Translations under genes and position numbers: made by a program
Assembly: GCF_005047595.1 (NCBI RefSeq)
Contig: NZ_SUPL01000006.1
Location: forward strand, 239,653-303,652
Direction: 5' to 3'
DNA: 64,000 nucleotides
From: Pontimicrobium aquaticum
Lineage (GTDB): Bacteria; Bacteroidota; Bacteroidia; Flavobacteriales; Flavobacteriaceae
Shown: in pieces, positions 1-64,000 of the stretch
Layout of the letters: the number at the start of each line of letters is the position of its first letter
Position numbering within the stretch: position 1 is the first letter of the stretch
Notes under the pieces: generated by a model
Told to the model about the DNA's origin: nothing
What the model saw: only the letters and a program-made list of their open reading frames with translations
The model's database searches: none

Positions 1-176
1 TGGATATAAATATTAAAGTTGGTCAAGACATAAAAGAAAATGACACATTATTAGTGCTTGAAGCTATGAAAATGGAAAATATTATTACCTCTCCAAGAGA
101 TGGAATAATAAAAACCATTTCTGCAGTTAAAGGAAATGCCGTTGAGAAAAATGAATTGCTAATTGAATTCGAATAA
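1..176 (+). CDS. Biotin carboxyl carrier protein, C-terminal part (cut by window start)
   Basis: Only the last 57 residues are present, read from base 3 to the TAA at 174-176. They form a biotinyl/lipoyl attachment domain: the biotinylation motif EAMKMEN is clear at bases 60-80, with the target lysine between two methionines, followed by the second half of the beta barrel ending LLIEFE. The domain carries biotin between biotin carboxylase and carboxyltransferase. The next gene, a biotin carboxylase, starts two bases after the stop, so the two are surely co-transcribed. Whether this is a stand-alone carrier or the end of a longer subunit cannot be seen here. Confidence 0.9.
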   Translation, partial: DINIKVGQDIKENDTLLVLEAMKMENIITSPRDGIIKTISAVKGNAVEKNELLIEFE

Positions 177-178
177 TT

Positions 179-1618
179 ATGAAGAAGATACTAGTTGCAA
201 ATAGAGGAGAAATTGCTATTCGTGTGATGCGAACAGCAAAAATAATGGGCATACAAACGGTTGCTGTATTCTCTGAAGCAGATAGAAATGCACCACATGT
301 ACGTTATGCAGATGAAGCTGTCTATATAGGAAAAGCACCTTCAAATCAATCGTATTTATTAGGTAAAAAAATAATAGAGGTTGCAAAAAAATTAGATGTA
401 GATGGCATTCATCCTGGTTATGGATTTTTGAGTGAAAATGCACATTTCGCTGAATTATGCGAAAACAATAACATCACGTTTATTGGCCCAAAATCCAAAG
501 CCATTAAAATTATGGGAAGTAAACTTGCTGCCAAAGAAGCAGTAAAGGCTTATAACATTCCCATGGTTCCAGGTATAGACGAAGCCATTACTGATATTAA
601 AAAGGCTAAAGATATTGCCAAAGAAATTGGGTTTCCTATTTTAATTAAAGCTTCTGCAGGTGGTGGTGGAAAAGGCATGCGTGTTGTTGAAAAAGAAAGT
701 GATTTAGAATCACAAATGAATCGCGCTATTAGTGAAGCCACTTCTGCTTTTGGTGATGGCTCAGTATTTATTGAGAAATACGTCACTTCTCCTCGTCATA
801 TTGAAATTCAAGTCATGGCAGACAGTCATGGCAATGTACTACACTTTTTTGAACGCGAATGTAGCATTCAACGAAGACACCAAAAAGTGGTAGAAGAGGC
901 ACCTTCGTCCGTTTTAACACCAGATTTACGAGCAAAAATGGGAGACGCTGCCATTAATGTAGCACGCTCCTGTGATTATTTAGGAGCAGGTACCGTAGAG
1001 TTCTTGCTAGATGCCGACCACAATTTCTATTTCCTCGAAATGAACACACGTTTACAGGTAGAACATCCTGTTTCTGAATTAATTTCTGGTGTAGATCTAG
1101 TGGAATTACAAATTAAAGTCGCTCGTGGTGAAGCGCTAAATATTAAACAGGAAGATTTAAAAATAAACGGTCACGCATTAGAGCTTCGTGTATATGCCGA
1201 AGACCCTTTAAACGACTTTTTACCTAGTGTAGGGAATCTTAGCACCTATAAATTACCTGTTGGAAAAGATATTCGTGTTGACAACGGATTTGAAGAAGGT
1301 ATGGATGTACCAATCTATTACGATCCGATGCTTTCAAAGTTAATCACGTATGGAAAAACGCGTAATGAAGCCATTCAGCTAATGCTGAAAGCTATAGAGA
1401 ATTACCATATTGAAGGTGTACAAACCACTTTGCCTTTTGGGACTTTTGTTTGTAAACACGACGCCTTTATTTCTGGAAATTTTGATACGCACTTTGTAAA
1501 AAAATATTACTCACCAGAACTACTAAAAGAACAACATAAAGAAGAAGCAAAAATAGCAGCGATTATCGCTTTAAAACAATACTTGGAAGATCAACAGTTA
1601 TTACGTCTTCCTAATTAA
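179..1618 (+). CDS. accC: Biotin carboxylase subunit of acyl-CoA carboxylase
   Basis: ATP-dependent biotin carboxylase, 479 residues, a normal length for a stand-alone subunit without fused carrier. The N-terminal domain starts KKILVANRGEIAIRV. The ATP-grasp glycine loop SAGGGGKGMRVV lies near residues 158-170, and the catalytic/biotin-site segment EMNTRLQVEHPVSE near 286-299. It carboxylates the biotin of the carrier encoded just upstream. The carboxyltransferase follows 117 bases downstream, so the set is a three-subunit acyl-CoA carboxylase. The nearby acyl-CoA-type carboxyltransferase suggests propionyl-CoA (methylmalonyl-CoA pathway or branched-chain degradation) rather than acetyl-CoA as substrate; that part is inference. 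The ATG follows the carrier stop by two bases. Confidence 0.95.
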   Translation: MKKILVANRGEIAIRVMRTAKIMGIQTVAVFSEADRNAPHVRYADEAVYIGKAPSNQSYLLGKKIIEVAKKLDVDGIHPGYGFLSENAHFAELCENNNITFIGPKSKAIKIMGSKLAAKEAVKAYNIPMVPGIDEAITDIKKAKDIAKEIGFPILIKASAGGGGKGMRVVEKESDLESQMNRAISEATSAFGDGSVFIEKYVTSPRHIEIQVMADSHGNVLHFFERECSIQRRHQKVVEEAPSSVLTPDLRAKMGDAAINVARSCDYLGAGTVEFLLDADHNFYFLEMNTRLQVEHPVSELISGVDLVELQIKVARGEALNIKQEDLKINGHALELRVYAEDPLNDFLPSVGNLSTYKLPVGKDIRVDNGFEEGMDVPIYYDPMLSKLITYGKTRNEAIQLMLKAIENYHIEGVQTTLPFGTFVCKHDAFISGNFDTHFVKKYYSPELLKEQHKEEAKIAAIIALKQYLEDQQLLRLPN

Positions 1619-1630
1619 CTTTAGCGCAAC

Positions 1631-1723
1631 TATCATTCCGTACTGTCCCACTGAACATAGTCGAAGTGTGGTACGGAATCCAAATGAAAAATAAATAGAT
1701 TCTGCATTGTAGTACAGAATAAC
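1631..1723. repeat. Two-hairpin palindromic repeat (ATTCC/GGAAT type)
   Basis: The gap between biotin carboxylase and carboxyltransferase holds two inverted repeats: ATTCCGTAC (1635-1643) with GTACGGAAT (1671-1679), whose loop contains a nested CACT/AGTG stem, and ATTCTG (1699-1704) with CAGAAT (1715-1720). The two-arm layout resembles the copy at 45425-45482. It sits inside an apparent operon, so it would be transcribed and could stabilise or attenuate the mRNA. Confidence 0.65.
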
Positions 1724-1735
1724 AAAAAAAAAATC

Positions 1736-3277
1736 ATGGACTCAAAAATAAAAACACTTAACGATAAACTTCAACAAGCCTATTTAGGTGGTGGCGAAGC
1801 ACGTATTAAAAAGCAACATGCTAAAAAGAAACTAACAGCACGCGAACGTGTAGAATATCTACTAGACGAAGGGTCTTTTGAAGAAATTGGTGCCTTAGTA
1901 ACGCATCGCACCAAAGATTTTGGCATGGAAAACCAGCAGTTTTATGGTGATGGTGTTATTACAGGTTACGGAACAGTTAACGGACGATTAGTGTATGTTT
2001 TTGCTCAAGACTTTACTGTTTTTGGTGGTTCTTTATCTGAAACACACGCCGAAAAGATTTGTAAAATCATGGACATAGCAGTGAACGTTGGCGCACCATT
2101 AATTGGTTTAAATGACTCAGGTGGCGCAAGAATTCAGGAAGGGGTTCGCTCGTTAGGAGGTTATGCCGATATTTTTTACAGAAATGTTCAAGCGTCAGGT
2201 GTTATTCCGCAGATTTCAGCTATTATGGGACCATGTGCTGGAGGTGCTGTTTATTCACCAGCTATGACCGATTTCACCATCATGGTACAAGACACAAGTT
2301 ACATGTTTGTTACTGGACCAAATGTGGTAAAAACGGTTACTAACGAAGAAGTAACCTCAGAAGAGCTTGGTGGTGCTTCAACGCATTCAGTAAAATCTGG
2401 AGTGGCACATAAAACCTCAGCAAATGATGTAGAGTGCTTAGAAGATATTAAACAACTGCTTAGTTATTTGCCACAAAGTAATAAAGAAAAGCCTACTCAT
2501 CTACCTTTTGATTTAAAAGACGAAATTAGAAAAAGCCTCTCAACTATTGTTCCTGATAGTCCAAATAAACCTTACGATATGCATGAGGTTATTAAAGGTA
2601 TTATTGATGATGATTCTTTTTATGAAATACATAAAGACCATGCAGAAAATATTATTGTTGGATTTGCACGCTTAGGCGGAAAGAGCATTGGCATTATCGC
2701 CAATCAACCAATGTTTTTAGCTGGTGTCTTAGATGTTGACAGTTCAAAAAAAGCAGCACGTTTTGTTCGCTTTTGCGATTGCTTTAATATTCCTATGTTA
2801 GTTCTCGAAGACGTTCCTGGTTTTTTACCGGGAACAGACCAAGAATGGAATGGTATTATTGTACATGGTGCTAAGTTATTATATGCTTTTAGTGAAGCCA
2901 CAGTACCAAGAGTAACTGTTATTACTAGGAAAGCATATGGAGGTGCTTATGACGTTATGAACTCAAAACATATAGGCGCAGATATGAATTTTGCTTGGCC
3001 GAATGCCGAAATTGCAGTCATGGGAGCAAAAGGCGCTGCGGAAATCATCTTTAAAAAAGACATTAATACTGCAAAAGATAAAGAAGCTAAATGGAAAGAA
3101 AAAGAAGCTGAATATGCCGAACTATTTGCTAATCCTTATAGTGCTGCTGAACGTGGTTTTATTGATGAAGTTATTTTACCAAAAGATACACGTCGAAAAT
3201 TACTGAAAGCTTTCTCCATGTTAGAAAACAAACAGGTTGATAGACCAAAAAGAAAGCACGGTAATATTCCTCTATAA
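1736..3277 (+). CDS. Acyl-CoA carboxylase carboxyltransferase (beta) subunit, propionyl-CoA type
   Basis: Carboxyltransferase of 513 residues with both crotonase-fold halves typical of PccB/MmdA proteins. The N-terminal half has [23 protein letters not shown] near residue 123 and [12 protein letters not shown] near 162, forming the acyl-CoA side. The C-terminal half has the biotin-side oxyanion segments [16 protein letters not shown] and [10 protein letters not shown]. It moves the carboxyl group from biotin to an acyl-CoA. Length and motifs match propionyl-CoA carboxylase beta or methylmalonyl-CoA decarboxylase alpha; the neighbouring biotin carboxylase favours the carboxylase. It ends at a strong hairpin shared with the convergent amidohydrolase gene. 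Confidence 0.92.
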
Positions 3278-3283
3278 AAAATT

Positions 3284-3307
3284 AAAAGCCACTTAAAAGT
3301 GGCTTTT
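3284..3307. terminator. Bidirectional terminator between carboxyltransferase and amidohydrolase
   Basis: An 11-base stem, AAAAGCCACTT paired with AAGTGGCTTTT, with a two-base loop and a T-run on the plus side and A-run on the other. It lies between two converging genes and can end both transcripts. Confidence 0.85.
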
Positions 3308-3310
3308 TTT

Positions 3311-4396
3311 CTATTTAGGAAATAAACTCTTATCTAATCCAGGAACAATGCGCAAGGCATTTTTATAATACACTTTTTTAAGCACCTCATCATCTAGATC
3401 CAAACCATACATTGCCCAAAAAGCATGATATTTTTTGTGGTATGGAAAGTATTCATCTGCACTTTCTAAGACTCTAAAATAGGTTGGAAATTCTTCTGGC
3501 TTCCAACTATCCTTTCCAAATAATACTCTGTCTTGATATTTAGTTATAAAGGCTTTGGCAAAACGAGGCTGTCTTCCTAATTCGGCAATAATAGCACCAA
3601 TACCAACATTCATATTTGGCATTTCATCTAGTAGTTTTCCTAATCTACCTAAATCGTTAGCTAACCAACTCATATGTGCACTAATAAAGGTAGTGTTTGG
3701 ATGCTTTTTAAACACGTTATACTGCTCATTCATAATTTGTTGAAAAGGTGCAGGATCTGTATCTGTACGTTTACGTCTTGGATGTGTTTTTAATTCTAAC
3801 CAACGTTCGTTATCGCCATCAAATTCATCCCAAAAAGATGCAGGATCTGCCGAGTGTATTAACACAGGTATTCCTAGCTCACCACATTTAGCCCAAATTG
3901 GGTCTAACCGCTTATCATTAATCGCTAATCTATTTCCTTGCGCATCTTTATTACGTAATCCTAAACTTTTATACACTTTTAAGCCTCTAGCACCATTTTT
4001 CACATCTTGTTCTAACTGAACTACCATTTTTTCAGTCCAGCCTTCACTTCCAGCACCTTCAAAATTGATGTTAGCAAACACTACAAATCGATTTGGAAAA
4101 TTATCGGCTATATTTTTAACAGATTTTACTAAATCATCGCCAGTTCTGCCGCTTAAATTTACCATAATTCCCATATTCAACTTATCCATATCAGCTACGA
4201 CAGGTGTTAAATCTTGAGTTGGCATCCTGTATTGATGTCCATGCACATCAATAAAAGGGAATTTAGCTTTAAAAATACTATCTCCAGGAACTACTAGTGT
4301 GGATTTTGGATTGTATTCTTCAAAAGACATTTCCTGAGCTATAACAAGTATTGGCAGCAAGAACATTAAAGTTGAGATAATTGAACGAAACTTCAT
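3311..4396 (-). CDS. Exported amidohydrolase family protein
   Basis: 361 residues with a hydrophobic signal peptide (about 1-20, ending VIAQ), so probably periplasmic. The rest is an amidohydrolase-2 TIM barrel: the metal motif DVHGH (His52, His54), LIHSAD near 180, a further histidine in FISAHMSW near 240 and the aspartate of LFGKDSW near 294. Such proteins hydrolyse or decarboxylate small molecules using a divalent metal; the substrate cannot be told from the sequence. It stands alone, converging on the carboxylase operon and running away from the MarC-like gene region. The start is the only ATG giving a full signal peptide. Confidence 0.82.
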   Translation of the reverse strand: MKFRSIISTLMFLLPILVIAQEMSFEEYNPKSTLVVPGDSIFKAKFPFIDVHGHQYRMPTQDLTPVVADMDKLNMGIMVNLSGRTGDDLVKSVKNIADNFPNRFVVFANINFEGAGSEGWTEKMVVQLEQDVKNGARGLKVYKSLGLRNKDAQGNRLAINDKRLDPIWAKCGELGIPVLIHSADPASFWDEFDGDNERWLELKTHPRRKRTDTDPAPFQQIMNEQYNVFKKHPNTTFISAHMSWLANDLGRLGKLLDEMPNMNVGIGAIIAELGRQPRFAKAFITKYQDRVLFGKDSWKPEEFPTYFRVLESADEYFPYHKKYHAFWAMYGLDLDDEVLKKVYYKNALRIVPGLDKSLFPK

Positions 4397-4474
4397 ATCT
4401 ATAATTTTGTTTTAGGCACTAAAGTTAATAATATACCACAATAGAATAGTAAATTTAGCAAGCATTTAACAAGG

Positions 4475-5110
4475 TTATTTAAATGATATGAACGATAATA
4501 TATTGACTATAGAAGAAATCATATACTCAATTCCAATAGCTATTACTATAAACCCAATAATTCTGGAGAGTGCATTAATACCTGATGCGCCTAATACTCC
4601 GACTATAAAATGTCCGCTTTTAAGTATTATATAAATACTAAATGCTGCCAAAATCATGGCACAGACTATAATTATAACATCAAAAGTTAGGTTATATTCC
4701 TGATTATAACCAATAAGCATTGATATGGTTCCAGGACCTGCCAACATTGGTATAGCTAATGGTGTTAGTGAAATGGAGTCTCGCGTTTGAATATCTTGTT
4801 GCACGCGTTTACGTTTCATGCCTTTGTGCTCTCTAAATTTACCTGTAAGCAGGGCAAATCCAGAAGATGTAATAATAAGTCCTCCTGCAATCTTTAATGC
4901 ATTTAAACTAATCCCAAAAAAAGACAAAATATACTTACCTGCAAAAAAGGAAAGTAACAAGATTATCAACACATCTACAGCTGTCCAAAACGCTGTTATT
5001 GAGCGTTCTTTTTTAGAGTTATCTTGTGTTAATCCCACAAAAACAGGCACGGTTCCTAAGGGATTCATTATGGAGAACAGTGCTCCAAAAGTAATTAAAA
5101 GTAATTCCAT
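4475..5110 (-). CDS. MarC family integral membrane protein
   Basis: 211 residues with about six membrane segments. The N-terminus FGALFSIMNPLGTVPVFVGLT is characteristic of the MarC/UPF0056 family, and a second family segment LAIPMLAGPGTISMLIG begins near residue 115. The family sits in the inner membrane and its transport function is unsettled; the name came from the mar locus, but antibiotic export has not been supported for E. coli MarC. A long charged cytoplasmic loop (KFREHKGMKRKRVQQ) separates the two halves. There is no obvious operon partner. Confidence 0.88.
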   Translation of the reverse strand: MELLLITFGALFSIMNPLGTVPVFVGLTQDNSKKERSITAFWTAVDVLIILLLSFFAGKYILSFFGISLNALKIAGGLIITSSGFALLTGKFREHKGMKRKRVQQDIQTRDSISLTPLAIPMLAGPGTISMLIGYNQEYNLTFDVIIIVCAMILAAFSIYIILKSGHFIVGVLGASGINALSRIIGFIVIAIGIEYMISSIVNILSFISFK

Positions 5111-5196
5111 TGTTTTTTCTACAAAAACACTGCTTTTAATTAGCTTTTACATTACAAGAAAATTAAACTAAAATTATTAAAATGTAAAGTACTTTT

Positions 5197-5667
5197 TTAT
5201 AGTTCCTCTATCATTACATTGTAGTCGTATTGCAAATCTTCATGCACTTTAGCAATGGCTTTTTGGGCTAATTCTAATTGCTTGTTATACATGTTTGTCA
5301 ATACGGTATTTTGCTTATATGAAGGCTGCATCTTTCCTAACCTCTTACAGAAATATATAAGTAATTCGGCTTCGGTTTCTTTCTTTTTAGAATAACGAAT
5401 AAAACGCTTTACTTGCCTTAGTATTTTTCTAACCGCTTTTTTAATATAATAGTAATTGGTAGCACTTATTTCTGAAAAAGTCGCATCTATATATGCCTTT
5501 ACACTTTCGATATAGGCCGTTTCATTTTCCGACTCAAATACCAAATAGGTTAAGAGTTCTTTGGTTTCTAGTTTAAAACGAGCCATTGCTAAGCAATAGT
5601 CAATTAACTGCTCTTGCGACCTATATTTTAGCTCTTTTTTAAGCTCGGTAATTGTGGCTGGTTTCAT
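5197..5667 (-). CDS. Conserved-looking hypothetical protein, helical and lysine-rich
   Basis: I do not recognise this family. From ATG 5667 it encodes 156 residues, almost entirely charged helix, with a basic centre (RKILRQVKRFIRYSKKKETEAELL) and no signal peptide. A TTG nine bases further upstream could extend it by three residues, but it would overlap the stop of the preceding gene; ATG 5667 follows that TAA by one base (TAATATG), a typical tight operon junction. It is the last gene of a run of three, after the hypothetical at 5669 and the DinB-like gene at 6091. It is probably cytosolic. Confidence 0.65.
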   Translation of the reverse strand: MKPATITELKKELKYRSQEQLIDYCLAMARFKLETKELLTYLVFESENETAYIESVKAYIDATFSEISATNYYYIKKAVRKILRQVKRFIRYSKKKETEAELLIYFCKRLGKMQPSYKQNTVLTNMYNKQLELAQKAIAKVHEDLQYDYNVMIEEL

Positions 5668-5668
5668 A

Positions 5669-6082
5669 TTAAGCAAAAGGCTTTAAATTAGGTTCTAAAA
5701 ATGAGGATTTAGCAATATTTGAATTAAAGATATCAATACTATAATGTTGAGCTAATAGTTCTTTAAAATTTGTTTTTAACCTTGGAAATTCTGTTATAAA
5801 ATCCTTGAAATTATTAGATTTAGATTTCGAAATAAAATGACTTACGGCTTTAACTGCAGCTATAGTTACCGTTTTGTTATACTTATCTTTTACACCCAGT
5901 GAAGCTACATAACTTAATAACTGACTATCTATAGTAATTAAAGCTTTATTTAGACCATATTTTGTTACATGAATCCATGCTAAACGTATGTGAGCCTCAT
6001 GGTTAAATAACGATGCATCTAGAGTACAATTTGAGAATTGTGCTTCAAATTCGTTATCTACTAACTCTAAGTGATTTTGCAT
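5669..6082 (-). CDS. Hypothetical protein with FNHEAHIRLAW motif
   Basis: 137 residues, no signal peptide or membrane segment. The segment FNHEAHIRLAWIHV near residues 26-39 looks like the histidine-containing F-x-H-x-x-H-x-R-L-A-W signature of a small uncharacterised bacterial family, and the end SSFLEPNLKPFA also fits that family's tail; this is recognition from memory, not a search. The two histidines could bind a metal. It lies eight bases after the DinB-like gene and one base before the next hypothetical, so the three are probably one transcript. DinB-fold proteins are also metal-binding helical bundles, which may or may not be a coincidence. Confidence 0.65.
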   Translation of the reverse strand: MQNHLELVDNEFEAQFSNCTLDASLFNHEAHIRLAWIHVTKYGLNKALITIDSQLLSYVASLGVKDKYNKTVTIAAVKAVSHFISKSKSNNFKDFITEFPRLKTNFKELLAQHYSIDIFNSNIAKSSFLEPNLKPFA

Positions 6083-6090
6083 AATTAAAA

Positions 6091-6540
6091 CTATTTAGAA
6101 TCTAATAAACGCCTGTGATAATTAATTTGTCCTAAATGATATGCTAAATGCGATGTTAAATGCACCAAGAAATAACCTGTTGTCATGTGATCTTCAAAAA
6201 CTCTTCGTCTGTATTCTTTTTGTAAATCTTGAGGTGTTAATTTCTTTAAAGTGTTTTCTACAATATCCATAGTCTCATCAACCTGACGTAATAACTCTTC
6301 TCTGGGTACATCTTTTAAAGAAAATTCTAAATCTCTTTGCCTAATATAACCTGTACCTCCCAATTCTGCACCAATAAAATGATTTAAGTTTCCTACTAAA
6401 TGTAAACACAAGTTTCCGGGACAATTGGATACAGCTTTATCGATAATCCATAAGTTTGATTCATCTTTATAAGCTGCTATTTCTTCTTTTAATTTATTTA
6501 GATCCCTTTCAAATATTTTGATTACAATATCTATTAGCAT
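6091..6540 (-). CDS. DinB-like / DUF1572 family protein
   Basis: 149 residues forming a four-helix-bundle DinB/YfiT-like protein. Candidate metal histidines are in LCLHLVGNLNHFIG (about residues 45-58) and in the C-terminal HLTSHLAYHLGQINYHRR (about 127-144). These match the DUF1572 subgroup, whose members are often thiol-dependent metalloenzymes, though most have no known substrate. It is the first gene of a three-gene minus-strand run. A structured region and terminator separate it from the protease gene upstream. Confidence 0.78.
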   Translation of the reverse strand: MLIDIVIKIFERDLNKLKEEIAAYKDESNLWIIDKAVSNCPGNLCLHLVGNLNHFIGAELGGTGYIRQRDLEFSLKDVPREELLRQVDETMDIVENTLKKLTPQDLQKEYRRRVFEDHMTTGYFLVHLTSHLAYHLGQINYHRRLLDSK

Positions 6541-6604
6541 AACTACTATTTTCTTTAAAACAAATTTAGCAATATATAGAATAACAGACTATACTTTAAA
6601 GAAT

Positions 6605-6633
6605 AAACCCAGAATTTAAAAAATTCTGGGTTT
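6605..6633 (-). terminator. Terminator hairpin after the NAL1-like protease gene
   Basis: A 13-base perfect stem, AAACCCAGAATTT paired with AAATTCTGGGTTT around a three-base loop, lies about 60 bases past the stop of the minus-strand protease gene and before the DinB-like gene. It separates those two transcription units, although the U-run is weak. Confidence 0.65.
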
Positions 6634-6692
6634 AGAGGCTATTTTAATAATACATTTAGCTAATGATTCCTTAATTATACTTGTTAATATAT

Positions 6693-8075
6693 TTAGACAA
6701 ATCTAATCCCATTCGCCTCAAAGGTTCTTAAAATATCACCTATTGGATTTGCAATGGTATATTTAGTGTCATTAGCTGTTTCTCCACCACTCATAATCAT
6801 ACCAACGACCTCCTTATCTTCGTTAACAACTATTGAACCAGAATCTCCTGGCAATCCAAAATTATCATATGGGTTAACCGTTTGAATTCTAAGTTGATTA
6901 TAATACGTATAAGTTCCAAAATTTGGATAGTTTACATTACAAGTAAATGTATCGCTTACCACCTTTCCTGTAGTAAACTGAGTTCTTCTACCAAACTTTG
7001 CGACATCATCGCCGGGAAATGTTACATCATGACCAGTTGTTTGTCCTATTTGTAAAATAGTTTTTGGCAGTATATTTCTATGGCTAACAGTTGCTAAAGC
7101 AGCATCAATATTATTAGGCTGTCCTAAGAAGCCCATTAAAAACTCTCCTGCATCTGTTTCTGGCCAATGTCCTCCCATTGGTAATGCTGGTTGACTTAAA
7201 TGTGTTCCTGGTATCGTATGTGGTCCAGACATAAATACATGTGCACTACTCAACATTACCTTTGCTCCAAAATTGGTTTCAAGTACAATACCTAGAGTAC
7301 CATATAAATCTAGATCGAAAGGCCCTACAGATATACCTCCAAGTATTGGATTCACTATGGAATCATTTATAACACTTTTTGTTTCGCTTGGCTCTGTTTT
7401 CGTTGCAGTTGAAAAAGGCACTAATGTTGTTTCCCACACATCAGTTTTAATACCCTGAACGGTTTTAGGGATACGTTGTTTTGGTAGTACGTTTTGTTTC
7501 TTTTCAACAAATACAATAATGGCCAACTCATCTGTTTTTATACCGTTCTTAATCTTATAATCTATATCTACAGCAACAACACCTTCTCTTTGTAACAACG
7601 CATCTTCAACTTTACTTTTTATTCGTTGAATATGTTTCCTGCGTTCAAATTCTCTTGAGTCCTTGCTTTCTCTAATATTGAATATCTTCTTTTGTTCTTG
7701 AACTTTTTCCCAAAATTGAGCTCCTATAGTTAATATATCTCCTTTGTGAGCTTCATAATATTTAATAAATTCTTTTACTTCAAATTCTAATAAATTATCT
7801 GTACTATAGCCTGTACACTTACCATTTACAAAAAAGATTTTAGCGTTGCGAACACCAGTTTTAGAGAAATTGAATGAGATATGGAATTTTTTAAATTCTC
7901 CATTTCCTTTATCAGTAGGAGCTACTGTAAAATGTGTGTTGAATTTATCTGTTTCCTTTGGAGACCTGTAATAAGAATATGAATTGCTATAAATACTATT
8001 ACTAGTTTTATAAATACCATTAAACTCATCAACATCAATAATTTTTATTTGTTCATTTAAATCTTTACATTTCAT
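6693..8075 (-). CDS. Trypsin-fold serine protease, NAL1-like
   Basis: 460 residues. The C-terminal 230 form a chymotrypsin-like domain: His in LSSAHVFM (about 277), Asp in NNIDAALATV (about 323) and Ser in GLPGDSGSIVV (about 405). Before it, residues about 155-215 (EGVVAVDIDYKIKNGIKTDELAI...) match the beta-sheet region seen upstream of the protease domain in NAL1-like bacterial proteins. The first 150 residues are not recognised. There is no signal peptide, so a cytosolic role or non-classical export is likely. It lies just downstream of three tandem paralogues but has terminators on both sides, so it is probably its own transcript. It could process or regulate the paralogues; that is speculation. 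Confidence 0.8.
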   Translation of the reverse strand: MKCKDLNEQIKIIDVDEFNGIYKTSNSIYSNSYSYYRSPKETDKFNTHFTVAPTDKGNGEFKKFHISFNFSKTGVRNAKIFFVNGKCTGYSTDNLLEFEVKEFIKYYEAHKGDILTIGAQFWEKVQEQKKIFNIRESKDSREFERRKHIQRIKSKVEDALLQREGVVAVDIDYKIKNGIKTDELAIIVFVEKKQNVLPKQRIPKTVQGIKTDVWETTLVPFSTATKTEPSETKSVINDSIVNPILGGISVGPFDLDLYGTLGIVLETNFGAKVMLSSAHVFMSGPHTIPGTHLSQPALPMGGHWPETDAGEFLMGFLGQPNNIDAALATVSHRNILPKTILQIGQTTGHDVTFPGDDVAKFGRRTQFTTGKVVSDTFTCNVNYPNFGTYTYYNQLRIQTVNPYDNFGLPGDSGSIVVNEDKEVVGMIMSGGETANDTKYTIANPIGDILRTFEANGIRFV

Positions 8076-8114
8076 AATTATTTGATTTTATAAACTTTAT
8101 TAACTTTTGTAATT

Positions 8115-8163
8115 AAAAAGAAGTGCTTATCTCATCTAATGGATTCAATAAGCACTTCTTTTT
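8115..8163 (-). terminator. Terminator of the three-paralogue operon
   Basis: A perfect 15-base stem, AAAAAGAAGTGCTTA paired with TAAGCACTTCTTTTT around a 19-base loop, directly follows the stop of the last paralogue and precedes the protease gene. Both sides have A/T runs, so it ends the paralogue transcript. Confidence 0.8.
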
Positions 8164-8175
8164 ACTTATTCAATA

Positions 8176-8961
8176 CTAAACAAGTGATGTTGCTAAGGGA
8201 TCAAAACATAGTTTGGCTCCTTTACGCTCTGGTGACGTAGCGTCTCCCATCCAATCATCCACAGATTTCTTATCTAAATTTGCTAACTTATCAGCATAAG
8301 CTCTAATTAAATCTGGAAGAATAACATATTCCGTTCTATTCACTTCATATTCTTGAAGGTTTATTTCAGACTTTCCTTTCTCATATTTCATGTGTAAGGT
8401 CGTATAGTAAATAAATATACGAGGTTGAAGTGGGTTTGTCATATCAATAGTAGACTGTGAAAATATATTCTTCCAATCCTCTTTTGATTCTTTCCCAAAT
8501 ACAGATTTAGCCATATTAGCAATACTTTCCTTCATGGCATTTTCGTCTGATTTACTAATCCCATCATAAAGGCTTACAATTTGGTCAATAAGTACATTAT
8601 AGTTTTTAGACTCATATTTACTTTTAGTCTTCTCATTTTTGTAGAGTGCAAAAAATGGTGTATTATCAACTTCCTTGATATAGTCTTGAAAATAAACAGC
8701 TAATTGCTCGGAAGATAAACTTGTTGGATGAAAATTTGCACGATTCTGTACGTGACCTAATAGACTTGCTACAGCAGTTGGCAAATTTTGTGGTTCGCTA
8801 TACACTTTTGATCCTTCTGAATCTGGATCACTTGTGTCATTTCCTAACATATTGCCACGTGCAACAGCTTGTTTTTTTCCCTCAGGTGCGTCATGAAATC
8901 GAAAATCTGGAGATACGTGAATCCATGATTCAATTAATTGAGTAATGTTTGTTGTTTTCAT
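8176..8961 (-). CDS. Tandem paralogue 3 of an unrecognised protein family
   Basis: 261 residues, no signal peptide and no membrane segment. I do not recognise the family. It is about 55-60% identical by eye to the paralogue at 9022 and less to the one at 9856. Shared blocks in order: TQLIESWIHVSP (N-terminus), ARGNMLGNDTSDPDS, KVYSEPQNLPTAVASLLGHVQNRANFHP, SKNYNVLIDQIVSLYDG, MAKSVFG, ILPDLIRAYADKL and SPERKGAKLCF near the end. The SPE(R/K)...LCF motif, with one conserved cysteine, occurs in all three. It is the last gene of the three-gene run and is followed by a strong terminator. A secreted-effector or toxin role can be imagined from copy number alone, but nothing proves it. Confidence 0.75.
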   Translation of the reverse strand: MKTTNITQLIESWIHVSPDFRFHDAPEGKKQAVARGNMLGNDTSDPDSEGSKVYSEPQNLPTAVASLLGHVQNRANFHPTSLSSEQLAVYFQDYIKEVDNTPFFALYKNEKTKSKYESKNYNVLIDQIVSLYDGISKSDENAMKESIANMAKSVFGKESKEDWKNIFSQSTIDMTNPLQPRIFIYYTTLHMKYEKGKSEINLQEYEVNRTEYVILPDLIRAYADKLANLDKKSVDDWMGDATSPERKGAKLCFDPLATSLV

Positions 8962-9021
8962 AATACTTGTGTTTAATAGTTAATAAAAATTGATTTATAA
9001 TTAAAGTTTCTGTGATACTAA

Positions 9022-9810
9022 TTAATTCCTTTGTGCCTTACTCACTTGAAAACACAATTTCGCATTTACTCTTTCAGGTGAAGATGATTCTAAAATCCAT
9101 TGATCTACGGGTGTCCTTGGCAAAACTGATAACTTATTAGCATAAGCCCTTATAAAATCAGGAAGTACAGCATATTCTTGTTTATTAACTTGGTATTCCT
9201 GAAGTCTTATTTCAGATTTTCCTTTAACATACTTCATATGTAATGTTGTATAGTATATTAAGATTCGGGGAAGCAAAGGGTTTGCCATATCTATTGTCGT
9301 CAATAAGAAAGCCGTTTTTTGATCATGAAGAGGATCTCTACCAAATACAGATTTTGCCATATCTGCAATACTTTTTCTCATCGCATTTTCATCTGATTTG
9401 CTTAACACACCATCATATAGACTAATTATCTGATCTATTAATACATTATAGTTTTTAGATTCGAATTTATTTACTCTTGATTCTTCCTTTTCCAAAGCAA
9501 AGAATGGAGTTAAATTGATTTGTTTTAAATAATTTATAAAATCGCTCACCAATCGCTCACCCGATTGACTTTGGGGGTGAAAATTTGCTCGATTTTCTAC
9601 ATGATTTAGTATACTCGCTATGGCAGTAGGTAAATTTTGTGGTTCAGAATACACCTTAGCCCCTCTAGAATCTGGATTACTTGTATCAGTCCCTAACATA
9701 TTAGCACGTGCTATAACCTGAAAAATGTTATTTGGTAATTCGCTAACTCGAAAACTAGGAGAGATATGAATCCAAGCTTCTACTAGTTGAGTAATATTTA
9801 GATTTCGCAT
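9022..9810 (-). CDS. Tandem paralogue 2 of an unrecognised protein family
   Basis: 262 residues, the middle of three tandem copies, with 60 bases to the next gene. The same conserved blocks appear: TQLVEAWIHISP, ARANMLGTDTSNPDS, KVYSEPQNLPTAIASILNHVENRANFHP, SKNYNVLIDQIISLYDG, MAKSVFG, ILIYYTTLHMKY and the C-terminal SPERVNAKLCF. Variation is concentrated in the region around residues 80-110 and at the extreme C-terminus. No signal peptide. The family is unknown to me; the strong central NYNVLIDQ block suggests a conserved core helix. Retention of all three full-length frames argues for selection. Confidence 0.75.
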   Translation of the reverse strand: MRNLNITQLVEAWIHISPSFRVSELPNNIFQVIARANMLGTDTSNPDSRGAKVYSEPQNLPTAIASILNHVENRANFHPQSQSGERLVSDFINYLKQINLTPFFALEKEESRVNKFESKNYNVLIDQIISLYDGVLSKSDENAMRKSIADMAKSVFGRDPLHDQKTAFLLTTIDMANPLLPRILIYYTTLHMKYVKGKSEIRLQEYQVNKQEYAVLPDFIRAYANKLSVLPRTPVDQWILESSSPERVNAKLCFQVSKAQRN

Positions 9811-9855
9811 ATCTATATTTGATTAATTAAATGGTTTACTTAAATAATGTTTGGA

Positions 9856-10626
9856 TTATTCAATTGCCTCTACTTGAAAACATAATTGGTAACTTTTCTT
9901 TTCGGGTGATGTCGATTCTTTAATCCATTCATCTACATTTTTTTTATCTATCGCAGCAAGTTCCTTAGCATTTGCTTTTATGACATCTGGAAGTATTGGA
10001 AACACATTTTTAACTATGACATAACTTTGCTTATTAATTTCATCCTTTCCATCTTTATGTTTCATATAAAAACTAGCATCATAAATCAATAAATATGGAG
10101 CTGATGAGTTGTTCATGTTTAAAGTGAACATTGAAAAAACATAAGTACTTGTAGCTATACCACCTGAACTAAATACAGATTTACCCATATTTGCGAGCGA
10201 TGTTTTAAGTAGATTTAAATCTGAAGTAGATAGTTCATCAAAAATGCTTACAACCTGATCGAGTAAAACATTATAATTTTTTGATGAAAAGGACTTATTA
10301 TATTTTTTTGTTTGTATTGGTGCAAAAACAGGAAATTGAGCTATTTGTTGTAATAATAAACTATAGGATGCTGCTAATTGAGTAGGGTTCTGCGTTGTTG
10401 GATGATAATTTGCGCTATTTTGAACATGATTAAGAATACTAGCCAATGCTGTAGGTAAATTTTGCGATTCTGAATATATCTGCTCTCCATCAGATTTTGG
10501 GTCGCTAGTATCAGTCCCTAACATATTGGCACGAACAATAGCCGGTACTGCATCATCAGCATCAATAACGCCATTGACTTGAGGTGTCATATGAATGGCT
10601 CTTTGAATTAATTGTTTGATGGTCAT
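9856..10626 (-). CDS. Tandem paralogue 1 of an unrecognised protein family
   Basis: First and most divergent of the three copies. I place the start at ATG 10626 (MTIKQLIQRAIHMTPQ, 256 residues) because it aligns with the N-termini of the other two; an upstream ATG at 10668 would add 14 residues that the paralogues lack. Shared blocks: ARANMLGTDTSDPKS, YSESQNLPTALASILNHVQNSANYHP, SKNYNVLLDQVVSIFDE, MGKSVFS, FYMKHKDGKDEINKQSY and SPEKKSYQLCF. The stretch around residues 95-110 differs completely. No signal peptide. The 177-base gap upstream, between divergent genes, should hold the operon promoter. Confidence 0.72.
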   Translation of the reverse strand: MTIKQLIQRAIHMTPQVNGVIDADDAVPAIVRANMLGTDTSDPKSDGEQIYSESQNLPTALASILNHVQNSANYHPTTQNPTQLAASYSLLLQQIAQFPVFAPIQTKKYNKSFSSKNYNVLLDQVVSIFDELSTSDLNLLKTSLANMGKSVFSSGGIATSTYVFSMFTLNMNNSSAPYLLIYDASFYMKHKDGKDEINKQSYVIVKNVFPILPDVIKANAKELAAIDKKNVDEWIKESTSPEKKSYQLCFQVEAIE

Positions 10627-10844
10627 AATATTTGGATTGTTTATGACCCAAATATGTTTCTTAATCAAGAAAAAAAGAAAAGAGATGAGTGAACAATCTA
10701 ATTTATTGAGTAAATGATGCTTATTGATTAGTGATGTAGAATTTATATTTAAAAATTAAATAGTTTAATATCTATTTTTTTTCTATTTTTAAACAATAGC
10801 AACGTAAAATCCCTAAGAACATGTACTAACTAAAAACCAACAAC

Positions 10845-11402
10845 ATGTTCATTAAAATTAATTTAACAACTAAAAAAAACTATCCGAGAAAATTCCCCAT
10901 TAATTTAAAAGACTTAGAAGCAGCAGTTAAATCCTGCTATTTAGGATTAGGAACACCTTACCAACCTATTCCTATAGACAATTTTGTAAGCTTAGGAGAT
11001 AATCAATTCCCTGCTATTCCTGCAAAAGCAAAGATTTCTATTAAACTGTGCCCTGAAAATGAAGACGATTTTCTATACAAATTAAGTGACCCCAAATTGG
11101 TATGCTGTAAAGTAAAAAACGTCGATAGAAAATTTAACGATAAAGATCGTATCGCAAAAGGGTATTGGAAAAAGATTTTTAATTGTGATTCTAAATACAT
11201 TTTTAGTGCTCCAGAAGGAACATTATTTATTTCCCCAAATAAAGAAGGGAAATGTAGTATCTCTACAAGAAAAAAATTCCCCAACACAATTGTAGCTTAT
11301 AGTATTATGTTTTCATTAATTATTGAACATAAAGACGGATATAAACGTAGATATTATTTTATATTGGATCCTGTAGTTGAAATTAGGTCAAATCCTCGGT
11401 AA
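10845..11402 (+). CDS. Hypothetical protein, 185 residues
   Basis: No family recognised. It starts MFIKINLTTKKNYPRKFPINL, has no signal peptide or membrane segment, is rich in lysine and aromatic residues, and appears beta-rich (alternating hydrophobic pattern in IVAYSIMFSLIIEHKDGYKRRYYFIL near the end). It contains three cysteines at about residues 65, 85-86 and 110. It is divergent from the three-paralogue operon and ends seven bases before the ATG of the histidine kinase, so it is probably co-transcribed with the kinase. It could be a sensory partner of the kinase or belong to the accessory island. Confidence 0.6.
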   Translation: MFIKINLTTKKNYPRKFPINLKDLEAAVKSCYLGLGTPYQPIPIDNFVSLGDNQFPAIPAKAKISIKLCPENEDDFLYKLSDPKLVCCKVKNVDRKFNDKDRIAKGYWKKIFNCDSKYIFSAPEGTLFISPNKEGKCSISTRKKFPNTIVAYSIMFSLIIEHKDGYKRRYYFILDPVVEIRSNPR

Positions 11403-11409
11403 TAGTCAT

Positions 11410-13188
11410 ATGACAAATAACACTAAACTCTTTATCAAGGTAAGTTTGTTTATATACTTTTTTGGCTGTTCTTTAATTATTTATACTCAAAATATAAATA
11501 AAATTGATAGTCTATCAAACATTCTAAAACAAAAAGGATTAGCAAAAAAGGAAAAAATAGACATCTTACTATCGTTATCGAATTATCATTCTAATATTGA
11601 TTCCGCTCTAAATTATGCTAATTTCTCCTTGAAAATAGCAAAAGAAATTGATGACCCATTATTAGAAGCTGAATCATTAGAAGAAATAAGTCTTAAAGAG
11701 TATAAACTAGGAAATAGTACTAAATCTTTAAATGCCTCATTTAAAGCATTACAAATATATGAGTCTTTAAACATGACTGAAAGACAAGCTGCTTCTTACG
11801 CACAATTGGCAAATAACTATATGAGTGATGAAAATTATGACTTGTCAATCAAATATTTAAAAAGGGCAAAGGATATTTACTCTGATTCTGATAATACAAT
11901 AAACCATACTTTAACTATTCTAAATCTAGGAGAAGCCTATCGTTTAGCTCAACATTTGGATAGTGCAGCAACTGCTTTTCAACAAACTTTACAATTAAAC
12001 AAAACTTTAAATAATGATATCGTACAAGGCTATTCCCAAGGAAACCTTGGAATGGTCTATAACACTCAAAACAAGTTAGAATTAGCAGAGGAAAACCTAA
12101 ACGATGCAATTACTATTCTAGCTCTTATGGGAGATGATTATTCTACTTCTGTATATCTTGCTGAGTTAGGGGCGGTCTATAATAAAGAAGGAAAGCACAA
12201 ACTTGCTGAAGCAAAATTCTTAGAAGCATATTCTATGGCTAAACAAGCTGGACTAAAAGAACAAATTAGAGATTTTAGCGCTTTTCTTACTAGTTTTTAT
12301 GAAGAGCAAAAACAGTATCGCAAAGCTTTAGAGTATCAAAAACAGTTTCAGGTGTATCAAGACAGCTTGGTAAACAAAGAGAATGTCCAGAAAATAGAAC
12401 AAGTTAAGGCCGGTTACGAAATAGACAAACGAGAATCTGAGATAGATTTATTAAATATCACTAATACCAACCAAAAATATTGGGTTACATCTTTAGCAAT
12501 AGGTATTTCTTTATTGTTGCTTTTTGCTTACCTACTCTATCGCGGTAATAAAAAAATCAAGGTGGCTAATGCTAGTTTATTTAAGCGCGAGCAAGAAAAG
12601 GCATTACTGCTTAGAGAGCTTAATCATCGTATAAAGAATAATTTACAAATGATTTCTAGTTTACTAAACCTCCAAAGTCATGAGCTTACAGGTCACCCAG
12701 CTAAAGAAGCCATTGTAGCAGGTAAATATCGTGTAGAAACACTCTCTCTAGTGCATAGAAAACTCTATCAAGAAGATTTAGATACACGAATATTATTAAA
12801 AGACTATGTAGAAGAATTAGTTCTAGGGCTTTTTCATGGTTATGATGCTTCTTTTAAACCAAACTTTAAAATTGATGATATTAGTGTAAATCTAGATATA
12901 GCTGTTCCTCTGGCTTTAGTTATTAATGAAATTATAATCAATGCATTAAAATATGCATATAATAACATTGATAAACCAAAACTCAAAATAGTCATGACAC
13001 AGGATAAAGAGTATCTAAATATTGAAATCATAGATAATGGGATTGGTTTTAATACTAATGAGGCAGAAAAAAACAACTCTTTTGGTATTAAGCTTATCTA
13101 CTCATTAATTGAACAATTAGAAGGGACTATTAAAAAATTGGATAGCAAACATGGAGCACATTGGAAAATGACTATAAAAATTGCATAA
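11410..13188 (+). CDS. TPR-containing membrane histidine kinase (HisKA_2 type)
   Basis: From ATG 11410 it encodes 592 residues; a TTG at 11377 would overlap the previous gene and spoil the signal sequence MTNNTKLFIKVSLFIYFFGC. After the signal comes a periplasmic array of TPR repeats (about 40-330), a membrane helix at about 357-378, a phospho-acceptor helix with ELNHRIKNNLQMISSLLNLQ (His about 404) of the HisKA_2 class, and an HATPase_c domain with NEIIINALKYAY, IIDNGIGFN and SFGIKLI. It is a transmembrane sensor kinase, and the LytTR regulator 229 bases downstream is its likely partner. The signal is unknown; TPRs suggest peptide or protein sensing. Confidence 0.9.
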   Translation: MTNNTKLFIKVSLFIYFFGCSLIIYTQNINKIDSLSNILKQKGLAKKEKIDILLSLSNYHSNIDSALNYANFSLKIAKEIDDPLLEAESLEEISLKEYKLGNSTKSLNASFKALQIYESLNMTERQAASYAQLANNYMSDENYDLSIKYLKRAKDIYSDSDNTINHTLTILNLGEAYRLAQHLDSAATAFQQTLQLNKTLNNDIVQGYSQGNLGMVYNTQNKLELAEENLNDAITILALMGDDYSTSVYLAELGAVYNKEGKHKLAEAKFLEAYSMAKQAGLKEQIRDFSAFLTSFYEEQKQYRKALEYQKQFQVYQDSLVNKENVQKIEQVKAGYEIDKRESEIDLLNITNTNQKYWVTSLAIGISLLLLFAYLLYRGNKKIKVANASLFKREQEKALLLRELNHRIKNNLQMISSLLNLQSHELTGHPAKEAIVAGKYRVETLSLVHRKLYQEDLDTRILLKDYVEELVLGLFHGYDASFKPNFKIDDISVNLDIAVPLALVINEIIINALKYAYNNIDKPKLKIVMTQDKEYLNIEIIDNGIGFNTNEAEKNNSFGIKLIYSLIEQLEGTIKKLDSKHGAHWKMTIKIA

Positions 13189-13217
13189 CGCACCTGCTGA
13201 ACATGCTTATTAAAATT

Positions 13218-13360
13218 TGTCAATTCGAGTGAATTTTACGATTTAAAAAGAGTAAAATTAGTATCGAGAATCAAATTTTGTGGTATAAAACCTGTTCTCG
13301 ATACAATTTTCTACTTATTTCGACTGCGCTCAATATCATAGAAAATCACTCGAACTGACA
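13218..13360. repeat. Nested palindromic element, full copy (E0)
   Basis: A complete 143-base copy of the family. Outer inverted repeats are TGTCAATTCGAGTGA and TCACTCGAACTGACA (one mismatch). The left arm hairpin is AATTTTAC (13232-13239)/GTAAAATT (13252-13259), the central inverted repeat GTATCGAGA (13261-13269)/TCTCGATAC (13296-13304), and the right arm hairpin ATTTTCTA (13306-13313)/TAGAAAAT (13339-13346). It fills the gap between the kinase and its response regulator, so a read-through transcript would carry a large folded structure. Confidence 0.85.
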
Positions 13361-13416
13361 TTTAGTTTAGCCAAATTAACCAAAACACACAATAAAAGTA
13401 TAATTCAATATAAAAC

Positions 13417-14187
13417 ATGAATAGCCAAAACACAAAAGTAAAAATTCTTATCGTAGAAGATGAAACATTAATTGCTAAAGACATTAAAAATAGGCTTGAA
13501 GCAATCAACTATCATGTTGTTGGAATTGCAGCTTCTGCCGAACGTGCTTTACAATTAATTAAAGAACATACTGATGTCGATATCCTATTAATCGACATTA
13601 TTTTAAAAGGAGAACTTGATGGTATTGAGCTTGCTCGTATCATTAATAATCATCATCATATTCCATTTATATTTTTAACATCACATGCCGACACACATCT
13701 AGTAGAACGTGCTAAAAGTGTTCGTCCTTATGCTTATATTTTAAAACCTTTTAATGACCGTCAAGTGAGTATAGCTATAGAATTAGCTTTAATGAATTAC
13801 GCTAACAAAACTCATGAAAAATCACTTTTAAAAAAACAATCTTTTAGTAAAACTGATAATCAAGTATTGCAAATTAAAGACAGTTTGTTTCTTAAAAAGA
13901 ATCATCATTTTGAACGCGTTCCTTTAAAAGACATTTTGTTTTTACAAGCAGATAGCAATTATTGTACAGTAAGCACAAAATCTGAGCGGTTTATTTACTC
14001 TATGGTACTTAAAAAAATAGAAAAGCACTTACCTATAACTCAATTTTTAAGAGTACATAGAAGCTATGTCGTGAACATTAATTTAGTTAATGGATTTGAA
14101 GGAAATATGCTTTTTATTGGAAACAAAAAAATACCTGTAAGCAAAACTTATAGAAATAAAGTTTTTAAATTATTTCATACCATTTAG
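13417..14187 (+). CDS. LytTR family response regulator
   Basis: 256 residues: receiver domain (about 1-125) with acidic pocket VEDE and phospho-acceptor Asp60 in ILLIDIILKG, conserved Thr/Ser in FLTSHAD and Lys in YILKPF. Then a linker and a C-terminal LytTR DNA-binding domain (about 155-255) containing DILFLQADSNYCTV and FLRVHRSYVVNI. It is the likely output of the TPR histidine kinase upstream. The two are separated by the E0 palindrome. Its stop overlaps by four bases the stop of the convergent half-helicase gene, so no terminator lies between them. Confidence 0.92.
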   Translation: MNSQNTKVKILIVEDETLIAKDIKNRLEAINYHVVGIAASAERALQLIKEHTDVDILLIDIILKGELDGIELARIINNHHHIPFIFLTSHADTHLVERAKSVRPYAYILKPFNDRQVSIAIELALMNYANKTHEKSLLKKQSFSKTDNQVLQIKDSLFLKKNHHFERVPLKDILFLQADSNYCTVSTKSERFIYSMVLKKIEKHLPITQFLRVHRSYVVNINLVNGFEGNMLFIGNKKIPVSKTYRNKVFKLFHTI

Positions 14188-14798
14188 TTAATCTCAACTT
14201 TTTGAGAATTATACATAAACGTCTCTTGAAAGCGTCTAATTTTAGCATCAAATGTTTTAGCAAAAACTACATACTGACATTTATTTATACTCTCTGAAAT
14301 ACGATTTATATCCTGAAAAAAATTACTTATAGTTGAAAATTCAGCATCTTCAATAATAAACATTTTCAGTTGACTCAAATTAATACTATTTAATAAAAAG
14401 AGCTTATTTAAACGCTTAGGGGTTGCAATAAGCACATCTATTCCATCATAAATTTCTTCTCTTTGCGTATCAATATTATGTTCTTCATAAGCACAATAGA
14501 CACGCAAATCTGTTTGATTCGTATATATATTAAACTTATCTCTTAGCGCTAATGCTTCTTGCTTATCTTTTACTACAATTATAGCTCGCGGAGCATCCTC
14601 AAAAGCTTTTCCTTTTAACTTTTGAACGACACTTAGTATTAAAGTTGTTGTTTTTCCTGAACCTTCTGGACCAATACCAAATACATTAACACCACTTTTT
14701 ATTTTTGGTAAACCTACTTTTTGAAAACCTAAAGGGGTTTCAAATTGTAAATGCTCTAAAGTATTTTTTAAAGGCTCAATTAATTTTTTAAATGCCAA
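14184..14798 (-). CDS. DEAD-box helicase-like protein, first RecA domain only
   Basis: 204 residues that correspond to a single RecA-like domain of DEAD-box helicases. Q-like motif region LGFQKVGLPKIKSG, Walker A GPEGSGKTT near residue 41, motif Ib-like VLIATPKRLNKL near 128, and Walker B written IIEDAE instead of DEAD. The second helicase domain is absent: the gene stops naturally and overlaps the regulator gene tail to tail by four bases. Without domain 2 it cannot be a canonical helicase; it may be a regulatory ATPase or bind RNA as a partner. The frame is clean, so a stable short family member is more likely than a recent truncation. Confidence 0.75.
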   Translation of the reverse strand: MAFKKLIEPLKNTLEHLQFETPLGFQKVGLPKIKSGVNVFGIGPEGSGKTTTLILSVVQKLKGKAFEDAPRAIIVVKDKQEALALRDKFNIYTNQTDLRVYCAYEEHNIDTQREEIYDGIDVLIATPKRLNKLFLLNSINLSQLKMFIIEDAEFSTISNFFQDINRISESINKCQYVVFAKTFDAKIRRFQETFMYNSQKVEIN

Positions 14799-14885
14799 AT
14801 CACTGTTTTATATATGTATTACAAATGTAACAATATAAATAGAGCATATTAACCATAAGTTTTAATGAACTCTGCAGAATTAAAT

Positions 14886-14893
14886 TACATTTG
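14886..14893 (+). promoter_or_regulatory. Bacteroidota -7 element before the efflux pump gene
   Basis: TACATTTG matches the Bacteroidota -7 consensus TAnnTTTG. It ends only four bases before ATG 14898, so transcription would begin at or very near that codon. This argues against the upstream ATG at 14865 and suggests a nearly leaderless message. A good -33 TTG is not obvious. Confidence 0.5.
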
Positions 14894-14897
14894 CACC

Positions 14898-16091
14898 ATG
14901 CAAAATAAGCAAACTTTTGAATTTGAATTTGTAGCATTAATGGCTTCATTAATGTCTATTGTTGCATTGTCTATTGATGCGCTTTTACCAGCACTTCCAG
15001 AAATTGGAACTGCATTAAGTGTTCAAAACCCAAATGACAACCAATTATTGGTAACCATGATTTTCTTAGGCTTAGGTTTTGGTCAGCTTATTTTTGGTCC
15101 TTTGTCTGATAGTTTTGGAAGAAAACCCATTGTATATATTGGTTTTTCACTATTTATTATTGCCACTTTTATTTGTGTGTCAACTAAAAGTTTTGAAATG
15201 ATGATTTTTGGTCGTGTGTTGCAAGGAGTTGGTCTCGCATCACCAAGAACATTAAGCATTGCCATGATTAGAGATTCGTATAGTGGCAATTATATGGCTA
15301 AAGTACTCTCCATTGTTGTGATGTTCTTCATTTTGGTTCCTGTTATTGCTCCTACTCTAGGACAGTTTTTATTAAATTACTACAACTGGGAATCTATTTT
15401 TTATGTAAATCTAGCATTTGGACTTATTATCATGCTATGGTTTTGGAAGCGGCAAGATGAAACGCTAAACAAAGACAAACGCATAAAATTTGCACCTTTG
15501 CTATTTGTAAATGGTACTATAGAGTTTATGAAGCATAAAAATGCTGTTGGTTTTACATTGGTATCTGGATTTATTACAGGCTCCTTTATGGTGTATTTGA
15601 GTACAGCACAACAAATCTTTGAGCAGCAATATAATCTAGGAGATATGTTTCCATATATCTTTGCAAGTTTGGCTATTTCTGTTGGTTTAGCGACTTTTTT
15701 AAATAGCCGTTATGTCGTGAAATTTGGTATGTGGCGCATAGCATATTTTGCTACTATTGCTTATTGTTTAATTTCAATTCTTTATGTTATTTTATTTTGG
15801 TCTGGAGTAAATCCGAGCTTTAAAATACTCATTAGTTTTTTTGCTTTACAATTTTTTGCAATAGGATTTTTATTTGGAAACTTACGCTCGTTGGCAATGC
15901 AACCTTTAGGTCATATTGCTGGCATTGGTGCAGCAATTAATGGTTTTGTATCTACTGTAATGGCTGTTCCTATAGCTAATTATATTGGTAGCTTTGTAAA
16001 CGATTCGGTATTACCGCTTTTTATTGGATTTTCAGTATTCGGAATTCTTTCGCTTTTGGTGTTCCTGCGCTTAAAAGTATTACACAAATAA
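14898..16091 (+). CDS. Bcr/CflA family multidrug efflux MFS transporter
   Basis: 397 residues from ATG 14898, with about 12 membrane helices. The N-terminus MSIVALSIDALLPALPEIG and the loop 2-3 signature FGPLSDSFGRKPIVYIG are characteristic of the Bcr/CflA drug:H+ antiporter subfamily; RVLQGVGLASPRTLSIAMIRD also fits, although PR here replaces the usual AA. An in-frame ATG at 14865 would add 11 residues, but the TAnnTTTG element lies between the two starts. Substrates cannot be predicted. It converges on the M28 peptidase gene. Confidence 0.88.
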   Translation: MQNKQTFEFEFVALMASLMSIVALSIDALLPALPEIGTALSVQNPNDNQLLVTMIFLGLGFGQLIFGPLSDSFGRKPIVYIGFSLFIIATFICVSTKSFEMMIFGRVLQGVGLASPRTLSIAMIRDSYSGNYMAKVLSIVVMFFILVPVIAPTLGQFLLNYYNWESIFYVNLAFGLIIMLWFWKRQDETLNKDKRIKFAPLLFVNGTIEFMKHKNAVGFTLVSGFITGSFMVYLSTAQQIFEQQYNLGDMFPYIFASLAISVGLATFLNSRYVVKFGMWRIAYFATIAYCLISILYVILFWSGVNPSFKILISFFALQFFAIGFLFGNLRSLAMQPLGHIAGIGAAINGFVSTVMAVPIANYIGSFVNDSVLPLFIGFSVFGILSLLVFLRLKVLHK

Positions 16092-16092
16092 A

Positions 16093-16118
16093 AAAAGCGC
16101 CTTTTAAAAGACGCTTTT
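16093..16118. terminator. Terminator between efflux pump and M28 peptidase
   Basis: AAAAGCGCCTTT pairs with AAAGACGCTTTT with one mismatch and a two-base loop, flanked by A- and T-runs. It can serve both converging genes. Confidence 0.75.
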
Positions 16119-16142
16119 ACAGTAATTAATATTCTAATATGC

Positions 16143-18359
16143 TTATTTCATTAATTTAATAGCTGCATCAATATTAGCGGTAAAATCCTTTAAAACTTCA
16201 CTTAAAATAGTTATTTGCTCGGTTACCTCATCAAAATTCTTTTGTTCGATAGCTTCCCTAACGCCTGGCAAAGTCTTTACACCATATCCTGTGTAAAATC
16301 CTGGTGCATAAATATGATGTTTGTACCAAGAGCGACGCGGCAAACCATGGTCACGTATCAACTTGCTTTCCATGCTTTTTAGAACTTTATTAAGCTTATT
16401 GGTATTTGCTGAATTACTGATTCCTTTCTTGGATGCCATTGCAAACTCAGAAGCCTTATTCTTCAAGTTTTTTAAGGCGTTTTCAATTGGTGCAAAATTG
16501 AAATAAGGCACAGGCGTTTTTGGTCCAGGTGTTTTAAAATTATCCTTTGGGTTGGCAACTAAATCATAGACACCACTTTCAATAAGCTTATTATGACTAT
16601 CTGCTTCCTTACGTAACTTGTCAGCCAACTTAGTAACCTCATCAACATATCCAGATACAATTTTTGTAAAATGTTTGAACTCAAATGGCAATACTTCAGC
16701 ATTTGCCAAACGTAAACTTGTACGTCCAGCGACTTTAGCCAAAGTCACTCCATATTGAAAGGTTGGGTCTTTAAAACGCTTATACAATTTATACGAATCG
16801 TACATGGTGTGATATTCTCCACCTGAGCTTTCGCCACCAAATCCCATATTAAAAGAAGAAATTCCTAAGTGTTGAAAGAATGGTGAGTAATCTGATCCTG
16901 AACCTAAAGCAGATAACTTATAATGCGACCAACTTGGTTGTCCGTTAGCAATATTTCTAGCATTACGTCTATCGAACACAGACACACCTTTTTGAGGATC
17001 GTTTACCACATGCGTTATTTGGTCAAAGAATTTCTCTAAAGTGTGCGAGCCTCCAGCTCCTAAAAATCCAGCACCAGTTCCGTCGGTATTAATATACGCA
17101 ACCACTTTTTCTCTTAATTCGTCTGCATGCGTCTCCACCCATTCGGTTGAGCCTATCAATCCAGGTTCTTCTGCTCCCCAAGCACAATACATTAGCGTTC
17201 GTTTTGGTGTGTGACCTTGCTTCGCTAAAATACTCACTGCTCTAGCCTCTTCCATCATGGTTACTAAACCGCTAATTGGGTCGTTAGCACCATGAACCCA
17301 AGCATCGTGGTGATTTCCTCTAATCACCCATTCGTCTGGTAATTCACTTCCTTTTAAGGTTGCAATCACATTATAAGCTGGTTGTAAATCCCAATTAAAT
17401 TCTAGTTTCAAACGTACTTTTGCTGGCCCAGGACCTATATGATAGGTTATTGGTAAAGCACCTCTCCAATTGGCAGGAACCACAGGACCACCAATCGCTT
17501 TTAATAATGGTAAGGCATCATTATACGATATTGGTAACACAGGAATTTTTGTTAAAGAGGTTGCTTCGCTTATTTTTAAACGTTTAGCACCATCTGTTGA
17601 ACCATATCCAGGTGTTAATGGGTCTCCAGGCGCATAAGGTAAATCCATTACGGCTCCACGTTGAACGCCATATTCATTTTTAAATGGACCTTTAGGATAC
17701 ACATCACCTTGATAATAACCATCATCTCTTGGGTCGGAATAAATAATACATCCAATAGCACCTTTTTCAGCTGCAAGTTTTGGTTTAATTCCTCGCCATG
17801 AGCCTGCATATTTGGCTATGACAATTTTTCCTTCTACCGAAATGCCTCTTTTTTCTAATTCTTCATAATCGGCAGGAATACCATAGTTTACAAATACTAA
17901 TTCTGAAGTCACATCACCATCAATAGAAAATGCATTATAACCTGGAAGCGCTTCTTTTATTTGCTTAGACGATTCGTCGCCTTTTATAGCTGGCTCGATG
18001 AGTTTTGCTTTATACTTAGTTGGAGCAGTCATCTCCAACAATCTTAATTTTGGTGTTGGAAACAGCACATCAAATTTTTCTATACGAACCTCGTAACCCC
18101 ATTCTTTAAATTTTGCAGCCACATAATCGACGACTTTTTTATCATAAGGAGATCCTACATGATGTGGTCGAGCCGTCATATACTTCATCCATTCATCAAG
18201 ATTCGTTGCCTTAAGTAACTTATCGTAATCTTGTTCTAATTGTAATTGTGATTTTGAAGCTTCATCACTAAAGCCCATAATTGGCGATTGAGCCATCATT
18301 GCAGGCATTGACAAACAAAGAGCGATTGCCAATAAAGCAAGAGATTGTAAACGTTTCAT
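16143..18359 (-). CDS. Exported M28 family metallopeptidase, glutamate carboxypeptidase II-like
   Basis: 738 residues with signal peptide (1-22, ending AMMAQ). Layout as in glutamate carboxypeptidase II: a protease-associated domain (about 120-300) inserted in the N-terminal part, a Zn-peptidase core with GNHHDAWVHGANDPISG (His/Asp about 349-360), WGAEEPGLIGS (catalytic Glu pair about 396), the Asp of YINTDGTGAG (about 424) and the His of GEYHTMYDSY (about 516), and a C-terminal transferrin-receptor-like dimerisation domain. All five metal ligands are present, so it is probably an active periplasmic or surface exopeptidase releasing acidic residues from peptides. Confidence 0.92.
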   Translation of the reverse strand: MKRLQSLALLAIALCLSMPAMMAQSPIMGFSDEASKSQLQLEQDYDKLLKATNLDEWMKYMTARPHHVGSPYDKKVVDYVAAKFKEWGYEVRIEKFDVLFPTPKLRLLEMTAPTKYKAKLIEPAIKGDESSKQIKEALPGYNAFSIDGDVTSELVFVNYGIPADYEELEKRGISVEGKIVIAKYAGSWRGIKPKLAAEKGAIGCIIYSDPRDDGYYQGDVYPKGPFKNEYGVQRGAVMDLPYAPGDPLTPGYGSTDGAKRLKISEATSLTKIPVLPISYNDALPLLKAIGGPVVPANWRGALPITYHIGPGPAKVRLKLEFNWDLQPAYNVIATLKGSELPDEWVIRGNHHDAWVHGANDPISGLVTMMEEARAVSILAKQGHTPKRTLMYCAWGAEEPGLIGSTEWVETHADELREKVVAYINTDGTGAGFLGAGGSHTLEKFFDQITHVVNDPQKGVSVFDRRNARNIANGQPSWSHYKLSALGSGSDYSPFFQHLGISSFNMGFGGESSGGEYHTMYDSYKLYKRFKDPTFQYGVTLAKVAGRTSLRLANAEVLPFEFKHFTKIVSGYVDEVTKLADKLRKEADSHNKLIESGVYDLVANPKDNFKTPGPKTPVPYFNFAPIENALKNLKNKASEFAMASKKGISNSANTNKLNKVLKSMESKLIRDHGLPRRSWYKHHIYAPGFYTGYGVKTLPGVREAIEQKNFDEVTEQITILSEVLKDFTANIDAAIKLMK

Positions 18360-18436
18360 AAAATAAAAATTGGTTGATTATTCTCAAATATAGCGAATAA
18401 TAACGCTAGAGAATACCGAAACTTATTAACAGCTTA

Positions 18437-18540
18437 TGTACATCGCGAGTGAAACCGAGCTTGTGAGGTTTTATATCAAGATATGTTTAATAAAGTTCTC
18501 GATACAATTCACTCATACTTCGTGAATCACTCGAACTGAC
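18437..18540. repeat. Nested palindromic element, degraded copy (E1)
   Basis: The left arm has the AAACC/GGTTT hairpin type and the right arm the hairpin ATTCAC/GTGAAT just before CACTCGAACTGAC. The central repeat is decayed on the left (ATATCAAGA for GTATCGAGA) but intact on the right (TCTCGATAC). It is separated by 13 bases from E2. The start of the 406-base gap (18360-18765) before it shows no gene. Confidence 0.75.
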
Positions 18541-18553
18541 TAACATATCCCTT

Positions 18554-18652
18554 TGTCACATCGAGTGAATTTGAGCAAAGCGAAAATTTGTATCGAGATG
18601 CAGTCATACATTGTTCTCGATACTTCGGCTAAGGCTTCAACTCGAACTGACA
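18554..18652. repeat. Nested palindromic element, full short copy (E2)
   Basis: A 99-base copy from TGTCACATCGAGTG to CTCGAACTGACA. The left arm is of the GAATTTGAGC...GAAAATTT type, the central repeat GTATCGAGA/TCTCGATAC has a 16-base loop, and the right arm hairpin is GGCT/GGCTT-like around CTTCGGCTAAGGCTTCAA. It is followed by a 53-base spacer (18653-18705) that recurs in similar form at 19222-19269, indicating a local tandem duplication. Confidence 0.85.
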
Positions 18653-18705
18653 CTCTTTTTGTATTTAATAGAAATGATATTAATGCAAATACAACCATAA
18701 CTTAA

Positions 18706-19112
18706 TGTCACATCGAGTAAAACCGAACTTGTGAGGTTTTGTATCGAGATGTTTATATTTAAAATATGAAAGTTTACTATGTATACATTTTAGAATGCGC
18801 AGATAGCACTTATTATACAGGAATCACATCGAACCTCACAAAGCGATTTGAGGAACATACAACAGGGAAACATAGAGATAGTTACACGTATAGTCGGCGT
18901 CCTTTAAATTTAGTCTTTTATACAGAATTCACTAATGTTGAAATCGCTATTACTACAGAAAAACAAATTAAGAAATGGTCAAAAGCCAAAAAGAAAGCAC
19001 TCATAGATGGTGAGTATGATAAACTAATAAATTTAGCAAAGAAGAGGTTTAATAAATAGTTCTCGATACTATTTTATGTCGTTAACACTTCATAAAATCA
19101 CTCGAACTGACA
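18706..19112 (+). mobile_element. Palindromic element carrying a GIY-YIG nuclease gene in its central loop (E3)
   Basis: The left half (18706-18750: TGTCACATCGAGT, AAACC/GGTTT hairpin, GTATCGAGA at 18741-18749) and the right half (19061-19112: TCTCGATAC, hairpin ATTTTATG/CATAAAAT, then CACTCGAACTGACA) are those of the short copies. The central loop is 311 bases instead of about 16-26 and consists almost wholly of the nuclease gene: ATG begins 16 bases after the left central repeat and TAG ends one base before the right one. This looks like the autonomous form, with flanking copies E2, E4 and E5 as non-autonomous derivatives. The mobility is inferred from structure; no target duplication was established. 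Confidence 0.7.
18766..19059 (+). CDS. Single-domain GIY-YIG endonuclease
   Basis: 97 residues, one GIY-YIG domain as in the UvrC-like short family (COG2827 type). The GIY-equivalent strand YYVYILEC opens the protein; YTGI is the YIG-equivalent; the catalytic Arg lies in LTKRFEEH and the metal-binding Glu in ITTEKQIKKWSKAKK near residue 65-70. All expected active-site residues seem present. There is no extra DNA-binding domain. The gene is framed exactly by the two halves of a palindromic element, so the encoded enzyme may nick or cut the folded element and move it. This is an inference from position and from the parallel with REP-associated transposases. Confidence 0.88.
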   Translation: MKVYYVYILECADSTYYTGITSNLTKRFEEHTTGKHRDSYTYSRRPLNLVFYTEFTNVEIAITTEKQIKKWSKAKKKALIDGEYDKLINLAKKRFNK

Positions 19113-19124
19113 GGCACTTCCCAT

Positions 19125-19221
19125 TGTCACATCGAGTGAAACCGAACTTGTGAGGTTTTGTATCGAGATGCTGTTATACATTGTTCTCGATACTTCGGCT
19201 AAAGTCTCAACTCGAACTGAC
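19125..19221. repeat. Nested palindromic element, full short copy (E4)
   Basis: A 97-base copy, 12 bases after E3. The left arm has the AAACC/GGTTT hairpin with the GAACTTGTGA loop; the central repeat GTATCGAGA/TCTCGATAC has a 16-base loop; the right arm is CTTCGGCTAAAGTCTCAA. The left arm matches that of E3, while the central and right parts match E2. Confidence 0.85.
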
Positions 19222-19269
19222 TGTCTTTTTATATTTAATAGAAATGGTATTAATACAAATATAACTTAA

Positions 19270-19371
19270 TGTCACATCGAGTGAATTTGAGCAAAGCGAA
19301 AATTTGTATCGAGATGCTTGTTAACTTTATTCTCGATACTAAATTGCTACGCAATTTCACTCGAACTGACA
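19270..19371. repeat. Nested palindromic element, full short copy (E5)
   Basis: A 102-base copy. The left arm is of the GAATTTGAGC...GAAAATTT type (as E2), the central repeat GTATCGAGA (19306-19314)/TCTCGATAC (19331-19339) has a 16-base loop, and the right arm is a perfect hairpin AAATTGC (19341-19347)/GCAATTT (19351-19357). Together with E4, the 48-base spacer and the E3 right half it fills the 367-base gap between the nuclease and NYN genes; no other gene is seen there. Confidence 0.85.
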
Positions 19372-19426
19372 GGCATATTTCTTATTGCGTCAATTGGTTT
19401 TGGGAAACACAGTAAAAAAGTGAGAG

Positions 19427-20194
19427 CTATTTTTTTGCGCGTGAACGTCTTGCTGGCTTTGGTTTGTTTTTTACATACACCAGTTTTGAGCGTCCTTTAT
19501 AATCTTCACGTCTTTCTATTTCGAACTTACCAATAGATTTAATAAGTGGTGTCAGTTTTTCAAAACCAAAGTTTCTGGAATCAAAATTAGGTTGCTTTTT
19601 TTGCAACAAACTCCCAACATCACCTAAAAATGCCCAACCATCGTCGTCTGCCAAATCAGAAATGGTGGACGATATGATGTGAATGTCTTTAGCTGTTATT
19701 TTATCATAATCATCTTTAGAATCCTCAGAAGCGTCACCAGATGATGACTCACCTTCAGATTTTTGATGTTTTAATATTTCTATATAGATAAACTTATCAC
19801 AAGCAACAATAAAAGGATTAGGTGTTTTCTTTTCGCCTATACCATATACCTTCATTCCTGCTTCACGCAATCGCGTGGCCAGTCTCGTAAAATCACTGTC
19901 ACTAGAGACTAAACAAAATCCGTTGACTTTCTCAGAATACAAAATATCCATCGCATCAATAATCATTGCAGAGTCTGTGGCGTTTTTTCCTGTGGTATAA
20001 CCGTATTGTTGTATAGGTGTAATGGCATTTTCCAAGAGCATATTTTTCCATTTGGATAAATGTGGCTTAGTAAAATCGCCATAAATACGTTTAATAGTTG
20101 GATTACCGTATTTAGCAATTTCTTCCATCATTTCTTTCACATAAGCCGATGGAATGTTATCGCCATCAATAAGTACTGCTAATTTAATATCCAT
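19427..20194 (-). CDS. NYN domain protein with C-terminal LOTUS/OST-HTH domain
   Basis: 255 residues. The N-terminal NYN (PIN-like) nuclease domain, about 1-145, begins LAVLIDGDNIP and has further acidic residues in TDSAMIIDAMDIL and LVSSDSDFTRLATRLREAG. It belongs to the LabA/DUF88 group, which are predicted RNases. An acidic serine-rich linker (SEGESSSGDASEDSKDD) precedes a winged-helix OST-HTH/LOTUS domain (about 165-240) that probably binds RNA, and a basic tail ends RRSRAKK. It may act in RNA surveillance. It lies next to the palindrome cluster, but nothing shows a functional link. Confidence 0.88.
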   Translation of the reverse strand: MDIKLAVLIDGDNIPSAYVKEMMEEIAKYGNPTIKRIYGDFTKPHLSKWKNMLLENAITPIQQYGYTTGKNATDSAMIIDAMDILYSEKVNGFCLVSSDSDFTRLATRLREAGMKVYGIGEKKTPNPFIVACDKFIYIEILKHQKSEGESSSGDASEDSKDDYDKITAKDIHIISSTISDLADDDGWAFLGDVGSLLQKKQPNFDSRNFGFEKLTPLIKSIGKFEIERREDYKGRSKLVYVKNKPKPARRSRAKK

Positions 20195-20252
20195 AGGTAG
20201 TCCCCTTCCTTATTATAATCTCAAGCACATGATAGCACATGTATCGAGGGTT

Positions 20253-20567
20253 TTATAAAATAATGATTAAAAGTAAAATAATTATAATGGCTCCTGAAGA
20301 TATATAAACACCATTCCCACTAGCGCGTAGATCTTTTTTTATGGCACGTACTTCCTTACGTAAAGCTCTGCGTTCTGAACGCTCTAAACCACGCTTATCC
20401 ATAGCCTTAATCTCGTCTATACGATCTAATAAAACCTTCACCCCAGCAGGAATTTCTTCAGTTACTGCTGTAATTGGTGCTGGATTATTCTCAGTGGTCA
20501 TAGCTGTTGTAGGCATTACAACCATTGATAACATACATACAAATACTAATAATACTGTTTTTTTCAT
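20253..20567 (-). CDS. Small exported protein with C-terminal membrane helix
   Basis: 104 residues. A signal-like segment (about 1-23) is followed by a charged helical middle (DEIKAMDKRGLERSERRALRKEVRAIKKDLRA) likely to form a coiled coil, and a very hydrophobic end (IIIILLLIIIL). I cannot name a function, but this composition is common in small Bacteroidota envelope proteins. It lies 58 bases upstream of the NYN gene on the same strand. Confidence 0.65.
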   Translation of the reverse strand: MKKTVLLVFVCMLSMVVMPTTAMTTENNPAPITAVTEEIPAGVKVLLDRIDEIKAMDKRGLERSERRALRKEVRAIKKDLRASGNGVYISSGAIIIILLLIIIL

Positions 20568-20660
20568 AATGAACTTATTTTACAGGTTTATGGTTTCAAG
20601 TAAATATCGTAATAAATAGCTAAACCAAGTAATTTTTATAGATATAATTCTATTCTACAA

Positions 20661-20765
20661 TTATTCTTTTTTAGCTTTCTTAGCGCGTTTTGCTGCCTTT
20701 TTTTCTTTAGCAGTTAAAAGTGGTTCTTTTTTAACATTTCGCTTTGCATCTTGTGTTTTTGCCAT
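20661..20765 (-). CDS. Lysine-rich small protein, 34 residues
   Basis: A short frame from ATG 20765 to TAA 20661, encoding MAKTQDAKRNVKKEPLLTAK followed by a run of Lys/Ala (KEKKAAKRAKKAKK). It is extremely basic and resembles the small nucleic-acid-binding or ribosome-associated peptides found in this group. It stands between the ABC exporter and the small exported protein, all on the minus strand. Coding is supported by the clean start and by composition only. Confidence 0.5.
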   Translation of the reverse strand: MAKTQDAKRNVKKEPLLTAKEKKAAKRAKKAKKE

Positions 20766-20839
20766 CGTTTTAAATTTTATTTAAAGGTACGGAAACTGTT
20801 AGTAGTAATTCGTTGAAAATGAAAAATTTAAACTTTGCC

Positions 20840-22612
20840 TTAAATTTTAGACTGATAGGTATATAAATCATAATACCTACCTTCTAAGGCAATTAATTCA
20901 TCATGCGTTCCGCGTTCGGCAATCTCTCCAGATTCAATCACTAAAATTTGGTCTGCACGTTTAATGGTACTTAACCTGTGAGCGATAACTATCGTGGTTC
21001 TATTCTTAGTCAGTTCCGATAAACTTTTTTGTATCAACCCTTCACTTTCGGTATCCAGATTAGAAGTTGCCTCATCTAAAATAATCACTTTTGGGTCTGC
21101 CAAAATAGCTCTAGCAATCGCTATACGTTGACGCTGACCACCAGATAACTTCACTCCTCTTTCGCCAATTAAAGTTTCTAAGCCATCATCAAAACGGTCT
21201 GTGAATTCGTTTACATAAGCAGCATTTACGGCATTTTGTAATTCGGCTTCAGTTGCATTAGGTCTTGGGAACATAATGTTTTCTCTAATAGTCCCTTCAA
21301 ATAAAAACTCGTCTTGAAGTACCACACCCAAATGTTGTCTGTAACTTTGTAACTTCACCTTAGATAAATCTTGATTATCGATAGTAATGGTTCCTGAATC
21401 TGGATTTAAAAATGTTGCCGATAATCCAGCAATAGTCGATTTACCAGACCCTGAACTCCCAACCAATGCTGTGACTGAGCCTGATGGTGCTTTAAAATTA
21501 ATGTTATGCAATACTTCTTTGCCTTCTTCATATGAAAACGATACGTCATTAAATACAATCTCACCATGTAAAGACTCCAACTCAATATTTCGTTCTGTAT
21601 CATCTTCTTCCGAAGCCAAATTCATTAACTCTTCGGTTCTATCTAATCCAGCAAGTGCTTCTGTTAATTGGCTACCAATATTGCTCATCTGTACGATTGG
21701 TGCAATCATAAACCCTAACAGTAATGTAAAAAATAGAAAATCACCAGTTGTCATGGTGCCTTCAATCATGTAATAACCACCCATTCCCATAATGCCTGTA
21801 GTAGCAACACCAATTAAAAAGGTAGAAGAACTCGTCATTAATGCCGTTGCTGTTAAGCTCTTTTTTACATTTTGATACAATCTATCCACACCTTTTTCGA
21901 ACACTATATTTTCTTGTTCTTCAGCATTAAAAGCTTTTATGACACGTACGCCAGCTAATGTTTCTGTTAAACGTCCTTTAACTTCTGAATTAATTTGTCC
22001 TCTTTTTCTAAAAATAGGACGAATGTATTTAAACGCCTTTAAGGCGATGATACCGAATATGGATATCGGCACAAATACAAATAAGGTCATCCATGGGTTT
22101 AAATTAATTAATAGTATTAACGAAAAAATAGCTGTAATACTTCCTCCAACCAATTGCACCAATCCTGTGCCTATTAAATTACGAACGCCTTCTACATCGC
22201 TCATAATACGAGATACTAAAGCGCCCGATTTTGTGTTATCGAAAAAACTAATAGGCAGCGACAATACTTTTTTTTGAACCTGTGCTCGTAATTCTGAAAT
22301 TAAAAACTGTGCTTGCACACTTAAAATACGTGTTAGCAAAAATGAGGTGACTGCTTGCAATAATATGGCTGTTAATACAATAGCAATTAAGGTATATAAC
22401 TGGCTCGTATCTTTACTTGGCACTACCTCGTCTAACAACACCTTACTCTGCCAAGGTAACACCAATCCTGAAACACTCTTTATAACAATAAGTACCAACC
22501 CAATGAACACCAAATTACGTCGAGGCCAAATAATGGTCTTAAACGCTTGTTTCATGGTGACTTTTGGTTTCTTCTTGGCAATGCTTTTTGGAGACTCTTT
22601 ATAATGCTGCAT
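20840..22612 (-). CDS. ABC exporter, fused membrane and ATPase domains (MsbA-like)
   Basis: 590 residues forming one half-transporter. Six membrane helices (about 30-320) precede the nucleotide-binding domain with Walker A VGSSGSGKST (about 388), signature LSGGQRQR (about 492), Walker B VIILDEAT (about 515) and the switch His in IAHRLSTI. It would act as a homodimer in the inner membrane, exporting lipid, lipid-linked sugar or drug; sequence alone does not decide. It is monocistronic by position, with a divergent gene upstream. Confidence 0.9.
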   Translation of the reverse strand: MQHYKESPKSIAKKKPKVTMKQAFKTIIWPRRNLVFIGLVLIVIKSVSGLVLPWQSKVLLDEVVPSKDTSQLYTLIAIVLTAILLQAVTSFLLTRILSVQAQFLISELRAQVQKKVLSLPISFFDNTKSGALVSRIMSDVEGVRNLIGTGLVQLVGGSITAIFSLILLINLNPWMTLFVFVPISIFGIIALKAFKYIRPIFRKRGQINSEVKGRLTETLAGVRVIKAFNAEEQENIVFEKGVDRLYQNVKKSLTATALMTSSSTFLIGVATTGIMGMGGYYMIEGTMTTGDFLFFTLLLGFMIAPIVQMSNIGSQLTEALAGLDRTEELMNLASEEDDTERNIELESLHGEIVFNDVSFSYEEGKEVLHNINFKAPSGSVTALVGSSGSGKSTIAGLSATFLNPDSGTITIDNQDLSKVKLQSYRQHLGVVLQDEFLFEGTIRENIMFPRPNATEAELQNAVNAAYVNEFTDRFDDGLETLIGERGVKLSGGQRQRIAIARAILADPKVIILDEATSNLDTESEGLIQKSLSELTKNRTTIVIAHRLSTIKRADQILVIESGEIAERGTHDELIALEGRYYDLYTYQSKI

Positions 22613-22695
22613 AATGATTGTAGAATTGATGCTACTATATAGTCAATGAATGTGCCATAACTTAGAAGTATGACATATTAGCAATTGTATAAAAT

Positions 22696-22713
22696 ATACG
22701 TAGTTTTACGTAT
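22696..22713. promoter_or_regulatory. Inverted repeat ATACGTA-N4-TACGTAT, possible operator
   Basis: A perfect 7-base inverted repeat with a GTTT loop lies between the divergent ABC exporter and thioredoxin lipoprotein genes. Its size and spacing suit a dimeric regulator. No regulator gene is adjacent. Confidence 0.35.
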
Positions 22714-22816
22714 TGATTTTCTTACTAAAAAGAACTACCTTCGTTTAACTATTGATATAGTTCATTAAAACGCAACCATATCTCAACATTATAGGGCATT
22801 TCAAAAACTGATATGA

Positions 22817-24205
22817 ATGAAAAAAATACTAATATTTTTACTTTTTATTATTGCCTGGAGTAGTTGTAAAAACAAGGGAAAATCAAATCACGATAAAGAA
22901 CAAGGCAAAAGAATAGAAAGTAGTTTTGATAAAAATATAAATGTAGGAGAGTTAAATAAAAAAGGAATTGAGTTCTCTTCAGAATCTTTTGATAAAGCAA
23001 TTAAAATCTCTAGAGAACTTAATAAACCTATATTCATAGATTTTTATACACATTGGTGTGGACCATGTAAACGAATGGATAACTTTGTTTTTACAGATTC
23101 AATAATTGGAGACTTTTATAACAAGAACTTTATATGTCTCAAAATTGATGCTGAAAAAGGAGAGGGTATTGCACTGGCAAATAAATTTGGAGTTCAAGGC
23201 TATCCAACATTATTATTTTTAACACCTAATTTAGAAATCAAGCTAAAACACTTTGGATATAGAGGGACAAAGAATTTTTTAGAATTAGGTTATACAGTTA
23301 TAGATGGAAAATCATCAAATGATTCGGTTTTGAATTCTCTATCTAACTATGACTCAAAGGTTGAAAGTCTTTTTGAATTTAGCTCATCTCTTAATTATTA
23401 CAGTAGGCAATCTGAAAAGGATTCTGCTCTATTTGATTATTTTAAAGATATACCTAAAAACAAATGGTATACACCACAATACTTTCACTTTATTGAGAAC
23501 CAATCCTATTCAATTTTCTCGCCTTTAAGCGAATTTGTTATCGCAAACAGGAATAAATATTCAAAATTATATGGCAAAACGAGAATTGATAAGTTTATAA
23601 GTAGACTTATGTCATTTGCAATTAAGACCCCAAAAGATTTATATGGCAAATCTTACAACAACTTTTCTAATGATGAAATATACAGTTTGCTATATAGTGA
23701 ATTAGAAAAAATTGACTTTGTTTTTACAAACAAAAATAAACTTAATCATGAAATAATTTTATTATGTAAGAGTGTCAGAGATAATAATAAAGACTGGAAT
23801 TCTTTATTTACTAAAGTCGATTATTATAATAAACATTATTCACAGTTTGATAAAGAATGGTACAACTTCCCAAATAATTGGTATACTAGAGCGCTAATGA
23901 TATCACCAATTAATTTAGAGATAAAGAATTATAATGAAACATGTCTGAAACTTGCAAAATCAAAGCTGACTGATAGAGATTTTAATGAGTTTGCAAAAGG
24001 CTTATCTATTGGAACAGTAGAGAGATTTGTATCAAATGAGAAACAAAGCGAAAACACTAAGAACGAATTAACTATTGCTTTAAGTACTCTAACAAAACTA
24101 AATCCTGTTTCCAAAGTCTGGGCAAATGAGTTTTTATCTAAAATTAATATGTCGGACGAAGATATTATAAACTATAAAGAAAAGATAATAAAAAACGCCC
24201 TATAA
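22817..24205 (+). CDS. Thioredoxin-domain lipoprotein
   Basis: 462 residues. Lipoprotein signal with lipobox AWSSC (Cys about 17). The thioredoxin-like domain (about 50-160) has the active site FYTHWCGPCKRM (about 74-85) and the cis-Pro segment QGYPTLLFL. The remaining 300 residues have no domain I recognise and are rich in helix. It is likely a periplasm-facing or outer-membrane lipoprotein that reduces disulfides in an unknown partner. The start at 22817 is the one in frame with the signal; the ATG four bases upstream is out of frame. Confidence 0.85.
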   Translation: MKKILIFLLFIIAWSSCKNKGKSNHDKEQGKRIESSFDKNINVGELNKKGIEFSSESFDKAIKISRELNKPIFIDFYTHWCGPCKRMDNFVFTDSIIGDFYNKNFICLKIDAEKGEGIALANKFGVQGYPTLLFLTPNLEIKLKHFGYRGTKNFLELGYTVIDGKSSNDSVLNSLSNYDSKVESLFEFSSSLNYYSRQSEKDSALFDYFKDIPKNKWYTPQYFHFIENQSYSIFSPLSEFVIANRNKYSKLYGKTRIDKFISRLMSFAIKTPKDLYGKSYNNFSNDEIYSLLYSELEKIDFVFTNKNKLNHEIILLCKSVRDNNKDWNSLFTKVDYYNKHYSQFDKEWYNFPNNWYTRALMISPINLEIKNYNETCLKLAKSKLTDRDFNEFAKGLSIGTVERFVSNEKQSENTKNELTIALSTLTKLNPVSKVWANEFLSKINMSDEDIINYKEKIIKNAL

Positions 24206-24312
24206 CAATAGCTATAAGTAATTGCTTGTTCTCGCCTACTTCTGAAAATCCTCGCACACAAACACGCAACAAAATCATATACTAGACAGTTAAACAAACT
24301 CACAAAAAAACC

Positions 24313-24597
24313 TTAATCAAAACTAATTCTATCACGTATCGTTCCATCAGCACGATGTATAATGACATCGGCGTTGTGTTTTTTGGCGAGTGTTTTAGCT
24401 TTACGTATGGCAGTGCTTTGTTTTCGGTGTTTTGAGGTAATGCGTTTATTGCCTTCGCGTCGTACAGCCCAATCGTCTTCATAAGGCACGACGTGTTGGT
24501 GCCACGTTCTAGGCTTCTTGTTCGCGCTTTTAAAAAACGCCTCAAGGAGTTCTATGAGAATGTTTATCCAAGATTTTGAGTTGTTGGTTTTTGGCAT
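24313..24597 (-). CDS. DUF2188-like protein
   Basis: 94 residues. The C-terminal 60 match the DUF2188 pattern: WHQHVVPYEDDWAVRREGNKR, then a run of Ser/Thr and Lys with AIRKAKTLAKKHNADVIIHRADGTIRDRISF. The N-terminus (about 1-25, IELLEAFFKSANKKPR) is extra. The function of this small family is unknown. A second overlapping minus-strand frame (24300-24545) is a shadow. A half palindromic element lies 48 bases upstream of the start. Confidence 0.8.
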   Translation of the reverse strand: MPKTNNSKSWINILIELLEAFFKSANKKPRTWHQHVVPYEDDWAVRREGNKRITSKHRKQSTAIRKAKTLAKKHNADVIIHRADGTIRDRISFD

Positions 24598-24644
24598 AGG
24601 CTTGTTCTTGTTTATTTAAAATAATGTTTTTGGCATTATTTGCT

Positions 24645-24695
24645 TCTCGATACTATTTTATGTCGTTAGCACTCTATAAAATCACTCGAAGTGAC
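24645..24695. repeat. Right half of a nested palindromic element (E6R)
   Basis: TCTCGATAC followed by the hairpin ATTTTAT/ATAAAAT and CACTCGAAGTGAC. It is nearly the same as the right half that follows the GIY-YIG gene at 19061-19112, including the loop TGTCGTTA, but there is no left half or nuclease gene beside it. It may be the remnant of a nuclease-bearing copy. Confidence 0.75.
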
Positions 24696-24707
24696 TTACT
24701 AACTAAC

Positions 24708-24805
24708 TGTCACATCGAGTGGAACCGAACTTGAGAGGTTTTGTATCGAGATGCATGTAAACAAGGTTCTCGATACTTCGGCTAAAGCCTCAACTCGAAC
24801 TGACA
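24708..24805. repeat. Nested palindromic element, full short copy (E7)
   Basis: A 98-base copy, 12 bases after E6R: TGTCACATCGAGTG, GGAACC...AGAGGTTTT arm, GTATCGAGA/TCTCGATAC with a 17-base loop, GGCTAAAGCC right arm and CTCGAACTGACA. The E6R-E7 pair reproduces the E3 right half-E4 pair, with the same 12-base spacing. Confidence 0.85.
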
Positions 24806-24815
24806 ACTAGGTTAG

Positions 24816-26744
24816 TTACCAATTAGTATTTTTATAATCTTTAGCACCTTCAATAATACTTTCTACTACTTCAGGATTTAACAAGGTACTTGTATCGCCT
24901 AAATTACTGGTATCGTTATGTGCTATTTTACGTAAAATACGACGCATAATCTTCCCTGAACGTGTTTTTGGCAAGCCTTCGGTAAACTGGATTTTATCCA
25001 GCTTTGCAATTGGACCTACATGCTCAGTAATAACTTGGTTTATCTCTTTACGTAGATTATCATGGTTTCTAGATTCGCCAGTATCTTTTAAAATTACATA
25101 ACCATAAAGTGCATTACCTTTAACATCATGTGGAAAACCAACAATAGCACTTTCTACTACTGCAGGATGTTCATTAACAGCATCTTCAATTGGCGCAGTC
25201 CCTAAATTATGACCAGACACAATAATAACATCGTCCACACGACCTGTAATACGATAATAACCTACTTCGTCACGCAAGGCACCGTCACCAGTAAAATACA
25301 TCTCGTCAAACGCGGAAAAATAGGTCTCTTTATATCGCTGATGATTTCCCCAAATAGTACGTGCCATACTAGGCCAAGGAAATTTAATACATAAACGACC
25401 ACTTACTTGATTACCTTTAAGCTCTTTACCTTCTTCATCTCTTAAACATGGTTGAATTCCAGGAAATGGCAGTGTTGCATAGGTTGGCTTAGTTGGTGTA
25501 ACATACGGAATAGGACTTATCATAATCCCTCCTGTTTCCGTTTGCCACCAAGAATCAATAATTGGAGCATTTCTTTTACCAATATTATCATTATACCAAT
25601 GCCAAGCCTCTTCGTTTATTGGCTCACCTACCGAACCTAATACTTTTAATGAAGAAAGATCGTGCTTTTCAACAAGTTCGACACCTTGTTTTGCCAACGC
25701 GCGAATAGCTGTAGGCGCAGTGTAAAACTGATTCACTTTATGCTTTTCTACTATTTGCCAAAAACGTCCGAAATCTGGGTAACTAGGTACCCCTTCAAAC
25801 ATAACAGTAGTCGCACCATTGGCTAATGGACCATAAACAATATAACTGTGACCTGTAATCCAGCCAATATCTGCTGTACACCAATACACATCTTTTTCTC
25901 TATATTGAAATGCGTTTTTAAATGAAAATGCGGTATATACCATATAACCAGCAGTGGTATGCACCATACCTTTTGGCATTCCTGTAGAACCAGAGGTATA
26001 CAAAATAAATAAAGGATCTTCGGCATTCATTACTTCTGCTTTGCCTTTTGGTGAAGCTTTGTCTAACAAAGGCTGCAACCATTTGTCACGTCCTTCTTTC
26101 ATGGTAATATCTGAATTGATACGCTTTGCCACCAAAACAGTTTCTACACACGAGCAGTTTTCTAAGGCATCATCAACAATGCCTTTTAAGTCAATAGTTT
26201 TTGCACCACGATAAGAACCATCACTAGTGATTACCATTTTACATTCGGCATCATTTATTCTAGTAGATAAGGCTTTAGCAGAAAACCCTGCAAACACTAC
26301 AGAGTGAATAGCTCCTATTCGTGCACATGCCAACATAGAAACTGCCAATTCAGGTATCATAGGTACGTAAATACACACACGATCGCCTTTTTTAATGCCT
26401 TGTGCTTTTAATACATTAGCAAATTTATTAACACGTTCATACAACTGCTTATAAGTAATGTGTTCTGCTGGTTCATCAGGATTATTTGGCTCAAATAAAA
26501 TCGCTGTTTTATCACCACGTGTGGCTAGATGTCTATCTATACAATTCTCTGTGATATTTAATTGTGCGCCTTCAAACCATTTTACTTCTGGTTTGGTGAA
26601 ATCCCATGATAAGACCTTATCCCATTTTTTCCGCCAGATGAAATGCTCTTCGGCGATTTCTTCCCAAAAGTTTTCGGGTTCACGAACCGATTTACGATAT
26701 ACTTGAAAATATTCTTCGAGATGTTTTATATGGTAATTACTCAT
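24816..26744 (-). CDS. acs: Acetyl-CoA synthetase (AMP-forming)
   Basis: 642 residues, the normal length. ATP/AMP motif ILYTSGSTGMPKGMVHTT (about 249-266), DSWWQTETGG (about 395), the hinge region GRVDDVIIVSGHNLGT, and the C-terminal PKTRSGKIMRRILRK with the regulatory lysine usually controlled by acetylation. Acetate plus ATP and CoA gives acetyl-CoA. It is the last gene of a likely operon with an acetate-type Na+ symporter, a fit for acetate scavenging. The NLGT segment, where some members have NRLGT, is a mild variant. Confidence 0.96.
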   Translation of the reverse strand: MSNYHIKHLEEYFQVYRKSVREPENFWEEIAEEHFIWRKKWDKVLSWDFTKPEVKWFEGAQLNITENCIDRHLATRGDKTAILFEPNNPDEPAEHITYKQLYERVNKFANVLKAQGIKKGDRVCIYVPMIPELAVSMLACARIGAIHSVVFAGFSAKALSTRINDAECKMVITSDGSYRGAKTIDLKGIVDDALENCSCVETVLVAKRINSDITMKEGRDKWLQPLLDKASPKGKAEVMNAEDPLFILYTSGSTGMPKGMVHTTAGYMVYTAFSFKNAFQYREKDVYWCTADIGWITGHSYIVYGPLANGATTVMFEGVPSYPDFGRFWQIVEKHKVNQFYTAPTAIRALAKQGVELVEKHDLSSLKVLGSVGEPINEEAWHWYNDNIGKRNAPIIDSWWQTETGGIMISPIPYVTPTKPTYATLPFPGIQPCLRDEEGKELKGNQVSGRLCIKFPWPSMARTIWGNHQRYKETYFSAFDEMYFTGDGALRDEVGYYRITGRVDDVIIVSGHNLGTAPIEDAVNEHPAVVESAIVGFPHDVKGNALYGYVILKDTGESRNHDNLRKEINQVITEHVGPIAKLDKIQFTEGLPKTRSGKIMRRILRKIAHNDTSNLGDTSTLLNPEVVESIIEGAKDYKNTNW

Positions 26745-26799
26745 TTTGAGATTATTGGCTAATTGAAATAACTATTGAGTTAACTAATTTACTAAATTC

Positions 26800-27729
26800 T
26801 TAGTTTTTAAAGGCATTCAAGTCAAAACTTGTCATGTATATTCTACTAAAACCATTTTCATACCCATTAAATGTATTCAATAGATTTTTTGCAGACTTAA
26901 TGCTTTTGTTTGCATCAATATTACTACGCCTGCTCGTGAAGTATAGCTGTGTACCTGAATTGGTTACAAAAGGACAAAAGTCCATAAACTTAGAATTGAT
27001 TTGGTCTCCCATGTTTTTTGCTTGCGTCCAAGTGTTATCGTCGTTTTTAAAACTGACATATAAATCGCCACTTCCTAAACCATCTTTTCTTGCATAGCCA
27101 CCAAATATCAAGTAATCTTCATTGGGAGAAATAAAAGAATTATATTCATAACTTTTGGTATTGACACCACCTTTTAGTGGTACAGGTTTTGAATACTTTC
27201 CGTTTTTAAACTCGCTCACGAAAATATCGTCCTCTCCCATAGCATCATGACCAACAGAAGTGAAATATAGATTGCCATTTTTTGCAACGCTAGGATAAAA
27301 CTCATCAGCTTCTGTATTAATTGGTGCGCCTATATTTTTTGGTTCAGACCAATCACTAGATGTTGTAGCTCTTTCTACATACCAAATATCGACATCCTTT
27401 AATTCGCCTTCGCTAGTTAAAGGTCGATTAGACACAAAAAAGAGCTTTAAATTATCTGGACTTAAAAAGGGTTCTAAATCTCTATACTTACCAGAAAAAG
27501 AAGCGATGTCCACTTTGTTCCATATTCCATTCTCTTTAGTAATTCTTACAATAACCGATTTCTCTTCAAGATTACTTTGAGCAGATACATAAGCCTCAGT
27601 TTCATTATTACTCATCGTGAAGTCCCTAACCTTATCGTAATCTTTTAGAATTTCTAAAGCAGGTTCAGCTTGAAAAGCGTTTATATGAATAAAACAACAT
27701 AAAAACAGTATACTTAAAATGAGTCTCAT
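26800..27729 (-). CDS. Exported WD40/PD40-like beta-propeller protein
   Basis: 309 residues from ATG 27729 (MRLILSILFLCCFIHINAFQ, a good signal peptide). A longer reading from 27768 would overlap the symporter gene by 29 bases and put 13 polar residues before the signal. The body has PD40-type repeats: FLSPDNLKLFFVSNRP, FYPSVAKNGNLYFTSVG, SFISPNEDYLIFGGYA and FCPFVTNSGTQLYFTSRR. It is a periplasmic or surface propeller of TolB-like blades. It sits between an acetate-type symporter and acs; the role there is unknown. Confidence 0.8.
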   Translation of the reverse strand: MRLILSILFLCCFIHINAFQAEPALEILKDYDKVRDFTMSNNETEAYVSAQSNLEEKSVIVRITKENGIWNKVDIASFSGKYRDLEPFLSPDNLKLFFVSNRPLTSEGELKDVDIWYVERATTSSDWSEPKNIGAPINTEADEFYPSVAKNGNLYFTSVGHDAMGEDDIFVSEFKNGKYSKPVPLKGGVNTKSYEYNSFISPNEDYLIFGGYARKDGLGSGDLYVSFKNDDNTWTQAKNMGDQINSKFMDFCPFVTNSGTQLYFTSRRSNIDANKSIKSAKNLLNTFNGYENGFSRIYMTSFDLNAFKN

Positions 27730-27739
27730 AATTAATTTA

Positions 27740-29467
27740 TTAATGATTAGAAGCTTCTCCTGCTCCACTTGGAATACGAATATTCTCCACTATCTCTTGA
27801 ACCTCTGTTGGAGGTGCTTTAGTGAATTTCATAACAGTGATGGAAACTATAAAATTAATGATCATTGCTATTGCACCAAAGCCTTCAGGGGAAATACCAA
27901 ACCACCATTCACTCTTATTTGGAACTGCATCGTCTAGCCATCCAAATTTATATTTAACGATATAGTATAACATTACAGCAATACCAACTACCATTCCAGC
28001 CACAGCGCCTTCTTTATTCATGCGCTTGTAGAAAATTCCCAACACGATTGCAGGAAAAAATGAAGCTGCTGCCAAACCAAATGCCAAGGCGACGACTGCT
28101 GCCACAAAATCTGGTGGATTAATCCCGAAATAGCCTGCAACACACACTGCGCCAACCGCTGAAATACGAGCAGCAATGAGTTCTCCTTTTTCTGAAATGT
28201 TTGGATTATATACTTTTTTGATTAAATCGTGTGATACTGAAGAGGAAATCACTAATAACAATCCAGCTGCTGTTGATAATGCTGCTGCTAAACCACCAGC
28301 AGCCACCAATGCAATGACCCAATTTGGTAGATTAGCAATTTCAGGATTCGCCAACACCATAATGTCTCTATCGACTACCAATTCATTTTTAGATGCATCA
28401 GCAACATATTGAATCAGTCCATCGTTATTCTTATCAGTAAAGGTAATTAGTCCAGTAGTTTCCCATTTTTTAAACCATTGTGGCACTTCACTATAAGGTT
28501 GGTTAGAAACCGTTTCAATCATATTGGTTCTAGCGAATACTGCTACAGCTGGAGCTGTTGTATATAAAATTGCAATGAGCAACAAAGCAATGCCTGCAGA
28601 TTTACGAGCATCTCTAACGCGCTTTACGGTAAAAAAACGAACAATTACATGTGGTAATCCTGCGGTTCCAGCCATTAAAGCTAAGGTAATTGCAAATACA
28701 TCGATTAACGATTTTGAGCCTTCGGTGTATTCTGAAAAGCCAAGTTCTGTACTTAAACCGTCTAATTTATCTAATAAATAGGTTCCTGAACCATCAGCTA
28801 ATTCACTTCCAAAACCCAATTGTGGCACAGGGTTTCCTGTCATTTGAATAGAAATAAAAATAGCAGGTACCATAAATGCAAAAATGAGCACACAATATTG
28901 GGCTACTTGTGTGTATGTAATACCTTTCATGCCTCCTAAAACCGCATAAAAAAGAACGATTAACATTCCTATGATAACGCCTGTATCGATATCAACCTCC
29001 AAAAATCTCGAGAACACAATACCTACACCTCGCATTTGTCCAGCTACATATGTAAAAGATACTAGTAAAGCACAAATAACTGCGACTATTCTTGCAATAT
29101 CAGAATAATATCTGTCTCCAATAAAATCAGGTACTGTAAACTTTCCAAACTTACGTAAATAAGGTGCTAATAATAATGCTAATAGTACATAGCCTCCTGT
29201 CCAACCCATTAAATATACAGCGCCATCATAACCAGCAAAAGAGATAATTCCTGCCATTCCAATAAAGGATGCAGCACTCATCCAATCGGCTGCTGTTGCC
29301 ATACCATTTGCCCAAGGAGACACACCTCCTCCAGCAACATAAAATTCTTTAGTTGAGCTAGCTCTTGACCAAATAGCAATACTTATATAAATAGCAAACG
29401 TGACACCAACTAAAATGTAGGTCCAATTTTGAACTCCTATGGCTTCGATTAGCAACATTTTATTCAT
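27740..29467 (-). CDS. Cation/acetate-type sodium:solute symporter, large subunit
   Basis: About 575 residues with 13 or so membrane helices, SSS family. The N-terminal segment YVAGGGVSPWANGMATAADWMSAASFIG and VSFTYVAGQMRGVGIVFSRFLEV match ActP-like transporters. Starts at 29488 (TTG), 29476, 29470, 29467 and 29458 are all in frame; I chose ATG 29467 because it overlaps the stop of the small-subunit gene in a compact way, but neighbours 29470 or 29458 are equally possible. With the DUF4212 subunit and acs it forms an acetate (or short monocarboxylate) uptake and activation unit. Confidence 0.88.
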   Translation of the reverse strand: MNKMLLIEAIGVQNWTYILVGVTFAIYISIAIWSRASSTKEFYVAGGGVSPWANGMATAADWMSAASFIGMAGIISFAGYDGAVYLMGWTGGYVLLALLLAPYLRKFGKFTVPDFIGDRYYSDIARIVAVICALLVSFTYVAGQMRGVGIVFSRFLEVDIDTGVIIGMLIVLFYAVLGGMKGITYTQVAQYCVLIFAFMVPAIFISIQMTGNPVPQLGFGSELADGSGTYLLDKLDGLSTELGFSEYTEGSKSLIDVFAITLALMAGTAGLPHVIVRFFTVKRVRDARKSAGIALLLIAILYTTAPAVAVFARTNMIETVSNQPYSEVPQWFKKWETTGLITFTDKNNDGLIQYVADASKNELVVDRDIMVLANPEIANLPNWVIALVAAGGLAAALSTAAGLLLVISSSVSHDLIKKVYNPNISEKGELIAARISAVGAVCVAGYFGINPPDFVAAVVALAFGLAAASFFPAIVLGIFYKRMNKEGAVAGMVVGIAVMLYYIVKYKFGWLDDAVPNKSEWWFGISPEGFGAIAMIINFIVSITVMKFTKAPPTEVQEIVENIRIPSGAGEASNH

Positions 29468-29714
29468 CATAGCCATATTTCTTATCAAGCTTGTTCATTA
29501 ATCGCACATACACAAAAATGAGAATTACAAACACATAAATAGAGCCTTGTTGTGCAAACCAAAAACCTAACTTAAAGCCTCCAATTTTAATATTGTTAAG
29601 CACATCCTTAAAAAGGATTCCTGCACCATAAGACACCAAAAACCAGATAAGCAATAAGATTATGACATATCTTATATTTTCTTTCCAATAGGCTTTTGCA
29701 TTTTGTTTTGTCAT
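29460..29714 (-). CDS. DUF4212 small subunit of sodium:solute symporter
   Basis: 84 residues with two membrane helices: YVIILLLIWFLVSYGAGILF and WFAQQGSIYVFVILIFVYVRLM. Such DUF4212 proteins are nearly always encoded next to an SSS symporter and are regarded as its small subunit. The start overlaps the stop of the AGCS symporter gene by four bases (ATGA), and its own stop lies inside the start region of the large subunit, so translation of the three is coupled. Confidence 0.9.
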   Translation of the reverse strand: MTKQNAKAYWKENIRYVIILLLIWFLVSYGAGILFKDVLNNIKIGGFKLGFWFAQQGSIYVFVILIFVYVRLMNKLDKKYGYDE

Positions 29715-31093
29715 GCTTTGTTTTCTTTTAAACGTTGTTTATAAGCAGACAATTCTTTTACCACTTTTGGAGCGAGAATAATTGTAGATAACATCGTTGG
29801 AATTGCCATTAAAGCAAACACACCATCAATAAGGTTAATCATAGCGCTTAACGATGTTGTAGCTCCTAAAATAATACTAACAATATATATGTAATTATAA
29901 TAGTGTTTTTTATCAGCTCCTATTAAAAAAGACATACATTTCGTGCCATAATAGGAATAAGAAAACAATGATGATATACTAAACACAGCTATACATATTA
30001 AAAGTAAGTACTTACCATATCCAGGCATTGCAGCTCCAAAGGCAGAAGCTGTTAAACTTACACCATTATCCGATGTTGTTTCCCAAACACCTGTCACTAA
30101 AATAGCTAACGCAGTAAGCGTACAAACTACTAAAGTATCTATTGCTGGTCCCAGCATTGCTACTAAGCCTTCTCTTATTGGTTCATCTGTTTTAGCTGCT
30201 CCATGTGCTAAAGGTGCTGTACCTAGACCTGCTTCATTTGAAAAAGCACCACGTTTAATTCCGTGTAAAATTAAGGCTCCTATAACACCTCCTAAAAACG
30301 TTTCATCTTTCGGAAAATAATCTGCTGCAAAAGCATCGGTAAAAATCATACTTAGATACTTTGGTACTACATCAATATTTATAGCCAAAATAATCAAGAC
30401 AGATACAAAGTATAATAATACCATTGAAGGCACCATTTTAGAAGCTGTTTTACTAATTCGTCCTAAACCACCAAGAATCACTATTGAGGTAATTCCAACC
30501 AATACTAATCCAATAATAAAATTTGATGTAAAGCCAACTTCAACACCATTTGGCACTAATAAAATATCATTAATTGCTTGTGTTAATTGGTTCACATTAA
30601 ACACAGGCAATGCACCAATCATACAGCAAAAGCTAAACATAACCGCTAAGGGCTTCCAAGATTTCCCAAGACCTTCTATGATAAAATACATTGGACCACC
30701 TTGCAACTCTCCTGCACTATCTCTTCCTCTAAACATTATAGCAAGTGTTGATGTAAAAAATTTGGTTGACATACCAACTACTGCGCTAATCCACATCCAA
30801 AATACTGCTCCAGGACCACCAATTGATATTGCTACTGCTACTCCTGCTACATTTCCCATACCAATGGTTGAAGACAATGCTGTTGTTAACGCTTGAAAGT
30901 GACTGATTTGTCCAGGATCATTTGGGTCGTCGTACTTACCACGTAACACTTGAATTGCATGACCAAGTAATTGAAAAGATGCAAACTTTGAACGTATCAA
31001 TAAATATAATCCACCTCCAATAAGTATGATGAGTAAAGGTAATCCCCACATTGCACTTGAAAATGCTGAGGTTAAGTCGTTAAGTAATTCCAT
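29711..31093 (-). CDS. Alanine/glycine:cation symporter (AGCS family)
   Basis: 460 residues, about 11 membrane helices. Family segments: LTTALSSTIGMGNVAGVAVAI near residue 70, GGPGAVFWMW, GGPMYFI, and HGIKRGAFSNEAGLGTAPLAHGAA near 275-300. It imports alanine or glycine with Na+ or H+. It is the first gene of the run AGCS-DUF4212-SSS-propeller-acs and overlaps the second by four bases. Joining amino-acid and acetate uptake in a single transcript suggests scavenging of small carbon compounds; that is inference. Confidence 0.92.
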   Translation of the reverse strand: MELLNDLTSAFSSAMWGLPLLIILIGGGLYLLIRSKFASFQLLGHAIQVLRGKYDDPNDPGQISHFQALTTALSSTIGMGNVAGVAVAISIGGPGAVFWMWISAVVGMSTKFFTSTLAIMFRGRDSAGELQGGPMYFIIEGLGKSWKPLAVMFSFCCMIGALPVFNVNQLTQAINDILLVPNGVEVGFTSNFIIGLVLVGITSIVILGGLGRISKTASKMVPSMVLLYFVSVLIILAINIDVVPKYLSMIFTDAFAADYFPKDETFLGGVIGALILHGIKRGAFSNEAGLGTAPLAHGAAKTDEPIREGLVAMLGPAIDTLVVCTLTALAILVTGVWETTSDNGVSLTASAFGAAMPGYGKYLLLICIAVFSISSLFSYSYYGTKCMSFLIGADKKHYYNYIYIVSIILGATTSLSAMINLIDGVFALMAIPTMLSTIILAPKVVKELSAYKQRLKENKA

Positions 31094-31185
31094 AAAATTT
31101 AGTTAGTTTAAGTTATAAATGTAAGAAAGATGAATGAAACTAATATGGTTAATGTCGATTTCTTGTTTTTTAAGCCATTAAGTGA

Positions 31186-31575
31186 CTATTTATATTCAAT
31201 AATTAAAAAAACCGAAGTGGTTTCTCCTGTATTTAATACTTGGTGTACAGATACTTCTTCCTTACTCCATGAATACCCTGTTGGAAAACTTACTTCGCGA
31301 GCACTTGTAGCTTCTTCAAGTTTAAAAGTACCACCAACAAGTGCATACCCAAAATGTGGATTATGATAATGCTTTTCGTGACCAACTCCAGGAGGAAAAG
31401 AGCATTTTAAAACTCTTAGTTTATCATTATCCTCAAGTATTTCACAAACTTTCTCGCCTTTCCAACCAGCTTGATAAGGGTCTGGTAAATCGTTTTTTTT
31501 ACTTGCCTTTGGCTTACAAGAAATACACAAAAAGATTAACCAACAAATTATTATATTAAATGATTTCACGGTCAT
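31186..31575 (-). CDS. Cupin-domain lipoprotein
   Basis: 129 residues with lipobox CISC (Cys about 20) and a single cupin barrel. Metal-type residues are in PPGVGHEKHYHNPHFGYAL (about 62-80) and in VHQVLNTG (about 112). The domain may bind a metal and a small ligand; no substrate is suggested by neighbours. It ends in the gap before the AGCS gene. Confidence 0.75.
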   Translation of the reverse strand: MTVKSFNIIICWLIFLCISCKPKASKKNDLPDPYQAGWKGEKVCEILEDNDKLRVLKCSFPPGVGHEKHYHNPHFGYALVGGTFKLEEATSAREVSFPTGYSWSKEEVSVHQVLNTGETTSVFLIIEYK

Positions 31576-31811
31576 TATTTATTGATAATAAAGTAACAAA
31601 TATTTAGTTTTTTGAAAGTATTAAATAAAAAATTATAATTGTATAAGAACTGCTAAAGCTATTTTTTTTACGTTAACTTAATATTTACAGAAAAAAACTA
31701 TATAAATAGCACTTATGAAGCTTTCGTAAAAAAAATACTTAACTTTATCAAAGTCAACAAAATATACTTTAGTAATATTCTATAACTCTTATCGAAAAAA
31801 ATCTACTTAAC

Positions 31812-32864
31812 ATGAAACAGTTTTACACTTTTATTTTAACTTTTGCTTTTTGTTACACAACATTAAATTCGCAAACTACAGATTTAGTAACTGGATTAAC
31901 TTCTCCTAGCAATATCATACTTTTTGGTAACGATTTGTATATTGCAGAATTTAATGGAAATAAAATTTCTAAGGTTGATATTACTATAGAAACGCCATTT
32001 GCTACTGATGTGATAACTGGGTTGCAAAAACCTTTCGATATGGTGTTTGTTGGAACCGATTTATATTTCTCAGAATATGATGGAGGTAAAATCTCTAAAA
32101 TTGACATTACAGCTCCAACACCTACTGCAACTGATGTTGTTACAGGACTTAGTTTCCCCACTACGCTTTTGCTAAATGGTAACGATTTATATATAGGCCA
32201 ACATGGTTCTTCAAAGATTTCAAAAATTGATATTACTGCACCTTCTCCAACGGTAATTGATGTCGCAACTGGAATAAGCAGCCCTTATAGCTTTCTTTTA
32301 AACTCCGATGATTTATATGTTGCAGAGAATACAGGAAAAATTTCTAAAATAGACATTACAGCCCCAGTACCAACAGTAGCAGTTGCTGTTGTGACTGGTT
32401 TAAACACACCTTCTGGTTTAATGTTAAACAACAATGATTTATATTTTTCGCAATTAAGTTCAAATAAGATTTCCAAAATAGATATTACTGTTGGCACACC
32501 AACGGTAACCGATGTCATTACTACAGGATTAAGCGGTCCATTTGGCTTAAAACTTTATGGTAGTGATATTTATATTGCAGAATTTAGCGGAAATAAAGTC
32601 TCAAAAACCAACTTAAGTTTGCTCTCTCTTATTGATAATATTCCAAATAAAAGCATTTACTTGTACCCAAATCCTACAACTAATTTTATAAAATTTATCG
32701 GATTAAAACAATCTAAAACCTATAAGATCTACAACATTTTGGGTTCGAAAATTCTAGAAGGCAATATTGGCAAAAATGAACAGATTAAAGTTCAAAACTT
32801 AAGTAAAGGCATTTATTTTTTAAGTCTCAATGAGACATTTATATTAAAGTTTATTAAAAACTAA
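31812..32864 (+). CDS. Secreted beta-propeller with type IX secretion sorting domain
   Basis: 350 residues. Signal peptide 1-21 (ending TLNSQ), then six repeats of about 45 residues with the pattern GNDLYIAEFNGNKISKVDI...VTGL, a NHL/YncE-like propeller, and a type A T9SS C-terminal domain (about 280-350) beginning IYLYPNPTTNFI and containing YKIYNILGSKILEG and LSKGIYFLSL. It should be exported by the type IX system and perhaps anchored. The repeats are very alike, suggesting recent internal duplication. The 236-base gap upstream shows no gene. Confidence 0.85.
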   Translation: MKQFYTFILTFAFCYTTLNSQTTDLVTGLTSPSNIILFGNDLYIAEFNGNKISKVDITIETPFATDVITGLQKPFDMVFVGTDLYFSEYDGGKISKIDITAPTPTATDVVTGLSFPTTLLLNGNDLYIGQHGSSKISKIDITAPSPTVIDVATGISSPYSFLLNSDDLYVAENTGKISKIDITAPVPTVAVAVVTGLNTPSGLMLNNNDLYFSQLSSNKISKIDITVGTPTVTDVITTGLSGPFGLKLYGSDIYIAEFSGNKVSKTNLSLLSLIDNIPNKSIYLYPNPTTNFIKFIGLKQSKTYKIYNILGSKILEGNIGKNEQIKVQNLSKGIYFLSLNETFILKFIKN

Positions 32865-32872
32865 GTAAAAAA

Positions 32873-34102
32873 TTATTTATTTTTTTCTTCTATCCAACGA
32901 GACATGTACTTTGTGCTTTGCATAGTATGAAAGTTAAGCATTGCGCCTGTAAAATTTTGCAATCTATTTACTTCTTTTTTAGCAAGTGCATCTTCAAGTT
33001 TGTTTAAAAATTTACGTTCGTGAAGTTTCTTGTTAAACTTATTAGAAAGCAAATTAAAACTTAGTTCTTGTTGTTTATTCCATAAAGACTCATCTTCATA
33101 CAAATTTATTGCACTACTTACCATATCATCCACTAAATCTGCTACAAAATCATCATTATCATTAGTATTAATAATGCCTTCAGCTCCAATATTGGTCGTA
33201 ATAAAAGGGGTTCCGTTGTACATAGCATCAAAAAACTTTCCTTTTAAACCTGCTCCAAATCGCAATGGCGACAAACAGATTCTAGAATTTTGCATGACTT
33301 CATTAACATCATCTGCAAAACCTTTGATGAATAATCCGTTTTTTTGGTCTTGATATTGCATTACTTTTTCGCTAGCATAAGCACCATAAACATGAAGTTC
33401 GGCTGTTTTTAACTGCGCTCTAACCTTTGGCCATATGCTCTCTTTTAAAAACTTAACTGAATCTAAATTTGGCGGATGCAAAAAGTTGCCTATGGTTACA
33501 AAATGGTTTCGCTCATTAAATGTTGGCAGGAGTTCATGTTTGGATTGAGAAACTTCATCCATTAAAAAAGGTAAGTAATGCAATAGAGTATCAGAAATTT
33601 TAAACTGCTTTTTTAATAATGACATTTCAGCTTCAGAAATAATTAAACTAAAATCGCATCTATAAATACTTGCAATTTCGCGTTTAGCAATGTCTCTAAA
33701 CAAATAACTGTTATCAAACGGCTTATTATCTTTAAATGCTTGTTCCCTGCCTTTTCGAAGACAATGTAAATCTTCAGTATCTAGTATGCGTAATGCATCC
33801 GGACATTGTTCAGCAACTCGCCATCCAAACTGTTCTTCCATCATAAAACGATCAAACAAAACAACATCTGGTTTTAATGTTGAGATGAAAGCATCAAAAC
33901 TGGGATTGTTTAATTCAATGGGAATTTGATCAACACCTAGTTCTTCGAGGTTAAAGGCATTATCAGATTTTGCGCATGGACTAGAGAAGGAGATTGAATA
34001 CCCTTCATTTAAAAATAATTGTATTAGCTGCATCATTCGGCTTCCAGCTGCTGAACTTTTTGGTTCAGGCCACACAAAACCAATGATTAAAAGTTTTGGC
34101 AT
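32873..34102 (-). CDS. Glycosyltransferase, GT-B fold
   Basis: 409 residues. The opening KLLIIGFVWPEPKSSAAGSRMMQLIQLF is the N-terminal Rossmann entry of a GT-B enzyme, and the C-terminal half has NFLHPPNLDSVKFLKESIWP, LHVYGAYASEKV, ICLSPLRFGAGLKGKFFDAMYNGTPFITTNIGAEGI, the donor-binding region of GT4-like enzymes. It likely transfers a sugar to an exopolysaccharide, LPS or protein; no cluster partners are nearby. It converges on the T9SS propeller gene with an eight-base gap. Confidence 0.82.
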   Translation of the reverse strand: MPKLLIIGFVWPEPKSSAAGSRMMQLIQLFLNEGYSISFSSPCAKSDNAFNLEELGVDQIPIELNNPSFDAFISTLKPDVVLFDRFMMEEQFGWRVAEQCPDALRILDTEDLHCLRKGREQAFKDNKPFDNSYLFRDIAKREIASIYRCDFSLIISEAEMSLLKKQFKISDTLLHYLPFLMDEVSQSKHELLPTFNERNHFVTIGNFLHPPNLDSVKFLKESIWPKVRAQLKTAELHVYGAYASEKVMQYQDQKNGLFIKGFADDVNEVMQNSRICLSPLRFGAGLKGKFFDAMYNGTPFITTNIGAEGIINTNDNDDFVADLVDDMVSSAINLYEDESLWNKQQELSFNLLSNKFNKKLHERKFLNKLEDALAKKEVNRLQNFTGAMLNFHTMQSTKYMSRWIEEKNK

Positions 34103-34108
34103 TTTAGT

Positions 34109-34582
34109 TTATTCAGCAGTCTTTTGTTCGGCATACATGGTTCTTACTTTTTTGGCCCAAGCAACGACACTCGCAATTTGATCGTCAGTTAGCTTAGCTT
34201 CAGCGTGTGTCCATGTATAAGATGGTAATGGCATTTCTTTTTTCTCAACCATTTCAATGAGTTCTTCAAACTTATGATCTCGCTTTTTCAATGAGGCTCC
34301 TTCCCAATCGGAAACGTTAAAATCACCTTTCCCATGCTTTACATGGTCTGCCAACCAGTAATTTACAGGAGTAATACTGTTATACCAAGGATACCTTGTA
34401 TGATCACTATGGCAATCGAAACATGCAGATTTTAAAATTAATCTTACATCTTCTGGCGGATTGGTTTCGTTTAAAAATGGTTCAACCGTAGCAATGTCTC
34501 CATCATTCTTTTCAGGCCCAAAAAATTGCGCTATTACAAAGGCAATTATAAGCAGTATCAATATTTTTTTTAGAATCTTCAT
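34109..34582 (-). CDS. Haem-binding domain protein (single CxxCH)
   Basis: 157 residues: an N-terminal membrane anchor (about 7-21), then a haem-binding domain of the Haem_bd type with ACFDCHSDHTRYPWY (Cys54, Cys57, His58), the typical segment NSITPVNYWLADHVKHGKGDFNVSDW, and a C-terminal EMPLPSYTWTHAEAKLTDDQIASVVAWAKKVR resembling a cytochrome c helix. It probably sits in the periplasm as a membrane-anchored monohaem protein. It lies six bases after the glycosyltransferase start region and shares its strand. Confidence 0.87.
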   Translation of the reverse strand: MKILKKILILLIIAFVIAQFFGPEKNDGDIATVEPFLNETNPPEDVRLILKSACFDCHSDHTRYPWYNSITPVNYWLADHVKHGKGDFNVSDWEGASLKKRDHKFEELIEMVEKKEMPLPSYTWTHAEAKLTDDQIASVVAWAKKVRTMYAEQKTAE

Positions 34583-34625
34583 TATTTAATTAGTTTTATT
34601 GTCTTAAAAGTAAGAAAAAATATCA

Positions 34626-35189
34626 TTGACTAAAGAAGAATTATACAAGGAACTATCATATGTGAATCATTCTAGAGATAACAGGAAAAAATATGCATTA
34701 CTTGTTATTTCTAATCCAGATTTAATTCCAAAAGTTTTAGATATTTTATTTCAGGTTAATGATAAAACGTCTTGTAGAGCCGCTTGGTTACTAGAATTTG
34801 TTGCTAGAGAAAACTTAGATGCCATATTACCTTATTTAGATAGCTTTATTAAAAACATGCACACAGTGCATTTGGATCCTGCTGTACGTCCTGTAGCAAA
34901 AATTTGCGAATATCTTATTGAAGCATGCTACAGTAAAACACCAAATCACACTAAAGATTATTTAAAACCAGAGCACAAAGAAAAAATAATTGAACTTAGT
35001 TTTGATTATATGATTACCGACCAAAAAGTAGCAGCTAAAGCTTACTCTATGAACTCTTTGTATTTACTTGGAAAGGAATTCGACTGGATTCACCCTGAAT
35101 TAATCATGATTTTAGAACGTGATTTCAATTTAGGAAGCGCTGCTTTTAAAGCAAGAGCGAGACATTTGATAAAAAAGTTAAGAAAGTAA
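34626..35189 (+). CDS. HEAT-like helical protein upstream of purB (TTG start)
   Basis: 187 residues, all helical, with HEAT-like pairs such as RAAWLLEFVARENLDAILPYLDSFI and PVAKICEYLIEACY. No ATG is available upstream; the frame opens with TTG at 34626 (TTGACTAAAGAAGAA). It precedes purB by 88 bases, and similar proteins are sometimes mislabelled adenylosuccinate lyase because of this position; there is no lyase motif in it. The function is unknown. Confidence 0.72.
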   Translation: MTKEELYKELSYVNHSRDNRKKYALLVISNPDLIPKVLDILFQVNDKTSCRAAWLLEFVARENLDAILPYLDSFIKNMHTVHLDPAVRPVAKICEYLIEACYSKTPNHTKDYLKPEHKEKIIELSFDYMITDQKVAAKAYSMNSLYLLGKEFDWIHPELIMILERDFNLGSAAFKARARHLIKKLRK

Positions 35190-35223
35190 CCGTTTTGGTT
35201 AAAAACTTCAACGTATAAGCTTC

Positions 35224-35251
35224 TTGCTTCTTTTTAAAAGAATTATCTTTG
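35224..35251 (+). promoter_or_regulatory. purB promoter (-33 TTG, -7 TATCTTTG)
   Basis: TTG (35224-35226) and TATCTTTG (35244-35251) with 17 bases between match the Bacteroidota sigma-A promoter. The -33 triplet coincides with a TTG that could be read as an extended purB start, so the promoter settles the start at ATG 35278. Confidence 0.75.
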
Positions 35252-35277
35252 CAACTTCAAAAATCAACACAAAACAT

Positions 35278-36621
35278 ATGTCTTTATCAATGCTCAATGC
35301 CATTTCGCCAATAGATGGTCGTTATAGAAGTAAAACGGAGTCCTTAGCTCCTTATTTTTCTGAAGAAGCACTTATTAAATATAGAGTTAAAGTAGAAATA
35401 GAATACTTTATTGCACTATGTGAAATTCCATTACCTCAACTAAAAGATTTCGATACTAATTTATTTAGTGACCTTAGAAACATATATCTTGAGTTTTCTT
35501 CGGAAGACGCTTTAGCTATAAAGGACATTGAAAAAGTCACCAACCACGATGTAAAAGCGGTTGAGTACTTTATTAAAGAAAAATTTGATGCTTTAAACAT
35601 TCCACAATACAAAGAATTCATCCATTTTGGATTAACCTCTCAAGACATCAACAATACCGCAGTTCCTTTAAGCATAAAGGATGCCATGAACGATGTATAT
35701 GTACCAGAGTATTTTACTGTTTTAAATAAACTAGAAGTCCTTGCTAAAGAATGGAAAGACGTACCAATGCTTGCAAGAACTCATGGGCAGCCAGCATCAC
35801 CAACGCGTTTAGGTAAAGAAATTGAAGTCTTTATAGTGCGCTTAAAAGAACAATTTAACTTGCTAAATGATATACCAAGTGCAGCTAAATTTGGTGGTGC
35901 CACAGGAAACTTTAATGCGCATCACGTAGCTTATCCTAACATTGATTGGAAAGATTTTGGCTGCAAATTTGTGCAAGAAAAACTAGGCTTATACCATTCT
36001 TTCCCTACAACTCAAATTGAACATTATGACCATATAGCTGCGTTGTTTGATTGCTTAAAACGTATCAACACTATTTTAATAGATTTAGATAGAGACGTTT
36101 GGACGTATGTATCAATGGATTATTTTAAGCAAAAAATTAAAAAAGGTGAAGTTGGTAGTAGTGCTATGCCTCACAAAGTAAATCCTATCGATTTTGAAAA
36201 CAGCGAAGGAAACCTTGGAATTGCCAATGCTGTTTTTGAGCATCTGTCGGCTAAATTACCAATATCGAGATTACAACGCGACCTAACTGATAGTACAGTG
36301 TTACGTAATGTTGGCGTACCATTTGGGCATACTATTATAGGTTTTAAATCTACTTTAAAAGGACTTAACAAGTTGCTCTTAAACGCGTCTAAATTTGCTG
36401 AAGATTTAGAGAATAATTGGGCTGTTGTAGCTGAAGCCATTCAAACTATTTTAAGACGCGAAGGTTATCCAAATCCTTATGAAGCGCTTAAAGGCTTAAC
36501 TAGAACCAATGAGGTTATTAACCAGCAATCTATTGCTAATTTTATTGATACCTTAGAGGTAAATAATGACATTAAAAATGAGCTTAAAGCCATTACACCA
36601 AGTAATTATACTGGTATTTAA
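35278..36621 (+). CDS. purB: Adenylosuccinate lyase
   Basis: 447 residues from ATG 35278. It begins MSLSMLNAISPIDGRYRSK as other PurB proteins do. Further motifs: HFGLTSQDINNTA (about 118), the catalytic His in ARTHGQPASPT (about 167), and the signature loop GSSAMPHKVNPIDFENSEGN (about 290-309) with the catalytic Ser. It makes AMP from adenylosuccinate and AICAR from SAICAR. An upstream TTG would lie in the -33 element. A small membrane protein gene begins immediately after its stop. Confidence 0.96.
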   Translation: MSLSMLNAISPIDGRYRSKTESLAPYFSEEALIKYRVKVEIEYFIALCEIPLPQLKDFDTNLFSDLRNIYLEFSSEDALAIKDIEKVTNHDVKAVEYFIKEKFDALNIPQYKEFIHFGLTSQDINNTAVPLSIKDAMNDVYVPEYFTVLNKLEVLAKEWKDVPMLARTHGQPASPTRLGKEIEVFIVRLKEQFNLLNDIPSAAKFGGATGNFNAHHVAYPNIDWKDFGCKFVQEKLGLYHSFPTTQIEHYDHIAALFDCLKRINTILIDLDRDVWTYVSMDYFKQKIKKGEVGSSAMPHKVNPIDFENSEGNLGIANAVFEHLSAKLPISRLQRDLTDSTVLRNVGVPFGHTIIGFKSTLKGLNKLLLNASKFAEDLENNWAVVAEAIQTILRREGYPNPYEALKGLTRTNEVINQQSIANFIDTLEVNNDIKNELKAITPSNYTGI

Positions 36622-36792
36622 ATGAATAATAACGCAACATTACTTGCAACAGGACTTTTGGTAGTCTTCTTTTTTTCAGCAGGCTTATTAGACTTGCTAA
36701 ATAACTTTTTAGTAATGATGTTACTTTTTTTAGGTTTTATTGGCATTGTAATTAACATAGTCATCATTAAATCTAAAGATGAAGATGAATAA
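36622..36792 (+). CDS. Small membrane protein following purB
   Basis: 56 residues, from ATG 36622 (directly next to the purB stop) to TAA 36792. Two hydrophobic helices, TLLATGLLVVFFFSAGLLDL and FLVMMLLFLGFIGIVINIVII, and an acidic tail KSKDEDE. It is followed by a good terminator, so it would be the end of a purB transcript. The length is below usual calling limits, but start, composition and terminator agree. No function known. Confidence 0.62.
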   Translation: MNNNATLLATGLLVVFFFSAGLLDLLNNFLVMMLLFLGFIGIVINIVIIKSKDEDE

Positions 36793-36794
36793 AA

Positions 36795-36820
36795 AAAACC
36801 TGCCAAAATTGGCAGGTTTT
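36795..36820. terminator. Terminator between purB unit and DUF4252 operon
   Basis: An 11-base stem, AAAACCTGCCA paired with TGGCAGGTTTT, four-base loop, with A and T runs on both sides. It serves the converging purB and sigma/DUF4252 transcripts. Confidence 0.85.
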
Positions 36821-36853
36821 ATATTAACATTTTATCACTTTTTGATTGATTGA

Positions 36854-37453
36854 TTAATCGAATACTTCAGAGAAGTCTTCAATGCTTTTATTACCATTAC
36901 TTGAAGGCCTAAAGAATTGCATAAAATCTTCAACAGAGTTTTCATCAGAAGATATTTGGTCAACCACCTCACCTAATTTCATGATTTTTGCAGGTTCCAT
37001 ATTATCACCTAGAATTCTTATAATTCCAAAACCTGAATCGTTCATTGCTCCAAAAATAATGAGTTCATCTATTGTAGTATCTGTACCAATATATTTTACG
37101 ATAATTTTTCCGTCGCTTGAATTACCTCCTCTAAACAATTCTTGATATTTTTCATCTTTTAAAATTGTTTGCACTTTAGCTAATTCTGCTTTATAGTCTT
37201 CAACATTATCATCACTTTTACGGTATCCTAGCATATTAAGTTTATCTATAGACTCGTATGCTTCACGTTGCACATCTGTAAGCTGAGCGTTTTCAAGATT
37301 CACAAAACTTACTGGAATATCTACCGAAATAAAATTTGGCGCTTCCTGATTTACAACATAATACCCTTGTAAGGTCTCTCCTCCATAGCCACAGCTTGTT
37401 AAAGCTGCAGCTATAAGAAGTGACGCTACAATGTTTTTGATTGATGATTTCAT
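36854..37453 (-). CDS. DUF4252 lipoprotein
   Basis: 199 residues. Lipobox TSC in LLIAAALTSCGYGG (Cys about 22), then a DUF4252-like domain with FRGGNSSDGKIIVKYIGTDTTIDELIIFGA and GFGIIRILGDNM. It ends with a polar acidic tail (NKSIEDFSEVFD). The last gene of a four-gene minus-strand unit (sigma, anti-sigma, DUF4252, DUF4252). The family function is unknown, and this lipoprotein likely faces the periplasm. Confidence 0.78.
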   Translation of the reverse strand: MKSSIKNIVASLLIAAALTSCGYGGETLQGYYVVNQEAPNFISVDIPVSFVNLENAQLTDVQREAYESIDKLNMLGYRKSDDNVEDYKAELAKVQTILKDEKYQELFRGGNSSDGKIIVKYIGTDTTIDELIIFGAMNDSGFGIIRILGDNMEPAKIMKLGEVVDQISSDENSVEDFMQFFRPSSNGNKSIEDFSEVFD

Positions 37454-37480
37454 GATGATAATTCTTCTTTTTATAATATC

Positions 37481-38056
37481 TTAGTTTTTCTTTTTACCTG
37501 CTTTTTCTAGGTGCTCTCCTCCTGGAATATTCATAGATTTAGTAATCTTTGAAATTTCTCTAAGATCTATATCTCCTAAAACCGATACGATTACAGTTTC
37601 TACTTCACGCTTTTCTCCATTAATAGTAATATCTTGTCCTTTAGTAAGTTCTTTTAATCCATTTACAAACATTAATAGTTCTTTTACGTGGTTAGAGCTA
37701 GATCCTTCTCTAACATAAAACTTAACTGTTTGAGCGCCATCTTTAAAACGCATTAACTCTTCTAATTTTGAACTTGAAATGTATTTATTTACATCAGCTG
37801 CCATTTGAGAAGAGATTGATTTATCTCCAGTGGTTAAAAATTTTAAACTCTTAATTTTTTTAATCATCTCTAACATAGCTGAGGCATCTGGATCGTCCAT
37901 ATCTATGTCAATACTTGCTATCATTTCAAACATTTTACTGTTTACAACGCCTGAACCTACACCTTCCATGTCTTCATACTTATCGAATAACCCTCCTTGT
38001 GCAAAAGACATTAAAGGCGTTACTATAATTGCGATTATTAATACTAATTTTTTCAT
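37481..38056 (-). CDS. DUF4252 exported protein
   Basis: 191 residues. Cleavable signal peptide (1-19, ending MSFAQ), then the DUF4252 domain: LEMIKKIKSLKFLTTG, FKDGAQTVKFYVREGSSSNHVKELLMFVNG and VIVSVLGDIDLREISKITK. It is a second copy of the same fold as the next gene and probably a periplasmic partner. It is controlled, by position, by the ECF sigma factor upstream. Confidence 0.82.
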   Translation of the reverse strand: MKKLVLIIAIIVTPLMSFAQGGLFDKYEDMEGVGSGVVNSKMFEMIASIDIDMDDPDASAMLEMIKKIKSLKFLTTGDKSISSQMAADVNKYISSSKLEELMRFKDGAQTVKFYVREGSSSNHVKELLMFVNGLKELTKGQDITINGEKREVETVIVSVLGDIDLREISKITKSMNIPGGEHLEKAGKKKN

Positions 38057-38081
38057 GTTTACTTGTTTTTAAATTATTCTC

Positions 38082-38585
38082 TTAATTTGTTTTTAAAATT
38101 TTGTTTGTTGTGCTTGAAACCTCGCTAAGATATGCCATGTTATCTGTGCCTTTATCAAAATTATCAGACACCATATTTAAAGCCATTAACTTATCGGTTC
38201 CATTGTTGAAATTTGAAGAAAAAAGTGCTAAAACCTCTTTAGCTTCTTCATACTCTGCTCGTTCTTGTGGCGTTAAATCTGCCAACGTTTGAGGTTGTGT
38301 TTGAAATATTTCAAACTGAGTAAATATACCCAACATTATAACTGCTACTGCCGCGACTGAAATCCATTGATACAAACTATATGTTTTCTTAGATTTTAAT
38401 GGAACGTCTTTAGTAAACTGTTCTTCGTGGGTGTACAAAAAATACTGGAACATTGATTTGTAAACTTCTAAGTGTGGCGGGACAGTCTCTTGCGAAAAAT
38501 AGTCTTTTAACTGTTGCTCTTCTTGTAAAGTAGTTTCTCCGTTGTCGTACTTTTCTATTAATTTTTCTATGTTATTTAACACCAT
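38082..38585 (-). CDS. Probable anti-sigma factor (membrane protein)
   Basis: 167 residues. A soluble helical N-terminal part (NNIEKLIEKYDNGETTLQEEQQLKDYF) resembles an anti-sigma domain, a single membrane helix follows at about 70-88 (LYQWISVAAVAVIMLGIFTQF), and the rest is outside. The start overlaps the sigma factor stop by 14 bases, the usual sigma/anti-sigma coupling. The zinc-finger HxxxCxxC motif of ZAS anti-sigmas is missing, so it is assigned on layout. Confidence 0.75.
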   Translation of the reverse strand: MVLNNIEKLIEKYDNGETTLQEEQQLKDYFSQETVPPHLEVYKSMFQYFLYTHEEQFTKDVPLKSKKTYSLYQWISVAAVAVIMLGIFTQFEIFQTQPQTLADLTPQERAEYEEAKEVLALFSSNFNNGTDKLMALNMVSDNFDKGTDNMAYLSEVSSTTNKILKTN

Positions 38586-39081
38586 AACTATGTGTTTTAG
38601 TTAATTTTTCTCTTAATGATTTTCTTGCTCTCGATAAGGAAACTCTAATAGCGGTTTGGTTCATGTCTAGCATTTTTCCAATCTCCTCAAAATCGTATTG
38701 CTCTATATCTCTAAGCTGTAATATTATTTTTTGTTGCTCTGGCAACTCTTCCATTATTTTAGAAACCCAACCTACACTATCGTTCAACTCCACTTGTTTC
38801 TGTAATGACACATTTTTATCTTGGTAATTACTATGTACAATTTTTAAATTTTGTGCATGTTTGGATTTTAATTTATCTAAACAAAAATTCTTTGTCATTG
38901 TCATAGAAAATGCTTCTACATTTTTGTATTCGCTAATCTTTTGTTTGTTGTTCCACAACTTCAACAAGATTTCTTGGGTGGCGTCTTCGGCTTCTTCTTT
39001 TGAAACTAGCAAACGTTTTGCCAAACGAAATACTTTATCCTTAAAAGGCATTACTATGTTTAAAAACTCAGACTGTGTCAT
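38572..39081 (-). CDS. ECF-type RNA polymerase sigma factor
   Basis: 169 residues. Sigma region 2 (about 5-75) has VFRLAKRLLVSKEEAEDATQEILLKLWNN, and region 4 (about 105-160) has MEELPEQQKIILQLRDIEQYDFEEIGKMLDMNQTAIRVSLSRARKSLREKL. It is the first gene of the unit and probably activates its own operon. Signals are unknown, but the DUF4252 proteins and anti-sigma suggest an envelope response. Confidence 0.92.
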   Translation of the reverse strand: MTQSEFLNIVMPFKDKVFRLAKRLLVSKEEAEDATQEILLKLWNNKQKISEYKNVEAFSMTMTKNFCLDKLKSKHAQNLKIVHSNYQDKNVSLQKQVELNDSVGWVSKIMEELPEQQKIILQLRDIEQYDFEEIGKMLDMNQTAIRVSLSRARKSLREKLTKTHSYGVK

Positions 39082-39209
39082 TTTTTGGTTAGCTTATAGC
39101 TTATTGTTGCTATTTGTTATTACGACGATGTACTTTCTATTTTGTTACAATGAAATGAAATTTTTTATAAAATTTACTTTTTCAACCAACCTATGTTAAG
39201 TTAATAAAA

Positions 39210-39234
39210 GATTCCCAATGTCTCTGGAATGACA
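39210..39234. repeat. Single-arm copy of an ATTCC/GGAAT TGTCA-tipped repeat
   Basis: GATTCCCAATGTCTCTGGAATGACA contains the hairpin ATTCC (39211-39215)/GGAAT (39226-39230) followed by GACA, the complement of the TGTCA tip. It lies in the 227-base gap between divergent sigma and S41 genes; no gene is otherwise seen there. Confidence 0.55.
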
Positions 39235-39335
39235 ATTTTAATGTTGCTTTATTAATGTATTTGAAAGCGATTTTATTTTTTTAGTTTACAATAATGTGAT
39301 TAAATTTAGTGTTTAAAAGAAAAATACTTATTGCT

Positions 39336-40781
39336 ATGAAATTTTATAAGAAACTACTATACGTTTTTACACTATTAATTTTAACCTATAGTTGTTTTGA
39401 TGATATAGATGACAATGCTATATCAGCTAGTGAGATTAACGATTTTGTCTGGAAAGGCATGAATGCTGTTTACCTATATAAGGACAATATTACTAACCTT
39501 GCAAACGATAGATTTACTTCTACCCAAGAATATGCTGATTACTTAAACAGTTTTAACGCACCCGAAGAACTTTTTGAAAGTTTAATTTATCAAAGACAAA
39601 CTGTAGATAGGTTTAGTTGGATTGTTGATGATTATATTGCCCTTGAAGAACTCTTTAATGGCACATCTGTTAGAAGTGGTTACGAATTCGATTTATATCC
39701 AATTCCTGGAAGCTCAAATATGTTTGGAATAATTAGGTTGGTTTTACCAAATAGTAATGCTAGTGATAATAATTTAATGAGAGGGCAAGTATTTACAAGT
39801 ATCGACGGAATAGCTTTGACTGAAACTAATTATAGATCGCTCTTTAGCCCAAATTCCTATACGCTAGAATTTGCTGATTATGACGACAATGGTACTCCAG
39901 AAAATTTAAACGATGATATTATAACACCTAATGGAGAAAGCACTACGCTTGTTAAAACAACGCTCACCGAAAATCCTATTTTTAGGTCAACTATAATTGA
40001 TGTAGATGGTGAAAACTTAGGCTATTTAATGTACAACGGTTTTACATCAAACTACAACAACGAATTAAATAACGTTTTTAATAATTTTAAATCTAATAAT
40101 GTACAGCATTTAGTATTAGATTTAAGGTATAACCCTGGAGGTTCAGTACTAACAGCATCATATTTAGGCAGTATGATTACTGGACAGTTTACAGGAGAGG
40201 TTTTTGCTAAACTAATTTACAACAGCGACTTACAAGCTAACAATTACAATTTTAACTTTGAAATACAGTTAGACAATAATGCTCAAATTAATAGCTTGAA
40301 TTTAGACAAAATATATGTGCTCACGACTGAAGATTCAGCTTCTGCAAGCGAAATGATTATTAATAGTTTAAATCCATACATTGAAGTAATACAAATTGGA
40401 GATAATACTACAGGGAAATCTCAAGCTTCTATTACAGTATATGATTCGCCAAATTTAGAACGTGAAGGTGCAAATCCTAATCACACCTATGCTATGCAGC
40501 CTTTAGTAGCCAACACCTTAAACAAACTCAATAACTCTGTACCTTCAAATGGATTAACACCAACTATTAATATGTTAGAAAATCCTTCAAATTATGGAGT
40601 TCTAGGTAATGAAAGTGAACCTTTTTTAGCAGCAGCCATTGCAGATATTAGAGGCACAGGAAGGTTTACTTTTTCAATAGAAAATCTTGTGAAACCGAAA
40701 GCAAGTAGTAATGAGTTAGTTCCTCATGTTTATGAGATGTTTATTGATCAAGGTATTTTAGATTTAAAAAAATGGAAATGA
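39336..40781 (+). CDS. S41 family (C-terminal processing) peptidase lipoprotein
   Basis: 481 residues from ATG 39336, giving lipoprotein signal KLLYVFTLLILTYSC (Cys about 19); the longer GTG start at 39309 would add nine residues before the signal. An N-terminal cap is followed by a PDZ-like region and the S41 core: VLDLRYNPGG (about 263), the catalytic Ser in TEDSASASEM (about 334), the Lys of TTGKSQ (about 360). It cleaves C-terminal tails of unknown targets in the periplasm. It stands alone between the sigma unit and the B12 receptor. Confidence 0.88.
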   Translation: MKFYKKLLYVFTLLILTYSCFDDIDDNAISASEINDFVWKGMNAVYLYKDNITNLANDRFTSTQEYADYLNSFNAPEELFESLIYQRQTVDRFSWIVDDYIALEELFNGTSVRSGYEFDLYPIPGSSNMFGIIRLVLPNSNASDNNLMRGQVFTSIDGIALTETNYRSLFSPNSYTLEFADYDDNGTPENLNDDIITPNGESTTLVKTTLTENPIFRSTIIDVDGENLGYLMYNGFTSNYNNELNNVFNNFKSNNVQHLVLDLRYNPGGSVLTASYLGSMITGQFTGEVFAKLIYNSDLQANNYNFNFEIQLDNNAQINSLNLDKIYVLTTEDSASASEMIINSLNPYIEVIQIGDNTTGKSQASITVYDSPNLEREGANPNHTYAMQPLVANTLNKLNNSVPSNGLTPTINMLENPSNYGVLGNESEPFLAAAIADIRGTGRFTFSIENLVKPKASSNELVPHVYEMFIDQGILDLKKWK

Positions 40782-40783
40782 TT

Positions 40784-40811
40784 AAAAAAGCCGCTAATTA
40801 GCGGCTTTTTT
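40784..40811. terminator. Terminator between S41 peptidase and B12 receptor
   Basis: A perfect 14-base stem, AAAAAAGCCGCTAA/TTAGCGGCTTTTTT, with no unpaired loop in the base sequence, between two converging genes. It works in both directions. Confidence 0.88.
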
Positions 40812-40820
40812 AATCTATAA

Positions 40821-42749
40821 CTAGAAACTTAAGTTAAATCCGAAAGTAACATTTCTTCCTTTAGTTGTATAACCGTAAAGTTCTTCATAATCAGCATTAA
40901 AAATATTAGTCACATTTGCAAACAGTGTTACTTTATTATTTATGAGTTTATGACTCATGTAAACGTCTAATAAATGATAACTATTTAAAGAAACTTCTTC
41001 ATTAGTGAAGGTTACATTATTATAAAAAGCATCATTTCTTTTATCATTAAATTGATAAGATGCACTTACAAAAAAATGCTTGTTTACTTGATAATTAAAC
41101 TTCGTGTTTACCTTAATTTTAGGAATACGCAAGTTTAAATCGTCTTCTACTTTAGTATAAGTAGCATTTGCAGCAATGTTTACTTTTTTAGAGAACTTAT
41201 AATCTGCGGTAAGTTCAATACCACTAGCGATAAACGTATTTTCTACGTTATTGTATTGAAATGTCCAGTTTCCTAAATCTACAAAATCAATAAAATTGGT
41301 TTCCTTTCTATTAAAATACACTACACTCATAGTTGCTTCATTAGCAATTCCTAATTCTGCACCTAGTTCTATGGTTCTGTTTTCTTCTGGTTTTAAATCT
41401 TTATTGCCATAAGTAGGCTCAAATAACTGGTATAACGAAGGTGTAATATAAGCGGTGCTATAACTTACTAATCCTTTTATATAACCAAAAGTAACATCCT
41501 TCTTAAATGAAGGGTTGATACTGTATACAAAATGTGATCCATACTCATTATGGTTATTAAATCGTAATCCAGAATTAATATTCAGTCCAAAATTTGATGT
41601 ATAGACAACATTCACATAAGGGTCTAGAACAGTAAATGTTGCATCATTTGGACTTATAGATTGCTCTAAACTTGTGCTTCCAAAAGGAACTTCAAAACTT
41701 TCCATTCTATTATCTTGATAATTCACACCAAGCACAGTATAAAATACATCATTGAAATTATACTTATTATATACATCCATCAGGTAGCTTTTTGCTTTGT
41801 AAATATTTGGATAATTGGATGTAACATCGCGTTCAATATTATTTGTAACTGCATTAACTATTATGCTTCCGTTTTTATATTTATAGTTAGATGATATACC
41901 AATTCTATGTTGATTAGTTTTAATCATATTATCTGCATCTTGAAACATAAAACCATCATCGAAATCGGCTTTGTATTTATCGAAACTTCCATAAACATTT
42001 ACGTTATAAGCGTTTGATATTTTATATCCAAGTTTTAAATATCCATTGATAGCATTAAAGGCATCCTTTTCGGGACCATTTTTAACAGCAGATAAACCAT
42101 TAGTAAATTGGTTTCCAAAACTTGCTAAATAATTAAACTTACTTACTGTACCATTTATAGAAACACTATTTTGAAAATTTTCTATATGATAATTATTATC
42201 ACTTTGCGATTGGTTACTTCCTAAAACACTTTTAAAATTAGCTGTGATAACTTTTTCTGAAGCATCTTTTAACTTAATATTAATAACTGCTGTTGCAGCT
42301 CCAGAACCATACAAAGTACTTGAAGCACCTTTTAGAATCTCTATACTTTCAACTTGATCTGCGTTAAGTAATCTTAAATCATAATTATTGGCTATTTGTG
42401 ATGCATCAGACACTGCTATTCCATCAATAAGCACTAAAACTTGTCTATTTCTACCACCACGGACAAAATAGCTTAAATTTTGTCCAGCATTACTTTTTGT
42501 GCCATTGATTTCAATACCAACTGTGCTGTTAATAATTTCTGCAATACTTTTTCCTTGTAGCTTTTTTAATGCTTCTTGGGTGATTTTTGTAATAACTTTT
42601 CCTGAATCTTCTTTTTTAATTTCGAATCTAGAACTGGTTACAACCACTTCGTCTAATTGTTGTGTGTTGGTTTCATTGTCTTGTTGTGTAAAACCAAATA
42701 CTGAAATAAGCGTACAACAAACACTTAAAACACATGTGTTTTTGTTCAT
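40821..42749 (-). CDS. btuB: TonB-dependent vitamin B12 receptor (BtuB-like)
   Basis: 642 residues: signal peptide (1-22), TonB-box-like region and plug domain (about 30-155: DEVVVTSSRFEI, FVRGGRNRQVLVLIDGIAVSD, IEILKGASSTLYGSGAA), then a 22-strand beta barrel ending TKGRNVTFGFNLSF with terminal aromatic Phe. It imports a large ligand across the outer membrane. The cobalamin riboswitch in its leader and the BtuF-BtuC-BtuD-like genes on the other side support B12 as ligand. The assignment rests on context rather than on barrel sequence. Confidence 0.88.
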   Translation of the reverse strand: MNKNTCVLSVCCTLISVFGFTQQDNETNTQQLDEVVVTSSRFEIKKEDSGKVITKITQEALKKLQGKSIAEIINSTVGIEINGTKSNAGQNLSYFVRGGRNRQVLVLIDGIAVSDASQIANNYDLRLLNADQVESIEILKGASSTLYGSGAATAVINIKLKDASEKVITANFKSVLGSNQSQSDNNYHIENFQNSVSINGTVSKFNYLASFGNQFTNGLSAVKNGPEKDAFNAINGYLKLGYKISNAYNVNVYGSFDKYKADFDDGFMFQDADNMIKTNQHRIGISSNYKYKNGSIIVNAVTNNIERDVTSNYPNIYKAKSYLMDVYNKYNFNDVFYTVLGVNYQDNRMESFEVPFGSTSLEQSISPNDATFTVLDPYVNVVYTSNFGLNINSGLRFNNHNEYGSHFVYSINPSFKKDVTFGYIKGLVSYSTAYITPSLYQLFEPTYGNKDLKPEENRTIELGAELGIANEATMSVVYFNRKETNFIDFVDLGNWTFQYNNVENTFIASGIELTADYKFSKKVNIAANATYTKVEDDLNLRIPKIKVNTKFNYQVNKHFFVSASYQFNDKRNDAFYNNVTFTNEEVSLNSYHLLDVYMSHKLINNKVTLFANVTNIFNADYEELYGYTTKGRNVTFGFNLSF

Positions 42750-42830
42750 TTTAATGACTAATTGCTCGAGAGTAGTATGTATATCATACCAAAACTTTTA
42801 TCCCGAAAGTTTGACTTAATTGTTTGAATT

Positions 42831-43001
42831 TGGCAGGTCTCCTGACTTGCGTCTTCATGTTGGTCTTCCCAAAGAAAAAATCTTCAGTGACTAGAAGTTT
42901 AACATGAAGCTTAATAGCTTACAGTTGCGGGAACAGTTCTGGAATTGATATGCATCGCACCAGATTCCCTTTTAATCCTCTCCTAAAAAAAGAAAAGAAC
43001 C
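42831..43001 (-). ncRNA. Cobalamin riboswitch in the btuB leader
   Basis: Read on the minus strand, the region has the AGGGAATCTGGTGCGA motif, the CCCGCAACTGTAAGC box, a GTCACTG element, GGGAAG and the terminal GTCAGGAGACCTGCC of AdoCbl riboswitches, in the right order and spacing. It ends about 80 bases before the receptor ATG. B12 should repress the receptor by hiding translation or transcription signals. It does not lie in the leader of the divergent BtuF-BtuC-BtuD genes. Confidence 0.92.
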
Positions 43002-43049
43002 AAAATTCGTTGCGAAAGTATAGATTATGTTTTAATTACAGATGAAAAT

Positions 43050-43157
43050 TTACTTTTTCTTATTCATTTTATAAATTAAATAAATAAAACCAATTAAAAA
43101 ATGTAGTATAATTATTCCTGCAACTATATATATTGTTAAATTTGAATCGCCTCTCAT
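43050..43157 (-). CDS. Small membrane protein, 35 residues, upstream of the riboswitch
   Basis: A frame from ATG 43157 to TAA 43050: MRGDSNLTIYIVAGIIILHF then LIGFIYLIYKMNKKK. One hydrophobic helix and a positively charged C-terminus, the layout of a real micro-membrane protein. It lies upstream of the riboswitch on the same strand, so it would either share the transcript or have its own. Support is composition only; the 470-base gap between the receptor and BtuF genes is filled by this and the riboswitch. Confidence 0.45.
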   Translation of the reverse strand: MRGDSNLTIYIVAGIIILHFLIGFIYLIYKMNKKK

Positions 43158-43219
43158 GAGAATTAATTTTATTCAAAATTACAGTACAATAACGAGAGAT
43201 TTAGTTACTAAAGTTACTT

Positions 43220-44371
43220 ATGAAGTATCACTATAAATTACAATTCTTACTATTATTTTTAACGCTTGTAATAAGCTGCAAAAATAACACTTCGCCACAA
43301 GAAAAAATCGTTATTGAGCAAAAGGAAGATTTAAAATATGCTACTGGGTTTTCTATAACAAACTTTAACAACTATAAGGTTCTTGAAATTAGTAGTCCTT
43401 GGCCAAAGTCTGACAAAAAGTACAACTATTTATTGCTTACAAAAGAACAAGCTATCGCTAACACTTTTAATAAAGACGAATATGATGGCACTATAACAGC
43501 ACCTATTGAAAAGATTGTAGTGACTTCAACCACACACATTCCTGCTTTAGAGCTTTTAGGTGTTGAGCAAACCTTAGTCGGTTTTCCTGGAACAGATTAT
43601 ATTTCTTCGGAAAACATTAGAGTACGAATAGACAGCAATCAAGTGCGTGAACTTGGTAAAAACGAAGGTATTAATACTGAAGTGCTTTTAGAGTTACAAC
43701 CTAATTTAGTAGTTGGTTTTGGTGTAGATGGTATTAACAAGACTTTTGAAACCATACAAAAATCAGGTATTCCAGTAATTTATAATGGCGATTGGGTTGA
43801 AACTTCTGCTTTAGCAAAAGCCGAATGGATTAAATTCTTTGGTGCCTTATATAATAAAGAAAAAGAAGCAGACTCTATTTTTAATACCATTGAAAAAAAT
43901 TATTTAGTGGCAAAAAGTTTAGCTGCACAAGTAACAAAACAACCTACAGTTTTAAGTGGTGCTTTACATAAAGATATTTGGTATTTACCAAGTGGCACAA
44001 GTCCTGAAGCGCAGTTTTTAAAAGATGCCAACGCTAATTATTTATGGCGAGAAACTAAAGCAAATGGTAGCTTAGCTTTAAGTTTTGAGACTGTTTTTGA
44101 CAAAGCAAAAAATGCTGACATCTGGATAAGTCCATCGTATTATCCTTCATTAGAAGCTTTAGAAAATGCCAGCAATCATTATACACAATTTGATGCTTTT
44201 AAAAATAAAAGTGTGTATTCATTTGTAAACACAGCTGGAGACACTGGTGGTGTTTTATATTACGAATTGGGTACAGCACGTCCAGATTTAGTTTTAAAAG
44301 ATTTAATAAAAATTTGTCATCCAGAATTACTTAAAGAATATGATTTTACTTTTTTTAATCTCTTAAAATAG
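43220..44371 (+). CDS. btuF: Cobalamin/siderophore-type ABC substrate-binding lipoprotein
   Basis: 383 residues, lipobox VISC (Cys about 17), class III periplasmic binding protein fold. The N-terminal lobe has ITAPIEKIVVTSTTHIPALELLGVEQTLVGFPG; the rigid helix joins to the C-terminal lobe with TAGDTGGVLYYELGTARPDLVLKDLIKICHP. It binds the ligand in the periplasm and hands it to the BtuC-like permease. The next gene starts immediately at its stop (TAG then TTG), so it is the first gene of an operon. Confidence 0.85.
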   Translation: MKYHYKLQFLLLFLTLVISCKNNTSPQEKIVIEQKEDLKYATGFSITNFNNYKVLEISSPWPKSDKKYNYLLLTKEQAIANTFNKDEYDGTITAPIEKIVVTSTTHIPALELLGVEQTLVGFPGTDYISSENIRVRIDSNQVRELGKNEGINTEVLLELQPNLVVGFGVDGINKTFETIQKSGIPVIYNGDWVETSALAKAEWIKFFGALYNKEKEADSIFNTIEKNYLVAKSLAAQVTKQPTVLSGALHKDIWYLPSGTSPEAQFLKDANANYLWRETKANGSLALSFETVFDKAKNADIWISPSYYPSLEALENASNHYTQFDAFKNKSVYSFVNTAGDTGGVLYYELGTARPDLVLKDLIKICHPELLKEYDFTFFNLLK

Positions 44372-45388
44372 TTGACAGTCCACAAAACATATAGACTTTC
44401 ATTCATATTGCTAAGCATTATATTGCTGTTTTGCTTTTTTGCAAATATCAGTCTAGGTTCTGTTTCTATTTCTTTTAAAGATATTTTTAATGCCTTGTTA
44501 GGTATATCAGACAATTATATCATTCAAAATTATAGGCTTCCAAAAGCATTCACTGCCATTATAGTGGGTTCAGGACTAGGGATTTCTGGATTATTAATGC
44601 AAACCCTATTTCGTAATCCCTTAGCTGGTCCTTTTGTACTTGGTATAAGTTCTGGTGCTAGTTTAGGTGTCGCGATTGTCGTTATGGGAAGTTCGTTATT
44701 TGGTGGCTCTGTAGCACTGTTACTAGCATCTAAATGGAGCTTAGTCATTGCTTCAAGCTTAGGGAGTTTTTTAGTCTTATTAGCAGTGATGTTAGTATCA
44801 GCAAAAGTGAGAGATACGATGGCTATTTTAATTATAGGATTAATGTTTGCTAGCATTACTGCGGCTATAGTGAGTGTTTTGTCTTACTTTGCTTCAGCTG
44901 AACAATTACAGCAATACATTTTTTGGGGATTTGGTAGTTTAGGTAACCTTAGTTGGAATGAGCTTTTAGTGCTTTCAAGTATTTGTTTCATAGGCATTGT
45001 ATTGAGTGTTGCCTCTATAAAAGCCTTAAACACCCTACTACTTGGTGAAAACTATGCTAAAAGCCTAGGTTTAAATATTAAAAAAAGCCGCATGCTCATT
45101 ATTATAGCTACTAGTTTGTTGGCAGGAACCATCACAGCTTTTGCAGGACCTATAGCCTTTATTGGGTTGGCTATTCCACATATCACAAGACAGGTTTTTA
45201 ATACCTCAAATCATAAAGTGTTAATTCCTGCTGTAGTATTATTTGGAGCTATCATATTACTAATTTGTGATAGTATTGCGCAATTACCTGCCAGTGATTA
45301 CTTTTTGCCTATTAATGCTATAACTTCTATAATTGGTGCTCCAGTGGTTATTTGGTTATTGGTTAGAAAACGAAAAATGGTGTTTTAA
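44372..45388 (+). CDS. btuC: FecCD/BtuC family ABC transporter permease (TTG start)
   Basis: 338 residues, about ten membrane helices of the FecCD family: RLPKAFTAIIVGSGLGISGLLMQTLFRNPLAGPFVLGISSGASLG (about 50-92), FWGFGSLGNLSWNEL (about 188) and the coupling-helix region AGPIAFIGLAIPHITRQVF (about 262). TTG 44372 abuts the stop of the binding protein; no ATG fits the first helix. It forms the membrane channel with the ATPase encoded 111 bases later. An intergenic palindrome lies between them. Confidence 0.9.
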   Translation: MTVHKTYRLSFILLSIILLFCFFANISLGSVSISFKDIFNALLGISDNYIIQNYRLPKAFTAIIVGSGLGISGLLMQTLFRNPLAGPFVLGISSGASLGVAIVVMGSSLFGGSVALLLASKWSLVIASSLGSFLVLLAVMLVSAKVRDTMAILIIGLMFASITAAIVSVLSYFASAEQLQQYIFWGFGSLGNLSWNELLVLSSICFIGIVLSVASIKALNTLLLGENYAKSLGLNIKKSRMLIIIATSLLAGTITAFAGPIAFIGLAIPHITRQVFNTSNHKVLIPAVVLFGAIILLICDSIAQLPASDYFLPINAITSIIGAPVVIWLLVRKRKMVF

Positions 45389-45424
45389 TTAAGAGAAAAG
45401 ATGCAGAAGAACAAAAAATACACT

Positions 45425-45482
45425 TGTCATTCCACACTTGATGCGGAATCCATTTGAATGCTGAATCAAGTTTAGCATGACC
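45425..45482. repeat. Two-hairpin palindromic repeat with TGTCA tips
   Basis: GTCAT (45426-45430) and ATGAC (45477-45481) close the element. Inside are hairpin ATTCC (45429-45433)/GGAAT (45445-45449) and hairpin GCTGAA/TTTAGC (45460-45465/45471-45476). It interrupts the permease-ATPase gap of the B12 operon, so it will be transcribed and may set relative mRNA levels. Confidence 0.75.
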
Positions 45483-45499
45483 AAATTTAATTTAACATT

Positions 45500-46294
45500 T
45501 TGAAAGAAGAAAACCAACATACCATCCTCAAAACTCACAACCTTTCTATTGGTTACCAAACCAAGAAAGAAAAAACTGCTGTGGCTTCAAATATTAATAT
45601 TGAATTGCATTCAGGTGAATTAATTGGTCTAGTTGGTGCCAATGGTATTGGTAAATCTACTTTACTTCGTACACTTACCAATGTACAATCTCCTTTAGAT
45701 GGCTCAATACACATTAACGAAAAACCCTTAGAAACATATAGTAATATTGAGCTTGCTAAAGCCTTAAGCTTAGTGTTAACAGAATCTGTAATGTCTAAAA
45801 ACTTATCAGTTTTTGAACTTATAGCTCTTGGTCGTCAGCCATACACTAATTGGGTCGGAAATCTCACAGAAGCAGATATTAACATCATCAATACAGCTTT
45901 AAATGAAACGAATTTAAGCGATATTAAGCATAAAAAGTGTTATGAATTAAGTGATGGTCAGCTACAAAAAGTTATGATAGCTCGTGCCTTGGCACAAGAT
46001 ACCAAATTGATAATTCTAGATGAGCCAACTACACATCTAGATATGTACCACAAAGCCTATATTTTGAGATTGTTACAAAAGTTAGCTAAAGACACTAATA
46101 AAACCATTTTGTTTTCATCACACGAAATAGATTTAGCCATACAGTTATGTGACAAACTTATAGTTATGTCTGAAGATATAGTTGTTTCAGACACTCCAAA
46201 AAAACTAATAGAAAGAGGAACATTCGACTCCTTATTTCCTAAGGATTTTATTACTTTTGATAAAACCACCAACTCCTTTAAAATTATACAATGA
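45500..46294 (+). CDS. btuD: ABC transporter ATPase of the B12/siderophore type (TTG start)
   Basis: 264 residues. Walker A VGANGIGKST (about 48), Q-loop in VLTESVMSKN, signature LSDGQLQKVMIARALAQD (about 150) and Walker B LIILDEPTTHLD (about 170), with the switch His in FSSHEIDLAI. The signature has LSDGQ rather than LSGGQ, as in many FepC/BtuD-like ATPases. The frame opens with TTG 45500; no in-frame ATG precedes the nucleotide-binding fold. Its stop overlaps the ChaN-like gene start by four bases. Confidence 0.9.
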   Translation: MKEENQHTILKTHNLSIGYQTKKEKTAVASNINIELHSGELIGLVGANGIGKSTLLRTLTNVQSPLDGSIHINEKPLETYSNIELAKALSLVLTESVMSKNLSVFELIALGRQPYTNWVGNLTEADINIINTALNETNLSDIKHKKCYELSDGQLQKVMIARALAQDTKLIILDEPTTHLDMYHKAYILRLLQKLAKDTNKTILFSSHEIDLAIQLCDKLIVMSEDIVVSDTPKKLIERGTFDSLFPKDFITFDKTTNSFKIIQ

Positions 46295-47145
46295 AAAAAG
46301 TCATTCTGTTAATCACTCTCCTATTTGTTTGCCAGTTATCTATTAGTCAAAACAAAGATGCTTATGTTATATACAATACCAAAGGCAAAAAAGTGTCTTA
46401 TAAAAAAATGCTGAAGAAACTTAAAAACAAGGAAGTTGTTTTATTTGGTGAATCTCATAACAATGCCATTGCCCATTGGTTACAATTTGAAATAACATCA
46501 GATTTGTTTAAAACCAATAAACTCATTCTTGGTGCCGAAATGTTTGAAACCGACAATCAAACACCCTTAAACGATTATTTAAGTGGGAAAATAAACAGTA
46601 AAGGACTTGATACACTAGCAAGATTATGGCCAAATTATAAAACCGATTATGCACCTTTAGTCGATTTTGCTAAAACTAATAACCTATCGTTTGTAGCCAC
46701 AAATATTCCTAGACGTTATGCAAACCTAGTTTACAAAAAAGGGTTTAAAGCTCTTGATACACTATCAAACCAAGAAAAAGAATGGATGGCTCCTTTACCA
46801 ATGGCTTTCGATAGCGAATTGCCTACTTATAAAAACATACTAAAAATGATGGGAGACCATGGCACTCCTGAGTTGGTAGAGTCTCAGGCAACAAAAGATG
46901 CTACCATGGCGCATTTTATTTTTAAAAACATGAAGCCTAACCATACGTTTATACATTATAATGGGTCTTATCATTCCGATCATTATGAAGGCATTTTATG
47001 GTACTTAAAAAATACTAATAGCGCCATAAATTATGCTACTATTACAACCGTTTCTCAAGATAATATTTACAAACTTGAGGAAGAACATAAAGGAAAAGCC
47101 GATTTTATTATTTGCGTAGATAGCAACATGACAAATACCTATTAA
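46291..47145 (+). CDS. ChaN-like haem/tetrapyrrole-binding protein
   Basis: 284 residues with signal peptide (1-19, ending LSISQ). The domain of the ChaN/DUF399 family contains VVLFGESHNNAIAHWLQFEI (about 49) and GAEMFETDNQTPLNDYLSG (about 80), and YNGSYHSDHYEGILWYL (about 227). Family members bind haem, and it overlaps the BtuD-like gene by ATGA, so a role in tetrapyrrole (B12 or haem) handling is plausible. It is periplasmic. Confidence 0.85.
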   Translation: MKKVILLITLLFVCQLSISQNKDAYVIYNTKGKKVSYKKMLKKLKNKEVVLFGESHNNAIAHWLQFEITSDLFKTNKLILGAEMFETDNQTPLNDYLSGKINSKGLDTLARLWPNYKTDYAPLVDFAKTNNLSFVATNIPRRYANLVYKKGFKALDTLSNQEKEWMAPLPMAFDSELPTYKNILKMMGDHGTPELVESQATKDATMAHFIFKNMKPNHTFIHYNGSYHSDHYEGILWYLKNTNSAINYATITTVSQDNIYKLEEEHKGKADFIICVDSNMTNTY

Positions 47146-47151
47146 TTTAAA

Positions 47152-48471
47152 ATGAACGAAAGCCTTCTCTTAATAATATCTATCCTACTCTCCTTAGCCA
47201 TTGGAGCATATGTTGGTATGCTAATTACTAAACTAAAAAGCAAGAGTGAACAAAGTGCCTCTAATGAGCGTCAAAACCAGATGCGTTTAACCATAGATGA
47301 GCTAAAACAAAACTTAAGTAAAATTGATGCAGATAGAGAAGACATTAGGCGAGAAAAGGAGTTTTTAAATTCTGAATTGGCTAGAAGAAATTCTGAATAT
47401 GAGAATCTACAACAACAAAATCAAAAACGTGATGAAGAACTTGCAAAACAACAAGAACAACTTCGCAAAGATTTTGAATTACTAGCAACAAAAATTCTAG
47501 ATGAAAAATCTGAAAAATTCACCCTTCAGAATAAAGAAAACATCAAGCAAATTTTAAATCCGCTGCAAGAGAAAATTCAGGTGTTCGAAAAGAAAGTTGA
47601 GGACACCCAAAAGGAAAGCATTTCTATGCACTCAGCTTTAAAAGAGCAGCTTTTAGGCTTAAAAGACTTAAATCAACAAATGACCAAAGAAGCCACCAAC
47701 CTTACCAGAGCATTAAAAGGCGACAGTAAAATGCAAGGTAATTGGGGCGAATTGGTTTTAGAACGTGTGCTTGAAAAATCAGGATTAGAAAAAGACCGAG
47801 AATATTTTGTACAACAAAGCTTTACAACTGCCGAAGGTTCTAGGGTGCTTCCCGATGTGGTATTACACCTCCCAAACAATAAACGCATGATTATTGACAG
47901 CAAAGTGTCTTTAACCGATTACGAACGCTATGTCAATGCAGATGAAGATAACAGACCTCAATTTTTAAAAGCACATGTCAATTCCATCAGAAAGCACGTT
48001 GACCAACTATCTGATAAAAAATATGAGGATTTATATGATATTCAATCACCAGATTTTGTATTGATGTTCATTCCAATAGAGCCTGCTTTTGCCATTGCCC
48101 TAAACGATGACAACACCTTATACAACAAGGCATTCGAAAAAAACATAGTTATCGTAACACCTTCTACCCTTTTGGCAACACTTAGAACCATTGACACGAT
48201 GTGGAATAACGAAAAGCAACAGCAAAATGCTCTAGAAATTGCAAAACAAGCAGGTGCCCTTTACGATAAGTTTGAAGGCTTAGTTACAGATTTAACTGGA
48301 GTTGGCAAAAAAATTGATGCAGCAAAAGCAGATTATTCCTCTGCTATGAACAAACTTGTGGAAGGCAAAGGCAATCTTATAGGACGTGTTGAAAAACTAA
48401 AGAAAATGGGAGCTAAAGCCAAAAAATCCCTTCCAGAAGCTATTATTAAACGTGCACAAGAAGACGATTAA
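47152..48471 (+). CDS. rmuC: DNA recombination protein RmuC
   Basis: 439 residues. N-terminal membrane helix (about 4-24), then a long coiled coil (about 30-190, rich in Gln/Glu/Lys) and the RmuC nuclease-like core with KGDSKMQGNWGELVLERVLEKSGLEKDREYFVQ (about 190-222), RMIIDSKVSLTDYERY (about 246) and FIPIEPAFAIAL. RmuC proteins limit DNA rearrangements and are predicted restriction-like nucleases. It follows the ChaN-like gene by six bases. Confidence 0.93.
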   Translation: MNESLLLIISILLSLAIGAYVGMLITKLKSKSEQSASNERQNQMRLTIDELKQNLSKIDADREDIRREKEFLNSELARRNSEYENLQQQNQKRDEELAKQQEQLRKDFELLATKILDEKSEKFTLQNKENIKQILNPLQEKIQVFEKKVEDTQKESISMHSALKEQLLGLKDLNQQMTKEATNLTRALKGDSKMQGNWGELVLERVLEKSGLEKDREYFVQQSFTTAEGSRVLPDVVLHLPNNKRMIIDSKVSLTDYERYVNADEDNRPQFLKAHVNSIRKHVDQLSDKKYEDLYDIQSPDFVLMFIPIEPAFAIALNDDNTLYNKAFEKNIVIVTPSTLLATLRTIDTMWNNEKQQQNALEIAKQAGALYDKFEGLVTDLTGVGKKIDAAKADYSSAMNKLVEGKGNLIGRVEKLKKMGAKAKKSLPEAIIKRAQEDD

Positions 48472-48472
48472 C

Positions 48473-48518
48473 ATTCCATAAAAAAGGAATATATTTGTTT
48501 ATTCCGTAAAAAAGGAAT
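48473..48518 (+). promoter_or_regulatory. Paired operator and -7 element of the SatD-like gene
   Basis: Two inverted repeats of the form ATTCC-(N8)-GGAAT, at 48473-48490 and 48501-48518 (starts 28 bases apart), flank the -7 element TATATTTG (48490-48497). The last bases of the first repeat are the first bases of the -7 element. Transcription would begin inside the second repeat, about 20 bases before ATG 48522. Spacing of about 28 bases (not quite three helical turns) suits cooperative binding, and the SatD-like protein with a helix-turn-helix is a natural candidate for autoregulation. Confidence 0.7.
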
Positions 48519-48521
48519 ATT

Positions 48522-49130
48522 ATGACCAGCGTAATTACAGGCGATATTATTAAATCCAAAACAAAGGGAGCCCCTGAAATTTGGATAAACACATTGAAAG
48601 AGGCTTTATCCTATTTATGTTCTGATGCATATTGGGAAATATATCGTGGAGACAGCTTTCAAATTGAAATAAAAGATATCCATCAAAGTTTTATTTCAGC
48701 AGTCTATATTAAGGCATGTATAAAAACTGTTAAAGGTTTAGATGTACGATTAGCAATAGGTATAGGCAATAAAACCTACCAAGGCAACAAGGTAAGCGAG
48801 TCAAACGGAGAAGCTTTTGTTTTTTCGGGTGAAACTTTAGAAACCCTAAAAAAAGACAAACAAAATTTACGTATAAAAACAAAACATTTTAATTTAAACA
48901 AAGAACTCAATCTTTACTTTAAATTAGCTTTAACCTTCATGGACAATTGGACGGTAAATTCAGCAGAAATAGTAAAACTAAGTATAGAAAACACTAATGC
49001 TTTACAACATGAACTAGCTAACATGTTAGGAATAAAGCAAGACGCTGTTAGTAAACGCCAAAAGCGTGCAGCACTAGATCATATTTTAGAAATAGATATT
49101 ATGTACAGACATAAAATTAGTGAATTATGA
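48522..49130 (+). CDS. SatD-like protein with C-terminal helix-turn-helix
   Basis: 202 residues. The N-terminal part (about 1-115) begins SVITGDIIKSKTKGAPEIWI and has YRGDSFQIEI and LDVRLAIGIGNK, a nucleotide-cyclase-like fold seen in SatD-family proteins. The C-terminus (about 145-195) has a helix-turn-helix with LANMLGIKQDAVSKRQKRAAL. It is probably a ligand-responsive regulator. Its stop overlaps the DUF3307 start by ATGA; these two are commonly paired. The upstream operators suggest that it regulates itself. Confidence 0.78.
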   Translation: MTSVITGDIIKSKTKGAPEIWINTLKEALSYLCSDAYWEIYRGDSFQIEIKDIHQSFISAVYIKACIKTVKGLDVRLAIGIGNKTYQGNKVSESNGEAFVFSGETLETLKKDKQNLRIKTKHFNLNKELNLYFKLALTFMDNWTVNSAEIVKLSIENTNALQHELANMLGIKQDAVSKRQKRAALDHILEIDIMYRHKISEL

Positions 49131-49831
49131 TGCTTCTTATTAAACTATTATTAGCACATATTATTGGCGATTTCTTTCTACAACCAAAACATTGAGTAAA
49201 AGAAAAAGAAAAGAAAAAGCTAAAATCTCCAAAACTATACTTACATATAGCGATACATTTTGCACTCCTATTCCTTATTCTTTGGGATATAACACTTTGG
49301 CCAATTACATTGATAATAGGAGGTTCGCACCTAATAATAGACGCTATTAAATTGATGCTTCAAAAGAAGAAAAACAAGCGGTTATTTTTCTTTATAGACC
49401 AAGTGTTGCACGTTTTAGCTATTCTAACCACATACTTCATTTATACTAAAGCAACACTTGATTTTAATAGCATATTCTCAGAGCAGAGTTTATTACTCAT
49501 CACATGTTTAGTATTTTTAACACGACCTGTTTCCATCATAATGAAGACCATTTTTACTAAGTGGAATATCTCGAAACTTACCGAAAATAACGAATCTCTT
49601 AAAGATGCAGGAATGTATATTGGTATTCTTGAACGTTTATTGGTATTTGTTTTTATTATAACCAATCACTGGGAAGCTGTGGGTTTTTTAATTACTGCAA
49701 AATCGGTATTTAGATTTGGTGACTTAAAAGAAAGTAAACACCGAAAACTCACCGAATATATCCTTATTGGTACACTTATAAGCTTTGGTATTGCCATTAC
49801 TGTTGGACTAATTTTTAATATACTTACATAA
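49127..49831 (+). pseudogene. DUF3307 membrane protein gene broken by one in-frame TGA
   Basis: Read through a TGA at 49193-49195, one frame from ATG 49127 to the stop at 49831 gives a full 234-residue protein: MMLLIKLLLAHIIGDFFLQPKH(*)VKEKEKKKLKSPKLYLHIAIHFA..., with several membrane helices. The TGA falls where relatives usually have a tryptophan (W-V-K-x-K-E), so TGG to TGA is the simplest explanation. No frameshift is seen. A downstream in-frame ATG (49310) would give only 173 residues. This may be a recent loss, a sequencing error, or a UGA read at low frequency. Other genes here end in TGA, so the code is standard. Confidence 0.8.
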
Positions 49832-50107
49832 AAAAACCATTAGCATAACTAATGGTTTTTAAAATTTTATGTTTTTACAATTACTGCTTTACAAAACGCT
49901 TTGTTTGTGTGCCTTCATCAGAAATTAATCTTACTAAATATACACCATTGTTCCATCGGGAAACATTTACCTCTTTAGTCTTTGTATGTATTTTATCTGC
50001 ATAAATCTTTTTGCCTAAAACATCAAAAACCTCCACAGTTGTATTATTATTTATTTTTGATAACCTTAAGTTTAATTCATTTCTTCCTGGATTTGGTGAA
50101 ATTGAAA
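49830..50107. repeat. Long direct repeat, copy 1 (terminator plus T9SS domain 3' end)
   Basis: The first about 142 bases (to 49971) match 50544-50686 with only two differences that I see; similarity then falls but remains clear to about 50107. It covers the terminator, the stop codon and most of the type IX sorting-domain coding region. It indicates duplication or gene conversion between the two cargo genes. Confidence 0.8.
49832..49860. terminator. Terminator between DUF3307 and cupredoxin genes
   Basis: AAAAACCATTA pairs with TAATGGTTTTT around a GCATAAC-type loop. It lies between converging genes and recurs almost exactly at 50545-50575. Confidence 0.8.
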
Positions 50108-50471
50108 ATTTGTTTTTTTCTAAATCCTCCAATCCAAGGTTATTTACAACCGTAATGGTTCCTGACATATTTCCTGCTCCATGAATACCACAAAGATAAT
50201 CGTTTACACCTTCTACATTAAATGTATAAGAAAAGGATTGTCCTATTCCGGTAAGAACCCCACTATTAAATGTTTCAACCGAATTACCAATTGAATTTTC
50301 AACTGTATGAGAAAAAGCATCAGTCCATGTCCAAAGAACTGTATCTCCAATGTCTATGGTAAGATCCATTTCAGATCCATTTGCAAATCTTTCCCAATTA
50401 AGGTTGTGAGTTGTTTGTCCTTGAATATTACAAAAAACAAATAAAAAGAGTAAAAGTAGTTTTGTTTTCAT
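49881..50471 (-). CDS. Secreted cupredoxin-like protein with T9SS sorting domain
   Basis: 196 residues: signal peptide (1-18), then a plastocyanin/cupredoxin-like domain (about 20-110) with candidate copper ligands in AFSHTVENS (His) and DYLCGIHGAGNMSG (Cys, His and Met), the C-x-x-H-x-x-x-x-M loop of type 1 copper proteins. A type A T9SS C-terminal domain follows (about 125-196: FSISPNPGRNELNLRLSK ... GVYLVRLISDEGTQTKRFVKQ). It should be exported and processed by the type IX system. The last 70 residues are nearly identical to those of the next gene. Confidence 0.85.
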   Translation of the reverse strand: MKTKLLLLFLFVFCNIQGQTTHNLNWERFANGSEMDLTIDIGDTVLWTWTDAFSHTVENSIGNSVETFNSGVLTGIGQSFSYTFNVEGVNDYLCGIHGAGNMSGTITVVNNLGLEDLEKNKFSISPNPGRNELNLRLSKINNNTTVEVFDVLGKKIYADKIHTKTKEVNVSRWNNGVYLVRLISDEGTQTKRFVKQ

Positions 50472-50543
50472 AATTGTTTTTTCTTAAAGATAATAAAAAC
50501 AATTTAATCCTTTGAATTTGAGGGTTTTTTAAAAAAGGCACTA

Positions 50544-50822
50544 CAAAAAAACCATTAGCATAACTAATGGTTTTTAAAATTCTATGTTTGTACAATTACT
50601 GCTTTACAAAACGCTTTGTTTGTGTGCCTTCATCAGAAATTAATCTTACTAAATATACACCATTGTTCCATCGGGAAACATTTACCGTTTTAGTCATTGC
50701 TTGTATATTATCTACATAAATCTTTTTACCTAATACATCAAAAACTTCTACAGTTGTATTATTACTGAGTTTTGAAAGTCGTAAATTTAATTTATCTCTT
50801 CCTGGGTTAGGTGAAATTGAAA
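50544..50822. repeat. Long direct repeat, copy 2 (terminator plus T9SS domain 3' end)
   Basis: Counterpart of 49830-50107. Both copies run from the terminator across the stop into the sorting-domain sequence; similarity is highest at the 3' end of the genes and ends near the start of the sorting domain. Confidence 0.8.
50545..50575 (-). terminator. Terminator of the T9SS cargo gene at 50596
   Basis: The same stem as at 49832 (AAAAACCATTA/TAATGGTTTTT), here after the minus-strand stop. Confidence 0.8.
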
Positions 50823-51459
50823 AGGCATTTTTCAACTTACTACTTCTAGTATTTAAATACGTAGTATAAGCTGCTATATTATCAAAATTTGAAATTTGTA
50901 CTCTTAAATCCCCCTTTTTTAAAGAAGTCTCGCTTCCATCGTTACTTAAAATTCTCATTTCTGAATTAACGTCTGCCAAAACATTAGCAATAACGTCTGA
51001 TCCTGATACTTTTGTAAAGTCAGAAACTGTAATTGGTATTTCAATGGTTTGCCAACCTCCTCCAGTAGGTACAACAACTGCATTTGTTGATCCAATCCAT
51101 GTATTATTACCACCCCAGAAAGCAACCCTTAAATGTAAATCATTTACGCCTGCGTTCCTTACGTCCATTCTAATGGCTACAATACCAGCAGATGTATAAT
51201 CAATCAGCCATCTAGAATCAGTATTATACATAATATGCCTTGACCCTCCATTAAAGTCTTCAACACCACTATTACTCATCTGTAAATAATTATCTCCAGC
51301 TCCAGCTGGACCATCAGTTGATATATTAGTTGGTTCATAGGCATTAGAAAATTTATGTTTCCAGCCTTGAACGGTACCATCTTCAAAATCATCCAGTTGA
51401 GAAAAACCCGAAATAGACATTAATAATGAAAAAAATAAAAAAAGTAGTTTTTGTTTCAT
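50596..51459 (-). CDS. Secreted T9SS cargo protein with carbohydrate-binding-like domain
   Basis: 287 residues: signal peptide (1-20, ending SGFSQ), then a beta-sandwich domain (about 22-205) starting LDDFEDGTVQGWKHKFSNAYEPTNIS, the layout of a jelly-roll/CBM-like domain (DFEDGT...GW), and a type A T9SS C-terminal domain (about 217-287) whose last 70 residues are nearly those of the preceding cargo protein. No catalytic motif is seen, so a binding role is likely. Ligand unknown. Confidence 0.8.
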   Translation of the reverse strand: MKQKLLFLFFSLLMSISGFSQLDDFEDGTVQGWKHKFSNAYEPTNISTDGPAGAGDNYLQMSNSGVEDFNGGSRHIMYNTDSRWLIDYTSAGIVAIRMDVRNAGVNDLHLRVAFWGGNNTWIGSTNAVVVPTGGGWQTIEIPITVSDFTKVSGSDVIANVLADVNSEMRILSNDGSETSLKKGDLRVQISNFDNIAAYTTYLNTRSSKLKNAFSISPNPGRDKLNLRLSKLSNNTTVEVFDVLGKKIYVDNIQAMTKTVNVSRWNNGVYLVRLISDEGTQTKRFVKQ

Positions 51460-51537
51460 AGTAACATTTGAGATTAATTAGTGTAAAAATAATAAATTCA
51501 GTTTATTAACATATAAAAATTCGTTAAAACGAAGTAA

Positions 51538-54390
51538 TTACTTACTTAAATACATTTTACGTCTAGAATATAAATCGTAAAACTCGTCGTCTTTTAAACT
51601 ATCAATAAATAAAATACTCTCTCCAGTACTCTTCATCTCTGGTCCTAATTGCTTATTCACGTTAGGAAATTTATTAAATGAAAACACAGGTTGTTTAATA
51701 GCATAACCCTCTAATTGTGGGTTAAAGTTAAAGTCTGTTACTTTGTTTTTTCCAAGCATCACTTTAGTTGCATAATTTACATAAGGCTCACCATAAGCTT
51801 TTGCAATAAATGGCACTGTACGAGAAGCTCTTGGATTTGCTTCTATGATATATACCATATCATCTTTTATAGCAAATTGAATATTTATTAATCCAACTGT
51901 ATTTAATGCCAATGCAATTTTCTTGGTATGATCTTTAATTTGCTGCATTACTAAATCCCCTAAATTAAATGGTGGTAAGGTTGCATTACTATCACCTGAA
52001 TGTATTCCACAAGGTTCTATATGCTCCATTATACCAATAATGTAAACGTTTTCACCATCGCAAATAGCATCCGCTTCAGCTTCAATAGCACCATCTAAAT
52101 AATGATCTAATAATAGTTTATTGTTTGGAATTTTTCGCAATAAATCTACTACATGTTCCTCTAATTCTTCCTTATTAATTACAATTTTCATTCCTTGACC
52201 TCCCAAAACGTAAGAAGGACGAACTAAAATTGGAAAATCTAATTTATCAGCAACAGCTAAAGCTTCATCAGCTGTTTCGGCTGTATCAAATTCTGGATAA
52301 GGAATGTTTAACTCTTTTAATAGTGTTGAAAAACTTCCTCTATCTTCGGCTAAATCTAATGCTTGGTAGCTAGTTCCTAGTACTTTGATACCGTATCTAT
52401 CTAGCTTTTCAGCAAGTTTTAAAGCGGTTTGCCCTCCTAACTGTACAATGACACCTTCTGGATTTTCGTGGCGTATAATATCGTAAATGTGTTCCCAGAA
52501 TACTGGTTCGAAATATAATTTATCGGCAGTATCAAAATCGGTTGAAACAGTTTCAGGATTACAGTTAATCATGATGGTTTCATAACCACATTCAGCAGCA
52601 GCCAATACACCATGTACACAACAATAATCAAACTCGATTCCTTGACCAATTCTGTTAGGTCCAGAACCAAGAACTATAATTTTCTTTTTATCGGTTACAA
52701 TACTTTCGTTATCTGAATATCGTTTTCCATCAGCAGTTTCAACTTCATTTTCAAACGTTGAATAATAATACGGCGTTTTGGCTTCAAATTCGGCCGCACA
52801 AGTATCTACAAGCTTATATACACGATTGACATTCATTTCATCACGCTTATTATACACCTGACTTTCTAGGCAACCAAGCATATGCGCTATTTGTCTGTCG
52901 CCATACCCTTTTTGCTTTGCTTCAAGCAATAGTTCGCGCTCAATAGTATTTATTGTGAAGGTCGATATTTCTTTCTCAAGAAGGTATAGCTCTTCATATT
53001 GCTTTAAAAACCACATGTCAATTTTTGTGATTTCATGAATTCTACTTAAAGGAATTCCCATTTGTATGGCATCGTAAATTACAAACACTCGATCCCAACT
53101 TGCATACTTTAATTTGCTAATAATTTGGTCATAATCTTTATAGCCTTTACCATCTGCGCCTAGTCCGTTTCTTTTTATTTCAAGTGATTGTGTTGCTTTA
53201 TGAAGAGCTTCTTGAAACGAGCGTCCAATTCCCATGACTTCTCCTACCGATTTCATTTGTAATCCTAGAGTTCTATCTGAACCTTCAAACTTATCGAAGT
53301 TCCAGCGAGGAATTTTTACAATAACATAATCTAACGTTGGTTCAAATAACGCAGAGGTAGATTTTGTGATTTGATTTTCTAGTTCATCTAAATGATAACC
53401 AATAGCTAATTTTGCCGCAATTTTAGCAATAGGATACCCTGTTGCTTTACTTGCTAATGCGGATGAGCGCGATACACGAGGGTTAATCTCAATAGCAATG
53501 ATATCTTCGTTCTCGTCTGGACTCACCGCAAACTGCACATTACATCCTCCTGCAAAGTCACCAATACTACGCATCATATGAATGGCCATATCACGCATTT
53601 TTTGGTAAGTTCTATCACTTAGCGTCATTGCTGGTGCGACTGTAATAGAATCTCCAGTATGAATTCCCATTGGATCCATATTTTCAATAGAACAGATAAT
53701 TACGACATTATCATTGGCATCACGTAACAATTCCAGTTCGTACTCTTTCCAGCCTATTAAGGCTTTATCTATCATAACTTCATGAATTGGAGACACTTCT
53801 AATCCACGTGTTAGCAATTCATCAAAATCTTCTTCTTTATAAACAAATGAAGCTCCAGCTCCACCTAAGGTAAATGATGCTCTAATTACTAAAGGAAAAC
53901 CAAATTCCTGAGCAATTTCTTTACCTTTTAGGTATGATGTTGCAGTAGCTTGAGGTGCCATTGGCACTCCAATTTTTAGCATCAATTCTCTAAACTGCTC
54001 TCTATCTTCAGTAATATTTATTGCATCAATATCAACACCAATGATTTCTACTCCAAAATCTTCCCAAATGCCTTTTTCATCTGCTTCAATACATAAATTC
54101 AAAGCTGTTTGTCCACCCATTGTTGGCAATACAGCATCAATTTGTGGATGCTCTTTAAGTATTTTTACAATGGACTTGGTGTTTAAAGGCAGCAAATACA
54201 CGTGATCTGCCATAGATGGGTCAGTCATAATTGTTGCAGGATTCGAGTTAATTAAAACAGTTTCTATTCCATCTTCACGAAGTGAACGAAGTGCTTGAGA
54301 ACCAGAATAATCGAATTCGCATGCTTGTCCAATAATAATTGGACCAGAACCTATAATTAAAATGGAGTTTAAATCTTTTCTTTTCGGCAT
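51538..54390 (-). CDS. carB: Carbamoyl-phosphate synthase large subunit, without the C-terminal allosteric domain
   Basis: 950 residues. Two homologous ATP-grasp halves: the first from SILIIGSGPIIIGQACEFDYSGSQA, the second from KKIIVLGSGPNRIGQGIEFDYCCVH (about 570). Both ATP sites and the oligomerisation region between them are present. The protein ends at about the point where the MGS-like allosteric domain would begin; E. coli CarB is 1073 residues. This shorter form appears to be usual in this group (from memory). It makes carbamoyl phosphate for arginine and pyrimidines; without MGS it should lack UMP/ornithine control. Confidence 0.95.
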   Translation of the reverse strand: MPKRKDLNSILIIGSGPIIIGQACEFDYSGSQALRSLREDGIETVLINSNPATIMTDPSMADHVYLLPLNTKSIVKILKEHPQIDAVLPTMGGQTALNLCIEADEKGIWEDFGVEIIGVDIDAINITEDREQFRELMLKIGVPMAPQATATSYLKGKEIAQEFGFPLVIRASFTLGGAGASFVYKEEDFDELLTRGLEVSPIHEVMIDKALIGWKEYELELLRDANDNVVIICSIENMDPMGIHTGDSITVAPAMTLSDRTYQKMRDMAIHMMRSIGDFAGGCNVQFAVSPDENEDIIAIEINPRVSRSSALASKATGYPIAKIAAKLAIGYHLDELENQITKSTSALFEPTLDYVIVKIPRWNFDKFEGSDRTLGLQMKSVGEVMGIGRSFQEALHKATQSLEIKRNGLGADGKGYKDYDQIISKLKYASWDRVFVIYDAIQMGIPLSRIHEITKIDMWFLKQYEELYLLEKEISTFTINTIERELLLEAKQKGYGDRQIAHMLGCLESQVYNKRDEMNVNRVYKLVDTCAAEFEAKTPYYYSTFENEVETADGKRYSDNESIVTDKKKIIVLGSGPNRIGQGIEFDYCCVHGVLAAAECGYETIMINCNPETVSTDFDTADKLYFEPVFWEHIYDIIRHENPEGVIVQLGGQTALKLAEKLDRYGIKVLGTSYQALDLAEDRGSFSTLLKELNIPYPEFDTAETADEALAVADKLDFPILVRPSYVLGGQGMKIVINKEELEEHVVDLLRKIPNNKLLLDHYLDGAIEAEADAICDGENVYIIGIMEHIEPCGIHSGDSNATLPPFNLGDLVMQQIKDHTKKIALALNTVGLINIQFAIKDDMVYIIEANPRASRTVPFIAKAYGEPYVNYATKVMLGKNKVTDFNFNPQLEGYAIKQPVFSFNKFPNVNKQLGPEMKSTGESILFIDSLKDDEFYDLYSRRKMYLSK

Positions 54391-54440
54391 TGTTTATAAT
54401 TTATTTAAAAATTTTTCAAAAATAATTAACGACAGGATAT

Positions 54441-54470
54441 AAAAAAAGGCGTTACAACCAGTAACACCTT
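54441..54470 (-). terminator. Terminator after rpmH
   Basis: GGCGTTAC pairs with GTAACACC (one G-U), loop AACCA, and the minus-strand reading has a T-run after it. It separates rpmH from carB. Confidence 0.75.
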
Positions 54471-54494
54471 TAATATATTAACAATTGTTAATCA

Positions 54495-54653
54495 TTATTT
54501 TTTATGTCTTAATTCTGAAGATACAGATAATTTCTTTCTTCCCTTAGCTCTTCTACGTGCAAGGACTTTTCTACCATTAGCAGAAGCCATTCTTTCTCTA
54601 AAACCATGCTTGTTTCTTCTCTTTCTTTTTGATGGTTGAAACGTTCTTTTCAT
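54495..54653 (-). CDS. rpmH: 50S ribosomal protein L34
   Basis: 52 residues, from ATG 54653 to TAA 54495. [23 protein letters not shown] and [19 protein letters not shown] are the L34 signature. It is a very basic protein of the large ribosomal subunit. Unlike the common bacterial order, rnpA and dnaA are not beside it here. Confidence 0.97.
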
Positions 54654-54787
54654 TTTAATATATCTTTAATAATCTTCTTAAATATCTTTTTGTTCACACT
54701 TTTATGTCTCCAAAAGTGCGGCGCAAATATACAAAGCCTTTTTTATTTGACAAACCTAAATTTAAAAATATTTTTAATTGTTTTTAC

Positions 54788-54795
54788 TACCTTTG
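54788..54795 (+). promoter_or_regulatory. -7 element of the TPR membrane protein gene
   Basis: TACCTTTG fits TAnnTTTG and lies 24 bases before ATG 54820. A -33 TTG is not clear at the usual distance, so the site is likely but unproven. Confidence 0.5.
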
Positions 54796-54819
54796 CAATC
54801 TTAAATTTAAACACACGAA

Positions 54820-55398
54820 ATGTACAATAAAAATATTAAGTTAATTCTTGCAGTTTTAATCTTTGGATACGCTATTTATCAATTTGTTGAAGGCTTTATT
54901 GGTAATGGTATTATGTATGTTTTATTATCGTCTATCTTTTTATTTTTATATTTTAAAAATGAATTTATCCTGTTGGCATTTTTAAAATTAAGAAAACAAG
55001 ACTTTGATGGCGCCAAAAAATGGCTAGATAAAATTAAAAATCCTAAATCTGCTTTAACCAAAAAGCAACAAGGTTATTATAACTACTTAAATGGTATTAT
55101 GGTATCTCAAACCAATATGAATGAGGCAGAAAAATATTTTAAAAATGCTGTTGCTTTAGGATTATCTATGGATCATGATATGGCTATGGCTAAATTAAAT
55201 TTAGCAGGCATTGCTTTTAGCAAACGTCGTAAACAAGAAGCACAAAAGCTATTAAGTGAGGCACAAAAGCTTGATAAGCGTAATATGTTAGCTGACCAAA
55301 TAAAAATGATGAAGCAACAATTTAAGAAAGCTTCTATACCTAATCAGCATTATGGAAGTCCTACGTCGTCAAGACAACATCGTAAAAGTAGAAGATAA
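54820..55398 (+). CDS. Membrane protein with TPR-like helices
   Basis: 192 residues. Two N-terminal membrane helices (about 6-46), then TPR-like repeats including KQQGYYNYLNGIMVSQTNMNEAEKYFKNAVALGLSMDHDMAMAKLNLAGIAFSKRRKQEAQKLLSEAQKLDK and a basic tail RQHRKSRR. Probably a scaffold on the inner face of the membrane. Function unknown. It is convergent with cls. Confidence 0.72.
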   Translation: MYNKNIKLILAVLIFGYAIYQFVEGFIGNGIMYVLLSSIFLFLYFKNEFILLAFLKLRKQDFDGAKKWLDKIKNPKSALTKKQQGYYNYLNGIMVSQTNMNEAEKYFKNAVALGLSMDHDMAMAKLNLAGIAFSKRRKQEAQKLLSEAQKLDKRNMLADQIKMMKQQFKKASIPNQHYGSPTSSRQHRKSRR

Positions 55399-55403
55399 AA
55401 CTA

Positions 55404-56855
55404 TTAGAGTAAAGGTGCCCAAAGCCTGCAAAACGATTCTTTTATCTTATTTAATCTTGGTCTTTTTTTCCAAGAGTTATAATCAACCTCTTCGCAGTCC
55501 TCTATGTCTAACATAAACTGTTTTTTAAGTTTATTAGAGACACCTTCGTCATAGACTAGTGCATTGACTTCAAAATTAATATTGAAGCTTCTGTAGTCCA
55601 TATTAGCTGTTCCTACTGAGGAAAAAACATCATCAATCACCATTGTTTTTGCATGTACAAAGCCTTTGCTATATCTATATACTTTAACGTTTGCCTCCAA
55701 TAACTTTTCAATATATGAATTGGTAGCGTATTGCGCAGTCCAAGAGTCAGAGCTTTTTGGTATAATAATACGCACATCTATATCGCACCTTGCTGCAACT
55801 TGAATTGCTGTAATAATTTCATCATTTGGGATAAAGTAAGGTGTTGTTATATATACATAGTCTTCGGCATTAGTTATAGCTGTAAATATAGCTTCCATAA
55901 TATTAGCCCAATCTGAATCTGGTCCACTAGAAGCTATTTGTATGCCTAATTTGTTATTAAGTTTTGTGCTTGAAAATAAACTATTAGTAATTTTTAAATT
56001 GTTATTTGACACGAATTGCCAAGTAGTTAAAAACAATATTTGCAATGATTTAACAGCTTCACCTTTTATTCTTAAATGTGTGTCACGCCAAAATATTTTA
56101 TCTGTTTCATAGTTCATATAGTTATCAGATATATTCATTCCGCCTACATAGCCTATTTCTCCGTCAATGACTACAATTTTTCTATGGTTTCGGTAATTCA
56201 TCTTACCAGTAAATTGATTAAAAAGTACAGGCATAAAAGGGTAAAACTCAACACCACTTTCTGACATTTGTTGTCGTGCCTTCTTCGAAATTTTGCTTCC
56301 AACATCATCAAAAGAGACTCTTACTTTTATACCTTCTTTAGCTTTTTTACATAATGCAGAAATGACTTTACCTCCAATAGTATCATCTTTCAAAATGTAA
56401 TACTCTAAGTGAATATGATGCGTTGCTTGTTGTATATCTTCAATTAAATATTTAAACTTTTCTTCTCCATTAAACAGAATATTTACTTGATTATGTATGG
56501 TTAGCTTAGTCTTCTCGTTATTGTGCAGTAGCTTAATGAGTTTATTTTTCTCATCTAATAACTCATCTATTTTTTGAAGCACATTGGGTTGTAACTCTAA
56601 TTCTTGTTCTACTTCTTTAATAACCGTTCGGTTACGAATATTTTTCCGATTAAATATTTTTGTTTTGCGATATTCTTGACCAAAAAAGTAATAGACTAAC
56701 AACCCTAAAAAAGGGAATATCGCCAACATGAGAATATAGGAATATGTTTTATTTGGATTCCTATTTTTTTGAATAATTACAAGGGCTGCCGAAATTGCAA
56801 TAGCATAATTTAAAAATATAAGTATGCTCCAAAAATTATCCTTAATAAATGTCAC
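55404..56855 (-). CDS. cls: Cardiolipin synthase (PLD family)
   Basis: 483 residues. Two N-terminal membrane helices (FWSILIFLNYAIAISAALVII and YILMLAIFPFLGLLVYYFFG), and two HKD motifs: HRKIVVIDGEIGYVGGMN (about 221) and HAKTMVIDDVFSSVGTANMDYRS (about 400). It joins two phosphatidylglycerols, or PG and PE, into cardiolipin in the inner membrane. It follows the transglycosylase gene by three bases. Confidence 0.94.
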   Translation of the reverse strand: MTFIKDNFWSILIFLNYAIAISAALVIIQKNRNPNKTYSYILMLAIFPFLGLLVYYFFGQEYRKTKIFNRKNIRNRTVIKEVEQELELQPNVLQKIDELLDEKNKLIKLLHNNEKTKLTIHNQVNILFNGEEKFKYLIEDIQQATHHIHLEYYILKDDTIGGKVISALCKKAKEGIKVRVSFDDVGSKISKKARQQMSESGVEFYPFMPVLFNQFTGKMNYRNHRKIVVIDGEIGYVGGMNISDNYMNYETDKIFWRDTHLRIKGEAVKSLQILFLTTWQFVSNNNLKITNSLFSSTKLNNKLGIQIASSGPDSDWANIMEAIFTAITNAEDYVYITTPYFIPNDEIITAIQVAARCDIDVRIIIPKSSDSWTAQYATNSYIEKLLEANVKVYRYSKGFVHAKTMVIDDVFSSVGTANMDYRSFNINFEVNALVYDEGVSNKLKKQFMLDIEDCEEVDYNSWKKRPRLNKIKESFCRLWAPLL

Positions 56856-56858
56856 TAT

Positions 56859-57788
56859 TTAAGGCTTTGAGTAATAACCTTTTTCTGGAATTTCTATAAA
56901 ATATTCTTTGCGTGATTTATTATTAAGATGTGGTTGTCTTAACCAAGGATTGTGCAGCTTTAATATTTTGTAGTTTATGCCTAGTTTTTCTGAAAACTCA
57001 ACAAAATCAGTTACAGCAGTATCAACAGCTACTTTATATGTTGGGATAGGTTTGTATAAATCTTTGTGCCTAAAGTTAAATCCGTATTTATCTGGATGAT
57101 TTAAAATTTCTTTTAAAGCTACAATTCTAAACATATAGCGTCCAGTCTCCTCACCTAGCAACAAATCGTAATAATCGGTTACATTTTGTTCTTTTAAACG
57201 CCTTGCTATTCCTGCTTTTCCAGCATTATAAGATGCCGCTGCAAGTGTCCAGGTTCCAAAACGTTCTTTGGCTTCCAGTAGGTATTTACAAGCAACTTCG
57301 GTAGCTTTTTCAAGATTATAACGTTCATCGACATTAGCATTGATTTCCAATCCGTTTTCTCGCCCTGTAGCTTTCATTATTTGCCAAACACCTCTTGCTC
57401 CTGCAGGAGATACAGCGTTTGTTAATCCGCTTTCTATTACTGCTAAATACTTAAAATCGTTTGGTATGCCATGCTTTTCAAGAATAGGCTCTATAATTGG
57501 AAAAGCTTTATTAGCACGCTTAAACATTAATAAAGCGTTAGACTGCCAATACGTATTAACAAGAAGTTCTCTGTCCATTCGTTCTAAAATATCAGGATCT
57601 TCTAATGGGAGTGCTTCTCCTGCAAAATCTAAATTTTCAGGAACATTCAGGGCATAAACATTATAGTCGTTTATGATTTTCTTTTCTAAATTTTCATCAC
57701 TTGGAGCATCTTGAACTGCAAAAACCAACAATCCAGATAAACTTATTAATCCAAGACATGCTAAAATATTTTTTATTGTCTTCATCAT
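56859..57788 (-). CDS. Lytic transglycosylase (SLT domain)
   Basis: 309 residues, N-terminal signal or anchor (about 7-25). The SLT domain (about 105-230) has the catalytic Glu in FKYLAVIESGLTNAVSPAGARGVWQIMKATG and the later AAASYNAGKAG. A C-terminal tail may hold a partial LysM-like segment (YKVAVDTAVTDFVEFSEKLGINYKILKLHNPWL). It cleaves peptidoglycan. Together with cls it forms a probable two-gene envelope unit. Confidence 0.9.
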   Translation of the reverse strand: MMKTIKNILACLGLISLSGLLVFAVQDAPSDENLEKKIINDYNVYALNVPENLDFAGEALPLEDPDILERMDRELLVNTYWQSNALLMFKRANKAFPIIEPILEKHGIPNDFKYLAVIESGLTNAVSPAGARGVWQIMKATGRENGLEINANVDERYNLEKATEVACKYLLEAKERFGTWTLAAASYNAGKAGIARRLKEQNVTDYYDLLLGEETGRYMFRIVALKEILNHPDKYGFNFRHKDLYKPIPTYKVAVDTAVTDFVEFSEKLGINYKILKLHNPWLRQPHLNNKSRKEYFIEIPEKGYYSKP

Positions 57789-57843
57789 TTATAAAAAGTT
57801 TATTTGGTCTAAAATAATGAAAAAACTGAAACTGCAATAAATT

Positions 57844-58506
57844 TTAACTAAGAATCAATTCTGGCAAGTGTGTATTAAACCACTTGTATTTATTAATAAT
57901 CATTACATGCGTTCCTCCTTTTACTGTAATGCAATTTGTAATATGTTTTATTGGAAATACTGGATCTTTATCTCCATGAATATGTATAATACCTGGTATT
58001 ACTTCTTCCTGTTCCCAACACATCATATTATGAATAGCCCAATCTAAGTACCTTTTATCATTAACCGACAAGTACTTTTTATACAATTTAACACGTTTTT
58101 TTATGGTTTCACCAAAGGCGTATTTGGCAAACGAATCGAAATTACCAACAAACTGCGTAGGCAACAATTTATAGGCCTTTGTAGCTTTTGCTAACTTCAT
58201 TTTTATAGGTAGTTCATGCTTAGTTTTTACACTTGACACAATAATGAGTTTTTTTAATTTTAAAAATTTACTCATCTCTTGAACTAACACGCCTCCAAAC
58301 GACACACCAAGTAACACCACATCATCATACTCTATTTTACTAGACATACGCTTTGCATAAGTTACCAAGGTTTCATTAGGTTGAGGTATCACCCATTCCA
58401 ACAAATGTATCATGAATTTATCTTCAGGTAGTTTGATAAATTCAAAAATTGAAGGGTTCGCTGCCATTCCAGGCATGAAGTAAACATGTATTAACTCTTG
58501 GTTCAT
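57844..58506 (-). CDS. Alpha/beta hydrolase
   Basis: 220 residues. The nucleophile elbow is VLLGVSFGGVLVQEM (G-x-S-x-G, Ser about 84), with a catalytic Asp candidate in IHGDKDPVFPI (about 174) and a His in KGGTHVMIIN (about 196). The N-terminus HVYFMPGMAANPSIFEFIKL has the HG-like oxyanion region. Probably a cytosolic esterase or thioesterase; substrate unknown. Confidence 0.82.
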   Translation of the reverse strand: MNQELIHVYFMPGMAANPSIFEFIKLPEDKFMIHLLEWVIPQPNETLVTYAKRMSSKIEYDDVVLLGVSFGGVLVQEMSKFLKLKKLIIVSSVKTKHELPIKMKLAKATKAYKLLPTQFVGNFDSFAKYAFGETIKKRVKLYKKYLSVNDKRYLDWAIHNMMCWEQEEVIPGIIHIHGDKDPVFPIKHITNCITVKGGTHVMIINKYKWFNTHLPELILS

Positions 58507-58551
58507 ATGTAATTAAGCCACTGTTTATAAGGTTTATAATGATTTTTTTAG

Positions 58552-58559
58552 TAACTTTG
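58552..58559 (+). promoter_or_regulatory. -7 element of the GNAT-like gene
   Basis: TAACTTTG (TAnnTTTG) lies 53 bases before ATG 58613. No clear -33 TTG is seen. Confidence 0.5.
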
Positions 58560-58612
58560 CATGACAAAACTATACAAAATAGTTCTTTCTCCATTGAATA
58601 AACAAACTAATT

Positions 58613-58909
58613 ATGATAGATGCAGCTGAACTTATTGACAACACCTTTTTAAGACAATTTCAACTAGACGTTGAAGGGGATTTAGCAACTATTGAATATT
58701 CTTTACAAGACCGAAAGATTTTTTTAACAAAACTTACTGTTCCAGAAAGTGTTACAGACGATGTATTTGTTGAGGATTTTTTAAAGCTGGTTATGGAAAA
58801 TATTCAAGACAGAAACATTAGTGTGGTACCAACAAGCCCACCAATTGCTAAATTTATTAGAAGAAACAGGCGCTATAAAAGCATGTTGCCTGTTGGTGTA
58901 CGAATTTAA
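58613..58909 (+). CDS. Small GNAT-like N-acetyltransferase
   Basis: 98 residues, similar to the short YjdJ-type (COG2388) GNAT proteins: beta strands ATIEYSLQDRKIFLTKLTVPESV, then a final segment VVPTSPPIAKFIRRNRRYKSMLPVG where the last basic stretch would hold CoA. The lack of a full classical GNAT loop is normal for this group. Substrate unknown. It converges on mtaB. Confidence 0.75.
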   Translation: MIDAAELIDNTFLRQFQLDVEGDLATIEYSLQDRKIFLTKLTVPESVTDDVFVEDFLKLVMENIQDRNISVVPTSPPIAKFIRRNRRYKSMLPVGVRI

Positions 58910-58910
58910 T

Positions 58911-58938
58911 AAAAAAGTGACTTTTGAGTCACTTTTTT
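58911..58938. terminator. Terminator between GNAT-like gene and mtaB
   Basis: AAAAAAGTGAC (58911-58921) pairs with GTCACTTTTTT (58928-58938) around a six-base loop; convergent genes on both sides. Confidence 0.88.
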
Positions 58939-58940
58939 AG

Positions 58941-60275
58941 TTATAACACCTTAACAGCCGCATTCAGAAAACTAAAACGCACTAAACCGTCTTCGTCAAT
59001 TTCTGTAAGCTCTATCTTATGTAAAGTATTAACTAGTTCAGGGTTCCAAGGTGTTTTTACCTTAATATAATTTTCGGTAAACCCGTGAATGTAACCTTCT
59101 TTATTTTCACTTTCAAATAATACTGTTCTCGTTGTGTTAAGTTGGCTTTCATAAAACGCACGACGTTTTTTAACTGATAAGCCTCGTAACATTTTACTAC
59201 GCTTGGAGCGTACATTTTTAGAAACAACGCCATCCATCGATGCCGCTAGCGTATTATCCCTTTCAGAATAAGTAAACACATGTAAATAAGAAATATCTAA
59301 CTCTGTAAGGAAATTATAGGTTTCCAAAAAATGTTCGTCTGTTTCTCCTGGAAACCCAACTATAACATCTACACCTATACATGCATGAGGCATTACTTGT
59401 TTTATTTTATTGACACGATCAACATATAACTCACGTAAATAGCGACGACGCATTAATTTTAACAACTCGTTGCTTCCACTTTGTAAGGGAATATGAAAAT
59501 GTGGTACAAACGTCTTGCTGTTTGAAACAAAATCTATAGTCTCGTTTTTAAGAAGATTAGGTTCTATGGACGATATTCGCAAACGCTCAATACCTTCAAC
59601 TTCATCTAAAGCCTGAACTAACTCGTAAAAAGTATGTTCATGCTTTTTATTTCCAAACTCCCCTTTACCATAATCACCAATATTAACTCCTGTAAGTACA
59701 ATTTCCTTAATATTTTGCTCAGAAATTTCTTTAGCATTCTTTAAAACATTTGCTAAAGTATCGCTTCTAGAAATCCCTCTTGCTAACGGAATTGTACAGT
59801 AAGTACACTTGTAATCACAGCCATCTTGCACTTTTAAAAAAGCACGCGTACGATCGCCTATCGAGTAACTACCAACATAGAAATCGGCATCTTCAATTTC
59901 GCATGAATGCACTTCTCCAAAATCATTCTTAGTTAAATCGTTTAAATAATCGGTAATTTTAAACTTCTCAGTGGCTCCAAGCACCAAGTCCACACCATTA
60001 ACATCTGCTAAGGTTTCTGGTTTTAGCTGTGCATAACAACCAATAGCCGCAATAAATGCGTCAGGGTTTGCTTTTTGTGCTTGCTTTACAATGGTTTTAA
60101 ATCGTTTGTCTGCATTTTCGGTTACAGAACACGTATTTATTACATAAATATCTGCAGCTTCAGAAAAGTCAACACGATCAAATCCTTCACTTTTAAAACT
60201 TCTTGCAATTGTAGAGGTTTCTGAAAAGTTAAGTTTACAACCAAGTGTATAAAAAGCGACTTTTTTTCGTTCCAT
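58941..60275 (-). CDS. mtaB: tRNA (N6-threonylcarbamoyladenosine(37)-C2)-methylthiotransferase
   Basis: 444 residues. UPF0004 domain with cysteines in TLGCKLNFSET, NTCSVTENADKR and IGCYAQ, then the radical-SAM motif DGCDYKCTYCTIPLARG (about 150-166), a radical-SAM barrel, and a C-terminal TRAM-like region. It adds a methylthio group to t6A37 of tRNA. All three iron-sulfur-binding cysteines in C-x3-C-x2-C form are present. Confidence 0.95.
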   Translation of the reverse strand: MERKKVAFYTLGCKLNFSETSTIARSFKSEGFDRVDFSEAADIYVINTCSVTENADKRFKTIVKQAQKANPDAFIAAIGCYAQLKPETLADVNGVDLVLGATEKFKITDYLNDLTKNDFGEVHSCEIEDADFYVGSYSIGDRTRAFLKVQDGCDYKCTYCTIPLARGISRSDTLANVLKNAKEISEQNIKEIVLTGVNIGDYGKGEFGNKKHEHTFYELVQALDEVEGIERLRISSIEPNLLKNETIDFVSNSKTFVPHFHIPLQSGSNELLKLMRRRYLRELYVDRVNKIKQVMPHACIGVDVIVGFPGETDEHFLETYNFLTELDISYLHVFTYSERDNTLAASMDGVVSKNVRSKRSKMLRGLSVKKRRAFYESQLNTTRTVLFESENKEGYIHGFTENYIKVKTPWNPELVNTLHKIELTEIDEDGLVRFSFLNAAVKVL

Positions 60276-60279
60276 AAAT

Positions 60280-60304
60280 TGTCATCCTGAACTTGTTTCA
60301 GGAT
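60280..60304. repeat. Single-hairpin TGTCA-tipped repeat
   Basis: TGTCATCCTGAA and TTCAGGAT give an eight-base stem (60284-60291/60297-60304) with a CTTGT loop. It lies between divergent mtaB and peptide-binding genes, just upstream of a -7 element, so it may affect the promoter. Confidence 0.65.
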
Positions 60305-60317
60305 CTTTTAAAAAAAT

Positions 60318-60325
60318 TATCTTTG
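60318..60325 (+). promoter_or_regulatory. -7 element of the peptide-binding lipoprotein gene
   Basis: TATCTTTG (TAnnTTTG) lies 73 bases before ATG 60399. A TTG at 60293-60295 is about five bases further upstream than ideal for a -33 element. Confidence 0.5.
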
Positions 60326-60398
60326 CACAACAAAAAGTTTCCTGATTTTGAAGGAATAACGGATTATTGAGCGTGCAAATTTACAATATATAAGCCAA

Positions 60399-62027
60399 AT
60401 GATAAAACAGATTACTCTTATAATAAAAGACTTAAAAGTATATACCTTATTTATTAGTACCTTTATTGTATTATGTTCTTGCTCTTCTAATGATAAAACC
60501 AAACACAATGCTAAAGTTTTTAGATATAATGAACACAAAAATATTGGGTCATTAGATCCTGCATTTGCTAAAGATTTATCTGATATTTGGGCAGCAAATC
60601 AGTTATTTAATGGTTTAGTACAAATGGACGATAGTTTAAACGTACAACCAAGCATCGCTAAATCATGGCTTATTTCACCTGATGCGCTTTCATACACATT
60701 TACATTAAGAAATGATGTGTATTTTCATAAACATGTATTATTTGGAAGTGACTCCACAAGATTAGTGACTGCAAAAGATTTTGAATACAGCTTCAATAGA
60801 TTAAAAGACAAACAGGTAGCATCACCTGGAAGTTGGGTTTTAGGGAAAGTAGATAGTTTTAAAGCAGTAAACGATAGTACTTTCAACATTCAATTAAATC
60901 AGCCTTTTCCTGCATTTTTAGGATTACTGACTATGAAATACTGCTCGGTTGTACCAAAAGAAATAGTAAAGCATTATGGTAGCGATTTTAGATCAAACCC
61001 AATTGGTACAGGACCTTTTAAATTTAAACGGTGGGAAGAAAACTTGAAGTTGGTATTTAGAAAAAACAACAACTATTTTGAAAAAGATGACCAAGGAAAC
61101 TCGTTACCTTATTTAGAAGCGATAGCCATTACCTTTTTACCAGACAAACAAAGTGAATTTTTGCAATTTGCTCAAGGAAATATTGACTTTGTCTCTGGAT
61201 TGGATGCATCTTATAAGGACGAAATATTAACTGCAAAGGGAGAATTACGTGAATTTTATGCAGATGATGTAAACATGATTCGAGGACCTTATTTGAATAC
61301 AGAATACCTAGCATTTTTTATGGATTCAAATGTTCCTGAGGTACAATCAGACCTATTAAGAAAAGCTGTAAATTATGGTTTTGACAGAAAAAAAATGATG
61401 ACCTATTTGCGTAATGGCATTGGCATTCCTGCTAATGGTGGTTTTATACCCAAAGGATTACCTGGTTATAATAATACTATTGGCTATACATACCAACCTG
61501 AAAAAGCCAAGGCGTTAATTACTCAATTTAAAGAAGAGACAGGAAATCAAACCCTGGAAATAACCATTACCACCACTAGCAATTATTTAAGTTTTTGTGA
61601 ATATATCCAACGAGAATTACAAAAACACGGACTTTTGGTTAATGTGGATGTGATTCCACCTTCAACACTTAAAGAAGCCAAAGCTAACGGAAAGCTTGAT
61701 ATGTTTAGAGCAAGCTGGATTGCCGATTATCCAGATGCTGAAAACTATTTATCGCTCTATTACAGTAAGAATTTTGCACCTAACGGTCCTAATTACACAC
61801 ATTTTAGTGATGAGCAGTTTGATACTTGGTATGAGCAAGCGTTTACTGAAACAGATACAAAAAAACGCGAGCAATTATACACAAAAATGGACTCATTAGT
61901 GATGAGTAAAACACCTGTGGTTAATATGTTTTATGATGAAGTAGTACGTTTTACTAGAAAAGAAGTAAGTGGTTTGGGCATTAACCCTATTAACTTATTG
62001 AAGTTAAAAAAAGTTATAAAAAAATAA
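60399..62027 (+). CDS. Oligopeptide-type ABC substrate-binding lipoprotein
   Basis: 542 residues. Lipobox FIVLCSC (Cys about 27-29), then an SBP_bac_5 fold: NEHKNIGSLDPAFAKDLSDIWAANQLFNGLV, SPDALSYTFTLRNDVYFH, NPIGTGPFKFKRWEEN, and C-terminal ASWIADYPDAENYLSLYYS. It should bind peptides or similar in the periplasm. No permease or ATPase genes follow within the window, so it would need a transporter encoded elsewhere. Confidence 0.9.
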   Translation: MIKQITLIIKDLKVYTLFISTFIVLCSCSSNDKTKHNAKVFRYNEHKNIGSLDPAFAKDLSDIWAANQLFNGLVQMDDSLNVQPSIAKSWLISPDALSYTFTLRNDVYFHKHVLFGSDSTRLVTAKDFEYSFNRLKDKQVASPGSWVLGKVDSFKAVNDSTFNIQLNQPFPAFLGLLTMKYCSVVPKEIVKHYGSDFRSNPIGTGPFKFKRWEENLKLVFRKNNNYFEKDDQGNSLPYLEAIAITFLPDKQSEFLQFAQGNIDFVSGLDASYKDEILTAKGELREFYADDVNMIRGPYLNTEYLAFFMDSNVPEVQSDLLRKAVNYGFDRKKMMTYLRNGIGIPANGGFIPKGLPGYNNTIGYTYQPEKAKALITQFKEETGNQTLEITITTTSNYLSFCEYIQRELQKHGLLVNVDVIPPSTLKEAKANGKLDMFRASWIADYPDAENYLSLYYSKNFAPNGPNYTHFSDEQFDTWYEQAFTETDTKKREQLYTKMDSLVMSKTPVVNMFYDEVVRFTRKEVSGLGINPINLLKLKKVIKK

Positions 62028-62056
62028 TTCTTAATCGAACTATCCAATAATTTGTT

Positions 62057-62482
62057 TTATAAACCACCTCCCAAGGCAGCCACAAATAAAATCGCACCTG
62101 CACCCACTATAAGTAATACTCCAATATACCCTATACCTAATATTCCAACAACATTTGATTTACCTTTGCTATATAGATGGATTTCGTTAACCAAATCATC
62201 AGTAAGTAGAATTTTCACATTTTTATCCAATTTGTTTTCATTAACAATATTATCGTTATAAACTTGCTTAGATTTACTAGATTGTCTCTTAGCAATACCA
62301 TATAATTGGGTTTCCTCTTCAAATAATTTTTCAAACCTATAACTTACATTTGTAGTAGATTTGACTTTAACCTTTTTTTCAGATAGAATTGCATCTTCTT
62401 TTGTTGATGTCTTAGAATTATAAATTCTACAGCTTTGAAACAAGATGACAAAAGTTAATACAAAAGGAAGTGATTTTTTCAT
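62057..62482 (-). CDS. Hypothetical lipoprotein with C-terminal membrane segment
   Basis: 141 residues, lipobox LFQSC (Cys about 18), a basic/acidic linker, then an unusual hydrophobic glycine-rich end (VVGILGIGYIGVLLIVGAGAILFVAALGGGL) that would insert in a membrane. I do not recognise the family. It stands alone between convergent and co-directional neighbours. Confidence 0.62.
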   Translation of the reverse strand: MKKSLPFVLTFVILFQSCRIYNSKTSTKEDAILSEKKVKVKSTTNVSYRFEKLFEEETQLYGIAKRQSSKSKQVYNDNIVNENKLDKNVKILLTDDLVNEIHLYSKGKSNVVGILGIGYIGVLLIVGAGAILFVAALGGGL

Positions 62483-62653
62483 AATTAAATGGTTTAGTTA
62501 GTAATTCTTTTGCTAAACAGCATAGAGAATAAAAACTAATTGGGAATCAGAAAAAATTCTTTAGGCAATCCGATAAGGCGTTAGTAAATAAACAAGTAGT
62601 AACTACAACCTTAGTAAGGCTAATATAAACTATTTAATTAAATATATTGGAGA

Positions 62654-63829
62654 TTATGAAGGTCTATATTCTTTTGTTATTTCAAACACGTGTTCCAATA
62701 TAGCAGCATCCTGCTTTGTGAATTCAATATTACGCCTGCTCATCACTACCTTGGCTACCTCAAATGCCTTTTTTGTTAAATAGGTAGTAAATCCGCTATT
62801 GCCTCCCCAACTAAAACTAGGTACAAAATTTCGCGGAAACCCACTTCCAAAAATATTGGCACTCACACCAACAACAGTTCCTGTATTAAACATGGTATTA
62901 ATACCACATTTGCTATGGTCTCCCATCATTAATCCGCAAAATTGCAATCCAGTTTTAGCAAAACCTTCGGTTTCATAATCCCAAAGTCTTACCTCAGCAT
63001 AATTATTTTTTAGGTTAGAATTATTTGTGTCTGCTCCTAAATTACACCATTCTCCTAGCACTGAGTTTCCTAAAAATCCATCGTGACCTTTGTTTGAATA
63101 ACCAAATAGTACAGAGTTATTTACCTCTCCTCCTACTTTGCTATGTGGTCCTACAGTTGTAGGTCCATAAATTTTAGCTCCTAATTTAACTGTGGCGTGT
63201 TCACATAAAGCAAAAGGCCCTCGAATGATACTACCTTCCATGATTTCGGCATTTTCACCTATATATATTGGTCCAGAACTGGCATTTAAGGTTACAAATT
63301 CTAATGTTGCTCCTTCTTCAATAAAAATATTTTCAGGATTAATAACATTGACGCTTTTAGGGATAGCTTGCGATTTTCGGTCGTTAGTTAACAACTCAAA
63401 ATCATCTTGTATAGCATCACCATTCTTTGAAAAAATATCCCAAGTATGTTCAATACTTAATATTTCTCTTTCAAATTCAATAGCTTCGTAATCGTCAAAA
63501 TTAACAGCTTCTTGATCTTCTTTAGTATAGAATGCTATAACATCATCATCTTTAAAAATAGCTTGGTTTTCACTTAAAGACTTAATTAATTCAATAATTT
63601 CTCTATTAGGTAAAAAAGAAGCATTAATCATTATGTTATGTTCTACTTCAACCATTGGATACTTATCTGTTAAGTAATCTTCTGTCACTGTAGAAGTTGT
63701 GTAACCTAAGTAGGTTTCCCATTTTTCACGAACAGTTAAGATCCCTATTCTAATATCGGCAACAGGTCGTGTATAGGTAAAAGGCAATAACTTGTTGCGA
63801 GAAGGCCCATCAAAAAGAATATAGTTCAT
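62654..63829 (-). CDS. GlmU-like putative sugar nucleotidyltransferase
   Basis: 391 residues. It begins MNYILFDGPSRNKLLPFTYTRPVADIRIGILTVREKWE, the start of the Bacteroidota GlmU-family protein, and the C-terminal half (about 170-350) is a left-handed beta-helix with hexapeptide repeats (IYIGENAEIMEGSIIRGPFALCEHATVKLGAKIYGPTTVGP). It probably binds sugar nucleotides and may be involved in cell-wall or LPS precursor synthesis. The catalytic details of canonical GlmU are not evident. Confidence 0.85.
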   Translation of the reverse strand: MNYILFDGPSRNKLLPFTYTRPVADIRIGILTVREKWETYLGYTTSTVTEDYLTDKYPMVEVEHNIMINASFLPNREIIELIKSLSENQAIFKDDDVIAFYTKEDQEAVNFDDYEAIEFEREILSIEHTWDIFSKNGDAIQDDFELLTNDRKSQAIPKSVNVINPENIFIEEGATLEFVTLNASSGPIYIGENAEIMEGSIIRGPFALCEHATVKLGAKIYGPTTVGPHSKVGGEVNNSVLFGYSNKGHDGFLGNSVLGEWCNLGADTNNSNLKNNYAEVRLWDYETEGFAKTGLQFCGLMMGDHSKCGINTMFNTGTVVGVSANIFGSGFPRNFVPSFSWGGNSGFTTYLTKKAFEVAKVVMSRRNIEFTKQDAAILEHVFEITKEYRPS

Positions 63830-63917
63830 TGTATTAGGTGTATTAGATAACCCAAAGTTACATTATAAAATTAACACTGAGTCGTCCTAAAATAGGTTGA
63901 CAGTTTATAAATAAAAA

Positions 63918-64000
63918 TTAGATAGGACCAGTGAAGTTAACTTCACTGGTTTTTTTGTTGTGTACAAAGTTAGGTGTTTTGTAATTAAGGCTCAAATGTG
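63918..64000 (-). CDS. IS3-family transposase, C-terminal fragment (partial)
   Basis: The last 26 residues, HLSLNYKTPNFVHNK then KTSEVNFTGPI, with TAA at 63918-63920. The H-L-S-L-N-Y-x-T-P segment is the familiar end of the integrase core (DDE) transposases of IS3-like elements. The remainder is beyond the window. Confidence 0.7.
   Translation of the reverse strand, partial: HLSLNYKTPNFVHNKKTSEVNFTGPI
63928..63956 (+). terminator. Palindrome with T-run inside the transposase 3' end
   Basis: A perfect 22-base palindrome (63928-63949; half CCAGTGAAGTT) followed by seven Ts on the plus strand. It overlaps the last codons of the transposase. It would stop transcription entering the element from the chromosome, which would protect the element or limit its expression. 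Confidence 0.65.

Follow-up and report, generated by a model that had tools for sequence, protein, structure and literature searches.

The gene-bearing element and its short copies

A compact gene flanked by two palindromic repeat arms lies at positions 18706 to 19112 of the window, the whole 64,000-nucleotide stretch of Pontimicrobium aquaticum DNA analysed here. The gene encodes a small GIY-YIG nuclease, and several short, gene-free copies of the same repeat lie in the window, four of them in its immediate neighbourhood. The features are as follows, all on the forward strand.

13218..13360, +: short copy with a 26-base loop, at a site that is occupied in the sister genome G198 as well
18437..18541, +: short copy with a degenerate left end (TGTACATCGCGAGTG)
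18554..18652, +: short copy with a 16-base loop
18706..18749, +: left arm of the gene-bearing copy, comprising a TGTC tag, TCGAGTR, a variable hairpin and TATCGAGA
18766..19059, +: GIY-YIG nuclease gene, 97 codons, a stand-alone domain of presumed COG2827 / Slx1-like type
19061..19112, +: right arm of the gene-bearing copy, comprising TCTCGATAC, a variable hairpin and CACTCGAACTGACA
19125..19222, +: short copy with a 16-base loop, its left arm near-identical to that of the gene-bearing copy
19270..19371, +: short copy with a 16-base loop, folding as one long structure (z -6.2)
24708..24805, +: short copy with a 16-base loop, preceded by a lone right half at 24644-24696

The gene-bearing element is 407 bases long. 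Its left inner half, TATCGAGA, ends at 18749 and its right inner half, TCTCGATA, starts at 19061, leaving a gap of 311 bases that is occupied by the 97-codon gene; the ATG at 18766 lies 16 bases past the left half, and the TAG ends at 19059, one base ahead of TCTCGATAC. An earlier note on this DNA had placed the halves 311 bases apart around one intact GIY-YIG gene, with the ATG 16 bases after the left repeat and the TAG one base before the right, and these distances are exact to the base. Its loop lengths of 16-26 bases for the short copies also hold in the window, where four copies have loops of 16 bases and one has a loop of 26.

Each of the window's six intact copies consists of two arms placed head to head. 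With up to 2 mismatches allowed, the window contains CACTCGAACTGACA 13 times, versus 0.18 occurrences expected in shuffled sequence, and the composite pattern TATCGAGA-N10..40-TCTCGATA is found at 13 places genome-wide, the reversed control pattern at none. Three short copies fold better than their shuffles (z -3.4, -2.3 and -6.2); for the two arms of the gene-bearing copy, folded singly, the advantage over shuffles is only modest (z -1.7 and -2.3). The short loops were considered as possible deletion products of the gene loop, and some have their first bases in common with the leader of the gene (loci L060 and L061). Elsewhere in the genus, locus L181 (genome G202) carries a classical TGTCATTCCGTACTTGATACGGAATCCA ... 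TGGATTCCTGCTTTCGCAGGAATGACA dimer 3' of a peptidase gene, beside the window's repeat type.

The nuclease

The GIY-YIG reading frame is intact and matches Pfam PF01541 at 59.1 bits (cut-off 22.6; E 5.3e-16). Residues Y7, Y17, G19, R27, H31 and E65, the catalytic Tyr, Arg and Glu among them, are invariant in an alignment of 11. By sequence, the UPF0213 proteins 1ZG2 and 1YWL are the nuclease's only relatives of solved structure (the 97-amino-acid protein matches PDB 1zg2 with E 3e-13). We take the gene to belong to COG2827; neither NCBIfam nor PADLOC gives the nuclease a name. Among close relatives the nuclease is under purifying selection, with dN/dS of 0.04-0.09 in five of six pairs and saturation in the sixth (window versus L020).

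Derelict and extended forms of the gene also occur. Remnants with internal stops lie at G370:C17, G021:C20 and L133 (G170), and G370 and G021 retain 12 half-repeats each. At L132 (G109:C42) the GIY-YIG frame is joined through repeats (PELVDSV), in frame, to a helicase-like open frame of 999 codons; the repeats are seemingly inside the reading frame.

Nesting and co-occurrence in the Flavobacteriaceae

The arrangement was followed through 79 flavobacterial loci, drawn from the best 80 of 283 relatives, with 321 other open reading frames of at least 80 codons from the same 79 loci as controls. Genes were scored as nested if, within 100 bases and with at most 1 mismatch, the first motif upstream was the inner left half and the first downstream was the inner right half. 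By this definition 46 of the 79 homologues (best 80 of 283) are nested, versus 6 of the 321 control frames (Fisher p 4e-32, loci treated as independent). At 14 of these 79 best-scoring loci the outer ends face the gene, which thus lies between two elements (2/321 controls), and the remaining 19 of the 79 from the best 80 of 283 have a mixed arrangement. A downstream motif is present at every one of the 79 loci (best 80 of 283).

The earlier note had made its proposal depend on whether the two halves stand, as a rule, on either side of related GIY-YIG genes. They do: among the 79 loci from the best 80 of 283, 73 have a motif no more than 100 bases away in each direction, the 46 nested genes being counted above, versus 11 of 321 controls. 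The association of GIY-YIG gene and half-repeat is not due to chance. Spacing is also regular in the nested copies from the best 80 of 283, in which the inner left half mostly ends about 17 bases ahead of the ATG and the inner right half begins 0-5 bases past the stop in 35 of 46. Outward YGTCA tags stand on both sides of 39 of 78 genes (best 80 of 283, one of the 79 loci being dropped for a short flank) versus 7 of 328 controls. Within a locus, arms that enclose the gene are related to the remaining arms: in 34 of 44 loci they resemble these more closely than arms of a different locus drawn at random (p 6e-4). Genome G214 has at least 15 units arrayed in tandem, with two identical nested genes among them.

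Co-occurrence was tallied by hand in 199 Flavobacteriaceae genomes representing 199 genera, 80 of which contain the left half. With a close homologue defined as E up to 3.2e-33, a cut-off chosen after the table had been seen, 30 of the 31 genomes that have such a homologue contain the left half, versus 50 of 168 others (p 6e-13); three or more half-repeats are found in 27 of the 31 versus 30 of the 168. Genome G386 has 83 half-repeats and no close homologue. Since copies in genomes that lack a close gene are common, the repeats may outlive the gene, or other nucleases may serve them.

The arms as conserved hairpins

The arms vary greatly in sequence. The fetched loci yielded 355 different arm inserts; in the 140 diverged ones kept from these, the six bases following TCGAGTG and the six preceding a one-base linker are paired at 90.7% of positions. 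When the 5' and 3' parts of the arms are re-dealt, pairing drops to 56.3%, with a maximum of 60.1% in 500 shuffles; a slide of one base either way gives 55-57%, near its own re-paired background of 52-53%. The arm hairpins are maintained by covariation, the sequence being free and the structure conserved.

Outside the close family, folding differs from arm to arm: the Novosphingobium aromaticivorans arm folds well (z -4.5), the arm at L157 no better than shuffles (z 0.1), and the arm at L271 forms an 8 bp stem with a 5-base loop. By eye, the arms at L120, L121, L123, L157 and L153 seem to have a tandem G.A mismatch (GAG ... CGA) at an equal position in the stem.

Presence and absence at orthologous sites

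The window site differs among related genomes. It holds five copies in the window genome, one of them gene-bearing; in the sister species G199 and G200 the orthologous site is empty (flank 93% identical), and in G198 it holds two short copies and no gene. Empty sites or short copies at the orthologous locus were what the earlier note had proposed looking for, and both are found. The difference between species at this site is a five-copy cluster rather than one unit. Complete short copies occur in all six genomes of the genus (10, 13, 2, 4, 1 and 5, on the one strand counted), and a close gene occurs in only one of the six, the window's own (G201 is 86% complete); G198 has 13 complete short copies despite having no close gene left.

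Comparable differences are found at plasmid-collection loci. In Azospirillum lipoferum AZO_p3 (L262) the nuclease gene, with complete CGTC dimers on both sides, lies between sufB and sufC, which are 617 bases apart; in A. oryzae, A. ramasamyi and strain B510 (93-94% identical) the gene is absent and the spacing is 87-129 bases. The site on Novosphingobium plasmid pNL2 is without the gene in two relatives (83-84% identity over 58-62% of the stretch). Presence and absence at an orthologous site are thus seen against G199 and G200 and in the Azospirillum suf operon, with empty-site flanks too diverged to fix the junction and no readable target-site duplication.

Arm-flanked nuclease genes beyond the close family

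Short palindromic repeats with a similar outer tag were defined by Di Nocera et al. in 2013 as CGTC-tagged REPs. As described in the available parts of that paper, these are intergenic, have a hairpin arm with an outer tag (TGTC and CCTC being variants), form mostly head-to-head dimers and occur in five phyla, in species that include Azospirillum lipoferum, Novosphingobium aromaticivorans, Neisseria (dRS3) and the flavobacterium G. forsetii; a dedicated transposase was concluded to be apparently missing (PMC3733652).

A phylum-wide search of 198 Bacteroidota genomes gave a match in at least 123. From the matches listed, 69 loci were used (29 foreign loci and 40 hand-picked ones, chosen before their flanks had been seen) and were submitted to a motif-free test for inverted repeats in 150 bases on each side, 3 of the 69 being dropped for short flanks. 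Among these matches, 34 of 66 genes are surrounded by an inverted repeat, versus 7 of 98 control frames and 23 of 328 mismatched pairs. Because its two arms differ in their hairpins, the window copy falls below the threshold, so the test errs on the conservative side. Three further searches contributed 8 of 26, 14 of 36 and 1 of 9 records. Plasmid-collection loci have the inverted repeat in 14 of 23 cases, L272 and L273 being one site in two strains of one genus, versus 4 of 43 controls, those four sitting in three fetched loci; coverage of the Pseudomonadota consists of plasmid-collection records and one Escherichia coli chromosome. Photobacterium, Rhizobium K1/93, Sphingomonas paeninsulae, S. 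parapaucimobilis, Aeromonas (two arms in direct orientation), two Legionella, Cetobacterium and Acetoanaerobium fall below the inverted-repeat threshold.

Outward YGTCA tags on both sides are likewise enriched in the wider Bacteroidota set (17/66 versus 1/80, among the matches listed) and in the plasmid-collection loci (9/23 versus 3/38). Among the inverted-repeat-positive genes outside the close family, GTCA points outward in both arms of 26 of 48 (18/34 and 8/14) and is missing as a pair in the other 22. Quite different arm sequences flank the genes in other Bacteroidota and in Pseudomonadota. The gene is nested on pNL2 of Novosphingobium aromaticivorans (perfect pair CGTCGCCCCGTGCTTGACACGGGGCTTGG), in Rhizobium CIAT894 (CGTCATCCCAGGGCTTGACCCTGGGATCCA), in Shinella, Neorhizobium and Sphingobium, and in Methylobacterium (CCTC type), and the enclosing pairs are classical CGTC-REPs in Rhizobium, Shinella, Novosphingobium and Sphingobium. 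In Azospirillum, Sinorhizobium and Neisseria the gene lies between elements whose tags point toward it (e.g., the Neisseria relative L270, with dRS3-type arms on both sides), and in the cyanobacterium Planktothrix TGTCATTCTGAG repeats stand on both sides with no clean nesting. By eye, the Pseudomonadota arms at L265 and L267 have the stem, loop and tail of CGTC-REPs. Arm-flanked GIY-YIG genes thus reach far beyond the Flavobacteriaceae and onto the published CGTC-REP class.

The classical arm GTCATTCCCGCGNANGCGGGAATC occurs 13 times in G179 and 4 times in G089, both of which have such arms at the gene, as well as twice in G029 and once in G188; it is absent from G000, G099 and G134. At L123 (G099) and L157 (G134) dispersal of the arms as repeats was considered and rejected, since the tested arm pair has no match away from the gene at up to 1 mismatch. 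Two observations stand apart: an IS4 transposase gene adjoins the GIY-YIG gene and its CGTC arms at L265 (Rhizobium CIAT894), and at L217 (G322) a stretch with the nuclease gene is present in two copies, 97% identical over 553 bases, with another repeat type (GGTGTCTGAGTGGTTGCAAAGCAACTGTATCGAAGACACC).

A tree of 106 proteins, built from few alignment columns and leaving out rows with stops or short flanks, contains a supported clade of seven that includes E. coli YhbQ, a DNA damage response nuclease by RefSeq annotation. By the inverted-repeat test none of these seven has arms, versus 59 of the 99 proteins outside the clade (p 0.003). A single origin of the arm association was tried on this tree and rejected: the label needs 27 changes, at least 21 of them forced by supported branches, with few columns behind them. 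According to the available parts of the sources, one of the three COG2827 genes of Caulobacter crescentus has an SOS box (PMC1839093), and the bacterium is among the CGTC-REP species (PMC3733652).

A probable mobile element and the alternatives

The 407-base element is, in our judgement, probably the autonomous, gene-bearing form of a REP-type mobile repeat, whose nuclease would cut its own tagged hairpins and leave host repair to copy the element; its mobility is likely. The arms would become single-stranded during replication, transformation or repair and then fold, and the nuclease would recognise and nick its own tagged hairpins. RAYTs, the transposases of the GTAG-tagged REPs, are Y1 (HUH) enzymes with a covalent DNA intermediate, whereas GIY-YIG enzymes cut DNA by hydrolysis, with no covalent bond between enzyme and DNA. 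For that reason the nuclease, unlike RAYTs, should be unable to join strands itself, and on the most economical reading the break would be healed by host repair with another copy as template. Such repair copying could lengthen tandem arrays, occasionally seed new sites and, in the manner of homing endonucleases, convert short copies to gene-bearing ones. The 311-base loop may hinder folding at the apex of the gene-bearing copy and so protect that copy.

The main rival, which we consider unlikely, is a host-serving, repeat-specific single-strand nuclease of Ssn type that controls DNA uptake or clears folded DNA and does not spread the repeats, gene and repeat co-evolving as enzyme and substrate. 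The association, the tags and the hairpins fit this account equally well, and it draws further strength from the strong purifying selection, from the RefSeq name of YhbQ and from SsnA, which reportedly acts on a repeated single-stranded site and affects transformation. It accounts poorly, however, for the joint absence of gene and arms in G199, G200 and the three Azospirillum genomes, although G198 does have arms and no gene; twin genes within one array, and a stop codon that almost touches the right arm, likewise go beyond what a substrate relation requires.

Capture of a repair-type nuclease gene by recombination between clustered intergenic REP-like repeats, to which the enzyme would be inert, is considerably less probable still. 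A passenger of this kind would explain why some genes lie between complete copies and why many genomes have repeats and no close gene, but arm-flanked genes recur across several phyla with unrelated arm sequences, and other reading frames of the same repeat-rich loci are seldom flanked. That the hairpins merely form the terminator or leader of the gene, taken from a common repeat stock, is hardly credible: the right arm does begin 0-5 bases past the stop in most nested copies, and REPs are located at the 3' ends of genes (PMC3733652, available parts), but matching halves stand on both sides, the arms conserve structure and not sequence, a search of Rfam with window positions 18000-19600 returned no family match, and the arm pairs of G099 and G134 exist only at the gene.

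The mobile-element reading may extend to the whole CGTC/TGTC-tagged REP superfamily. We advance this generalisation tentatively, as a proposition just short of probable: stand-alone GIY-YIG nucleases would be the mobility enzymes of these repeats in several phyla, each gene lying between its own hairpins and its product cutting folded single strands with no need of a tyrosine transposase. The arm-flanked loci are in this sense a candidate answer to the missing CGTC-REP transposase. CGTC-type REPs (Neisseria dRS3, Rickettsia RPEs, and the alphaproteobacterial and Bacteroidota repeats) are a widespread class, and a gene family repeatedly nested in or flanked by them makes their spread directly testable. 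If true, the proposal would add a second, tyrosine-free solution to REP mobility over several phyla. It suggests that two unrelated enzymes, the Y1 transposase and the GIY-YIG nuclease, reached the same REP life style, and it would supply many single-strand or hairpin nucleases with a specificity readable from the arms beside the gene.

Comparison with known systems

Close prior art is the work on Ssn nucleases in Neisseria (Nature Communications, 2025), a nuclease type common to the window protein. SsnA of Neisseria meningitidis is said to cut a repeated sequence as a single strand, and the family is reportedly widespread, with differing specificities. To our knowledge that study offers no mobile-element reading, flavobacterial nesting or orthologous empty sites. 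Should it already connect the family with repeats on its flanks, the novelty here would still lie in the bearing on the CGTC-REP question, the nested element and the differences in presence between genomes. We found no link between GIY-YIG enzymes and REPs among the listed titles and abstracts of the open-licence PubMed Central literature.

Among nucleases, the Slx1-like / UPF0213 / YhbQ proteins (PDB 1ZG2 and 1YWL; PMC1564403, as far as its available parts go) have the same minimal stand-alone domain and differ in that the YhbQ-containing clade of seven lacks arms. Homing endonucleases of the GIY-YIG type resemble the present case in that the gene lies within the element its product is predicted to spread by cut-and-repair; here, however, there is no intron or intein, only the minimal domain is present, and the sites are dispersed rather than confined to one allele.

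The REPtron formed by GTAG-REPs and RAYTs has the same architecture, an enzyme gene between head-to-head palindromes together with many short non-autonomous copies. Its enzyme is a Y1 (HUH) transposase flanked by GTAG palindromes, whereas the window element has a hydrolytic GIY-YIG nuclease and a TGTC tag, and so lies outside the REP/RAYT definition. The CGTC-tagged REPs are nearer. The window arms start with TGTC, one of the outer tags of that class (CGTC, TGTC or CCTC), and have the head-to-head dimer layout that predominates in it. They depart from its 8-9 bp stem, 4-5 base loop and CCA-like tail, however, in having a longer composite stem, made of a 4 bp TCGA stem and a variable inner hairpin, and no CCA tail. 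The available parts of the CGTC-REP paper make no mention of GIY-YIG enzymes (PMC3733652); in the present data the GIY-YIG genes of A. lipoferum, N. aromaticivorans and Neisseria gonorrhoeae are all flanked by such arms.
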